DNA from: Lachnospiraceae bacterium
GTDB lineage: Bacteria; Bacillota; Clostridia; Lachnospirales; Lachnospiraceae
Length of the DNA stretch: 43,821 nt
Assembly: GCA_029098105.1 (NCBI GenBank)
Contig: JAQXNR010000034.1
Coordinates: 1-43,821 of the forward strand
Direction of reading: 5' to 3'
Shown here: piece by piece, positions 1 through 43,821 of the stretch
Layout of the letters: each line of letters opens with the position of its first letter
How positions within the stretch are numbered: the first letter of the stretch is position 1
The notes under the pieces: model-generated
Told to the model about the DNA's origin: nothing
The model's database searches: none
Seen by the model: the letters and a program-made list of their open reading frames with translations, nothing else
Translations under genes and position numbers: made by a program

Positions 1-784
1 AGGAGGATATGGTCTTCAACTTCTGTGTCTCAAAAGTTACCTTCTTCAGAGAGGTACAGTGATAGAAAACTTCCTTTTCTATGGTTGTTACTTTTTTCGG
101 AATGGTGATGTTGGTTAAGCCGGATTCATAAAATGCTCCATTTTCAATTCTGGTTATGTTTTTGGGCAGGGTTATGGTTTTTAACTTTACACACTGACAA
201 AACATAGCTTGACTTATTTTTTTCAAATTTGGGGAGAGGGTTACTTTTTCCAACTTTTTGCAATTCCAAAATGCATATCTTCCTATTTGTGTTACATTCT
301 TAGAAATTTTAATTTCTTTTAACTCACTATCCCAAAAAGCATATTCGCTTATTTTTTTTAACTGATTTGGTAAAGTAATTTCAGAAATACCTGAACTCAT
401 AAAAGCGTCTGTTCCAATTTCCTTTAAACTTTTGGGAAGAGTCACCTGCTTTAATTTCCGACAATAATGAAAGGTTCCTTCTCCAAGGTAAGTGACTCCC
501 TCCTTTACTACTGCCTTTTGTATATCATCACTCCATTCATGCCATGCCCAATAACCTCCATTATAACTGCTATACTCATCATCCATTCTTCCCTTACAAC
601 TCAAGGTTAGCGTTTTTCTCTTCGTATTATAACTCCACTTCGTATCATAGAAATTCCCCGAGGTTTTCTTTTTCGCCATTACCTCCGGCACCAAGGACAG
701 CAGAAGACTGCACACGAGAAGCATTACCGCTGCTCTGTGCCAATCGTTTTGTTTCGCATTCTTCTTGTCTTTTCTTTTAAGCAT
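1..784 (-). CDS. BspA-like leucine-rich repeat surface protein, 3' end outside the window
   Basis: The frame is open from the ATG at 784 to the window edge (261 codons), so the C-terminus is not seen. A ribosome binding site AGGAGGG lies just upstream, at about 792-798. Residues 18-37 form a signal peptide (hydrophobic VMLLVCSLLLSLV, then VMA as a likely cleavage site). From about residue 90 it has LRR_5-type repeats of roughly 23 residues with the pattern LK-x-I-TLP-x-x-L-x-x-I-x-x-x-AF, for example around VTLPKSLKEIGTDAF. Family knowledge: BspA/TpLRR proteins are exported adhesins or surface proteins common in gut Lachnospiraceae. The substrate or ligand cannot be read from the sequence. 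It has its own promoter and appears monocistronic at its 5' end. Confidence 0.85.
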   Translation of the reverse strand, partial: MLKRKDKKNAKQNDWHRAAVMLLVCSLLLSLVPEVMAKKKTSGNFYDTKWSYNTKRKTLTLSCKGRMDDEYSSYNGGYWAWHEWSDDIQKAVVKEGVTYLGEGTFHYCRKLKQVTLPKSLKEIGTDAFMSSGISEITLPNQLKKISEYAFWDSELKEIKISKNVTQIGRYAFWNCKKLEKVTLSPNLKKISQAMFCQCVKLKTITLPKNITRIENGAFYESGLTNITIPKKVTTIEKEVFYHCTSLKKVTFETQKLKTISS

Positions 785-813
785 TGTATAACCCTCCTAT
801 AGTTGTTTTTTTT

Positions 814-841
814 AGTATACCACCACCAAACCATTAGTCAA
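814..841 (-). promoter_or_regulatory. Sigma-A type promoter of the LRR gene
   Basis: On the minus strand TTGACT (836-841) and TATACT (814-819) are separated by 16 bases. The start codon is about 30 bases downstream of the -10 element, leaving a short leader with AGGAGGG. Confidence 0.6.
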
Positions 842-877
842 TACAATATGCACAAATTTCAATTAAACATGCACGCA

Positions 878-931
878 AAAACCGCCTGTCAAAAATCAGC
901 AATTTTTCGCCGATTACCAACAAGCGGTTTT
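878..931 (-). terminator. Rho-independent terminator after the anti-sigma-like gene
   Basis: On the minus strand AAAACCGCTTGT pairs with ACAGGCGGTTTT (12 pairs, one G-U), and an inner stem AATCGGC/GCTGATT closes a GAAAAATT loop. Five T follow. The G-U pairs form only on the minus strand, which fits termination of the gene ending at 965. Confidence 0.7.
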
Positions 932-964
932 ATTCTCTACTTTTCTTTTTTCCTTCTGTATTTT

Positions 965-1882
965 CTATTTTAATGTATTTAAAAATTCCTTCATTGTATC
1001 GCGGGACACAGCTCCATAATAGATATACTCAATTCCCTCATAAACAAACGTAGCATAATTGTACTCTGTCACCTGTTGATTACTACGCTCTACCGCATTT
1101 GCTACGCCATCTGTCGGAAACGTATACAAAACTGCTTTTACTCCCAGATGTTTTAATGGATACAATTCCACATCAGAAATGTTTTCATCCTCTGTCAAAT
1201 CCATTTTTCGTCCGGCATACTCAATTTCATGGTCAATATAAGCATCCTCTTTATTTTCATCTGTACGAATAACAATGTTAACCCCAATCGGAGACTGGTA
1301 CTGTTCCCCACAATCATAAATACAACTATTATTTGTAGTAACTTCCGGGGTACTCTCCAGTTCTACATTTTGCAAATCCCCCATCACATAAAAATCATCC
1401 ACCAATAATGCTCCATAAAGATTTCCATTTTTCGATATATGGGGATTATATCGAACTAAATTACTTCCCTTTTCATAGGCCTGAGAAGATTGCAAAAGAG
1501 AGATTCCCAATTCTTGTTCCACATCTGCCAAAGTATCATATTTCCTATCTTCTTTACTGGCATCTTTACATATTTTGATATATTCCCCTGTCATTTCTAC
1601 ATTTTGTGGTTTTGCCTCATCCTTACCACCCAGAGTAATCGTAATCTGACTAGTAAATTGTTTCACCAGCCCCCGAACCTCAGCCGAAACCGCTGGAATC
1701 TGATACACTCCCGCAAATAATGCTAGTGCCGCTGCCACATACGCTAACTTTCTCCAACCCGTCTTATATCCTGCTCTTTTTCTTCCATTTCTTGGTTCCT
1801 TTGTCATAGCAAGAATCTGCTCATCAAATTCTGATCTGGTTTCCATTTTATCATACAATGTTTGATATTCTTCTAATCTCAT
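965..1882 (-). CDS. Membrane-anchored partner of the sigma factor (putative anti-sigma factor, DUF4179/DUF4367-like)
   Basis: 305 residues with the ATG at 1882, chosen because GGAGG sits 8 bases upstream; an in-frame ATG at 1897 lacks such a site. Residues 1-45 are hydrophilic and presumably cytoplasmic, residues 46-65 form one membrane segment, and the remaining ~240 residues would be outside the cell. The architecture (short N-terminal part, single membrane helix, long exported domain) and the 32-bp overlap with the upstream sigma gene match the sigma/anti-sigma pairs of Clostridia whose exported part belongs to DUF4179/DUF4367. I do not see a zinc-binding HxxxCxxC anti-sigma motif, so binding to the sigma factor is inferred from context. 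The signal sensed is unknown. Confidence 0.7.
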   Translation of the reverse strand: MRLEEYQTLYDKMETRSEFDEQILAMTKEPRNGRKRAGYKTGWRKLAYVAAALALFAGVYQIPAVSAEVRGLVKQFTSQITITLGGKDEAKPQNVEMTGEYIKICKDASKEDRKYDTLADVEQELGISLLQSSQAYEKGSNLVRYNPHISKNGNLYGALLVDDFYVMGDLQNVELESTPEVTTNNSCIYDCGEQYQSPIGVNIVIRTDENKEDAYIDHEIEYAGRKMDLTEDENISDVELYPLKHLGVKAVLYTFPTDGVANAVERSNQQVTEYNYATFVYEGIEYIYYGAVSRDTMKEFLNTLK

Positions 1883-2372
1883 AATCCATTCCTCCATTCT
1901 CCAACTCCAGTTTCAACAGTTCTCTGCCTTTTTTTAATCGCATTTTTACTGCCGACTCTCCACAATTTAATATTTCTGCAATCTCCCGGACATGATATCC
2001 TTCATAGTAATACAAAATCATTGGTGCCTTACATTTTTCCGGCAGTGCCAGCACTTCATCCAAAAGCGTTTCTTCCCGTCGGTCAAGATGCATCTGTTCA
2101 TAATCCGCGGCCTCAATACCGATGCAATTCCGATTCCAATACTGCTTTAACTCATTTTTGCAAAGATTTACAGTAACCCGAATCAACCAGCGCTTTTTAT
2201 GTTCCTCACTGGCAAACTCTGGAGACTCATACAATAATTTGGCAAATACTTCCTGCAAAATGTCTTCCGTATTTTCCCGTGTTTTTAAATAAGTAAATGC
2301 TATACGAAACAACAAATCCTTATAGTTATAATAACTTTCTTCAAATTCCTGAGTACTCAATTTCTGAACCAC
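1851..2372 (-). CDS. RNA polymerase sigma-70 family factor, ECF-like
   Basis: 173 residues from a GTG at 2372. AAAGGAGG lies 7 bases upstream of this GTG, whereas the in-frame ATG at 2390 overlaps the ribosome binding site. Region 2 spans about residues 10-75 and includes the typical stretch around NTEDILQEVFAKLL. Region 4 spans about residues 105-155, with the helix-turn-helix around VREIAEILNCGESAVKMRL. No region 1.1 or region 3 is visible, as expected for ECF or small sigma factors. It is translated together with the overlapping membrane protein downstream. Its promoter (TTGACC, TATAGT) is described separately. Family knowledge says such factors direct a stress regulon; the target promoters cannot be inferred here. 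Confidence 0.9.
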   Translation of the reverse strand: MVQKLSTQEFEESYYNYKDLLFRIAFTYLKTRENTEDILQEVFAKLLYESPEFASEEHKKRWLIRVTVNLCKNELKQYWNRNCIGIEAADYEQMHLDRREETLLDEVLALPEKCKAPMILYYYEGYHVREIAEILNCGESAVKMRLKKGRELLKLELENGGMDYEIRRISNIV

Positions 2373-2392
2373 ATTTTTCCCTCCTTTCACTT

Positions 2393-2422
2393 ACTATACA
2401 ATTCAAAAACAAAAACGGTCAA
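2393..2422 (-). promoter_or_regulatory. Promoter of the sigma/anti-sigma pair
   Basis: Minus-strand TTGACC (2417-2422) and TATAGT (2393-2398) are separated by 18 bases, about 20 bases upstream of the GTG start. The -35 box directly abuts the T-tract of the preceding terminator. Confidence 0.6.
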
Positions 2423-2423
2423 T

Positions 2424-2456
2424 AAAATAAAAAAGAAGCTTCCCGAAGGAAGCCTC
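2424..2456 (-). terminator. Rho-independent terminator after the AspA-like pair
   Basis: On the minus strand GAGGCTTCC and GGAAGCTTC form a 9-bp stem (one G-U) closed by a short TTCG-type loop, followed by TTTTTTATTTTATT. Confidence 0.85.
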
Positions 2457-2483
2457 TCACTCTATATAATCCATTGTCCTTAT

Positions 2484-3416
2484 TCATTCCTCTTCAGGAA
2501 TCAGTTTGAAGACAGCCGTATTCTGGTATGCCATCGTTTCATTGTGGGCAAACGCTACCGTTCCCTCCACGGGTGCCGTAATCTCCTGCTTCTGAACCCC
2601 CAGGTAAGGGTCCATAATTCTTGCCAGAACCTGTCCCGGTTCCACCTTTTCTCCCACGCTTACCTGTCCTTCAAAAAATCCGGCACAACCGGTTCGCACA
2701 TTTACAAACTCCGTACTCTCCACCACTCTGGAAATATAGCCTTCATAACCTTTGTAGCGGATGATTTCCTGCTTGGACATAAAATTAAGAATCGCTGCCA
2801 CCGCCTGCCGGGCACTGACTTTGTCCACATCCTTCGTGCTGGAAGTATATATGGAAAAAGCATCCGTATTCCACATCTGCCAGTTATAATTCAACGTTGC
2901 CGTATCAAAAGGCCGGGGATGGTGCAAAACCACATAAGGCAATCCAAACTGCTTTGCCAGTTCTACGTTTTCATTTCCAGTTTTCATCATCCGCACCTGG
3001 GGCACAAAGTTGCCCGGCATATAAAAAGAGGCAAACTGAATTCCATAACGGTACTGTTTCACCGTCTCAAAAATTCCTGCCGCAATACGCTGGGTCGTCT
3101 CTCCCAGGTCATACCCCGGATACATCCGGTTAATGTCCGTGTTGTCAATACTCCAGAAACGCTTTTTGATATTTACGGAATACGGATTCCCACAGGGAAT
3201 CACCAATATTTGATGTCCATCTAATATTCTTCCCTTTTTTTCCAGTTCCTGTAGTTTGCGAATCAACTGGGAGCAGACATAAATCTGCTGAAATTCATTT
3301 CCCCGCATACTTCCCATCACACATAACGATTTCTCTCCACTGCCAAACGTATATCCGGTGACACGGTAATCATCCCGATACAATGCTTTGATTTCAAACA
3401 CGGTATTCTGTTCCAT
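2484..3416 (-). CDS. AstE/aspartoacylase-like protein with degenerate metal site
   Basis: 310 residues of the succinylglutamate desuccinylase/aspartoacylase family (M14-like zinc carboxypeptidase fold), with a C-terminal beta-rich domain (about 225-305). The usual HxxE zinc motif (GxHGNE) reads MRGNE here: Arg38 replaces the first His ligand and Glu41 is kept. The substrate-binding Asn-Arg pair is present (Asn96, Arg97 before MYPG). The segment that should carry the second His ligand (DxH) reads IQFASFYM (126-133) and has no His. The ATG at 3416 is one base after the stop of the paralogous upstream gene, with AGGAGGG in front, so the two are translationally coupled. Zinc hydrolase activity is unlikely for this chain alone. 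Substrate unknown. Confidence 0.8.
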   Translation of the reverse strand: MEQNTVFEIKALYRDDYRVTGYTFGSGEKSLCVMGSMRGNEFQQIYVCSQLIRKLQELEKKGRILDGHQILVIPCGNPYSVNIKKRFWSIDNTDINRMYPGYDLGETTQRIAAGIFETVKQYRYGIQFASFYMPGNFVPQVRMMKTGNENVELAKQFGLPYVVLHHPRPFDTATLNYNWQMWNTDAFSIYTSSTKDVDKVSARQAVAAILNFMSKQEIIRYKGYEGYISRVVESTEFVNVRTGCAGFFEGQVSVGEKVEPGQVLARIMDPYLGVQKQEITAPVEGTVAFAHNETMAYQNTAVFKLIPEEE

Positions 3417-3417
3417 A

Positions 3418-4173
3418 TTATCTGCCCTCCTGACTTCGATTATACACTTCCTGTTTCAGAACCCGCCCCATCAAAGAGCCTTCCTCCACAACCGGGTATT
3501 CCCGAGTAGTAAAAAGCCAGCCATCTGCCGGAGACTTAATATCCGCAAGAAGTTTTCCGGTCAAAGGATTTACGATAGAACCAATATGGTCTCCTTCTTT
3601 TACCAGCGTTCCATGCATTCTGTCTTTTACATAAATCCCGGATACAGGAGCATTCAAATAATACACATCATACCCTTCTTCATCATAGGAAATCACTGGT
3701 GTGCGCACTTCGGAAACCGGTCCCTCCCAGATTCCCAGTTCTTCCATCATGGCAAAAATTCCATCTACCAACTGGTCGCCATACTCTTTTGTAATGCGCA
3801 TTCCTACGCCCATCTCTACCACCAGAGTTGCAATCCCGCGGCTATTTAAACTGAAGGCAAAAGTAGATTCCAGCACCGTTGCCGCGCCATGTACCCAAAT
3901 AAAATCCACGTTAGATTTTTTAGCAATAGGTACCAGCCAGTCCCGGTGCAGTTCATTGATTCGAATCTGTGGCACCTCCGTCAGAAAAATATTGCTGGCA
4001 TGGATATCCACACAAAGTTCTGCCCCTTCCATGTCTCTCATAATTTCCGCCGCTAAATATTCATTCATATCACCGTCTTCACTGCCGGGAAAAATACGGT
4101 TCATATCCAGATCAAACGCCGGAATTCCCCGGGTAATGGAATCAATCCCAAAAGGATTCATCGCCGGATACAC
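3418..4173 (-). CDS. AstE/aspartoacylase-like protein lacking the N-terminal HxxE segment
   Basis: 251 residues, paralogous to the downstream gene. It begins at the equivalent of residue ~74 of that protein. It keeps Asn25-Arg26 before IFPG, the DIH motif (His58) and a glutamate in TLVVEMG (Glu120) that matches the family's catalytic base, plus the C-terminal beta domain. It lacks the N-terminal strand with the HxxE zinc ligands, and an in-frame TAG lies six codons upstream of the chosen GTG, so no longer form exists. AAAGGAGG is only 3 bases before the GTG; an ATG at 4161 is a possible alternative start. The terminator of the upstream operon lies directly before it, so a truncated or rearranged 5' end is possible. 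Function uncertain. Confidence 0.7.
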   Translation of the reverse strand: MYPAMNPFGIDSITRGIPAFDLDMNRIFPGSEDGDMNEYLAAEIMRDMEGAELCVDIHASNIFLTEVPQIRINELHRDWLVPIAKKSNVDFIWVHGAATVLESTFAFSLNSRGIATLVVEMGVGMRITKEYGDQLVDGIFAMMEELGIWEGPVSEVRTPVISYDEEGYDVYYLNAPVSGIYVKDRMHGTLVKEGDHIGSIVNPLTGKLLADIKSPADGWLFTTREYPVVEEGSLMGRVLKQEVYNRSQEGR

Positions 4174-4206
4174 CTTCCTCCTTTCATCCTACCTGTATTT
4201 ATGAAA

Positions 4207-4241
4207 TAAAAAAAAGGCATCCTGCTCTCGCAAAACGCCTT
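4207..4241 (-). terminator. Rho-independent terminator of the marR operon
   Basis: On the minus strand AAGGCGTTTTGC pairs with GCAGGATGCCTT (12 pairs including G-U) around a GAGA loop, followed by eight T. It lies about 70 bases after the stop of the last gene of the operon (4311). Confidence 0.85.
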
Positions 4242-4310
4242 CGTTTCTTTCATCATACCACCAACCTCTAAAAAACGTCAATAGTTTTTTGCAACACGAT
4301 ACAAATCCCG

Positions 4311-4874
4311 CTATGGCATAGGCACCGTTACCTGATTCGTGGGCTCTTTGCCATACTCCTCATACACCCACTCATAAAAACAAATGGAACTGGTATCTTT
4401 CACCTCTTCTTCCGGTATTCCTACAATATATTGCATGTCCCGGCTACTGCCCGCCGGAATCGACAGCCCGTCCTGAATATAATCATATTTCAATTCTCCA
4501 TAATAACTTACCGGCCAGACACTTACCCGCTCTTCCGCTTGATTTTTTGCCTCAATGGACATATATCTCACATCACTGCTATAATAATTCTCTACTTTTA
4601 TCGTCGCAAGGTAATACTTCATATCTATTTTAAGAGACACACCATTCTCTGTAATTCGGGGGTCGTCTATGGAAATTTCCTCCATGGAAACCGCTTCTGC
4701 CAATTTGTAGTTCTGCCTGCTTGTGCCATGCTTCGATTCATCTGAATAATATACACTTACTACAGGCAGTTCAATTAACAGTAGCAGCACCAGAATTCCA
4801 TTAATTCCCATTTTTCGAAAAATCCAGACAAAAAAACGAATGAACAGAGAAATCACTTCACTAAAAAGATGCAT
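4311..4874 (-). CDS. Membrane-anchored hypothetical protein
   Basis: 187 residues. The N-terminus is amphipathic and aromatic (residues 1-20). A membrane segment follows at about 25-42, and the remainder is a hydrophilic beta-rich domain predicted outside the cell. Its start codon overlaps the stop of the preceding gene (TAATG), with GGAGG upstream, so the two are translationally coupled. Both have one membrane segment and an exported domain with strand patterns (IDMKYYLATIKVENYYSSD) like DUF4352-type domains, which suggests a paired function. I do not recognise a catalytic motif or a named family. It is the last gene of the operon before the terminator. Confidence 0.75.
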   Translation of the reverse strand: MHLFSEVISLFIRFFVWIFRKMGINGILVLLLLIELPVVSVYYSDESKHGTSRQNYKLAEAVSMEEISIDDPRITENGVSLKIDMKYYLATIKVENYYSSDVRYMSIEAKNQAEERVSVWPVSYYGELKYDYIQDGLSIPAGSSRDMQYIVGIPEEEVKDTSSICFYEWVYEEYGKEPTNQVTVPMP

Positions 4875-5728
4875 TACCGTGACACCTCCAATCCGTTCAC
4901 CTGAATATTCTCCCGCAGAGTTGTCATACTATATTCCTTCTCATCATAATCAAAACTGCCTACCCACAAACCAGCTACATCATCTTTTTTCACTAAATAA
5001 TAAATCAGCCCCTGGCGGTAACACAATGTTTCTTCCATTCCCAGTTTTCTCTCTTGTTCATAGTCCAGTCCCTTTGCCTCTCTCAATTTATACTCCCGTA
5101 CCGGCATCAGAATTGCACCACTTTTTGTCATCAGGTAACAAGTCATGTGAATATCAAAAATTTGCCAGTTTTCCTCTTCGATTTCTTCCAGTTCCTCCTG
5201 CGCCACAGAATTCTTCTCGCTTTGTGGAAAAATGGAATAGGACACAGCTACCGCTTCATATCCCTCCGGAATCGACAATCCCGTATTGTTGTCCACAACC
5301 GCTCCGGTAATAGAAATATCATAAGTGTCCTCCTCGCCTTCATAGGTAAAACTTTCCCCTACCGAACATTGCACCGCCTCAGGCAACTGCTGCACGCTCA
5401 TTTTCTCGTATTGCTGCTTTTGCTTTTCTTTTACCCCAATGATGGGAACCAATGCCGACAGTACAATCACCAACAGTAAAATCACCGTAACCATATAGTA
5501 GACTTTACTTCTTCGTTTTCTTTTCCCAGATTTTTCTGTGAAATCCCTATGTATTTCCTCCGGTTTCTTCTCCTCCCTTTTCTCCTGAGGAAACCCCCGC
5601 CATTCTTCCATCTTTGCTGCATCTGTCTCCGGCTCCTCTGTACGATAATACTCTCCGCATTTCGGACAGATGCCACTGTGCATTTCATAATCAAACCGTT
5701 TGTTACAACATTTACAACGAATCTTCAT
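4874..5728 (-). CDS. Zinc-ribbon membrane protein with exported domain
   Basis: 284 residues. The N-terminal 30 residues form a zinc ribbon (Cys5/Cys8 and Cys21/Cys24 in CPKCGEYY). A charged Lys/Glu-rich linker follows, then one membrane segment at about 76-99 and an exported domain of ~180 residues resembling DUF4352-type beta sandwiches. Family knowledge: zinc-ribbon plus membrane helix plus DUF4352 proteins are common in Firmicutes, without established function. It follows the DapF-like gene by 16 bases and overlaps the next gene by one base. An internal frame at 5482-5694 is a shadow. Confidence 0.8.
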   Translation of the reverse strand: MKIRCKCCNKRFDYEMHSGICPKCGEYYRTEEPETDAAKMEEWRGFPQEKREEKKPEEIHRDFTEKSGKRKRRSKVYYMVTVILLLVIVLSALVPIIGVKEKQKQQYEKMSVQQLPEAVQCSVGESFTYEGEEDTYDISITGAVVDNNTGLSIPEGYEAVAVSYSIFPQSEKNSVAQEELEEIEEENWQIFDIHMTCYLMTKSGAILMPVREYKLREAKGLDYEQERKLGMEETLCYRQGLIYYLVKKDDVAGLWVGSFDYDEKEYSMTTLRENIQVNGLEVSR

Positions 5729-5744
5729 GTGCCCTCTCCTCTAC

Positions 5745-6641
5745 CTATTTTTCCAAAAAAGAAGGCGTCAGTATCATCGTACCCACCTTCTGTACTTCTC
5801 CTGTCAGATAGACCAATCCCTCTGGTGTCATTTCTACTTCCAGCGTTCCTCCCGGCATACTTACCAGAACCCGGGAATCCACTTTTCCAATCCGATACAT
5901 AACTCCCGCTGCCGCACAGCAACTGGTTCCGGAAGCCAGCGTATACCCCGCCCCTCTTTCATAAATCTCCATTTCCATATGTTGGCGGTCTACTACCCGC
6001 ACCAGATTCATATTGATTCGTTTCGAAAAATAAGGGGACTGTTCTGCCGCTTTCCCCAACTGACAAACCCGTTCTCTGGACAGTTCCGGGGCAGCAACGA
6101 CACAGTGAGGATTTCCCACTGAAACGCAACTGCACTTGATGATTTCTCCGTCAAACACCAGAGGGACTTCCACCATTTCTTCCCCATAGCCATCCGGAAC
6201 ATGAACCGCCCCTATGCTTTTGGCATCAAATGCCAGTGTGCCCATAGACGTACGAATTGAGGAACCGGATGGGTTTAAATAATCCACCTGTACCTCTCCT
6301 CCCATCATCTCCACCACACAGGAATTTCCTGTTACATACCCGGAGTCTTTTAAATATCTGGCAAAAATCTGCACGCCATTTCCACTCTTCTCCGCCTGGC
6401 TGCCATCAGGATTCCAGATAGTAACTCCAAACCGTTCTTCCAACACCTCATTGCTATCTTTTTTCCAAACTTTCTTTCCCCAGCCGGGACCAGAGAGAAT
6501 CCCATCTGAACCGAAACCATAATGCCGCTCACAAATTCTTTGGACCTTGCCGGAATCCAACTGGGTAACATTTTTATAACAATCATAAACAAGGTAATCA
6601 TTTCCGAGACCATGATATTTTTCAAATCTCATTTTCTCCAT
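5745..6641 (-). CDS. Diaminopimelate epimerase-like protein with both catalytic Cys replaced by Ser
   Basis: 298 residues of the DapF fold, two halves of the same topology. Substrate-contact residues of DapF are kept: GLGND at 11-15, Asn77 in NPDGS, Gly87-Asn88, Asn177 in VGNPHC and Glu228-Arg229 in YERGAG. The first catalytic Cys (family motif ExCGNG) is Ser86 (EKSGNG, codon AGT). The second (ACGTG) is Ser237 (ASGTS, codon TCC). I checked both codons on the minus strand. In characterised DapF the two Cys act as the acid/base pair, so normal epimerase activity is doubtful. The start ATG has GGGG 8 bases upstream. It sits 32 bases after the PdaA-like gene. It could be an epimerase using Ser, a different isomerase, or a ligand-binding relic; I omit the dapF symbol for this reason. 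Confidence 0.85.
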   Translation of the reverse strand: MEKMRFEKYHGLGNDYLVYDCYKNVTQLDSGKVQRICERHYGFGSDGILSGPGWGKKVWKKDSNEVLEERFGVTIWNPDGSQAEKSGNGVQIFARYLKDSGYVTGNSCVVEMMGGEVQVDYLNPSGSSIRTSMGTLAFDAKSIGAVHVPDGYGEEMVEVPLVFDGEIIKCSCVSVGNPHCVVAAPELSRERVCQLGKAAEQSPYFSKRINMNLVRVVDRQHMEMEIYERGAGYTLASGTSCCAAAGVMYRIGKVDSRVLVSMPGGTLEVEMTPEGLVYLTGEVQKVGTMILTPSFLEK

Positions 6642-6673
6642 GCTGATAGCCCCTTATTCTTCCTTATCATAGT

Positions 6674-7720
6674 TTATTCGGAAGAATGCCTGCGGGTTCG
6701 ACAAATAGTAAACTTTTTCATCGCAGACACCCATGGACGGTACTCACTATTTCCCCCTACAAAGGCCCGTACATAGTATACGCCCGGTTCCCGGGGTTCC
6801 TCTGACAGCACTTCTCCATTCCTCCTGTAATACAGGATTCTCACATTGTCATCACCTTTTTTCCCCTGAACCCATGCCTGTACCGGATTACTGGCTGACG
6901 TTCTGGGAGCCAGAATCAGCCTATGTTCCTGCTCCTTTTGTGCCAATTCACATAGGGTATGGAAAGAATACCCCTTTTTCTTCATCTCCTGAATAATGGA
7001 GCCCAACGCCTCTGTATCCGATTCGGATATGACATGAAGCAGCGGAATCGCACCATTGTGGTAATAATCCAAAAATTGTTTCTTAATGGCGTCCGCTCCA
7101 GGCTGCTGGTTTACATCATAATCCATAAACGCCATACTCCAAAATACCGTCGTATAACCCAGGTCCTGCACTACTTTCAGTGTGCGCGGGCTCCATTCCC
7201 CCATAGGTGGTCGGAAATACCGGTCCATGGAGTAACCCGTCTTTTCTCTCATGTAGGCAGCACAATCGGCAAGTTCCTGGGAAATCTCTTTGGGACTCAA
7301 AGAAGGAGTGGACAAATGTCGACAGGTGTGGTTTCCCACCAGATGACCTTCCCGTTTCATCCGCTTGACCAAATCTACATTGTCAGCAATATAAGGCTTT
7401 GTTACAAAAAACAGCGCCTTCACCCCTTCTGCCTTTAAAACATCCAAAATTTTCCCAGTATAGCCGTTCTCATAACCGCAGTCAAAAGTTAAATATATAT
7501 TTTTCTCCTGGGTATTTACATAGTAATAAGCCCGTCTGTCAGCAAACACTTCACTGCCGGCATTGATTGGTACTTCATGGGACGTGTTCGTCATCAACCC
7601 CCAGCCCCGGGTCTCGTTATCATAATCCTCATAGGACGCCCCTCTTGTCTTCGTCCCTCCCATAGCCAGAAATATAGTTACCATCACAAAGCAAAATATT
7701 CGCCGGGTCGCGTTCCTCAT
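6674..7720 (-). CDS. pdaA: Polysaccharide deacetylase, PdaA type (peptidoglycan/muramic-delta-lactam)
   Basis: 348 residues. A signal peptide covers about residues 7-28. The NodB-homology domain spans about 75-265. Motif 1 is TFDCGYENG with Asp80, and the second Asp is Cys, a position that is also not Asp in PdaA of Bacillus. The metal His pair is His131 and His135 (GNHTCRH), motif 3 is RPPMGEW (170-176), and motif 5 is LLHVIS with His229. B. subtilis PdaA deacetylates MurNAc residues so that muramic-delta-lactam can form in the spore cortex, after CwlD removes the stem peptide; a CwlD-like amidase is encoded at 40148. A C-terminal ~70 residues with an Ig-like pattern is extra. It lies 18 bases after the citrate synthase gene in the MarR-led operon. 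Confidence 0.85.
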   Translation of the reverse strand: MRNATRRIFCFVMVTIFLAMGGTKTRGASYEDYDNETRGWGLMTNTSHEVPINAGSEVFADRRAYYYVNTQEKNIYLTFDCGYENGYTGKILDVLKAEGVKALFFVTKPYIADNVDLVKRMKREGHLVGNHTCRHLSTPSLSPKEISQELADCAAYMREKTGYSMDRYFRPPMGEWSPRTLKVVQDLGYTTVFWSMAFMDYDVNQQPGADAIKKQFLDYYHNGAIPLLHVISESDTEALGSIIQEMKKKGYSFHTLCELAQKEQEHRLILAPRTSASNPVQAWVQGKKGDDNVRILYYRRNGEVLSEEPREPGVYYVRAFVGGNSEYRPWVSAMKKFTICRTRRHSSE

Positions 7721-7738
7721 CCCACTCTCTTCCCTTCT

Positions 7739-9130
7739 CTATCTGTCGTCAATTCCCACATACTCCCGTTCCTGCATAATACTCTTATACGCCGGACGCA
7801 TGATTTTATCTACATTTACCAGTTCCTCCATCCTGTGTGCACTCCAGCCCACAATTCTCGCCATAGCAAAAATGGGCGTGTACAATTCCAAAGGGATGTC
7901 TAACATACTATACACAAATCCGCTGTAAAAATCAACATTTGCACTGACTCCTTTATAAATATGACGTTTCTCTGCTATTACCTGAGGTGCCAGCCGCTCA
8001 ATCATGGAGTAAAGTGCAAAATCCTTTTCTCTGCCTTTTTCCTTTGCCAACTGCTCTACAAAAGCCTTAAACACCTGTGCCCGAGGGTCTGACAGGGAAT
8101 ATACCGCATGCCCCATGCCATAAATCAGTCCTTTATGGTCAAACTCCTTTTTATCCACCAATCGCTCCAGATAGGCTTTTACCTCATCTTCATCACTCCA
8201 GTCAGAAACCTTGCTGCGAATGTCATCCATCATTTCCACAACCTTGATGTTGGCTCCACCATGCTTTGGTCCTTTCAGAGAAGAAAGAGCAGCAGCTACA
8301 ACAGAATAGGTGTCAGAACCCGCAGAGGTAACCACCCGTGTCGTAAAGGTAGAATTGTTTCCACCGCCATGCTCCATGTGAAGCACCAGAGCAATGTCCA
8401 GTACCTTCGCCTCCAAAGGACTATACTTTTTATCCGGACGCAGCATCAGCAAAATATTTTCTGCGGTAGACAATCCCGGTTCCGGACGGTGAATATAGAA
8501 ACTCTCATCCTGTTCATAATGATTGTAAGCGTGGTATCCATACACTGCCAGCATGGGCAGTTCACTAATCAAAGAAATGCACTGTCGAAGCACATTTTCC
8601 AGAGAATTGTCGCTGAGATTTTCATCATAAGAACCCAGTGTCAGTACACTCCGGGTTATGGAATTCATTAAGTCCTTGCTGGGTGCCTTCATAATGACAT
8701 CCCGGGTAAAATTGGTAGGAAGGGTGCGGCTTGCTGCTAATACCTCCACAAAATTTTTCAATTCTTCCCGGCTAGGTAATTCTCCAAACAAAAGCAAATA
8801 GGCAATTTCCTCAAAACCATAACGTTTACCGGAAAATCCCCGCACCAGTTCCATCACATCGTAACCCCGGTACCACAATTTTCCGTCACAGGGCACCTTT
8901 TTTCCATTCTCCATTGTAAAGGCTTCAATCCGGGAAATATTTGTGAGACCGGAGAGTACGCCATTTCCGTTTTTATCCCGCAATCCCCGTTTCACTCCAT
9001 ACTCTTCAAATAATTCCGGCGTAATGTAATCTCTTTTTCTACAAATGTCGGTATACTTTTTACATAACTCCTGTTGGCGCTGATCTAAATATTCGCTTTC
9101 CTGCAATTCTGATTTCTGTCTTTCTTCCAT
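7739..9130 (-). CDS. Citrate synthase
   Basis: 463 residues from the ATG at 9130, which has GGAGG 7 bases upstream; the in-frame ATG at 9136 is too close to that site. Catalytic and binding residues are visible: His254 in EHGGGNNS, KHGG (His290), His341 in GMGHAVYS with the following DPRA, and Asp400 in VDFYSG. The chain has an N-terminal extension of ~60 residues compared with the short bacterial type I enzymes, a form common in Clostridia. It condenses acetyl-CoA and oxaloacetate. The product could be (Si)- or (Re)-citrate by family; this fold is the (Si)-type. Its place between a MarR regulator and a cell-wall deacetylase is unusual. Confidence 0.93.
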   Translation of the reverse strand: MEERQKSELQESEYLDQRQQELCKKYTDICRKRDYITPELFEEYGVKRGLRDKNGNGVLSGLTNISRIEAFTMENGKKVPCDGKLWYRGYDVMELVRGFSGKRYGFEEIAYLLLFGELPSREELKNFVEVLAASRTLPTNFTRDVIMKAPSKDLMNSITRSVLTLGSYDENLSDNSLENVLRQCISLISELPMLAVYGYHAYNHYEQDESFYIHRPEPGLSTAENILLMLRPDKKYSPLEAKVLDIALVLHMEHGGGNNSTFTTRVVTSAGSDTYSVVAAALSSLKGPKHGGANIKVVEMMDDIRSKVSDWSDEDEVKAYLERLVDKKEFDHKGLIYGMGHAVYSLSDPRAQVFKAFVEQLAKEKGREKDFALYSMIERLAPQVIAEKRHIYKGVSANVDFYSGFVYSMLDIPLELYTPIFAMARIVGWSAHRMEELVNVDKIMRPAYKSIMQEREYVGIDDR

Positions 9131-9149
9131 GTCCATTCCTCCATTTATT

Positions 9150-9584
9150 TTATTTTCTCAACTCCATGCTGATGTTTGTTTTCATTTTCACTGCCACCTG
9201 CAACAGAACTTCTTTTTCCTCCCGGGTCACTCCCTTATAAAGAATATGCGAAACATTGTTCTTACACCGGGCAATCTCCCGCACCAGGGACTTCCCTTTC
9301 TCCGTGATTTCCAAATGTGTCAGACGGTAATCTTCCTGCGACTTGGTCACATTCAGGTAACCCCCTTCCCGCAAATGTTCGATAGATTTCGATACATGCG
9401 CTTTCGACACATTCCAGTTATCTACAATCTCCTTCGCCACTCGCAGAGCACTGGACTTTCCAAGAAAATATAAGATTTCCAGTTCAATCTGACGCAGCGA
9501 GTACTTCTTCATCAATTCCTCATACTGCAATTCACATAGTTTTTTCATCTGTTGCCCCATAAACAAAGACTCAAATTCATCCAT
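9150..9584 (-). CDS. MarR family transcriptional regulator
   Basis: 144 residues with the winged helix-turn-helix at about residues 30-105: recognition region around NWNVSKAHVSKSIEHLREGGYL, wing with the charged turn SQEDYRLTHLEITEKG. It is the first gene of an operon with citrate synthase (stop-to-start gap 19 bases). The promoter upstream carries three tandem 14-bp palindromes between the -10 box and the gene, so autorepression is likely. Ligand unknown. Ribosome binding site GGTGG about 9 bases before the ATG. Confidence 0.88.
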   Translation of the reverse strand: MDEFESLFMGQQMKKLCELQYEELMKKYSLRQIELEILYFLGKSSALRVAKEIVDNWNVSKAHVSKSIEHLREGGYLNVTKSQEDYRLTHLEITEKGKSLVREIARCKNNVSHILYKGVTREEKEVLLQVAVKMKTNISMELRK

Positions 9585-9603
9585 TTGTATCCACCGCCTA
9601 TCT

Positions 9604-9647
9604 GTTCATTTGCGAACTGTTCATTAGTGAACTGTTTGTTTGTGAAC
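9604..9647. promoter_or_regulatory. Three tandem operator palindromes for the MarR regulator
   Basis: Three 14-bp near-palindromes repeat with a 15-bp period: GTTCATTTGCGAAC (9604), GTTCATTAGTGAAC (9619) and GTTTGTTTGTGAAC (9634). They fill the leader from just after the -10 box to the ribosome binding site region, so bound protein would block transcription start or early elongation. Assignment to the adjacent MarR protein is inferred from position. Confidence 0.75.
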
Positions 9648-9648
9648 T

Positions 9649-9677
9649 AATTTACCACGGCTTTTCTTTTTTGTCAA
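9649..9677 (-). promoter_or_regulatory. Promoter of the marR-citrate synthase operon
   Basis: Minus-strand TTGACA (9672-9677) and TAAATT (9649-9654) with exactly 17 bases between. The first operator palindrome lies one base after the -10 box. Confidence 0.8.
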
Positions 9678-9681
9678 GAAA

Positions 9682-9731
9682 AAGGCTTTTTATTCTGGAC
9701 GAATTTTTCATCCCAAACAAAAAGCCTTAAT
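9682..9731 (-). terminator. Terminator after the PEBP lipoprotein gene
   Basis: AAGGCTTTTT and AAAAAGCCTT form a 10-bp stem around a ~30-base loop, with T-rich sequence on both sides. It ends just before the -35 box of the marR promoter. Confidence 0.6.
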
Positions 9732-9768
9732 TTTTATTTTACCTATGTATTTATTTCTATCTGTGTTT

Positions 9769-10362
9769 TTATTTTCCTCTGGTCACCGTACAGTTGAGAA
9801 TACCTACACCTACAACATTACCGGATTTCCCATCTACCACATCCATGTATTCTTCAATTTCTTCCACATTTCCCCGTTTTCCTACTTTCCCCTCATACAA
9901 CTGCGGTGCCGTCTTCAAGGCATATACTGTAATCTGGTAGTGATGCGTTCCCTCCGGAGGGAATGGCCCCATATACATGGGAAGCATATGCATAGCGCCC
10001 TGTTTCATACTGGTCTCGGTCAAATCTGCTACCCGCCAATGCAAAAAATTCTGCGCATCGGCATCATACATGTAAACCGTATAACAAGTCGCATCCGACA
10101 CCATTTCCCAGGAAAGCTGGGGTGACTGGTTCTCTCCCTTCGGGGCCGCATCGGTATAACAGCATGCCGTATCCAGCACACCATCCTCTCCCACGGATTC
10201 CGAGGTTACTTTGAACGATTTTACCTTACCTGCCAGCCCGGAAACCGGATCCACTGCCCAATCCTCTCCCTTTTTCCCGGAAGTACCGGCACTACATCCA
10301 GTAAGGGATATCACCAATAGCACTAAAATGCTGGCGGTTACTAATTTCTTGCGTATCTTCAT
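9769..10362 (-). CDS. PEBP (YbhB/YbcL) family lipoprotein
   Basis: 197 residues. A lipoprotein signal peptide ends in the lipobox SLTGC with Cys23. The mature part is a phosphatidylethanolamine-binding-protein domain. Motifs seen are SPQLSW, the YDADAQNFLHW ligand-pocket segment and the GPFPPEGTHHY loop. Bacterial YbhB-type proteins have no settled function; several are annotated as kinase-inhibitor-like only by homology. It would be anchored on the outer face of the membrane. It is preceded by the spoVG terminator and followed by its own terminator, so it appears monocistronic. I do not see a convincing promoter. Confidence 0.88.
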   Translation of the reverse strand: MKIRKKLVTASILVLLVISLTGCSAGTSGKKGEDWAVDPVSGLAGKVKSFKVTSESVGEDGVLDTACCYTDAAPKGENQSPQLSWEMVSDATCYTVYMYDADAQNFLHWRVADLTETSMKQGAMHMLPMYMGPFPPEGTHHYQITVYALKTAPQLYEGKVGKRGNVEEIEEYMDVVDGKSGNVVGVGILNCTVTRGK

Positions 10363-10422
10363 ATGTTTTCCTTCTTTCCGTCAAAATTAACGTATTTTGA
10401 ACTGTAAATTTTGCATTTATCT

Positions 10423-10454
10423 AAAAAACAGGAGTTACGCGACTCCTGTTTTTT
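10423..10454. terminator. Bidirectional terminator after spoVG
   Basis: A perfect stem, AAAAAACAGGAGT with ACTCCTGTTTTTT, around TACGCG. T-runs occur on both strands; only the minus direction has a gene (spoVG) to terminate. Confidence 0.9.
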
Positions 10455-10484
10455 GTACCCGACATCTTCTTCCACACAATTTCA

Positions 10485-10775
10485 TTACCACGCCTGCGCT
10501 GTCTCTTCCTCTACCTCAGACTCCAGCATTTCCTGGTACTTGCCCAGAATCAACTGCTGAATATTCTCCCGGGTATTGGAATTAATGGGATGCGCAATGT
10601 CACGGTATTCACCATCACTGGATTTGCGACTGGGCATGGCAATAAAAAGACCTTTCTCGCCCTCAATTACCTTAATGTCATGTACCACAAATTCATCATC
10701 CAGGGTAATGGACACTACCGCCTTCATTTTCCCTTCTTTTGCAACTTTACGAATGCGAACATCTGTTATCTGCAT
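10485..10775 (-). CDS. spoVG: SpoVG, septation/sporulation RNA- or DNA-binding regulator
   Basis: 96 residues from the ATG at 10775 ([10 protein letters not shown]), with AAGGGGG 8 bases upstream. The first 80 residues match the SpoVG family closely (the core around [18 protein letters not shown] and the [12 protein letters not shown] motif). SpoVG is a small nucleic-acid-binding regulator needed for normal spore cortex formation in Bacillus and used as a pleiotropic regulator in other Firmicutes. The acidic C-terminal tail ([10 protein letters not shown]) is variable in the family. It lies 59 bases downstream of glgD with no terminator between, so read-through from the glycogen genes is likely. 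Confidence 0.95.
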
Positions 10776-10834
10776 GTTCAAGACCCCCTTGCCTTAGGTA
10801 TATTAAAGTTGTTCTTTACATATATATCTTCATC

Positions 10835-11959
10835 CTACAAAATATAACGCGAATTCTTTTCGACTACGATTTTAATTTTACCATTTTCACCAATATGTGT
10901 AGAATTGGCACGAATCGTATCCCTGCTTTCCACAATACAATTCTCAATGTGAACATTATCGCCAATATATACATCATTGAGAATAATAGAATTCTTAATG
11001 ACACAATTATTTCCCACAAAGACCTCCTTAAACAAAACAGAGTTCTCTACGGTTCCGTTAATGATGCAGCCAGATGAAATCAGGCTGTTTTTCACCTCAG
11101 AACCTTTGTTGTACTTAGCTGGTGGAAGGTCATCCACCTTGGAATAAATGTCCGGATACTGCTTAAAGAAATAATTGCGGATATCCTTATTGAGGAAATC
11201 CATATTGGTTTTATAGTAAGCATCCACATCGCTGATGTTACTCCAATAAGAGTCCATCATATATGCATATATCTTCTTTACATTCTTATGGCGGATTAAA
11301 ATGTCTTTGACAAAATCGGTCCGCTCTTCCTTAGCGCAGTTTTCCAGCAATTCAATCAACTGTCTGCGACGCACAACATACACACCGATGGAAGCAATCG
11401 TGGAATCCGCTACCAGCGGTTTTTCCTCAAACTCCCGGATTCTTCCATCCTCTGCAGTTTTAACGACACCGAACCGTTCCAATTGGTCCGGCTCCTTTGT
11501 CAGGTCTTTACAAACCACGGTAATATCTGCACCCTTCTCAATATGGTATTCCAACACCTTATTGTAATCAATCTTATAAATACCATCTCCGGAAGCAATA
11601 ACCACATAGGGTTCATGGCTTTCCTTAAGGAAATTCAGATTCTGGTACAATGCATCTGCCGTTCCCTGATACCAATAACTATTGGTACTGGTAATCGTAG
11701 GAGTAAAAACAAATAAGCCACCCTGCTTACGTCCAAAATCCCACCATTTACTGGAACTTAAATGCTCGTTCAAGGAACGGGAATTGTACTGGGTAAATAC
11801 CGCTACTTTCTGAATATGGGAATTCGTCATATTACTCAAAGCAAAATCAATGCTCCGGTAACTGCCTGCCACCGGCATTGCGGCAATCGCTCTCTTGTTG
11901 GAAAGCTCCCTCATGCGGTTGCTGTTACCTCCCGCCAGAATAATACCTATCGCTCTCAT
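10835..11959 (-). CDS. glgD: GlgD, regulatory subunit of glucose-1-phosphate adenylyltransferase
   Basis: 374 residues. The N-terminal nucleotidyltransferase domain begins [13 protein letters not shown], and the C-terminal left-handed beta-helix shows hexapeptide repeats (around [18 protein letters not shown]). It is shorter and more divergent than GlgC and has the GlgD-type opening. In Firmicutes GlgD pairs with GlgC and modifies its activity; GlgD alone is reported nearly inactive. It overlaps glgC by four bases (ATGA). Confidence 0.93.
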
Positions 11960-13230
11960 GACAATTCACCTACCTTTATTAACGTCTCTCCACTTGCCAG
12001 TTTGCCATCCGTATAATCCTCTGGCTTTGTCACACCAAAAATGGCAGTGTTTTTACCAATCTGTACCCCTTGTGGAATTACAGAATGCTCTCCTATCGTC
12101 GCAAGTCCACCTGCATAAATATGCGGAGCCACCTTATTCGGCTGCTCGTCAAACGTACCCAGAACCACATAATCTCCCAGTTCCACATACTCTGAAATAA
12201 TCGCCTTGTTGACTTCACATCCCTTGCCAATGGTTGTACCGTTCATAATAATGGAATCCCGTACTACGGCTCCCTCCTCAATCGTTACACCAGTACCGAT
12301 TACGGAATTGTATACCGAGCCATAAATTTCTGAGCCTTCTCCAATAATACTTCCTTCTACTTTCGTATGATCCGCTATGTACTGTGGAGGAATCACATCG
12401 CTCTTCGTATAAATCTTCCAGAACTCCTCATAGAGATTGAACTCCGGAATGATGTCGATTAATTCCATATTGGCCTCCCAATAGGAATGCAGCGTTCCCA
12501 CATCCTTCCAGTAACCCTTGTACTCGTAGGCGCAAATCTTCTTGCCATTGTTATGGCAGTAAGGAATAATATGTTTTCCAAAATCACATGCCGGCTGCTC
12601 AGAAAGTTGTTGCAAAGCATCCTTTAAGACCGGCCAGTTAAATATGTAAATACCCATAGAAGCCTTCGTACTCCGAGGATGTTCCGGTTTCTCTTCAAAC
12701 TCTGTAATCCGTCCCTCCTCGTCTGTCAATACCACTCCAAAACGGGAAGCTTCCTCTTCTGAAACATTAAAGGTAGCAAGCGTTACATCCGCATGCCTTG
12801 TCTTATGAAAGTCCAGCATAACCTCATAGTCCATCTTGTAAATATGGTCACCGGAGAGAATCAGTACATAGTCCGGGTTATAATAGTCCATATATTCCAG
12901 ATTCTGGAATATGGCATTCGCAGTTCCGGTATACCACTCACTATTGGTACTTTTCTCGTATGGTGGAAGCACAGTAACGCCACCAATGTTCCGGTCCAAA
13001 TCCCAGGGTATACCAATTCCAATATGCTGGTTTAACCGCAACGGCCGATATTGTGTAAGGACGCCCACCGTATCAATCCCGGAATTAATACAATTACTCA
13101 GCGGGAAGTCGATGATTTTATACTTGCCACCAAAAGAAACAGCCGGCTTTGCCACCTTAGAAGTCAAAACCCCCAGTCTGCTGCCTTGTCCGCCCGCTAA
13201 TAGCATCGCTATCATTTCTTTTTTAATCAT
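11956..13230 (-). CDS. glgC: GlgC, glucose-1-phosphate adenylyltransferase
   Basis: 424 residues. Nucleotide-binding motif [22 protein letters not shown] near the N-terminus, the [13 protein letters not shown]-type segment (here [13 protein letters not shown]), [10 protein letters not shown] with the catalytic Asp, and EFEEKP. The C-terminal ~110 residues are a beta-helix. It makes ADP-glucose for glycogen synthesis. It is the first gene of glgC-glgD-(spoVG). The promoter lies 33 bases upstream. Confidence 0.95.
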
Positions 13231-13262
13231 GTTGTCACCCCTTTACACGCATTATATATCTA

Positions 13263-13291
13263 AGTATATCATCCTTTTTGTAAAATGTGAA
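13263..13291 (-). promoter_or_regulatory. Promoter of glgC-glgD
   Basis: Minus-strand TTCACA (13286-13291), 17-base spacer, TATACT (13263-13268) preceded by TGA, an extended -10 arrangement. Confidence 0.65.
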
Positions 13292-13333
13292 CAAATATTT
13301 TTTATTTTTATGTAAATTTTCGTTCACCTGACC

Positions 13334-13363
13334 AAACAGAATGACTTTTAGTCATTTCTGTTT
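13334..13363. other. Hairpin between the divergent glgC and murC promoters
   Basis: AAACAGA-ATGACT and AGTCAT-T-TCTGTTT pair with a one-base bulge around TTT. It sits between two divergent promoters, so it is not a gene-end terminator in an obvious way; it may insulate the two or bind a protein. Confidence 0.45.
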
Positions 13364-13446
13364 TGAAAAATTACACAATTTCCCATTTCCGGAAAATATT
13401 TATTATTACATATAGAAATTTATGCCAAAGGTGCAGGGAAAATGCA

Positions 13447-13475
13447 TTGAACATTCCTCCTTTCTGGCGTATACT
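13447..13475 (+). promoter_or_regulatory. Promoter of murC
   Basis: TTGAAC (13447-13452), 17-base spacer, TATACT (13470-13475). Start codon about 42 bases downstream. Confidence 0.7.
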
Positions 13476-13516
13476 GTAGGTAATAAAAATTACAAAGAAA
13501 CGGAAGGATTATATTT

Positions 13517-14896
13517 ATGTACGAAATGGACTTTACCAATCCCTGTCATATTCATTTTATTGGAATTGGCGGTATCAGTATGAGCGGTCTCGCTGAGATT
13601 TTACTGGAAAAAGGATATATTGTGAGCGGTTCCGACAATCAGGAATCGGACATTGTAAATACGCTGCGCTCCCGAGGCGTTACGATTGCCATCGGGCAGA
13701 AGGCAGACAACATTACCAGAGATATTGATGTGGTATGTTACACCGCTGCCATCCACAAAGACAATCCAGAATTTGCCCAGGCGATGGCATTTCAGATTCC
13801 AATGTTGTCCCGGGCAGAACTTCTGGGACAGATTATGAAGCACTACAAACAGGCTATATGCATTTCCGGAACCCACGGCAAAACCACCACCACTTCTATG
13901 CTCAGCCACATTTTGCTAAAAGCTCATACCAACCCAACCATTAGCGTCGGCGGCATTCTGGATGCCATCGGTGGCAATATCCGGGTTGGTGGTCCTGACG
14001 TATTTTTGACAGAGGCATGTGAATACACCAACAGTTTTCTGTCCTTTTTCCCGACCATTGCCGCCATCTTAAATATAGAAGAAGACCATCTGGATTTCTT
14101 TCAGGATATTAATGACATCCGCAACAGTTTCCGTTCTTTTGCCTCTCTGATAGGAAAAGATGGGTTGTTAGTCATCAACGGCGACATTGACAAAGTTACA
14201 AAAATCACAAAGGGACTTGACTGCCGCGTAGTTACTTTTGGCACCCAGGAAAACAACGATTACACTGCGGGCAACATAGAATACGATGCCCAAGGCAACG
14301 CCCGGTACGATTTATTTTACAAAGACCAACTTGTAATGCACATTGATCTGGCAGTAAACGGCGACCACAATATTTACAATTCCATCGCCGCCATCATCAT
14401 CGCCCGGGAACTGGGTATCACCGATTCCGATATTCAGGCAGGACTGCTGTCATTCACCGGAACTAAGCGGCGGTTTGAATATAAGGGACGCATCGGCAAT
14501 GTCACCGTTATTGACGATTACGCCCACCATCCAACCGAAATTAAGGCTACGTTACACGCTGCTGCCCGATACCCCCACAGGGATACCTGGGTTGTCTTCC
14601 AGCCTCACACTTATTCCCGCACCAAGGCTTTCCTTCCCCAGTTTGCGGAAGCTTTAAGCCTGGCAGACCACGTTGTTCTGGCAGATATTTATGCTGCCCG
14701 GGAGATAGACACCGGGGAAATTTCCTCCCGGGATATTGAACAATTACTGATTGACATGAATGTAGATGTACATTATTTTCCTTCTTTTGAAGAAATTGAA
14801 AAATTTTTATTAACAAATTGCAAAGATAATGATTTGTTGATAACTATGGGGGCAGGAAACGTTGTATTAATTGGCGAAGAACTTCTCAACAAATAG
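13517..14896 (+). CDS. murC: UDP-N-acetylmuramate--L-alanine ligase
   Basis: 459 residues, the usual MurC length. The N-terminal Rossmann-like domain has HFIGIGGISMSGLAEI. The ATP-binding loop is GTHGKTTTTS (118-127). EACEY and NIEEDHLDFF are the central-domain metal and substrate motifs, and DDYAHHPTEI opens the C-terminal domain. It adds L-Ala to UDP-MurNAc, the first peptide step in cytoplasmic peptidoglycan precursor synthesis. It has its own promoter and a strong terminator, so it is probably monocistronic. GGAAGGA precedes the ATG. Confidence 0.97.
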   Translation: MYEMDFTNPCHIHFIGIGGISMSGLAEILLEKGYIVSGSDNQESDIVNTLRSRGVTIAIGQKADNITRDIDVVCYTAAIHKDNPEFAQAMAFQIPMLSRAELLGQIMKHYKQAICISGTHGKTTTTSMLSHILLKAHTNPTISVGGILDAIGGNIRVGGPDVFLTEACEYTNSFLSFFPTIAAILNIEEDHLDFFQDINDIRNSFRSFASLIGKDGLLVINGDIDKVTKITKGLDCRVVTFGTQENNDYTAGNIEYDAQGNARYDLFYKDQLVMHIDLAVNGDHNIYNSIAAIIIARELGITDSDIQAGLLSFTGTKRRFEYKGRIGNVTVIDDYAHHPTEIKATLHAAARYPHRDTWVVFQPHTYSRTKAFLPQFAEALSLADHVVLADIYAAREIDTGEISSRDIEQLLIDMNVDVHYFPSFEEIEKFLLTNCKDNDLLITMGAGNVVLIGEELLNK

Positions 14897-14915
14897 TTAT
14901 GAACATTGTCCACAT
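14897..14915 (+). repeat. DnaA-box-like direct repeat, copy 1
   Basis: 19-bp element TTATGAACATTGTCCACAT, repeated with 18 of 19 identical bases at 15058-15076. The core TTGTCCACA differs by one base from the DnaA-box consensus TTWTNCACA. Confidence 0.5.
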
Positions 14916-14956
14916 ATTTATGAACTGTATTCTTTCGTAAATATGTGGATTTTTTA
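14909..14956 (+). terminator. Rho-independent terminator of murC
   Basis: TCCACATATTTA pairs perfectly with TAAATATGTGGA, followed by TTTTTT. The stem includes part of the first DnaA-box-like repeat. Confidence 0.85.
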
Positions 14957-15057
14957 GTTTACATAACATGCCCGTGAAAATTTTAACAACTCCCACATTT
15001 CAAGGCTTATTTTTTACCTCTTGTTTACGTGTAAATTATTTGTCAATTTTATGCACA

Positions 15058-15076
15058 TTATGAACATTTTCCACAT
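15058..15076 (+). repeat. DnaA-box-like direct repeat, copy 2
   Basis: TTATGAACATTTTCCACAT. The core TTTTCCACA fits the DnaA-box consensus TTWTNCACA. It lies about 60 bases upstream of the dnaD -10 box. Confidence 0.5.
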
Positions 15077-15077
15077 T

Positions 15078-15100
15078 TTCGAAAACAACCCGTTTTCGAA
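15078..15100. promoter_or_regulatory. Inverted repeat upstream of dnaD
   Basis: TTCGAAAAC and GTTTTCGAA (9 bp) around AACCC, directly after the second DnaA-box-like repeat and upstream of the dnaD promoter. No T-run follows, so an operator is more likely than a terminator. Confidence 0.45.
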
Positions 15101-15131
15101 CAAATGTACTATTTCTTTTTGCTTTTTCCTG

Positions 15132-15140
15132 TGCTATAAT
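15132..15140 (+). promoter_or_regulatory. Extended -10 promoter of dnaD-dnaC
   Basis: TGCTATAAT is an extended -10 element. The -35 region (TTTCTT at 15112) is weak, which fits an activated or extended -10 promoter. An in-frame ATG inside it, at 15139, is therefore unlikely to be the gene start. Confidence 0.5.
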
Positions 15141-15183
15141 GTGCACACGTCAAAAAATTTCGGGATATAGAGGTGTGTTAACC

Positions 15184-16314
15184 ATGACTTCCATCAAGAT
15201 TTCTAATCAGCTTTCCACAACCTCGACGACAGTGAGTAATACCTTCATTGACCATTATATGCCCCCAGCGAATGGTGAATTTGTCAAGGTATACTTATAT
15301 TTAATTCGCATGGCGTCCTGTGGACAAGCACCAACCATTGCCGATATGGCAGATGCGTTGAATAATACCGAGTCCGACATTTTACGGGCATTAAAATATT
15401 GGCAGAAACAACAACTTCTGGTTCTCCATTGCAATGCTTTGAACGATCTGGAATTTATTGAACTGCTTCCTATTAAAGCGGAAAGTACTGAAGAACCATC
15501 CACATTCAGTATTATTTCCCGGAAGTCAAAGGAAGGTCCTTCCACCAATGCGGCAGAACCTTCTCTTGAAAATTCCAGAGAAGCAGAGAAGCGGGTCGCT
15601 GCCGTTGTTTCCATGCCCCCTAAAAAGCCGTCTTACGACATGCAGACGCTGACCCGTGCCTTTGATTCCACGGACTTGCAGCATTTGCCTTATGAGGCGG
15701 AGATTCTGTTGGGCAAAACATTGTCCTCCAAAGATCTTTCTACATTATATTACATACATGACCAGTTGGATTTTTCGGCAGATTTAATCTCCTACCTCAT
15801 TGAATACTGCGTTTCCATTAACAAGAAAAGTTTCCGGTACATGGAAAAGGTGGCATTGAATTGGCATGAACACCACATTCAGACCCGGGAGGAAGCCCGC
15901 AGCATAACAGAGAATTTTTCTAAACTGAACAGTGGAGTAAAGCGCGCTCTGGGACTTACTACATGGGGTGAGGAGGCAGGTAATTATGTACGGCTTTGGA
16001 CAACCCAGTACGGCATGAACCAGGATTTAATCATAGAAGCCTGCAACCGCTCCTACAAGCGTACTGGCGGAGAGAACAGTCTGAACTACGCCTCTGCCAT
16101 TCTGGAGAACTGGCACAAACTGGGGATTACCACATTGGAACAACTGGAACAGGCAGATGCCCAGTACCGTAAGAACCATCCCCACAAATCCACTATCAAA
16201 ACAACTACCCCTGTTAAAAATGCGTTCCACAATTTTGAACAGGGCGAGGATGTGGATTACGATGCACTGCTGCCCAAAGTAGCACAGCCACTGCCTGCAC
16301 AGAAGGAGAATTGA
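15184..16314 (+). CDS. dnaD: DnaD-like primosomal protein
   Basis: 376 residues from the ATG at 15184, with GAGGTG upstream; a longer frame from 15139 starts within the promoter. An N-terminal winged-helix part (about 10-100) has helices around GEFVKVYLYLIRM and TIADMADALNNTE. A Ser/Glu-rich linker (about 110-160) follows, then two DnaB2/DnaD C-terminal-type helical domains: about 185-260 (LSTLYYIHDQLDFSADLISYLIEYC) and about 270-345 with the YxxxIxxxW-like end (YASAILENWHKLG). Firmicute DnaD and DnaB proteins remodel DNA and help load the replicative helicase. It is followed after one base by the helicase-loader gene, as in many Clostridia. Confidence 0.9.
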   Translation: MTSIKISNQLSTTSTTVSNTFIDHYMPPANGEFVKVYLYLIRMASCGQAPTIADMADALNNTESDILRALKYWQKQQLLVLHCNALNDLEFIELLPIKAESTEEPSTFSIISRKSKEGPSTNAAEPSLENSREAEKRVAAVVSMPPKKPSYDMQTLTRAFDSTDLQHLPYEAEILLGKTLSSKDLSTLYYIHDQLDFSADLISYLIEYCVSINKKSFRYMEKVALNWHEHHIQTREEARSITENFSKLNSGVKRALGLTTWGEEAGNYVRLWTTQYGMNQDLIIEACNRSYKRTGGENSLNYASAILENWHKLGITTLEQLEQADAQYRKNHPHKSTIKTTTPVKNAFHNFEQGEDVDYDALLPKVAQPLPAQKEN

Positions 16315-16315
16315 C

Positions 16316-17287
16316 ATGAATATGGAGCCTTCCCTAAAGGAACTTTACGAAAAGCGAAGATATGAGAATCTTTTGCTTCGAAAAGAACGCATTGCTCAAG
16401 TATATGAAAAATGCCCCGCGCTGAAAGCACTGGATTTGCAACAAAAAGAACTCTCCATCGCCCGTGGTCGCAGCAAGTTGTCCGGACAGGAGTGGGACGA
16501 AACAGCCTACCAGCAGGAATGGGAGAAGTTACAGAGACAGCGAAGCCAATTGCTGACAGAACTGGGTTACCCCGGAGATTACCTGGAAGAGATTTATACC
16601 TGTCCGAAATGCCATGACATGGGTTATTACAACGGAGACCGCTGTAGTTGCTTTTGGCAGTGGAAAGCAGATTTATTGTTCCGCCATTCTCCGATTCGCC
16701 AACAGATGGAACGAGAGAATTTTGAAACCTTTGATTTTTCTCTTTACAGCGATGAGGTAACACCCCCTTACCCGGTGTCTCCCCGGGAGAATATTCGTAC
16801 TGTATACGAAACCGCCAGACAATTTGTCACAGATTTTCCCAACGGCACAAATCTGTTGATTCACGGTACTACCGGTGTAGGGAAGACCTTTCTTACCAAC
16901 TGTATTGCCGGAGAACTGCTTCATGCCAGTCATATGGTTACTTACCTGTCTGCCACCCGGTTTTTTGAGATTCTGGCGGACCATACGTTTCACAGAGATT
17001 CCCAAAAGGAGTCCGAAGAGCGTTACCAGTTCCTCACAGAGAGCGAACTTTTAATTATTGACGACCTTGGCACAGAAGTCAACAATGGCTTTGTCGGTTC
17101 CGCTCTGTTTAACTGTCTGAACCAACGCCATCTGGAACAAAAAAGCACCATTATTTCTACCAACCTCAGCATGAAACAGTTGGAAGAGAATTACAGCAAG
17201 CGGGTGGCGTCCCGAATTATGGAACAATACCATGTGCTTCCGGTATTTGGCAAGGACATTCGTCTAAAAAAGGGAATAAATGGTTAA
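16316..17287 (+). CDS. dnaC: DnaC/DnaI-type helicase loader, AAA+ ATPase
   Basis: 323 residues. The N-terminal ~90 residues are helical and charged. A Cys cluster follows (Cys96, Cys99, Cys110, Cys112), fitting the zinc-binding N-terminal region of DnaI-type loaders. The AAA+ core has Walker A GTTGVGKT (184-191), Walker B LLIIDDLG (Asp249-Asp250) and a sensor/Arg-finger region around SKRVASRIM. In Bacillus DnaI loads the replicative helicase with DnaD and DnaB. The ATG at 16316 has AAGGAG 8 bases upstream. It is co-transcribed with dnaD. Confidence 0.93.
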   Translation: MNMEPSLKELYEKRRYENLLLRKERIAQVYEKCPALKALDLQQKELSIARGRSKLSGQEWDETAYQQEWEKLQRQRSQLLTELGYPGDYLEEIYTCPKCHDMGYYNGDRCSCFWQWKADLLFRHSPIRQQMERENFETFDFSLYSDEVTPPYPVSPRENIRTVYETARQFVTDFPNGTNLLIHGTTGVGKTFLTNCIAGELLHASHMVTYLSATRFFEILADHTFHRDSQKESEERYQFLTESELLIIDDLGTEVNNGFVGSALFNCLNQRHLEQKSTIISTNLSMKQLEENYSKRVASRIMEQYHVLPVFGKDIRLKKGING

Positions 17288-17294
17288 AAAGCCC

Positions 17295-17322
17295 TTGACA
17301 TCCCTTTTTATTGATATATTAT
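17295..17322 (+). promoter_or_regulatory. Promoter of prs
   Basis: TTGACA (17295-17300), 16-base spacer, TATTAT (17317-17322). It starts 8 bases after the dnaC stop codon. Transcription would begin near 17329, giving a ~105-base leader. Confidence 0.7.
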
Positions 17323-17328
17323 ATAGGA

Positions 17329-17434
17329 GGTTGCGCAACTCACCTGACATCTGGCGGTGTTGTAATTTTCGCAATCACCTGAATATATTTGTACTTTCAT
17401 TATTACATTACATCACGTTATGGAGGAAAATAAA
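17329..17434 (+). promoter_or_regulatory. Structured 5' leader of prs with alternative pairings
   Basis: Two near-copies, CGCAACTCACCTGA (17334) and CGCAATCACCTGA (17370), flank GGCGGTGTTG (17353-17362), which can pair with either copy. The upstream GGTTGCG can pair with the first copy. This 1:2 plus 3:4 versus 2:3 arrangement resembles an attenuation-type switch, but no terminator T-run follows segment 4. Control, if any, would be on translation or by a protein. I do not recognise a known riboswitch class. Confidence 0.35.
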
Positions 17435-18613
17435 ATGCCACAAGATACTCATTTGCAAACTATCCCCGTTGGAACCCTGCAGTTAGTAGCCATGGAAAGC
17501 TGCAAGGAATTAGGACAGAAGGTAGACAACTACCTGGTACAGTGGAGAAAAGAGCGTCAGAACGAGAACAAATCGACGGTCGCTTTTCACGGGTACGAGC
17601 GGGACACCTACCTGCTGAATGCCTCCTGCCCTCGCTTTGGTTCCGGTGAGGCAAAAGGCATCATCAAGGAATCCGTCCGCGGCGGGGATCTTTATATTCT
17701 GGTGGATGTAGGTAACTACAGCATTGAATACTCCCTTTGTGGACAAACAAACCACATGTCTCCGGATGACCACTATGCAGACTTAAAGCGTATTATTGCC
17801 GCCGCTGCCGGAAAACCGCGAAAGATTACTGTAATTATGCCTTTCCTGTATGAAAGCCGTCAGCACAAGCGCTCTACAAGAGAGTCTCTGGACTGTGCTA
17901 TTGCCCTGCAGGAACTTACTGCTATGGGTGTGGACAACATCATTACCTTTGATGCCCATGACCCCAGAGTGCAGAATGCCATTCCCCGGGAAGGTTTTGA
18001 GAGCATCATGCCCACTTACCAGTTTGTAAAAGCACTGTTGCGTTCTACCCCGGATTTAGATTTTGACAAAGACCACATGATGGTCATCAGCCCGGACGAA
18101 GGAGCGATGAACCGCGCCATTTACTTTGCCAGCGTTATTGGTGTAGATGTGGGAATGTTCTACAAACGCCGCGACTATACAAGGGTGGTAAATGGACGCA
18201 ATCCGATTGTGGCACATGAATTTCTGGGTGATTCCGTAGAGGGAAAAGACGTCATTATCATCGACGACATGATTTCCTCTGGCGAGAGCATGATGGATGT
18301 CGCAAAGGAATTAAAACGCAGAAAGGCAAAACGAGTATTTGCCATTTCCACCTTTGGATTATTTACCAATGGATTGGATGCCTTCGACAAATGTCACGAA
18401 GACGGCATTATTGAAAAAGTCATCACTACTAACCTTACCTACCAGACACCGGAATTATTACAGCGCGACTGGTATGTAAGTTCCGATTTAAGCAAATACA
18501 TTGCTTTAATCATTGACAACTTGAACCATGACGCTTCCATCAGCAATCTGTTAAGTCCCACCGAACGGATTCAGGCGCGCATTGAAGAATATAATAAAAA
18601 ACGTGGCAAATAA
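17435..18613 (+). CDS. prs: Ribose-phosphate pyrophosphokinase (long form)
   Basis: 392 residues from the ATG at 17435, with GGAGG 8 bases upstream; the longer frame from 17420 has its start inside that site. This is longer than the ~315-residue classical enzyme because of an N-terminal extension and insertions, a form I know from Lachnospiraceae. The C-terminal PRPP-binding loop is VIIIDDMISSGES, at about 272-284. The catalytic flexible-loop and substrate regions (TFDAHDP; ISPDEGAMNRA; MFYKRRDY) are visible but depart from the classical spelling. It makes PRPP from ribose-5-phosphate and ATP for purine, pyrimidine, His and NAD synthesis. It has its own promoter and terminator. Confidence 0.92.
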   Translation: MPQDTHLQTIPVGTLQLVAMESCKELGQKVDNYLVQWRKERQNENKSTVAFHGYERDTYLLNASCPRFGSGEAKGIIKESVRGGDLYILVDVGNYSIEYSLCGQTNHMSPDDHYADLKRIIAAAAGKPRKITVIMPFLYESRQHKRSTRESLDCAIALQELTAMGVDNIITFDAHDPRVQNAIPREGFESIMPTYQFVKALLRSTPDLDFDKDHMMVISPDEGAMNRAIYFASVIGVDVGMFYKRRDYTRVVNGRNPIVAHEFLGDSVEGKDVIIIDDMISSGESMMDVAKELKRRKAKRVFAISTFGLFTNGLDAFDKCHEDGIIEKVITTNLTYQTPELLQRDWYVSSDLSKYIALIIDNLNHDASISNLLSPTERIQARIEEYNKKRGK

Positions 18614-18635
18614 GCAGTTGTTACCGAGAATTTTC

Positions 18636-18671
18636 ACCGCACCAGTCAGACTTTGTCTGGTGCGGTTTTTA
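18636..18671 (+). terminator. Rho-independent terminator of prs
   Basis: ACCGCACCAG pairs with CTGGTGCGGT around TCAGACTTTGT, followed by TTTTTAT. Confidence 0.9.
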
Positions 18672-18717
18672 TAACCATATATTCCTGTAATCAGGAAATG
18701 AGGGAAGGAGAATGATT

Positions 18718-21558
18718 ATGAAACAGCACTACAAAATAGTAGCAATGGCTCTCGCCATCCTGTTTACACTCTACACAGTGGCAAGTTCCCTGGAATGCAC
18801 CATCGCTACCACCAGTTCCACAGCAAACACCGCCTCCTATCGTTGGGATTCAGTAAATATTGGCGGTGGTGGCTTTGTCACTGGCGTGATTCCCACCTGT
18901 GAGGACAATATTTTTTATGCCCGTACAGATGTGGGAGGAGCATACCGTCTGGATACCACTACGGGAAAGTGGACCCCTTTGAGCAATGGATTGTCTCAGA
19001 AATACTACGGTGGTCTGGGAGTAGATTCCATTGCGGTAGACCCCAGCGACGCCAACAAAGTATATATTTTCTGTGGTTATACCTACACTTCTACAGAGCC
19101 CTCTCTGCTCATGCGCTCCACAGATGGCGGTGCCACTTTTACCTATATTGAACTGCCCTTTCAATCCTACGGAAACGGAACCGCGCGAAATGTAGGAGAA
19201 CGACTGGCAGTAGACCCCCTTTGCCCTACTACGCTGTACTGCGCCACCAGACAGCAAGGCGTCTATAAATCCACTGATTCCGGCAGCACCTGGACACAGA
19301 TTCGGGAGTATGACAGTTCCACAGGGAAAGTGGGTACCTGCATGGTTATGCTGGACAGCAGCCATCCCGTCAACGGCACTTCTTCCTTATACATTGCGGA
19401 CTGGAAACCCAGCAGCCAGTTTTACAAATACAGCGGCTCCGGCACCACTTGGCAAACTCTTTCCACTACGGTCTGTGACGGAGCTTACCCCCAGCGCTAT
19501 GCTATTTTTGATGGAAAGGCTTACATCACCTTTGCCAATACCGATTTTGAAAGCCGTCCCAGCGAAGGTTTTCTGGGAGTTCTGGACTTTTCCAACGATA
19601 CTTTTCAAAAGATTAACGTCTCCTATACAGACAGCACAAACGGCACAAAGAATTACCCTCTCAGCGGTATCAGCATCGACGCTTCCGGCAGTGGCAGAAT
19701 GATTGTATCCACGTTAAATACCTATGAGGATTTATACTGGAACGAAAATACTACCCAGCCTTACGGAGAGGACTGGGGAACTGCTGTCTTCACCTCAACC
19801 GATGGTGGCTCTACCTGGACAAATGTAAATAAAGCAGAACGGATTGTTTTAAAAACCGGAGGCAAGGATTGGGTATCCGATGAAAAACCTCACTGGTCTG
19901 GTGACGTTACCTTTTTACCCAATGACACTTCAAAAGCCATCCTCACCTCAGGAAACGGTACTTATATGCTCAGCAGTCTCTTTGATGATGACGGCAAAGT
20001 ATACGCCACTTTCTACACACAAGGCATGGAAGAAATCGTTCCTCTGGACCTGGTCGCACCCAAAGACGGAAACACCGTCCTCGCCAGCGTTGCTTATGAT
20101 GCCGGCGGTTTTTGCCACGAAGATATTACAACGGCTCCTTCGAAACGTCTTGGTACTTCTGTAAAAGATAGTGTCACCATAGGAACCAAAGGCGTCGCTA
20201 TCGACAAAACCGGAATTGCGGTCTGCGAAAATGACTCCAATCTTCTGGTTACCTGTGGCGAGACCGACACCACCAGTGGCACCAGCGTGTCGCCTCTGCA
20301 ATATTCCACCGACAACGGCACCACTTGGAAAGATGTTCCAGGCGCCTCCTCTTATGGGGAGCGGGGAAGTTGCGCGATTTCCGCCGATGGCTCTATAATA
20401 TACTGGCTTCCTACCGCTACAGCAGATCGTTATACCGAAAATGTAGGACAAACTTTGTATTGTTTCCCTTACGACAAAACTGCAGACACCTTTGGTAGTG
20501 TTTCCAGCCAGACGGTCAGTGGCTCCACTCTGTACGGGGCAAGAGTTATGACCGACACAGTAGACAACAACCTCGTCTATGTCTCTTCCCAGGAGGGATT
20601 GTACTACAGTTTGAATCAAGGCAGTTCTTTTAACAAAATTACCTCCAGCGATACCAGCCGGGTAAACCGTATGACCGTAGTTCCCGGAGTCCGGGGATTG
20701 GTCTATGAAGCAAACGGACAATGGAGTGACCAATCACTCTCCTACTATGATATTGAAACGGGCACGAATACACTAATCGATGCAGTCGGAAACTGCGAAG
20801 CAGTCGGCTTTGGCAAGGCAGCCTCCGGATGCTCTTTCCCTGCTATGTATGTTTGGGGAACCATCTCCGGTGTCACCGGACTGTTCCGCTCCACAGATGC
20901 AGGCACAAGTTGGGTTAGAATCAACGATTCCAGCACCCAGTTTGGTGGTGTTGGTAATGGCAAAATGCTGTTGGGTGACCGTCGTGTATTCGGCAGAGTG
21001 TATATGACCACATATGGTCAGGGCATTGTATACGGAGATAGCCAGGAGACTGGTTCTGAAACTTCTGAGGCTTCTACGACCAGCAATCAGAGCAGTCAGG
21101 ACAATTCCTCTGCCACTACCACCAGTAGTCAGAGCAGTTCTCAAGCACCTGCCACTACTACCAGCAGCCAGAGCAGTTCTCAATCCTCTGCTACTTCCAC
21201 TAGCAGCCAGAATGACAAAAATACACCGAGCAGTTCAGAAGTTTCTGCTACTTCCACAACAGCAGTTTCCTCTACCGCCAAAAAGCTGGCAGCACCGACA
21301 AAATTAAAAGGAAGTTCCAAAAAGAAAGGCAAAGTAACCCTTTCCTGGAAAAAAGTGAAAAATGCAAAAAAATATAAAATTTATTACAGCAAAAAGAAAA
21401 AGGGCCCTTATAAAGCCCTTGTAAGTACCTCAAAAATAAAAGTGACATTTTCGAAAAAGATGGTGTCCGGAAAAGTATTTTACTTTAAGGTCACTGCTGT
21501 AGACAAAAACGGAAATGCTGGAAAATATTCCACCGTAAAACGAATCAAAGTAAAATAA
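18718..21558 (+). CDS. Secreted GH74 family glycoside hydrolase (xyloglucanase-like) with Lys-rich C-terminal FN3 domain
   Basis: 946 residues from the ATG at 18718, with AAGGAG 7 bases upstream. Signal peptide 1-24. The catalytic part (about 40-780) is a tandem seven-bladed beta-propeller with many BNR-type motifs (STDGG, STDSGSTW, STDGGSTW, STDAGTSW). Asp71 in ARTDVGG fits the catalytic base position of GH74 enzymes. A Ser/Thr/Gln linker with a 39-bp DNA repeat follows (about 780-853), then a fibronectin type III-like domain (853-946) unusually rich in Lys. Known GH74 members cut xyloglucan or related beta-1,4-glucans; the exact substrate is not readable. The Lys-rich end may bind anionic wall polymers or polysaccharide. 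No sugar transporter or regulator is adjacent. It follows the prs terminator. Confidence 0.88.
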   Translation: MKQHYKIVAMALAILFTLYTVASSLECTIATTSSTANTASYRWDSVNIGGGGFVTGVIPTCEDNIFYARTDVGGAYRLDTTTGKWTPLSNGLSQKYYGGLGVDSIAVDPSDANKVYIFCGYTYTSTEPSLLMRSTDGGATFTYIELPFQSYGNGTARNVGERLAVDPLCPTTLYCATRQQGVYKSTDSGSTWTQIREYDSSTGKVGTCMVMLDSSHPVNGTSSLYIADWKPSSQFYKYSGSGTTWQTLSTTVCDGAYPQRYAIFDGKAYITFANTDFESRPSEGFLGVLDFSNDTFQKINVSYTDSTNGTKNYPLSGISIDASGSGRMIVSTLNTYEDLYWNENTTQPYGEDWGTAVFTSTDGGSTWTNVNKAERIVLKTGGKDWVSDEKPHWSGDVTFLPNDTSKAILTSGNGTYMLSSLFDDDGKVYATFYTQGMEEIVPLDLVAPKDGNTVLASVAYDAGGFCHEDITTAPSKRLGTSVKDSVTIGTKGVAIDKTGIAVCENDSNLLVTCGETDTTSGTSVSPLQYSTDNGTTWKDVPGASSYGERGSCAISADGSIIYWLPTATADRYTENVGQTLYCFPYDKTADTFGSVSSQTVSGSTLYGARVMTDTVDNNLVYVSSQEGLYYSLNQGSSFNKITSSDTSRVNRMTVVPGVRGLVYEANGQWSDQSLSYYDIETGTNTLIDAVGNCEAVGFGKAASGCSFPAMYVWGTISGVTGLFRSTDAGTSWVRINDSSTQFGGVGNGKMLLGDRRVFGRVYMTTYGQGIVYGDSQETGSETSEASTTSNQSSQDNSSATTTSSQSSSQAPATTTSSQSSSQSSATSTSSQNDKNTPSSSEVSATSTTAVSSTAKKLAAPTKLKGSSKKKGKVTLSWKKVKNAKKYKIYYSKKKKGPYKALVSTSKIKVTFSKKMVSGKVFYFKVTAVDKNGNAGKYSTVKRIKVK
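21112..21210 (+). repeat. 39-bp tandem repeat encoding a Ser/Thr/Gln linker
   Basis: Two full units (21112-21150, 21151-21189) and a partial third encode the 13-residue pattern ATTTSSQSSSQAP or close variants. It is a flexible linker between the GH74 propellers and the FN3 domain and is likely variable in copy number between strains. Confidence 0.8.
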
Positions 21559-21577
21559 TAAATAGAACTACTATGTT

Positions 21578-22675
21578 TTATTTATTTCGTGGAGTATCAT
21601 ACTCTGTTTTTGTAATTATAGTTGAACTGGCATCCTCTGTTTCATATGTTGTTATATTGCTGTTTTTAGGAATGTTATACTCTGTTTTTGTAATTGTGTC
21701 ATAGGGATTGGTTGCTGTCATATCCTGACACTCGGTTGTTACGTCTTTTAACGTACTGGCACCGACTGTTGACGCCATAGCACCCTTACTTTCAAATTTT
21801 AAATGCCCTATGATGCAAACAGCAACAATGAGACATAAAATAACATTTCTAATTACAGCATTTTTCTTTTTATTCATCATTATATTCCTCATCCTCCTTT
21901 TGATTATATTAAAATTTCTGCCCATTGCAGACATGAAATGGGCAGATTTTTTATTAACTGTAGGTATTGAAAGCAGCGTATCTAAATATATATTTCTTTT
22001 ATCTTCTCCCATATATTGAATGGCAATATTGTCACAGGATAATTCGCAATCCTCATCCATTACACAAAACAGTATCCAACACAGAGGATTAAACCAGTAC
22101 ACGCAGCAAACTATAAAGGCTAATATTTTCCACAAACAATCATTACGTTGACTATGAACCATTTCATGTAATAGTATACATTCCAAATATTGTTTGTCCA
22201 CCATGCAGGAATGTGGAATTATAATCTTCTTACGAAAAACTCCAAAACTGAAGGGCTGAGAGAGTCTTGAAGTAACAACAATTTGAAATTTTTTACTTTT
22301 ATAATAGTTACTCAACACTCTACGACATTGCTCAACTTCATTCGGTATGATAGATTGCTCTAACTTTCTCAATTCCATACAAGTCATTATATAATTGAAA
22401 ATCCCCCCTAAAAGAAGTAAAACCATAATTAAAAAATATCCTATATTGATATAACCCACTTGCCTATTTTTCAGTAAAACAGCACCCCGCTCGCTAGTAT
22501 AGCATAAGAAATGGCAAGAAATTGGAATTATTATTGGAAAAAACTGAATGACAATAAATTTCCATAGATTGTATATCAACTCTCTTGAAATATACTTCAT
22601 AAAAAAAGTACGACAAAAAAGTATAAACATAATAGCAACACTTGAAGTAATTATTAACATAAAATTAATTGTCAC
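21578..22675 (-). CDS. BlaR1/MecR1-like M56 metallopeptidase lacking the penicillin-sensor domain
   Basis: 365 residues from a GTG at 22675, which has AGGAGG 9 bases upstream (an alternative GTG at 22681 is closer to that site). Four membrane segments are visible (about 5-28, 40-58, 75-98 and, after the peptidase domain, 276-296). The zinc motif is HEMVH (170-174), with a downstream acidic DEDCELSCD segment. In BlaR1 the last membrane helix leads to a ~260-residue penicillin-binding sensor. Here only a ~68-residue tail follows, ending with a duplicated motif (ITKTEYNIPKN and ITKTEYDTPRN). It overlaps blaI by 11 bases. It probably cleaves or inactivates the neighbouring repressor on a signal other than direct beta-lactam acylation. 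The region is clearly more AT-rich than its neighbours. Confidence 0.82.
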   Translation of the reverse strand: MTINFMLIITSSVAIMFILFCRTFFMKYISRELIYNLWKFIVIQFFPIIIPISCHFLCYTSERGAVLLKNRQVGYINIGYFLIMVLLLLGGIFNYIMTCMELRKLEQSIIPNEVEQCRRVLSNYYKSKKFQIVVTSRLSQPFSFGVFRKKIIIPHSCMVDKQYLECILLHEMVHSQRNDCLWKILAFIVCCVYWFNPLCWILFCVMDEDCELSCDNIAIQYMGEDKRNIYLDTLLSIPTVNKKSAHFMSAMGRNFNIIKRRMRNIMMNKKKNAVIRNVILCLIVAVCIIGHLKFESKGAMASTVGASTLKDVTTECQDMTATNPYDTITKTEYNIPKNSNITTYETEDASSTIITKTEYDTPRNK

Positions 22676-23039
22676 TATCACAATCCTCCTTCAAGTCCTG
22701 AACTAACTTACTCAATTCATTTATTTCATCCGAATTCAAATCTCTGCTTTTTAAAAAATAGGAAACAAACAAAGAAAGAGAGCCACCAAATTGTTGCTCT
22801 ACAATTTCATTTGCATTTGCACACTTTACATCTTGTTTTGAAATTAACGGTTTACACTGAAAATGTGGCTCAATGCGTTCAATAAATCCCTTCTTTATAC
22901 AACGATTGATTATTGTATAAGTAGTATTCCTGCTCCATCCTATTTTTTCTTTTAAAATTTTTGAAATAGCACCAGCAGTCAAATCTCCATTATCCCAAAG
23001 CACTTCCAAAACATTCCATTCTGATTGATGAACTTTCAT
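22665..23039 (-). CDS. BlaI/MecI family repressor
   Basis: 124 residues from the ATG at 23039, normal BlaI length. The longer frame to 23138 runs through the operator and the -35 box of its own promoter. The N-terminal winged helix includes SEWNVLEVLWDNGDLTAGAI and the recognition helix region WSRNTTYTIINRCIKKGF; the C-terminal half is a helical dimerisation part. GAAAGG lies 12 bases upstream, a weak spacing (ATG at 23051 is an alternative). It is co-transcribed with the M56 gene. Two identical operator palindromes ACTACAGTTGTAGT lie over the start sites of its own promoter and of the divergent promoter for a small gene, which fits BlaI-type repression of both. Confidence 0.88.
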   Translation of the reverse strand: MKVHQSEWNVLEVLWDNGDLTAGAISKILKEKIGWSRNTTYTIINRCIKKGFIERIEPHFQCKPLISKQDVKCANANEIVEQQFGGSLSLFVSYFLKSRDLNSDEINELSKLVQDLKEDCDSDN

Positions 23040-23088
23040 TTGATTAAACATCCTTTCTATAATCGAACATCTCTGCTCAATTGATTCT

Positions 23089-23102
23089 ACTACAGTTGTA
23101 GT
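23089..23102. promoter_or_regulatory. BlaI-type operator over the blaI promoter
   Basis: ACTACAGTTGTAGT has ACTACA/TGTAGT arms, matching the TACA-N2-TGTA core known for BlaI/MecI operators. It begins 7 bases after the blaI -10 box, at the expected transcription start. Confidence 0.85.
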
Positions 23103-23109
23103 CAAATCA

Positions 23110-23138
23110 ATAATATCATACTTTATATAACAATTCAA
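23110..23138 (-). promoter_or_regulatory. Promoter of blaI-M56
   Basis: Minus-strand TTGAAT (23133-23138), 17-base spacer, TATTAT (23110-23115). Confidence 0.75.
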
Positions 23139-23152
23139 GAATATATTTACTA

Positions 23153-23181
23153 TTGACAGTATCGATTGATAATGATAAAAT
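23153..23181 (+). promoter_or_regulatory. Divergent promoter of the BlaI-controlled small gene
   Basis: TTGACA (23153-23158), 17-base spacer, TAAAAT (23176-23181). The predicted start falls in the operator at 23185-23198. Confidence 0.8.
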
Positions 23182-23184
23182 ACG

Positions 23185-23198
23185 ACTACAGTTGTAGT
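23185..23198. promoter_or_regulatory. BlaI-type operator over the divergent promoter
   Basis: ACTACAGTTGTAGT, identical to the copy at 23089 and 96 bp away from it. Confidence 0.85.
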
Positions 23199-23221
23199 AA
23201 TATTTTGAAAGGTGGTCTTTT

Positions 23222-23386
23222 ATGAAAACAACCGAAAAAACTCTAATCTCTCAACAAGACTGTGATGGATTTACCATTAGCAAATATGCCATATCCGATA
23301 ATTCTAATTTAAGTAGGACAACAACTAAGTTTAAAGATTTTGAATTTAGAATAACAAAAGATAATGTCTTTTGCTTTGCCTTTTGA
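23222..23386 (+). CDS. Small BlaI-controlled protein, possibly frameshifted
   Basis: 54 codons from the ATG at 23222, with AAAGGTGG 7 bases upstream. The strong promoter and BlaI operator directly upstream and the terminator at 23448 make this a real transcription unit. The product is hydrophilic (MKTTEKTLISQQDCDGF at the start, CFAF at the end) with no signal peptide or membrane helix, and I do not recognise it. The stop is in the context GCC TTT TGA T. A +1 slip on the T-run would continue reading as DTLNEEASYYNLMPLF and on to 23468, giving an 81-residue protein that ends in the terminator loop. It may be a small effector, a frameshifted remnant of a larger resistance gene, or a protein made by +1 frameshifting. 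Confidence 0.6.
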   Translation: MKTTEKTLISQQDCDGFTISKYAISDNSNLSRTTTKFKDFEFRITKDNVFCFAF

Positions 23387-23468
23387 TACCCTCAACGAAG
23401 AAGCGTCATATTATAATTTGATGCCTCTTTTCCTTACTATAAAAAACAAAAATACCAGTACTACATAA
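23364..23468 (+). other. Overlapping +1 reading frame after the small gene
   Basis: 34 codons from an ATG at 23364 in the +1 frame relative to the 54-codon frame, reading MSFALPFDTLNEEASYYNL and ending with a TAA in the terminator loop. It has protein-like composition but no good ribosome binding site. It is more likely the 3' part of the same gene than an independent gene. Confidence 0.35.
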
Positions 23469-23483
23469 TGTACTGGTATTTTT
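23448..23483. terminator. Bidirectional terminator between the small gene and the PBP gene
   Basis: A perfect 14-bp stem, AAAAATACCAGTAC with GTACTGGTATTTTT, around TACATAAT. It serves the plus-strand small gene and the minus-strand PBP gene (stop at 23495). Confidence 0.9.
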
Positions 23484-23494
23484 GCATACTTCTA

Positions 23495-25723
23495 CTACTG
23501 TACCGTAGTCTCTGTAACTGGTGCCTGAGTTGCCGGTGCCTCCGTTACTGGTTCCTGGGTTGCCGGTGCCTCTGTTACCGGGGCTTCTGTTACTGGCGCT
23601 TCGGTAACAAGCGGTGCCTCTGTTGCAACCGGAGTCTCCGTATCGGCTTCCGTAGTTACCTCTTCGGTAACCTTCTCCGTCGTCTTCTCTTCTGTCGTTC
23701 CATCGTTTTCTTCAGTGGAGTCTTTCTTCTTACCATTGACTGTGTATTTTTCCCAATCCTGAGGTGCCAGTCCCTGATGTATCTGTTCCATGTAAATCTT
23801 CCAGATTTTACCCGGATAAGTTCCTCCAAACAATCCTGTAAGCCGCTGTGGTGTATCGTATCCTACCCATACCGAAGTAGTATAATACTTGGAAAATCCA
23901 CAGAACCAGCCATCCTTATTATCATCTGTCGTTCCTGTTTTACCCGCACAAGGCATATTTCCACTTAAAGCCAGACCGGCTCCGGTTCCGTATTTCAATA
24001 CCCCCTTCATGACATCCACCATCATCAGGTCGGCATTTTCTTCATAAATTTGTGTTTCCTCTACCTCATCCGAAACAATAATCTCCCCGTCAGAATCAGT
24101 AATGGAAACAATACAAGTAGGCTCCCGATACACACCATTATTCGCCAGCGTTGCATAGCCGGATGCCATTTCTTTCGTATTGGTTCCATAAGTGAGACCA
24201 CCTACAGATGCCGCCAATACATAATCGGAACTTACAATATTAGAATAATGCATGGATTTTAGGTAACTCAATCCTACCTGAGGGGTCAACTCTTTAAACA
24301 AACGCCATGCTACTACGTTTCTCGATTTTTCCACCGCTTTACGCAATGTAATCCGCCCCATATACACTCCATCGGAATTCTTCGGAGCATCTTTTTCATC
24401 TAGTTTCGTATCAGAAACAATGGAATCCGGAGTATATCCCCGCTCCAATGCCGGAGCATATACAATTAGCGGCTTAATCGAACTACCCGGCTGCCGGTAA
24501 CTCTGAAAAGCTCGATTTAAAGAATATCCTTCCACATCGTCCTGACTTCTTCCACCTACAATTGCCACAACCCGTCCACTGCTGTTGTCAATACAGGTAG
24601 CAGATGCCTGCAACTTATACATTTTTGTTTCCTCATCTACATCCGTATAATTAGTCAGAGTATCATCCACTGCAGCCTGCAACATTTTCTGCTTTTCCTG
24701 GTCAATTGAGGTATAAATACGGTAACCACCTGTATACAATGTGGCCTCACACTGGTCATAGGCAGTATTGTATTCCTTATCATACCTTTTTTTATCCTCA
24801 TCCGAATCAAAACTGTAACGGAATTCAAACCCTTGCTTTTTCATCAATGCTTTCGTGGCGCTGTCCATAACAAAAGAATCCACACTACTGATTTTAGTTT
24901 TTTTCGGTTTCTTTACTTTTATTTTTTCATTTATTGCTTCCTCGTACTGCTCCTCTGTAATCGCACCATCTTCCTTCATCTCTTTCAGAATCAAATCCCG
25001 CCGTTTCAGAGTATCCTCTTTATGCTGATAGGGGTCATACATGGAAGGACCATTCGGAATTGCGCATAAAAACGCAATTTGGGACAAACTCAGGGAACTC
25101 ACACTCTTGCGGAAATATCCATTGGCTGCCGCTTGAATTCCATAATATCCATTACCAAAATAAATATTGTTAATATAATACTCCAGAATCTGGTCTTTTC
25201 CATATTTCTTTTCCAGTCCAATGGAAATGAAAACCTCTTTAATCTTACGGGTATATGTGACGTCATTATTCAAATAAACACTTCTAGCCAACTGCTGCGT
25301 AATCGTAGAACCACCCTGGGAAATGCCCCCCGCCTTCAGATTCACCAGAAGAGAACCGGCAATACGCTTCACATCAATACCATTATGCTGGTAAAACTTC
25401 TTGTCCTCAATACAAATCAAGGCATTCTTTACATCTTCTGGAATGCTGGAGAAATCCAGGTAATATAAATCCTTTTCTCCTTTCAGCGTCTTCATCAAAT
25501 CGCCGCTTCCGTCATATACAAGACTTGTCTCCGTCGCCTTAAAATCCTTCTCAGAGGACTCTTCTACAATCTTCTGCGCAGTAGAGTACAGCGTCAGCAC
25601 AGTCTTTCCATATTTCATGTAAATGCCTACAGCAACAATCATGCAGGCCATGAACACAACAATAAAAAAGCTCTGGAATACTCTTGTTAAAAGCCAGAAC
25701 TTTTTCTTTTTTTTCTTAGTCAT
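23495..25723 (-). CDS. Class A penicillin-binding protein (transglycosylase/transpeptidase)
   Basis: 742 residues. A short Lys-rich cytoplasmic start and one membrane segment (about 13-32). A GT51 transglycosylase domain includes EDKKFYQHNGID with the catalytic Glu, GGSTITQQLARS and the YYINNIYFGNGYYG segment. The transpeptidase domain has SxxK in GSSIKP (Ser near 411), SRN (near 466) and KTGTT (near 593). The last ~55 residues are a low-complexity Thr/Glu/Pro/Val/Ala tail with TEAPVTEAP-type repeats. It polymerises and cross-links peptidoglycan outside the membrane. It neighbours a BlaI/M56 module but is separated by a terminator, and I see no BlaI operator in front of it. Ribosome binding site GAGGTG. 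Confidence 0.94.
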   Translation of the reverse strand: MTKKKKKKFWLLTRVFQSFFIVVFMACMIVAVGIYMKYGKTVLTLYSTAQKIVEESSEKDFKATETSLVYDGSGDLMKTLKGEKDLYYLDFSSIPEDVKNALICIEDKKFYQHNGIDVKRIAGSLLVNLKAGGISQGGSTITQQLARSVYLNNDVTYTRKIKEVFISIGLEKKYGKDQILEYYINNIYFGNGYYGIQAAANGYFRKSVSSLSLSQIAFLCAIPNGPSMYDPYQHKEDTLKRRDLILKEMKEDGAITEEQYEEAINEKIKVKKPKKTKISSVDSFVMDSATKALMKKQGFEFRYSFDSDEDKKRYDKEYNTAYDQCEATLYTGGYRIYTSIDQEKQKMLQAAVDDTLTNYTDVDEETKMYKLQASATCIDNSSGRVVAIVGGRSQDDVEGYSLNRAFQSYRQPGSSIKPLIVYAPALERGYTPDSIVSDTKLDEKDAPKNSDGVYMGRITLRKAVEKSRNVVAWRLFKELTPQVGLSYLKSMHYSNIVSSDYVLAASVGGLTYGTNTKEMASGYATLANNGVYREPTCIVSITDSDGEIIVSDEVEETQIYEENADLMMVDVMKGVLKYGTGAGLALSGNMPCAGKTGTTDDNKDGWFCGFSKYYTTSVWVGYDTPQRLTGLFGGTYPGKIWKIYMEQIHQGLAPQDWEKYTVNGKKKDSTEENDGTTEEKTTEKVTEEVTTEADTETPVATEAPLVTEAPVTEAPVTEAPATQEPVTEAPATQAPVTETTVQ

Positions 25724-25870
25724 TATGTCACCTCTTAAATCTTTCTATCCTCTATTATGCAAAGTTCCCCTTATTATGTTCTACCACAACATATAGTCCC
25801 CAGTCAATGGAAATATCCCATTTATTTGTGAAATTCAGAAATTTTTAATATACTTTTTTTGAATTTTCAC

Positions 25871-25899
25871 TTGAAATATAAAATACTCTATGTTATAAT
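25871..25899 (+). promoter_or_regulatory. Promoter of a small RNA
   Basis: TTGAAA (25871-25876), 17-base spacer, TATAAT (25894-25899), pointing away from the PBP gene into a stretch without any gene. The 425-base gap 25724-26148 holds this promoter, the RNA below and a terminator. Confidence 0.8.
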
Positions 25900-25905
25900 G
25901 AATCC

Positions 25906-26032
25906 ATCGAAAAGTTAAATATTTGCTAATCACGACAAATATTCTTTAGATATCGCTATGTTTCTAAAGATATTTGCTCCCTATTAGATAGATGAAAGAC
26001 CACTCTCCCCCCGCTAATAGAGTGGTTTTTCT
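25906..26032 (+). ncRNA. Candidate small regulatory RNA, ~125 nt
   Basis: A consensus promoter is followed after ~125 bases by a Rho-independent terminator (ACCACTCT/AGAGTGGT then TTTTTC, 25999-26031), with no open frame of note between. Structures seen: AATATTTG/CAAATATT (about 25919-25942) and a longer stem CAAATA-T-TCTTTAGA with TCTAAAGATATTTG (about 25935-25976), which compete for the same CAAATA segment. CTATTAG (25981) can pair with CTAATAG (26014), which overlaps the terminator stem. The terminator loop carries six consecutive C (26007-26012). C-rich loops are used by Firmicute sRNAs to pair with Shine-Dalgarno sequences. I do not recognise a known family such as 6S. Confidence 0.6.
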
Positions 26033-26085
26033 ATTTCTATCTCTACAAAAATAAAATAGAATCTGTAAAAATATCATATAAAAAG

Positions 26086-26124
26086 AAAATCGCTGTAGAC
26101 CATAGAGTCTGCAACGATTTTTTT
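26086..26124. terminator. Terminator after the 26149-31482 operon
   Basis: AAAATCG-C-TGTAGAC pairs with GTCTGCA-A-CGATTTT (one mismatch) around CATAGA, with T/A runs on both sides. On the minus strand it follows the stop at 26149. Confidence 0.75.
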
Positions 26125-26148
26125 ATAATTAATTATGCACCAACTAAT

Positions 26149-26634
26149 TTAACTTGCCAACTGTTCTATAAATGTAATCAACCGGTCCCGGGATGCCTTT
26201 GAAGAAACCATGGAAACCGCATAAAGCACTACCCCGACTACCCAGAAACCCAAAATACAGGCATCTCCAGCCAGATTAAATTCGTTGCTCACAAAGGCAT
26301 ACACTGCCAATACAGTAATGGCAATCAGTATTATACTGGACAACAGAATCGCTCCCCGGAACTTACAAAATCGGTACCGAAGTCGCGTCTTTCCATCTTC
26401 CGTCGGGGACAAGTCTCCCCGTAACACAGTCATAAAACTAATATTCTTCATATAAGGCGGTTTATATAGCAGGTAAAACTTCTTCGCTGCAATTTTCCCC
26501 ATATATATGCCCCGCTCCCACTGTGCTTTTGCATTCTCCTTGGTATCCTCCAATACGGCATCCTGCAACCGGACGCGAAGACGCTCCGAGTCCATATCCA
26601 GCACTTTTTCATATTGTTCTCTCAATGCTTTCAC
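26149..26634 (-). CDS. Hypothetical protein with two membrane segments
   Basis: 161 residues. The N-terminal ~90 residues are charged and helical (LREQYEKVLDMDSERLRVRL), followed by two membrane segments at about 94-114 and 124-143 and a short cytoplasmic end. It begins 7 bases after the AAA+-like gene, so the two are co-transcribed and may act together at the membrane. I recognise no family. Confidence 0.75.
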   Translation of the reverse strand: MKALREQYEKVLDMDSERLRVRLQDAVLEDTKENAKAQWERGIYMGKIAAKKFYLLYKPPYMKNISFMTVLRGDLSPTEDGKTRLRYRFCKFRGAILLSSIILIAITVLAVYAFVSNEFNLAGDACILGFWVVGVVLYAVSMVSSKASRDRLITFIEQLAS

Positions 26635-26641
26635 TTCCTAA

Positions 26642-27733
26642 CTACTCTGCCCAACCAGTCAAATCATCACCGTGAATCACCATATCGGTAACGCCATTGC
26701 GGGCGTTCTTCAGCATCTTCCGGTACATCATCTCATAGGCAATCTTACGCATACTCCGGAGTCCATAAAAATCTCCCTTACTCTTCTCCTCCAGAACCTT
26801 CTTATTGAACTCATCCTTCGCATCATCCGCTACCTGAAATCCATATTTTGCCAAAGGGTTGGCAACATACTCAAAATATTCCTTATAAGTAAAAGGCGGA
26901 AATACAACTTCTTCCGTATACAGCGCATCACTGATGGTCTGGTACACACGTCCCAAAGCCGGTTCTTCCATATAGGGCACGCGGAACACATATATGTAAT
27001 CCTTCTGAAGACTGCGCAACTTGCGTAACAGCCGCTTAAATCCCGGGTCATCCAGACTGTCTACCCACTGGCTCACGTCAAAACTGATTAATTTATTCTT
27101 GAACTTGCCAATGGCATTGTACTGCAGCCACGGGTCCTTGTCGTTCTTTTCTACTACTGTCTCAATAACCTTTGCCTCATCCGCGAATTCGAACAACCCC
27201 AGGCTGCTCACCAGATTCGCCAGAATACTCAAATAGGTAGACAACCCACATCCGTCATCCACAGAAAACAGATATGCCTTGGCGTTAAATACCCGCTGTA
27301 CCCCCAGTTGGGTAATCTGCGGTGCCACAATCCGGATCTCTTCCAGCATTTGCTTGTAGGCTCCCGCGCTGAGCAAACTATCTACCTTAGGCTTAATTGC
27401 AGCCAGCATCTGCGCTTTCTTCGCTTCCTCTGCCTCCTCGGCATCCAGAATCTTCTCATAACTGATGACTGCCTCTTTGGAACCCTTTCCAATCTGAAAC
27501 TCATCTTCCAGAGTCTGCCACAGCCGGATTTCAAATCCTTCAAAGGTGGTACTATCCATGAACAGCATCAGGTTACAATCAGTATAACCTGAATCCAGCG
27601 TCTTAATCTTCCCCTCTGCACCAATAATCTTCTGCACACACTCCCGCAAATGGTTAATGGGATTCTTTCCCATCGTCAATTCACGAGTCATAACCCAGTC
27701 TCTCGCAAATTCTGCTCTAAAACGTACCTTCAT
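26642..27733 (-). CDS. AAA+ (CbxX/CfqX-like) protein with a degenerate nucleotide site
   Basis: 363 residues from the ATG at 27733, with GGAGG 7 bases upstream. Residues about 150-345 align by eye with the AAA+ core and lid of CbxX/CfqX-type ATPases: YLFSVDDGCGLSTYLSIL at the Walker A position, YIYVFRVPYMEE at the Walker B position, and a typical lid (FPPFTYKEYFEYVANPLAKYG, then FYGLRSMRKIAYE). The P-loop reads DDGCGLST, so the essential Lys is Leu, and Walker B lacks the DE pair. ATP hydrolysis is therefore unlikely. The N-terminal ~120 residues are a separate helical/beta part ending in an acidic coiled stretch (ILDAEEAEEAKKAQ). A scaffold or pseudo-ATPase role next to the membrane protein is inferred. 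Confidence 0.65.
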   Translation of the reverse strand: MKVRFRAEFARDWVMTRELTMGKNPINHLRECVQKIIGAEGKIKTLDSGYTDCNLMLFMDSTTFEGFEIRLWQTLEDEFQIGKGSKEAVISYEKILDAEEAEEAKKAQMLAAIKPKVDSLLSAGAYKQMLEEIRIVAPQITQLGVQRVFNAKAYLFSVDDGCGLSTYLSILANLVSSLGLFEFADEAKVIETVVEKNDKDPWLQYNAIGKFKNKLISFDVSQWVDSLDDPGFKRLLRKLRSLQKDYIYVFRVPYMEEPALGRVYQTISDALYTEEVVFPPFTYKEYFEYVANPLAKYGFQVADDAKDEFNKKVLEEKSKGDFYGLRSMRKIAYEMMYRKMLKNARNGVTDMVIHGDDLTGWAE

Positions 27734-27793
27734 CTCCATTCCTCCGTTTTCCATAGTATCTTAATTATATTATATTTTTCTTTAAAATGCTAC

Positions 27794-30331
27794 TTATTTT
27801 AAATAACTGTAGAAAACATTTCCAGCATCTTTAAACTCCTGACGCATTGTATCGAAACTCTTGCGTTCCACTTCTCCCGTTACCGGGTCGGTATATTTCA
27901 ATAGAGAACTGTTAAAACTGGTCAAAAGCACATAGTATCCTTCTTTATTTTTCGCAATTACCGGATGCCCTTGACAAATATAATACATCACTTCATCCAG
28001 CGTACATCCCGTCAGATTTACACCATCTTTTTGCAAATATGCTTCCAGCAGTTCGTCTGCATCTTTCTTCTGCTCTATCAATTCCGTCAAGGCGGTATCC
28101 TTCTCCTCATAACTCAGTATCATGGCAACACAGGCTTCTTTAGAATCCTTTTTCTTGCTGGCGCGAACCGTAGCAACATCATCCCCGACTGTAGCATACT
28201 CCTGAATACCGGACTTTTCCCAAACTGTCTTATGCTTGCTGTTCACCACTCCACCACTCTGCTCATCGGCTTTTGCAATGGCGGTACTCACATCATTGTA
28301 GGAATCGGATATCGTTCCGTTCATATAGACAAAATATCTTAAAATCCCGCTCTCTCCCTGAATTTCCACTGTCCGGTTACCATCCATCCGGGTTTCTTTT
28401 GTCACCGTTAATTCCGGAACCGCATTCAGGTAAATATAATTCGGGAACACCAGATTCAATTCTTTATACCGGACACTGTTATAGGTATAATCCAGAATCA
28501 CACTGCTTCCATCTTCCTCATCACTGCTCATAATATAATCACTTCCCTTTTCCTGGAAAGTATCCCCATTGTACCGTGCCAGATTCATTTCCACCAGATT
28601 GTGGTTAACCGAAGCAGACAATACAAATTTTTTGGCACCGGAAGGCTTATAATTTTTTACTACATTGCCATCCTTGTCCATAATCTCAATCTCATACATT
28701 GGATAAACTGTCGTTTGGGAATCCCGTTTGACAATATCACGTTCTTTTACTTTGCCATATACCAGATCATCATCCACAAAGCCAATCACGCGCAGCACTT
28801 CCCCTGCCGCGGCATCCACCACCTGTTCCTCCCCGGTTTCCAGATTCCGCACAGTAATGCTGTGATTTATGGAAATGTCTGTATCCGCCAGAGAAGCAAT
28901 CAAATGAAAATCGGCAGAAGACACCACAGTATCACCGGTAACATTACTCATAATTGTCTCAATCTCATTCTTTTTGACATCCACATGGTACAATTCTCCT
29001 TCTAATGTCAAAAAGATTTCATCATCTCCGTTCATATAAGCCACCTGACCGATATCCTCCGCCAGTGCTGAATAGGGTTGAGAGGAAGGAATAAAGGCAA
29101 TCTCCTCAATCTGGTTTTCTTCTTTTTTGTAACGGTAGAATAAAATTCCATTCTGACCCTCATGCCGTCCACGGTTCATATACCCATACACCGCAAATGC
29201 CAGATTCCCCTCCGCATCCATATGAATCAATTTAATATTGTGCTGGTTGTAGCCATCTCTCACATCTGCCACGTTCTCCTGGCGGAAACTGAATACCCGG
29301 GTAATCTGGGTGTTCTGGTAATCATAACAGTACAACTCCCTGTTTTTTACAAAAGCCGCCAGTTTGCAATCCTCACTCACCAAATAGGGAACTTCTGAAT
29401 CTGTAGTAATTCCCAGTTTCAAACTGTTATTTGATGTGCTGGTAAATACTTTGTCGTAGATTGACTCCATCGTACGGTTGTAACTCAAAAGGTACATCCG
29501 GGTGTCGGTGTAGCGCACCTTATAATCCTCCACCACATCATAATACTCTGTGTTTTCACCGGTACTTTCTGCGTTGACCACATAGCGCATCTGCACGCAG
29601 GCAATATCCCCGTCAATATCGGTAATCGTCGGTATCGGTTCCGCTACCTTCTGAGGCTTCATATCTGCAAATGTAATCGCCTCAAAACTGGAAGTAATCG
29701 TAACCAATCCCAGGTTGTTACTCGTCTTTGCGGGATCACACTCCAAATACTGCTGGATGCTCTCTGCGTCATTTTTATCAAATACCACCTGATTAAAATT
29801 TTTAACAAAATCTAACTGCTCTTTCACATGCATATTTTGTCCAAATACAATGCGGGTGTAATATGTGGTATCCACACCACCCTCTCCGGAAAGCACCAGT
29901 TTCAAAATATAGTCCTGTCCCTCCTTGAGTTGCATGCGCACTGCAATCTCGGTCTGCAAATCCCCATGCTTGTCCTTTTTAAAATCGGTAATGTCCCCAT
30001 CCTCCACCAGGGAAGACGCGTCAGAACTACGCACCTCATAATGCAAATCGGAGATTTCCTGCTCGTCTGTGTCAATCAGCAGTTTTACAGTTTCCGTTCC
30101 TTCCAACGGAGTCACAGAATCCCGTAAAAGAGAAGCGTCAATGTCCGAAGTATACCCTCTCAGACAATTGATTTTCTCTCCTTCCACCCTTGTATACACC
30201 AGTGGCAATGTAGCCTGGTCCATCTCCGATGTATAATCCCCTGCATTTGAGTTCATGCACAGATTAATCACAAAAATCCCGCCAAAAAAGCAAACCAGAA
30301 ATACAATCGTTTGAATTACTATATTTCGCAT
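27794..30331 (-). CDS. Large exported protein with propeller-like middle and C39-like C-terminal domain
   Basis: 845 residues. One N-terminal membrane segment (about 6-26) anchors a long outside part. Residues about 310-600 show repeated strand patterns (LAAFVKNRELYCYDYQN, NLAFAVYGYM, IFLTLEGELYHVD), which fits a beta-propeller. The last ~115 residues resemble the papain-like C39 peptidase fold: Cys near 734 in EACVAMIL, GHPVIAKNKEGYYVLL, and YTDPVTGE. The expected catalytic His before VLL is Tyr (near 799), so the domain may be a non-catalytic binding module. AAAGGAGG precedes the ATG at 30331, which overlaps the upstream methyltransferase by 13 bases. Function unknown. Confidence 0.7.
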   Translation of the reverse strand: MRNIVIQTIVFLVCFFGGIFVINLCMNSNAGDYTSEMDQATLPLVYTRVEGEKINCLRGYTSDIDASLLRDSVTPLEGTETVKLLIDTDEQEISDLHYEVRSSDASSLVEDGDITDFKKDKHGDLQTEIAVRMQLKEGQDYILKLVLSGEGGVDTTYYTRIVFGQNMHVKEQLDFVKNFNQVVFDKNDAESIQQYLECDPAKTSNNLGLVTITSSFEAITFADMKPQKVAEPIPTITDIDGDIACVQMRYVVNAESTGENTEYYDVVEDYKVRYTDTRMYLLSYNRTMESIYDKVFTSTSNNSLKLGITTDSEVPYLVSEDCKLAAFVKNRELYCYDYQNTQITRVFSFRQENVADVRDGYNQHNIKLIHMDAEGNLAFAVYGYMNRGRHEGQNGILFYRYKKEENQIEEIAFIPSSQPYSALAEDIGQVAYMNGDDEIFLTLEGELYHVDVKKNEIETIMSNVTGDTVVSSADFHLIASLADTDISINHSITVRNLETGEEQVVDAAAGEVLRVIGFVDDDLVYGKVKERDIVKRDSQTTVYPMYEIEIMDKDGNVVKNYKPSGAKKFVLSASVNHNLVEMNLARYNGDTFQEKGSDYIMSSDEEDGSSVILDYTYNSVRYKELNLVFPNYIYLNAVPELTVTKETRMDGNRTVEIQGESGILRYFVYMNGTISDSYNDVSTAIAKADEQSGGVVNSKHKTVWEKSGIQEYATVGDDVATVRASKKKDSKEACVAMILSYEEKDTALTELIEQKKDADELLEAYLQKDGVNLTGCTLDEVMYYICQGHPVIAKNKEGYYVLLTSFNSSLLKYTDPVTGEVERKSFDTMRQEFKDAGNVFYSYLK

Positions 30332-31482
30332 ACCGGTTCCTCCTTTAACAAACGCTCCAGCGTCAGTTCACTCCCCAGAAAATCCCGAAATCTCTCATAC
30401 TGTCCGGTTTTCTTGTCTGAACTCAACTTGTCCCTTTTTACTCCCCGAATCAGCAGATTTTTAGGAGTATGTTCCATATCAATAAATTCCAGAATCTGTG
30501 TTTCATATCCCAACCCAGTGAGCAGTTGTGCCCGCATGGCATCCGTCGCCAAAGCGGCAAACCGCTCCTTTAAAATACCGTAGGAAAGCATGGGTTGCAA
30601 AATGTCATTGTGCAGCACCCCATTCAATTCATGCTGGCAACAGGGCACACTCAAAATTACCTTTGCTCCCCACCCCACCGCTTTGTGCAGGGCATAATCA
30701 GTAGCCGTGTCACAGGCATGAAGCGTAACTACCATATCCACCTTCTCCACCCCGTCATAATCCCGAATATCTCCGGTGTAAAAGGCAAGATTGTCATACC
30801 CATATTTTTCTGCCAGCGCATTGCAGTGCCTCATCACGTCTTCCTTTAAATCCAGTCCAATCATCTGCACTTCCCGCTTGCACAGCACCTTAAAGTAATA
30901 GTACATAGCAAAGGTTAAGTAGGACTTTCCGCAACCAAAATCAATAATCGTACAGGGACGTTCCTTGGGGAGTTCCGGTTCCACGTCCCGGACAAATTCC
31001 AAAAAGCGGTTTATTTGTCGAAATTTGTCATACCGTTTTTGTACAATCCTGCCTTCCTTTGTCATAACCCCTAAATCTACCAGAAAGGGAACCGGGGTTC
31101 CTTCCTCAATGATATAGCGCTTGCTGCGATTGTGGTCCAAAGAGACCGGAACCGCAGTTTTCACCCGCTTACGGGAAAGGGAAACCCCTCCCTTTTTATT
31201 CACCAGTGCAGTTACCGTTTCCTCCTTGTGAATCAACTGCAACTGCTTAAACTGCTTCATCCATTCCTCAATTTTCTCCCCAATAATGACTTCCTTACTT
31301 AAATTCTCATGCAGAACCTGGTTACCTACATAGGAAGTTACCTGGTAACACAGAGTATCCCGAATCAGAACCGGTCGAATCGTAATCTTAGTTACACTTC
31401 CCGTCTTCCGGGGATTACTGATTACTACTTGTTTACAATCTATTGTTAGATATTGGTCTAATATCTTAATCAATTTTTCCAT
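30319..31482 (-). CDS. SAM-dependent methyltransferase (Methyltransf_32-like)
   Basis: 387 residues. The N-terminal ~150 residues are a family-specific part. The Rossmann methyltransferase core begins with TIIDFGCGKSYLT (178-190), includes the acidic IGLDLK at the end of the second strand (208-213), then VVTLHACDTATDYAL (251-265) and SVPCCQHEL (278-286). The HACD and PCCQHE motifs match the Methyltransf_32 group (TRMT13/GSTCD-like), suggesting an RNA or protein substrate, but the target is not known to me. It is the first gene of an operon with the large exported protein. Ribosome binding site is modest (GTGAG). Confidence 0.85.
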   Translation of the reverse strand: MEKLIKILDQYLTIDCKQVVISNPRKTGSVTKITIRPVLIRDTLCYQVTSYVGNQVLHENLSKEVIIGEKIEEWMKQFKQLQLIHKEETVTALVNKKGGVSLSRKRVKTAVPVSLDHNRSKRYIIEEGTPVPFLVDLGVMTKEGRIVQKRYDKFRQINRFLEFVRDVEPELPKERPCTIIDFGCGKSYLTFAMYYYFKVLCKREVQMIGLDLKEDVMRHCNALAEKYGYDNLAFYTGDIRDYDGVEKVDMVVTLHACDTATDYALHKAVGWGAKVILSVPCCQHELNGVLHNDILQPMLSYGILKERFAALATDAMRAQLLTGLGYETQILEFIDMEHTPKNLLIRGVKRDKLSSDKKTGQYERFRDFLGSELTLERLLKEEPVCEI

Positions 31483-31583
31483 GTTATCTCACTTTCTCTA
31501 TCTTCCCGCGATTTTCATTGCTTTTCTTTTTCTCTCACCGTTTCTATTTTAATGAATGATGAATAAAAGCACAAGCCCTTTTC

Positions 31584-31964
31584 TCAATTATTGCAAAACA
31601 TTCTGTCCCGGCGGCATTTTCTGCAACGTCTCACATACATTTCATTACAGAGCAGTGTTAAAACAATAGGGTAAACCGTATCCCTGCAGGGTTTTTCCGG
31701 CGGACAGGTTTTTCTTCCGAACACGCTCTCATCGGAGAGACACTGGTCTGTAATCCGGTTTGCAATCCGCTCCAGAGCGTTTCGGTCTACTACTTGGGCA
31801 TACATGGCAGAACCGTCATATTCCAGTTTGTCACACTCCTGCTCCACGACTTCACTGTATTTTCCTACTTCTTCCGGGTAAAAATGTTTCATGCGGATAT
31901 AATCCAGCGCCCGTTCCTCTTCATTCGCTTCAAAACTCGTCAAAAACAGCAGTTCTTCCTGCAT
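31584..31964 (-). CDS. Small Cys-rich hypothetical protein
   Basis: 126 residues from the ATG at 31964, with AAAGGAG 5 bases upstream; a longer frame to 32105 overlaps the upstream gene's 3' end and terminator. The protein is mostly helical (FEANEEERALDYIRMKHFYPEE) with a C-terminal Cys cluster (CPPEKPC, then CRKCRRDRMFC), possibly a metal site. I do not recognise the family. A terminator lies upstream and the methyltransferase gene starts ~100 bases downstream. Confidence 0.65.
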   Translation of the reverse strand: MQEELLFLTSFEANEEERALDYIRMKHFYPEEVGKYSEVVEQECDKLEYDGSAMYAQVVDRNALERIANRITDQCLSDESVFGRKTCPPEKPCRDTVYPIVLTLLCNEMYVRRCRKCRRDRMFCNN

Positions 31965-32018
31965 ACGAACTCCTTTGATGCATCGGCATGCATCTTTTTT
32001 TATTATAGTATGCAAAAG

Positions 32019-32042
32019 AAAAGAGCGGGTGCCCGCCCTTTT
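32019..32042 (-). terminator. Terminator overlapping the stop codon of the YwmB-like gene
   Basis: On the minus strand AAAAGGGCGG pairs with CCGCTCTTTT (10 pairs, one G-U) around GCAC; the stop TAA supplies the first stem bases. The following tract is TTCTTTT, moderately T-rich. Confidence 0.65.
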
Positions 32043-32757
32043 AAAAATCCTGATTGTAATAGGGAACCGCCAAATACAAACTGGTCTCATTCGCCTTTTC
32101 ATCATAGGTATAAATCAACTGGGTATTTACCTTTTTGCCGTTTACTATTTGATACATATCTAATCTCTGTGTAAATCCATAGTATATATCCGCTCCACTT
32201 ACCTTCTGTTTTTCCACATCCCGGCTTTCCAAAACTTTGAAAATCGTTTCCTTCATCTGCTCCTTACGCCCTTTGTCCAGTTCTCCTGCATAAGTCCCCT
32301 GCATACTGATGAAACAATCCGGCTTCATGTCCAGTTGGGAGTAGATTCGGCTCGCCTTCTCTTTCAAAGCAATAATTGAATCAATGGAATCCGTCAGTTC
32401 AATCTTCGTGATGACGGTTTCCTTTTGTCCCGATGCATCCTTTTGCAGCTGAATACAGGTTTTAGCCTGAGAATTCTCACTGCTGATGGAAGCCACCGGT
32501 TCGGATGTAAAATCATACCGGGAAATGTCCATCCCCTTTGCGATATAATCCAGAAGTTCCTTCTGCTCCTCGGCAGCAATTAAATATTTTCCATAAGTCC
32601 CGGTTATGGTGAGTGTACTTTTTACAGGCACAGAATTCCCAGCCTGAAACGCTTCCATAATTTTGTCATCACTGCGCATTCCTGCCACCACAACAAGTTG
32701 TAGCAAAACCGCCACCCAGACCAATACCAGCGAATAGATGATTACTCTTTTTTTCAT
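32041..32757 (-). CDS. YwmB-like exported protein
   Basis: 238 residues from the ATG at 32757, with AAGGGGG upstream. The N-terminus has a single membrane/signal segment (about 5-27). The rest fits the YwmB family pattern as I remember it: STLTITGTYGKYL near the start, DSIDSIIALKEKASRIYSQL in the middle, and the SGADIYYGFTQRL/VNTQLIYTYDEKANETSLYLAVP end. YwmB is an uncharacterised Firmicute protein family often found in spore-formers. The gene begins inside a hairpin that also looks like the terminator of the upstream operon (see 32762-32826). Function unknown. Confidence 0.65.
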   Translation of the reverse strand: MKKRVIIYSLVLVWVAVLLQLVVVAGMRSDDKIMEAFQAGNSVPVKSTLTITGTYGKYLIAAEEQKELLDYIAKGMDISRYDFTSEPVASISSENSQAKTCIQLQKDASGQKETVITKIELTDSIDSIIALKEKASRIYSQLDMKPDCFISMQGTYAGELDKGRKEQMKETIFKVLESRDVEKQKVSGADIYYGFTQRLDMYQIVNGKKVNTQLIYTYDEKANETSLYLAVPYYNQDF

Positions 32758-32761
32758 AAAA

Positions 32762-32826
32762 AACCCCCTTATTCTGGCAGTCATCCATATTTGTCATGGA
32801 TATTCTTTCCAAAAATCAAGGGGGTT
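32762..32826 (-). promoter_or_regulatory. Terminator/ribosome-binding-site hairpin between deoC and the YwmB-like gene
   Basis: On the minus strand AACCCCCTT (32826-32818) pairs perfectly with AAGGGGGTT (32770-32762), which contains the Shine-Dalgarno of the next gene and is followed by a T-run and then the ATG at 32757. Between the arms lies a smaller hairpin, ATCCAT/ATGGAT. The structure could both terminate the deoC transcript and hide the ribosome binding site. Confidence 0.6.
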
Positions 32827-32838
32827 ATACATTTTTAT

Positions 32839-33492
32839 TTAATCGTTCTGCGCTGTCAGCAGCCGAACCGCGGAGGATGTTCCGATACGTGCACAGCCCA
32901 GGGAAATAAACGTCTCTAAATCTTCTTTACTGGACACACCGCCTGCTGCCTTCATTTTGACGCCTTCTCCAATCATATCTGCGAACAGACGGATATCTTC
33001 AAAAGTGGCTCCTGCCGCGCCAAATCCGGTACTGGTCTTAATGTAATCTGCACCTGCCTCCGTCACAACCTGACACATGGCAATCTTTTCACCTTCTGTC
33101 AGATTACAGGTCTCAATAATCACTTTTAAAATCTTACTGCCACATGCCTGTTTCAGACGTTCAATCTCCTCTTTCACTTTGACAAAATTGCCGTCCTTTA
33201 CATCTCCCTGATTAATCACCATGTCAATCTCATCTGCCCCCTGGGCAATGGCCTGCTTCGTCTCAAATTCCTTTACCTCGGTAGTCTGGTATCCATTGGG
33301 GAATCCGATTACGGTACATATATTCAAATCTGCAAAGGCTTCCCGCACCCGTTTGACATAACTGGGAGGAATACACACCGATGCTGTGTGGTAAGTCAGT
33401 GCCTCCTGGCACAGCGTTTCAATCTGCTCCCAGGTAGCCGTGGGTTTCAATAGTGTATGGTCTATATAAGGGTATATTTCTTCGTTTCTCAC
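32839..33492 (-). CDS. deoC: Deoxyribose-phosphate aldolase
   Basis: 217 residues, class I aldolase TIM barrel. Catalytic residues visible: Asp90 in DEIDMV, the Schiff-base Lys152 in YIKTSTGFG, and Lys181 in KMKAAGG. It cleaves 2-deoxyribose-5-phosphate to glyceraldehyde-3-phosphate and acetaldehyde in nucleoside salvage. It starts with a GTG overlapping the stop of the surface-protein gene (GTGA), with GAGG 8 bases upstream. This is an odd partner for a cell-surface protein, so the coupling may be a chance result of insertion. Confidence 0.95.
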   Translation of the reverse strand: MRNEEIYPYIDHTLLKPTATWEQIETLCQEALTYHTASVCIPPSYVKRVREAFADLNICTVIGFPNGYQTTEVKEFETKQAIAQGADEIDMVINQGDVKDGNFVKVKEEIERLKQACGSKILKVIIETCNLTEGEKIAMCQVVTEAGADYIKTSTGFGAAGATFEDIRLFADMIGEGVKMKAAGGVSSKEDLETFISLGCARIGTSSAVRLLTAQND

Positions 33493-36400
33493 TTTATTTT
33501 ACCTCGTTTCTGTCCTTTTTTCGCAAATACCTTGCGGTAACTCTTTCTACATTTTGACGGCACCTTAATCATAATCCCATCTGCTGTTTTCTTCAAGGCA
33601 TTTTTGCCCACCTTTTTGAGTTTCGAAGATTTCACGGTCAGAGTCGCCAGTTTTCCATCTTTATAAAAAGCATATTTGCCCAGAGAGACTACCTTTTTGC
33701 CCAAAGTTACCTTCTCCAGTTTGGGGCAGGCGGCAAAAGCATATTTTCCAATTGTTTTGACATTGTCGCCGCCAGCAATGCTTTTTATTTTTTTATGTTT
33801 ATAAAATGCCTGATTACCTACTCGGTCCACTAAATAGTGAAATCCGTTAATGGTGACATAAACCGGAATGTTTGCCGTCTTAAGGCGGGGATTCACTACC
33901 CGGTTCAATTCCACGAAGCCTCCCGCCACAGTCGATTTCGTCACCTTGTACCGGTAGTTTCCGATTGTGTAGTATTGCCCTGTTTTCGGTTTTTCCCAAC
34001 CGTCAAAGTAAGAAATAACTTCGCCGTAGGAATTCACCTGAGGAGTCTGGTAATCCACCCCACTGCCCGGCACCTCTACGGGAAGTAATGGTGCACCACC
34101 GGATGGTGCCGATGTGGGCTCCTGCTGGGTATTTTCCTCAGTGGAATTCCCTGTGTGTTCTCCCTCCCCCGCCTCTTCCTGTTGCGCTGTCTTCTTCACC
34201 TTGACCTGCCGGGTAATCACATCGGTCATTGCCTTGGTACGGGCATCCTGTATATAGAAATGCAGCGTATAAGTATCAAATTCCTGAATTGCCTGAAAGG
34301 TAATGCCTTCTTCTGAATAAGTCCCATTCAGGCGGCTCCCCATCAGGTATCCCCCCTTCGGTACAATCTGCACCGAATCTAAAAAATAGCCATCCGCTTC
34401 CTCCCCCAGCAGTACATACATGTCTTCCGATGCAGGAAGGTAGGTGATAGAAAAAGGAAGTGTTACGGACCCACTGTAATTCCCTCCATTGCTGGCAGTG
34501 ACAACAGCCTGTGCCATACTTTGCTCTGTTGTCAGGTTTTGGTTGTTTTCGTAACGAACCTCATAGTCACTTTCTTTCATTAACCGGATTTCCGAATCCG
34601 CCGCACAAACCCCGGGAGCAACTGCCTCTCCGGTATAATACTGCGCCGGGATTTCCCCAAACAATTCTTTTGCTAGAGGCTTTTTCGTAATCGTCAGGGA
34701 AAAGGCGGGAGAATCTTTTGTTTTCCCGCTGGGAGCTGTTACCCGGCAAAACAGACTGTAACTTCCCACCGACAAATCCACAGGAACAGCATAGGAATTC
34801 CCGGTCTCCCCCGACAGTTCCCGCTCCTGCCCCTGTTCCACAATATACCACTGGTATAACAGGCTGTTCGTTTCCTCCGACATACTTCCCAGTGCCTTTA
34901 TGGAAAATGCTTCTCCCTGGTATACTCTGCCATACTCCAGACTGTATTCCTGCTCCTCACACTGAATGTCAATCCGCCCTTCTGCATCATACCAGGCATA
35001 CAGGTAACTATCCTCCTGTACCACAAAGCCCTCTGTAATCAGGGTTTTCCCCACTTCACTTGCCGGGGTTTTCGTCCAGCCCACAAAATAATGGGGCTCC
35101 TGGGCATCCGATGCATTCTGGGGATACACCGGGTATCCCTGAGGCAATGTCACTGTATATCCGGCATTCCCATACTTCTCTACCAACAGCCCATCCTTTT
35201 CATAAACCTGGTTTACATTAATAGCAGCATACCGGTACACTTGAAGTTGTTGCTTTTCCCCATCGCTTTTTCCCTCTGCAAAATGAGGAGTCAGTTGGCT
35301 TTTTCCTGCCGTCCCTTCTGTGGACAGTTTCTGACACCAGATTAAATCCTGGGAACGCAAAGTTACATCCTGAATCCCATCACTGCCAGTAAGACTGTCC
35401 GTTGCCTTGTAATCACTGGCAGCAATTCCCCGGTCTCCCTGCTGGGCAGATGCCTGCTGCAACAGCCAGGCTACTTTTCCGCCGGAAAACGCCTTCGTAT
35501 CCAGTCCCACCACAGAATTATCCTCATCCTCCCGTCCCTCATACTGATTGGTTCCGGTCTGCATATAATATGCCACTTGTACCCCTGCTGTCTGCTCTTC
35601 ATCGTAGTAACAGTCTGCCAGAGAAACCTTTTCCTGCTCCCCATTGACCTGTCGTGCCGCTGCCACGCCACCGCAAATACCACCAGCAAAAACATTGACC
35701 GAACCGGAACTGTCCACCGCCCGGTCACAGGAAGCATAACAGCGGTAAATTTCTGTCCCCAGTGTAGCCGAAGCATAGTCTGCCGCAGTTCCCACTGTAA
35801 TCACATCCGCATAGCCCGCAATTCCGCCGGAAAAACTGCCCCGTCCAATCACCGTTCCCGTCACATAACAATTTATCATTTTTGTGCCCAGCGCCACACC
35901 GCAGATTCCACCCACCCGGTCCTTGCCGGAAAGAGCCACATTTTCCAGTCCCAGACGACAAATCCGGGCTCCATAGGTGCAGCCAAACAACCCCATATAA
36001 GAAGTCCCTGACGCCTGAAGTCCGGTAATCACATGGTACTGACCGTCAAAACTGCCCTTATACGCTTCTTTGTAGCGCTCCCCTTCCTCGGTTGTTCCTG
36101 TATTCATCCCTCCTATCGGCGTCCAGTTCTCTCCCGTCATGTCAATATCTGCCAGCAATACTGCCGAAGCCTTTGTCGGGTCTGCCGTAGAAGCGCCATA
36201 TTCCACCTGCCCATTTACATAATCAGAAAACCATTTCAGGTGCATCGCATTTTTTATTTGAAAAACACCCCGGGCATCCTCTCCCGGTATCACGCTGATG
36301 CGGTTTACCGTAACATGGGCATCCTCTGTAATTTGGTTTCCGTCAAACATCTCACCTGCTTTTTCTGTGTCGGCATAGAAAAACTCATAAGTATATCCAC

Positions 36401-37913
36401 TCTCACCACAAACCGGGAGAACCGTACTGCTATTACAGTACACCTCGTCCTCATAGTCTCCTTCATAAGTAATTTGGTAAACTTCATTACTTCTTTCTTC
36501 ATTCAGAAAAACAGGCGCGTCCTCATCGCCCAACTGCTGCCCGTAAACAACTGGTACGGTCAGCCCAAACGCCTGGTACACTTCTGCTTTGGAACCATGG
36601 TTCAGCCAATATGCCACTTTTCCTGATGCAAAAACAGTTGGTGTTGCACCGGGAATCTGGGAATACTCGAGTGTCGACATGTCTATCGTATCCCTTTCTC
36701 CCATATAATAGCAGTTATAGGCAACCGGGTAGTATGCACCGGTTGTCTGCTCCCCTTCCGTCACCTCATAGTAGTAATTGTTTATTTCCTTTCCCGTTGC
36801 CTCAGAAATTCCCGTTGTAGGCACTTCACCAAAGCCCTTTTTTTCATACCCACTACCATAACAGTTAATGAAATACCCCCCAGTTGCCTTCCCAGCCAAT
36901 GCTCCAATATAGGCACCGGATTCGCTGCTGGAAACCTGCGCCCGGCTATAGCAGTTGATGACCAGCCCATAAGTGGCATTCCGATTGCCACCACAAGTTC
37001 CCACCAACCCTCCGGAATAACTGTGTACACTCGTAGCAGATGCCCCTCTGACGGAACCCTCTACCCGGCAATGGGTGACAATACCATTGTTCTGTCCCAC
37101 TAAGCCCCCGGCACCCATAACCGATTCCAGTTGGACATCACACCAGCAATTTTCCACCTCTCCCTGAATGGTGGACTGGTTTGCATTGGTTCCCAGCAGT
37201 CCCCCCGCCACAGAACCACTGCCCTTTATAACACCGGAAAATCCACAGTTGTAAATCCGTCCACCCCGGTTTACTCCTGCAATGCTTCCCAGATTTGTAG
37301 CCGTACTGGCAAAATAACTGTTTTCGATATCCAAATTAAAAATCCTGCCACGGTAAGTATTGGAATTCCATGTCCCAACTCCAATTTCTGAAAAGAATCC
37401 ATGATTACTTGCGGACGTTGTCGTCTCCACATTCAGGTACAACCCCGAGATGGAATGCCCCTGCCCGTCAAATTGTCCCGCATATTTATGGGTACTATCC
37501 CCAATCGGTGTCCAGGAAATCAATTCACTCAAATCCCCTGTCAGTTCCCCATTTTGTATATTAAGTGACTGCACCATAATATCATCGGTAAGTTTGGCAT
37601 TCAGAGGAACATACCCCTTGGTATTCTGGGTATCATACCCATTTACTTCCTGAGCAAACCAATACAATTCCGCCGCATCAGAAATCAAATACCATGCCAC
37701 CCCATTCTCATCCACCTGCATAGAAGGTGTGACCGGAACCACTTCCTCTGCTGCTCGCCGGGGCAATTTTGCCACTGGATTTTCACCATTCTTCTGTCCT
37801 TTGTCTCCCATCACCCTCAAGGAGAAAGGCAAAGAAAAAACGAGCACCGCAAAAAACATTACTGTCAGCACCCGTTTTGTTATTTCTCTATATTTTCTCT
37901 GATTCATCCTCAT
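33489..37913 (-). CDS. Large multidomain cell-surface protein (GLUG repeats, InlB-like repeat, LRR_5)
   Basis: 1474 residues. Signal peptide about 14-36. Two blocks of beta-helix-like GLUG repeats (about 90-400 and 560-800), for example GQFDGQGHSISGLYLN, GGLLGTN and GGLVGQNNGIVTHCRVEGS. Next come a Flg_new/InlB B-repeat-like module (about 950-1010, YFVGWTKTPASE), two Ig-like modules (about 1020-1160) and a low-complexity Glu/Thr/Pro linker (about 1265-1300). LRR_5-type repeats with a Lys-rich end complete it (about 1370-1474, KLEKVTLGKKVVSLGKYAF). No LPxTG or membrane anchor is seen, so wall binding by the basic end is possible. Ligand unknown, probably adhesin-like. The start codon has only a weak AGG upstream (ATG at 37907 is an alternative). 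Confidence 0.85.
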   Translation of the reverse strand: MRMNQRKYREITKRVLTVMFFAVLVFSLPFSLRVMGDKGQKNGENPVAKLPRRAAEEVVPVTPSMQVDENGVAWYLISDAAELYWFAQEVNGYDTQNTKGYVPLNAKLTDDIMVQSLNIQNGELTGDLSELISWTPIGDSTHKYAGQFDGQGHSISGLYLNVETTTSASNHGFFSEIGVGTWNSNTYRGRIFNLDIENSYFASTATNLGSIAGVNRGGRIYNCGFSGVIKGSGSVAGGLLGTNANQSTIQGEVENCWCDVQLESVMGAGGLVGQNNGIVTHCRVEGSVRGASATSVHSYSGGLVGTCGGNRNATYGLVINCYSRAQVSSSESGAYIGALAGKATGGYFINCYGSGYEKKGFGEVPTTGISEATGKEINNYYYEVTEGEQTTGAYYPVAYNCYYMGERDTIDMSTLEYSQIPGATPTVFASGKVAYWLNHGSKAEVYQAFGLTVPVVYGQQLGDEDAPVFLNEERSNEVYQITYEGDYEDEVYCNSSTVLPVCGESGYTYEFFYADTEKAGEMFDGNQITEDAHVTVNRISVIPGEDARGVFQIKNAMHLKWFSDYVNGQVEYGASTADPTKASAVLLADIDMTGENWTPIGGMNTGTTEEGERYKEAYKGSFDGQYHVITGLQASGTSYMGLFGCTYGARICRLGLENVALSGKDRVGGICGVALGTKMINCYVTGTVIGRGSFSGGIAGYADVITVGTAADYASATLGTEIYRCYASCDRAVDSSGSVNVFAGGICGGVAAARQVNGEQEKVSLADCYYDEEQTAGVQVAYYMQTGTNQYEGREDEDNSVVGLDTKAFSGGKVAWLLQQASAQQGDRGIAASDYKATDSLTGSDGIQDVTLRSQDLIWCQKLSTEGTAGKSQLTPHFAEGKSDGEKQQLQVYRYAAINVNQVYEKDGLLVEKYGNAGYTVTLPQGYPVYPQNASDAQEPHYFVGWTKTPASEVGKTLITEGFVVQEDSYLYAWYDAEGRIDIQCEEQEYSLEYGRVYQGEAFSIKALGSMSEETNSLLYQWYIVEQGQERELSGETGNSYAVPVDLSVGSYSLFCRVTAPSGKTKDSPAFSLTITKKPLAKELFGEIPAQYYTGEAVAPGVCAADSEIRLMKESDYEVRYENNQNLTTEQSMAQAVVTASNGGNYSGSVTLPFSITYLPASEDMYVLLGEEADGYFLDSVQIVPKGGYLMGSRLNGTYSEEGITFQAIQEFDTYTLHFYIQDARTKAMTDVITRQVKVKKTAQQEEAGEGEHTGNSTEENTQQEPTSAPSGGAPLLPVEVPGSGVDYQTPQVNSYGEVISYFDGWEKPKTGQYYTIGNYRYKVTKSTVAGGFVELNRVVNPRLKTANIPVYVTINGFHYLVDRVGNQAFYKHKKIKSIAGGDNVKTIGKYAFAACPKLEKVTLGKKVVSLGKYAFYKDGKLATLTVKSSKLKKVGKNALKKTADGIMIKVPSKCRKSYRKVFAKKGQKRGKIK

Positions 37914-38009
37914 CGACCATCCATTTCATCATTAAGATTGCTGCTACACAGAATTTGCTGCAGCTTTGCTTTGCTCTATGAAATATATCGACCGATTGTC
38001 CCAATAGAA

Positions 38010-38441
38010 TTAGATTTCTTCAATTTTCCCGATTCTTCTCACATGTCGCTCATCGTTGGAAAACGGAGTATCCAGAAACGTATCTACAATCTTAAGCGCC
38101 AGTCCCGGTCCAATTACCCGGGCACCCATGGCAAGCATATTGGCATTGTTGTGCTCCTTTGTCGCCGCCGCACTGAAACAATCGTGACAGAGTGCAGCCC
38201 GGATTCCCGGCACTTTATTAGCGGCAATGGAAATCCCGATTCCTGTGCCACAAATTAAAATTCCACATTCACATTCTCCCTGGGCAACCGCATGTGCCGC
38301 CTTATGAGCAAAATCCGGGTAATCGCAGGACTCCTCGCTATAACAGCCATAGTCCTTATACTCCAGTCCCCGTTCCTCCAAATGCTTTTTAATCTCCTGT
38401 TTCAAACCATATCCACCATGATCACTCGCCAATGCTATCAT
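38010..38441 (-). CDS. rpiB: Ribose-5-phosphate isomerase B
   Basis: 143 residues. Typical RpiB: IALASDHGGYGLKQ at the N-terminus, Asp-Tyr-Pro-Asp in the loop, catalytic Cys64 in ICGTGIGIS, and the anion-binding HxxNNANML segment. It interconverts ribose-5-phosphate and ribulose-5-phosphate. It is the last of three tightly spaced genes, sua5-ywlE-like-rpiB, the same order as ywlC-ywlE-ywlF in Bacillus. Confidence 0.95.
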   Translation of the reverse strand: MIALASDHGGYGLKQEIKKHLEERGLEYKDYGCYSEESCDYPDFAHKAAHAVAQGECECGILICGTGIGISIAANKVPGIRAALCHDCFSAAATKEHNNANMLAMGARVIGPGLALKIVDTFLDTPFSNDERHVRRIGKIEEI

Positions 38442-38462
38442 TTTCTTTCCTCCATTCTTTCT

Positions 38463-38921
38463 CTAATCCAGTTCTCCCATGTGAGTCACTGATATCTTTT
38501 CCAACAACCGCTTCAGTTCCCGGAAACAGTATTCATAATCCATCAATTCCTTGCCGTAAGGATCCAACACACTGCCTTCCTCTCCTGCCAATTCTTTTAA
38601 GGTGTAAACCCGGTCTGTATTTTCGTAGGATTCCCCAATCCGCTGCTTTACCAGTTCATCCATTACAATTACCACGTCACTGCTGTCAATATCGGACTGT
38701 TCCAACTGAAATACACAGTCAAATTCCAAAGGCACCTCATTATTCTCCAAAATCTGTACCACCTTGGAATTCACCGGCTCCGGAAACAAAACTACCATTC
38801 CCCGCGCTTTCACTTCCATGCCTGCGCTGCCACTTTTTTTCAACTGATTGTCCAGTATCGCTTTTGCCATAACCTCTCTGCCAGAGTCTCCTCTGCCAAC
38901 AAATAAAATACAATATGCCAT
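38463..38921 (-). CDS. YwlE-like low-molecular-weight phosphatase fold without catalytic Cys
   Basis: 152 residues. The family P-loop, normally VCxGNxCRSP, reads VGRGDSGREV: the nucleophile Cys is Gly9, the second Cys is Gly14 (both codons GGC), and the anion-binding Arg15 is kept. The general-acid loop is kept (Asp120 in VLDPYG). The start and length fit the family and the reading frame is intact, so this looks like a maintained but non-catalytic protein rather than a decayed gene. The gene order around it (sua5, this gene, rpiB) is that of Bacillus ywlC-ywlE-ywlF, where YwlE is a protein-arginine phosphatase acting against the McsB/ClpC system. MecA, a ClpC adaptor, is encoded 3 kb away. 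Confidence 0.8.
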   Translation of the reverse strand: MAYCILFVGRGDSGREVMAKAILDNQLKKSGSAGMEVKARGMVVLFPEPVNSKVVQILENNEVPLEFDCVFQLEQSDIDSSDVVIVMDELVKQRIGESYENTDRVYTLKELAGEEGSVLDPYGKELMDYEYCFRELKRLLEKISVTHMGELD

Positions 38922-38936
38922 AACTTCACCTCGGCT

Positions 38937-40007
38937 TTAATTCAAGTGTAATACATGGTATCCCGCTGCCTTCAGCAGCCGATTCATAATTGCCTGTCCC
39001 AGTTGTTCCCGCTCAAAACTTTCACAATAAATCATCTCTATGCCCCGGGTATCCATCTCCCGTAAGATGGCAAACAAGTTATGGGCAACCGACTCTTCAT
39101 CCTGCCTGCTACCAATCGTCACAACGAGGGGCGCTTTATAGCAGTCCCTGCTCTCCTTCGTAGCAATCACTGCCACTTTCTTGTTCTGTCCCATGGCTTC
39201 TTCCACCAATTGGTTAATCCGGGTGCTGACCTGCTCCATACTCCCGCCTTCTACCAGTATAAGTTGTCCCTTAGGCGCATAGTGCTTATATTTCATTCCG
39301 GGCGCTTTCGCCACCAGATGCTCCTGAACATGTTCCTCCAAAATCGCCGGATCCACTTCTATACGTCCCAGAATTCCGGCAATCTGTTCCTTCGTAATAT
39401 ACCCGGGGCGCAGAATAACAGGAGTCTTCCCTGACACATCTATAATTGTGGACTCCAGCCCGATGGCAACCGGTCCACCGTCCAGAATCATATCAATTCT
39501 TCCATCCAAATCCTCTATTACATGTTCGGCCCGGGTTGGACTTGGGCGTCCGGAAAGATTCGCACTTGGGGCCGCCACATAGACTCCAGATTCCCGTATT
39601 AACCGCAGAGCAACCGGATGGCTTGGAAACCGGACAGCCACTGTGTCAAGTCCTCCCGTTGTTTCTTTGGGAACCATCTCCTGCTTTTCAAAAATCAACG
39701 TCATCGGTCCCGGCCAAAACGCCTTCATCAGTTTATGGGCATCTTCTGACACATTCTTTGCCAGTTTGTCCACCGCATCGAAATCTCCAATATGCACAAT
39801 AAGAGGATTGTCACTAGGCCGACCCTTTGCCGCATAAATATTCTGGGCAGCACAGGGCATCAGAGCATCTCCCCCCAGACCATAGACCGTCTCTGTGGGA
39901 AAAGCCACCAGACCACCTTTCTTTAATATTCGGGATGCCTCGCAAAATATTTCTGCATCTTCCGGCTTTTCCCGTTCCAAATCAATCCTTTTAATTATTG
40001 TTTCCAT
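38937..40007 (-). CDS. Threonylcarbamoyl-AMP synthase (Sua5/YwlC type)
   Basis: 356 residues. An N-terminal YrdC domain (about 10-205) with ILKKGGLVAFPTETVYGLG, the KGRPSDNPL motif and SANLSGRPSPT, and a C-terminal Sua5 domain (about 225-350), joined by the linker with SPGMKYKHYAPK-like sequence (here APGMKYKHYAPKG). It makes threonylcarbamoyl-adenylate for the universal t6A37 modification of ANN-decoding tRNAs. It is the first gene of the operon with the YwlE-like and rpiB genes (gaps 15 and 21 bases). Confidence 0.95.
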   Translation of the reverse strand: METIIKRIDLEREKPEDAEIFCEASRILKKGGLVAFPTETVYGLGGDALMPCAAQNIYAAKGRPSDNPLIVHIGDFDAVDKLAKNVSEDAHKLMKAFWPGPMTLIFEKQEMVPKETTGGLDTVAVRFPSHPVALRLIRESGVYVAAPSANLSGRPSPTRAEHVIEDLDGRIDMILDGGPVAIGLESTIIDVSGKTPVILRPGYITKEQIAGILGRIEVDPAILEEHVQEHLVAKAPGMKYKHYAPKGQLILVEGGSMEQVSTRINQLVEEAMGQNKKVAVIATKESRDCYKAPLVVTIGSRQDEESVAHNLFAILREMDTRGIEMIYCESFEREQLGQAIMNRLLKAAGYHVLHLN

Positions 40008-40147
40008 TTCTATCCATCACCATTCCATTAGGATTATATAGTTCCTGCAAACGTCCATATCATAACACAATCTCTTGATTCTTTCCACCTTTTCATTCTA
40101 AGAATTATACTTTTTTCATAAGATATACAAAAAAGCGAAAAAAATTT

Positions 40148-40882
40148 ATGAAAAAAGCAATACCCTTACTGGCACTGACCGCAATGGTGCTGACAGGCTT
40201 CACTCTGCACAACCAGCGGGACCAGATTTACCTTGCCACTTTAAAAATTCAGAAAAATCCCGCCACGGTTGTTCTTGATGCCGGTCATGGCGGTAGTGAC
40301 CCGGGCAAAATCGGAGTGAATCAAGTTCGGGAAAAGGATATCAATCTGTCAATTACTCTAAAGTGCAAAAAAATTCTGGAAAAGCAAAACATTACTGTAG
40401 TACTCACCCGTCAGGACGATTCCGGTCTGTACTCAGACTCGGATTCCAACAAAAAGACAGCAGATTTAAAGAAGAGACGGGAAATTATAGAAACAGCAAA
40501 GGCAGACCTGGCAGTCAGCATTCATCAAAACAGTTACCCGGCACCTTCCATATTTGGAGGACAGGTATTTTATTATGCTAATTCTGCCCAGGGAGAACTA
40601 CTGGCAGGCTACCTTCAAAAGTCAATTCTCTCCTGCAATCCCGCCAACACCCGCTCCATCAAAGCAAATACGGATTACTATATTTTAAAATCCGGCTCCT
40701 GCCCCGTAGTCATCTGTGAATGCGGCTTCCTCTCCAATCCGGAAGAATGTGCAAAATTAAACTCTGACGCCTATCAGGAACAGATGGCAAAAGCCATTGC
40801 CACCGGAATATTAAGTTATCTCTACCATTGCGACAATTCCACAGGGCAAGAGCCCTATACTGCCACAACACAATCAAAATAG
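40148..40882 (+). CDS. cwlD: N-acetylmuramoyl-L-alanine amidase (CwlD-like)
   Basis: 244 residues. A membrane/signal segment at about 4-20 and an Amidase_3 domain (about 38-228). Zinc ligands visible: His47 in DAGHGG, Glu62 in REKD, His126 in SIHQN; catalytic Glu191 in CECGFLSN. The SDSDSNKKTADLKKRREI segment is typical of CwlD. CwlD removes stem peptides from MurNAc during cortex synthesis, before PdaA acts; a PdaA-like gene is at 6674. The ribosome binding site is weak (purine-rich, no clear AGGAGG). Transcription ends near a hairpin at 40886-40905. Confidence 0.85.
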   Translation: MKKAIPLLALTAMVLTGFTLHNQRDQIYLATLKIQKNPATVVLDAGHGGSDPGKIGVNQVREKDINLSITLKCKKILEKQNITVVLTRQDDSGLYSDSDSNKKTADLKKRREIIETAKADLAVSIHQNSYPAPSIFGGQVFYYANSAQGELLAGYLQKSILSCNPANTRSIKANTDYYILKSGSCPVVICECGFLSNPEECAKLNSDAYQEQMAKAIATGILSYLYHCDNSTGQEPYTATTQSK

Positions 40883-41401
40883 TTTGGCGCAGATTTCTCT
40901 GCGCCACGTCAAATATTTCATGTGGGAATTATGCATACATTGTTTCTAAGGGTATTCGTATTATGGGAATCCCATGTACAGTGGGTGTATGAATTGTGAT
41001 TCCAACTAAAATCCTGTTTGGCAAACAGCCGAACACCCTTATGTATTACTGTGTGTTCAATGTATCCAATCAATTATACTTCCTCATATACAAAATAAGA
41101 ATTGTGCTTCGCATCCCTCCTTTCGTTCTCTCGCAGCCGAATCAAAAACTGTGCCGCCTGGGCAATTACTTTCCTCTGTTCGGACTGTGGTAGTTGTTAG
41201 AGAATTCCTTTGATGCTAACCGGTTAAAATTACAAATCTGTCTGTTTGTGCTAATTCTTAACGAAGGGTCATTCTGGCATCGTGTGATAATAAAACTGGA
41301 ACTCTCTCAAGCAATTCACCCCCATCCTTTTCCAATTTGAATTTACATTCGTAGTAACCGACCGCTCTCCAGCAGCCGTAAAAAGTGGCGAATCACTTTA
41401 C
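40876..41401 (-). ncRNA. Candidate large structured noncoding RNA, ~525 nt
   Basis: This stretch lies between the 3' ends of convergent cwlD and mecA, so it serves as promoter for neither. A minus-strand promoter (TAGACA, 17, TACACT) places transcription start just before a first hairpin (41399-41382). Stems, plus coordinates: 41378-41359 (8 pairs, G-U included); 41262-41223 (long hairpin); 41187-41179 with 41141-41134; 41065-41058 with 40942-40935; 41041-41030 with 40958-40947 (12 pairs, one G-U); 41028-41014; 40905-40886 with a GAAA loop. Several contain G-U pairs that would be A-C mismatches on the plus strand, which sets the direction. No convincing ORF is present. I cannot assign a known class; size recalls OLE or ROOL RNAs. 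Confidence 0.5.
40886..40905. terminator. Terminal GNRA-loop hairpin at the cwlD 3' end
   Basis: GGCGCAGA pairs perfectly with TCTGCGCC. On the plus strand the loop is TTTC; on the minus strand it is the GNRA tetraloop GAAA. Neither side has a long T-run (plus: ACGTCAAATATTT; minus: AAACTATTTTG), so it is a weak terminator for either direction and a likely last stem of the minus-strand RNA. Confidence 0.55.
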
Positions 41402-41407
41402 AATAAC

Positions 41408-41436
41408 AGTGTACTATTTAATTGTTATTCTGTCTA
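41408..41436 (-). promoter_or_regulatory. Promoter candidate for the structured RNA
   Basis: Minus-strand TAGACA (41431-41436), 17-base spacer, TACACT (41408-41413). The predicted start, near 41401, coincides with the first RNA hairpin. Sequence from here to 41643 shows nothing else that I can support. Confidence 0.5.
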
Positions 41437-41643
41437 AATCTTTGTTATTGTCATATTCACAACGACAACTTGTTATTACGACCTTTTTTGCGTTTCTTCC
41501 TTATTCATTCTGTCGAACACCGTCGAGCATTGCAGAATTTGTGTGTATAGATGGTAAGCATTTATTTTTCTTGCCTATAATTAACACAATCGTTTCCTTG
41601 TACATTCTTGAAAAATTTGATGTTAGAATTATTTTAGAAATCG

Positions 41644-41682
41644 AAAAAGCAGCGAACCGTTTTGACGGTTCCCTGCTTTTTT
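41644..41682. terminator. Bidirectional terminator after mecA
   Basis: AAAAAGCAG-C-GAACCGT pairs with ACGGTTC-C-CTGCTTTTT around TTTG, with A/T runs on both sides. It terminates mecA (stop at 41744). Confidence 0.9.
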
Positions 41683-41743
41683 CTATTTGCTCGACTGTAA
41701 TCTTCAAGTGCAAAGTTTGCATTTATAATACATATATTTTATA

Positions 41744-42541
41744 TCACGAAAGATTCGCCAACGTCTGTAATGCATTGGAGCGAATGACACAGAGAAAATG
41801 CTCTTCGTAGTAGGCCTGCATCGCATAGGAACTGCGCTCCCGCTTACCATACTCGGAGAGAATATTACAGATTCTGGTAAATGCATCCGGTTGCTGACCA
41901 CCACTGCCCAGCACCAAATAATACTCTCCACCAGTCATATTCTTATAGAGCGTATTGTCACCCCGGTAACTGTCTTTTAAATAGCGGGACACACTGCACA
42001 CGTCATCCAGATTCTGGAAGCAAAAAATAGCAGAATGGTTCTTAGGCTGTTCCTGTTTTTTACCGGAAGGCTTAGTATCTACCTTCTGTACTGACTCGTT
42101 CAGCGGAATAAATCCATCCTCTGCCGCCTTGGAAAGTCCTTCCACAGCACTGCGGACCGCATCCTTTACCACACCCAGTAAATTGGTGCTCTCCTCATCC
42201 AGTTCCATACCCTCTTCCAGTTCTTCCTCCAGATAGTCATCACTGTCTTCCTCATTGCTGGAAAAACGTGAGAAACGGGTATCTAACTCCTCTGGATCGG
42301 AAACCTTCGTCACAAACAGTATAATGCAATCCTGATTGACCGGAATCGCCTCAATCATCAAAGGAATATCCTCTGCCTCAAACCCTACCTCGTCTTCTGC
42401 CTGAAGCATCAGTTCCCGGAAAAATGCCCGCGCCTTCTCCGAACCATAGGCAAACTCTGTCAAAACAATATTTCGGCTGTCCAAATCCGCCCGGTTCAAT
42501 GTGCATTTAATTTTATTTTCACTAATTCTTTCTATTTTCAT
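41744..42541 (-). CDS. mecA: MecA-family adaptor protein
   Basis: 265 residues. The N-terminal domain (about 1-80) begins MKIERISENKIKCTL and has the YGSEKARAFFRELM segment typical of MecA, which binds substrates. A long acidic linker (about 95-120, SSNEEDSDDYLEEELEEGMEL) leads to the C-terminal domain (about 170-265, IFCFQNLDDVCSVSRYL and the YYLVL strand), which binds ClpC in Bacillus. It targets proteins to ClpCP. The gene begins with AAAGGATG upstream, 79 bases after the DUF1858 gene with no strong terminator between, so the two may be co-transcribed. Confidence 0.9.
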   Translation of the reverse strand: MKIERISENKIKCTLNRADLDSRNIVLTEFAYGSEKARAFFRELMLQAEDEVGFEAEDIPLMIEAIPVNQDCIILFVTKVSDPEELDTRFSRFSSNEEDSDDYLEEELEEGMELDEESTNLLGVVKDAVRSAVEGLSKAAEDGFIPLNESVQKVDTKPSGKKQEQPKNHSAIFCFQNLDDVCSVSRYLKDSYRGDNTLYKNMTGGEYYLVLGSGGQQPDAFTRICNILSEYGKRERSSYAMQAYYEEHFLCVIRSNALQTLANLS

Positions 42542-42620
42542 TATGCATCATCCTTTACTCTGATTTAAAAACACGAGGATGTGTCCTGACCGGTCTTCCC
42601 GGAACGAACTGTAAAATCCG

Positions 42621-42830
42621 CTATGCGTTCTGTTCCTTTACAAATTCATTCAGACTTTCTACCAGCGTGTCAACATCCATACCATGCACCATAGCTGCCT
42701 CTTCCAGCGTCTCTCCCTGCGCAGATGGACAGCCCACACAGCCCATTCCGGATGCCATTAAAATTGCCGCATTGCCCGGATGAATCGCCAGAATATCTCC
42801 AATAATCATATCCTTTGTTATTTCTACCAT
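42621..42830 (-). CDS. DUF1858 / redox-disulfide domain protein
   Basis: 69 residues, the whole gene being one DUF1858 (ScdA_N-like) domain. [14 protein letters not shown] at the start, the CVGC motif (Cys31, Cys34) in [18 protein letters not shown], and a short helix at the end. Homologues are linked to hybrid-cluster proteins and iron-sulfur repair; a redox role is inferred from the Cys pair. AAGGAGG precedes the ATG. Confidence 0.9.
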
Positions 42831-42888
42831 AATATATGTTCCTCCTTCAAAAAAGTTGAATGTTATTCTATTTTAGTTAGTCTACATT

Positions 42889-42917
42889 ATTATAATACGC
42901 ACCTTACACAATTTCAA
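42889..42917 (-). promoter_or_regulatory. Promoter of the DUF1858 gene
   Basis: Minus-strand TTGAAA (42912-42917), 17-base spacer, TATAAT (42889-42894). Confidence 0.8.
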
Positions 42918-43268
42918 GCAATGTACTGAGAAAAATGCTTTGCAATTGCTGGAAAAGAAAATTTTTCACAAAATCGTCACAGAAATTTATATTTTGCTTG
43001 TAATTACAATCCTTTTTCTTTTAATTCCCGTACTAATTGTACATAAAACTCCCGCACATCAAACCCTTTTATATTCTCCCGGTTCAGATCAATCATATCC
43101 CCATGAGAAATCCCCCGCTTTGCAGGTGGATTCAGTTCCACAAAACGTTCCCCCCCTTATTTTACATCATTCGCATTTTTTCTATCTTATCTCATTCCCC
43201 CTAAGATTACAACAAATGTTTCAAAAAACTATACAAAGAAATTTCTCATTATTTATTAGGAAATAACA
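42918..43268. other. Gene-poor stretch upstream of the pflB promoters
   Basis: AT-rich sequence with no frame that has a ribosome binding site. The 108-codon frame at 42940 is hydrophobic at its start but unsupported. I see no repeat or strong hairpin. Confidence 0.5.
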
Positions 43269-43297
43269 ATGACTTTTGGGACAAAATTTGGTATAAT
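43269..43297 (+). promoter_or_regulatory. Distal promoter P1 of pflB
   Basis: ATGACT (43269-43274), 17-base spacer, TATAAT (43292-43297). It would give a ~220-base leader. Confidence 0.55.
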
Positions 43298-43345
43298 GAA
43301 TTCAGGTTGCGGGCATAGAGGTTTCAAATATTGCGGCACTGGAAG

Positions 43346-43414
43346 GATTTGGACAAAACCCTTATTCTATAAGGGATTGTACCGAATAAAATACAAGAAA
43401 TTTGGTCAAATCCA
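43346..43414 (+). promoter_or_regulatory. Stem-loop structure in the pflB leader between P1 and P2
   Basis: GGATTTGGACAAA (43346-43358) pairs with TTTGGTCAAATCC (43402-43414) at 12 of 13 positions. An inner hairpin CCCTTAT/ATAAGGG lies at 43359-43375. It ends one base before the -35 box of P2. Possible attenuator or protein site; no known class recognised. Confidence 0.4.
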
Positions 43415-43415
43415 A

Positions 43416-43444
43416 TTGACGTGTATACAGTATTCAACTATAAT
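43416..43444 (+). promoter_or_regulatory. Proximal promoter P2 of pflB
   Basis: TTGACG (43416-43421), 17-base spacer, TATAAT (43439-43444). Confidence 0.75.
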
Positions 43445-43526
43445 TATTTATAGTATCTGAGACATAATCTATGTCTTCACATATCAACACATAACAACAA
43501 TAATTTTTAAAGGAGGAATTTTTAAA

Positions 43527-43821
43527 ATGAAGATGAATTCAGAAGCATGGAACGGTTTTGAAGCTGGTCAGTGGATGCGTGACATCAATACCAGAGATTT
43601 CATCCAGCACAACTACACTCCATACGAAGGCGACGAGTCATTCCTGGCAGGTCCTACTCAGGCTACCAAGGATTTATGGCAGATGGTTCTGGACCTTTCT
43701 AAGAAGGAGAGAGAAGCAGGCGGTGTCCTGGATATGGATACCAAGGTGGTTTCTACTTTAACTTCCCACGGTCCTGGATATTTGGATAAGTCCAAGGAGA
43801 AGATTGTTGGTTTCCAGACTG
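43527..43821 (+). CDS. pflB: Pyruvate formate-lyase (formate C-acetyltransferase), N-terminal part
   Basis: 98 codons are visible before the window ends; the full enzyme is ~750 residues. The start (WNGFEAGQWMRDINTRDFIQ, then HNYTPYEGDESFL) is typical of PflB, and PGYLDKSKEKIVG follows as expected. AAAGGAGG lies 10 bases upstream of the ATG. The glycyl radical and active-site Cys are outside the window. It converts pyruvate and CoA to acetyl-CoA and formate in anaerobic fermentation. Two tandem promoters and a structured leader suggest regulated, high expression. Confidence 0.96.
   Translation, partial: MKMNSEAWNGFEAGQWMRDINTRDFIQHNYTPYEGDESFLAGPTQATKDLWQMVLDLSKKEREAGGVLDMDTKVVSTLTSHGPGYLDKSKEKIVGFQT

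Follow-up and report, generated by a model that had tools for sequence, protein, structure and literature searches.

The window analysed here, a stretch of 43,821 nt from a Lachnospiraceae assembly that is 84% complete (G000), contains a cwlD-like amidase gene and mecA in convergent orientation, with a gap of 861 nt between them (40883-41743). The features that we annotated at this locus are collected in Table 1. Two of four congeneric species, G001 and G002, share the arrangement tsaC(-) cwlD(+) gap mecA(-), and their gaps measure 858 and 868 nt, respectively. The two others, G003 and G004, have no comparable gap, and a HAD-type gene adjoins mecA there. Outside the genus, the two genes usually diverge and are separated by kilobases. 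Beyond the candidate RNA terminator, the minus strand of 38937-41401 in the window is first antisense to cwlD and further on the sense strand of tsaC; G001 and G002 share this arrangement.

Table 1. Coordinates of annotated features in the window (numbered on the forward strand)
Feature	Position	Strand	Remarks
cwlD-like amidase (Amidase_3)	40148..40882	+	best NCBIfam match spore_cwlD, 194 bits, under the 221.6 cut-off
Predicted noncoding transcript, about 520 nt	40881..41401	-	ends placed from promoter and terminator positions; no conserved ORF
Terminator-like hairpin, GAAA loop, weak T tract	40885..40906	-	adjoins cwlD stop
3' hairpin domain, 8-bp helix 41065-41058/40942-40935 around 12-bp helix 41041-41030/40958-40947	40935..41065	-	predicted fold
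5' domain closed by P1 (41398-41387 with 41320-41309, 12 bp)	41309..41398	-	fold, chance test, compensatory changes
P2 hairpin, 9 bp, invariant GGAG loop, inside P1	41358..41379	-	strong covariation
Promoter, sigma-A-type TAGACA-17-TACACT	41408..41436	-	aligned across three species
Conserved upstream block, CAAC..GTTG dyad (GTCG.A.T.A.AA...GTTGT...TAT.ACAA)	41437..41483	-	three-species alignment
Degenerate box GGTCGTA	41477..41483	-	at -83 from predicted start
Spo0A-box core, TTCGACA on minus / TGTCGAA on plus	41511..41517	-	about -117 from predicted start
Bidirectional terminator-like long hairpin	41644..41681	.	3' of mecA, T tails on both strands; separates mecA from RNA promoter
mecA	41744..42541	-	PF05389, 1.7e-68

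Our comparison covers three sequences (window, G001 and G002), all from draft assemblies, of which at least G002 is a metagenome-assembled genome; it is listed in GTDB as MAG Lapin-026 bin113, a name that suggests rabbit gut. The three gap sequences are strongly diverged and alignable in short blocks only. A BLAST search of the gap against 60 relatives returned the G001 promoter block as its single relevant match, and plasmids and phages searched with the gap gave no match. A first-pass annotation of this DNA, made without database searches, had described the gap as free of any supported protein and dense in long-range pairings, and had proposed a large, ornate structured RNA on the minus strand. 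Its first claim was borne out: six-frame translation of the gap gave short ORFs only, none of them supported, the minus-strand frames matched no relevant Pfam family, no ORF is conserved among the three gaps, and tblastn (see below) found no protein remains.

Promoter, upstream boxes and the shared module

The minus-strand promoter that the first-pass annotation had placed just before the first hairpin is present at 41436-41408, with a weak -10 element. In homologous alignment columns, G001 carries TTTACA-17-TAAAGT (TG-extended) and G002 TGGACA-17-TATAAT. The weight of this promoter lies in its shared position, because patterns of this kind readily arise by chance (three found in the window, three expected).

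The first-pass annotation had not seen two things: the sites resembling Spo0A boxes that lie upstream of 41401, and the membership of the promoter in a multicopy regulon. The locus resembles Spo0A-controlled promoters in that perfect copies of the Spo0A-box core, TGTCGAA (PMC3485338), lie upstream of a sigma-A promoter. Perfect TGTCGAA/TTCGACA cores number one, three and two per 200 nt upstream in the window, G001 and G002, respectively, where 0.03 would be expected from a background of 0.16 such 7-mers per kb, measured in 106 kb of same-genus sequence. Cores comparable to the distal one of the window are found at -118 in G002 and at -107 and -139 in G001, and at exactly -83, the place of the degenerate box, both G001 and G002 have a perfect TGTCGAA. 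Many classic Spo0A-activated promoters have their boxes closer than the -83 and -117 seen here. We found no clustered boxes in the cwlD/mecA gap of other genera. LytTR direct repeats in the promoter were also considered and dropped, their spacing not being constant.

Boxes upstream thus occur together with Spo0A_C genes in these genomes, as would be expected of a promoter of the Spo0A regulon; the set in the window genome includes a 277-aa ORF, the N-terminus of which reads as a receiver domain. We infer that Spo0A is the regulator acting through the boxes. G001 alone has seven Spo0A_C matches (on C9, C22, C37 and C58), and several of these frames are only ~125 aa long, so that a receiver domain would not fit.

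A covariance model of the promoter and P2 (R1) was run over 397 genomes of the family. It recovered its three founders and matched the promoter part only elsewhere in the genus; among the 397 genomes, R1 found no copy of the RNA outside the window species, G001 and G002. Its matches in G003 and G004 are promoters preceding protein genes, and within the genus the module precedes mazEF, DUF5688, an Rpn-like gene, a secreted-protein-like ORF and others, the Rpn-like and secreted-protein-like labels being our reading of the sequence. The promoter is therefore a multicopy module, and since it is common to protein genes, the boxes do not point to the RNA as such. As the same promoter also drives DUF5688, mazEF and others, the RNA would be part of a wider, apparently Spo0A-linked regulon. 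Four R1 matches in other genera (E 0.025-0.053) look like chance.

In G003 and G004, the multicopy promoter precedes mazEF and other genes (G003:C64:3857 and 6477, G003:C75, G003:C4, G004:C7:514 and 89583, and G004:C16; labeled L158, L163, L164, L167, L168, L172 and L176) and is near-identical at several of these loci. It has three GTCGAAT boxes in tandem, spaced by 10-11 nt, and AACAACTnnnAGTTGTT dyads. The DUF5688 genes with the module lie at G000:C48:15818-15922 (L171), G001:C50:11012 (L169) and G002:C40:6362 (L170), and they have a common leader that contains AACAUGUUCGU.AAAUAAAGC and a hairpin, GCYUUGACGAARGC, whose variation is compatible. We found no mention of DUF5688 in the literature searched.

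Fold of the predicted transcript

The comparison of the three species bears most directly on the 5' domain. In G001 and G002, an equivalent of P1 is present at RNA position 1-4, with 11 bp in the former and 7+7 bp in the latter, where a small internal loop divides the helix. The chance of such a helix is 0.0015 for the window, 0.004 for G001 and 0.043 for G002, the intervals having been picked after the fold was seen. Between the window and G001, whose P1 5' strands were aligned by MAFFT irrespective of structure, all 11 of 11 pairs persist, four of them changed on one side and two on both sides, so that P1 has been maintained through compensatory and G-U changes. The first-pass annotation had noted G-U pairs that favor the minus strand, and indeed the P1 region has a score of 25 on the minus versus 12 on the plus strand, the G-U pairs making sense on the former. 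For P2, 25 of 27 cells are paired (92.6%) versus 33-59% in control slides, and six of the nine pairs have changed on both sides across the three species. The P2 alignment was anchored on the GGAG loop, by removing ~26 nt from G001 and adding an N spacer to G002, both upstream of the hairpin, and this gives an advantage to the register of the loop but not to the pairing as such. Judged by this comparison, the promoter, P1 and P2 appear well above chance. Compensatory helix changes, the general mark of a structured RNA, were found for P1 and P2 only; in the covariation check across the three cwlD-mecA gaps, the middle and 3' helices had no support from the alignment.

The remaining helices of the first-pass annotation were recovered by folding. 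Its 12-bp helix and the enclosing 8-bp helix are both predicted with p = 0.97, and the palindromic hairpin within appears as a small ATGGG/CCCAT hairpin (p = 0.82). The 12-bp helix is the strongest of the region, yet it was equalled in 12 of 200 shuffles (p about 0.06). G001 and G002 also have a long 3' hairpin in roughly this position, but the likeness is positional only, as the sequences are not alignable; the middle domain differs among the three. The last hairpin, with its GAAA loop, corresponds to a terminator-like site on the minus strand (40906-40885). Its equivalent in G002 (2314-2287) is strong and T-tailed, and no clear terminator was found in G001.

The folding energy of 40876-41401 gives z of about -2.1 to -2.2 on the minus and about -1.0 to -1.1 on the plus strand, and that of G002 a z of -3.8. 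Without the terminator, z is -0.8 in the window, -0.1 in G001 and -2.7 in G002. Pairing beyond chance is thus modest on single-sequence evidence and is upheld by comparison for the 5' part. RNAalifold on full-length MAFFT alignments was uninformative for the whole fold, because divergence breaks the alignment. Since two of the three orthologues without the terminator fold no better than shuffles, and with a variable middle and a 3' hairpin alike in position only, the proposal that the whole 525 nt form a large ornate RNA is not, or not yet, supported. We consider it quite unlikely that the RNA is structured over its entire 520 nt and represents a new class of large, rapidly evolving RNAs, switched on by Spo0A and with a role unlike that of any known RNA in sporulating gut bacteria.

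Known RNAs and competing explanations

Searches of Rfam gave no match at the gathering threshold, and only sub-threshold noise at relaxed E (up to 5-10), in agreement with the undescribed class that had been suggested. Like ROOL, GOLLD, OLE and other large ornate RNAs, which measure some 500-600 nt, the candidate is intergenic and has no ORF; unlike them, it has no Rfam match to E 5-10, its sequence is poorly conserved, and its fold is evident in the 5' domain only. SpoX and SpoY, noncoding sRNAs of C. difficile, act on sporulation initiation through Hfq. They are tied to the Spo0A circuit (PMC10267692); the candidate RNA is longer and would lie downstream of Spo0A-type boxes. The raiA motif RNA, or ModT (RF03072), is likewise a structured noncoding RNA of Bacillota with a link to transition phase and sporulation (PMC11706538). 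ModT, however, has 215-260 nt and is conserved in >2,500 species, versus the ~520-nt RNA of three species described here, and RF03072 had no match in the window and the three genomes, the control genomes being likewise silent.

The reading that we favor, and hold to be probable, is a clade-restricted noncoding RNA gene with a covarying 5' domain and a Spo0A-box-like promoter. It draws on the conservation of boxes, promoter, P1 and P2 and on the absence of ORFs and of Rfam families. Of the ~520-nt structured minus-strand transcript originally proposed, it retains the promoter, the 5' helices and the terminator, and gives up the ornate whole.

Among the alternatives, an excludon-like leader (for the concept, see PMC7154746) fares best, and we still think it unlikely. 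Transcription would read through antisense to cwlD into tsaC (38937-40007, minus strand), silencing cwlD and raising tsaC in cis when the boxes are occupied. The order tsaC(-) cwlD(+) RNA(-) mecA(-), kept in all three species, would suit such an arrangement, as would the weak T tract of the window and the lack of a clear terminator in G001. However, such a transcript would in G002 meet a strong, T-tailed terminator ahead of cwlD, and a covarying 5' domain would be superfluous for this purpose.

A second alternative is a decayed protein gene that has kept its promoter. Given that the same promoter module precedes such genes in the genus, the coding part of a DUF5688, mazEF or Rpn-like gene could have been lost here, leaving the promoter and a non-functional transcript. 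Yet tblastn of eight proteins driven by this module found no remains in the gap (best E 0.28), no frame matches Pfam, and compensatory changes have preserved P1 and P2 across three species despite their divergence, which argues against a decaying remnant and makes this explanation very unlikely. Less likely again is that only the promoter and a stabilizing 5' leader are real and that the RNA codes for a short, fast-evolving peptide: small ORFs with Shine-Dalgarno-like sites occur in the window (16 aa at RNA position 87 and 14 aa at 292), but G001 and G002 are without any ORF bearing such a site. A CsrB-like decoy for CsrA, acting via GGA loops, is hardly credible, for although csrA is found in all three genomes and the P2 loop is GGAG, the GGA counts of 12, 6 and 9 (expected 8.5, 5.9 and 7.0) and the one conserved loop do not amount to the many GGA motifs in loops of a CsrB-like RNA.

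Proposed role of the candidate RNA

For the favored noncoding RNA gene, we suggest the following sequence of events. A Spo0A-type response regulator would bind the TGTCGAA boxes near -83 and -117 and thereby switch on the sigma-A promoter at 41436-41408. Transcription would start near 41401, yield a protein-free RNA of ~520 nt and terminate at the hairpin that adjoins the end of cwlD; we infer both ends from the positions of promoter and terminator. The first ~90 nt would form a stable domain, in which P1 closes the end and P2 displays the invariant GGAG loop. Most likely, the RNA would be a trans-acting regulator during transition phase or sporulation. P1 and P2 would guard its 5' end, and contact with an mRNA or a protein would be made by the GGAG loop or by the middle part, which is less structured.

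Few structured noncoding RNAs are known to be linked to the master regulator of sporulation, most of them in C. difficile and Bacillus. If our reading is true, Spo0A-linked structured RNA would be extended to an uncultured clade of gut Lachnospiraceae, and the candidate would connect an RNA with a promoter regulon, itself undescribed to date, to which DUF5688 and mazEF genes also belong.
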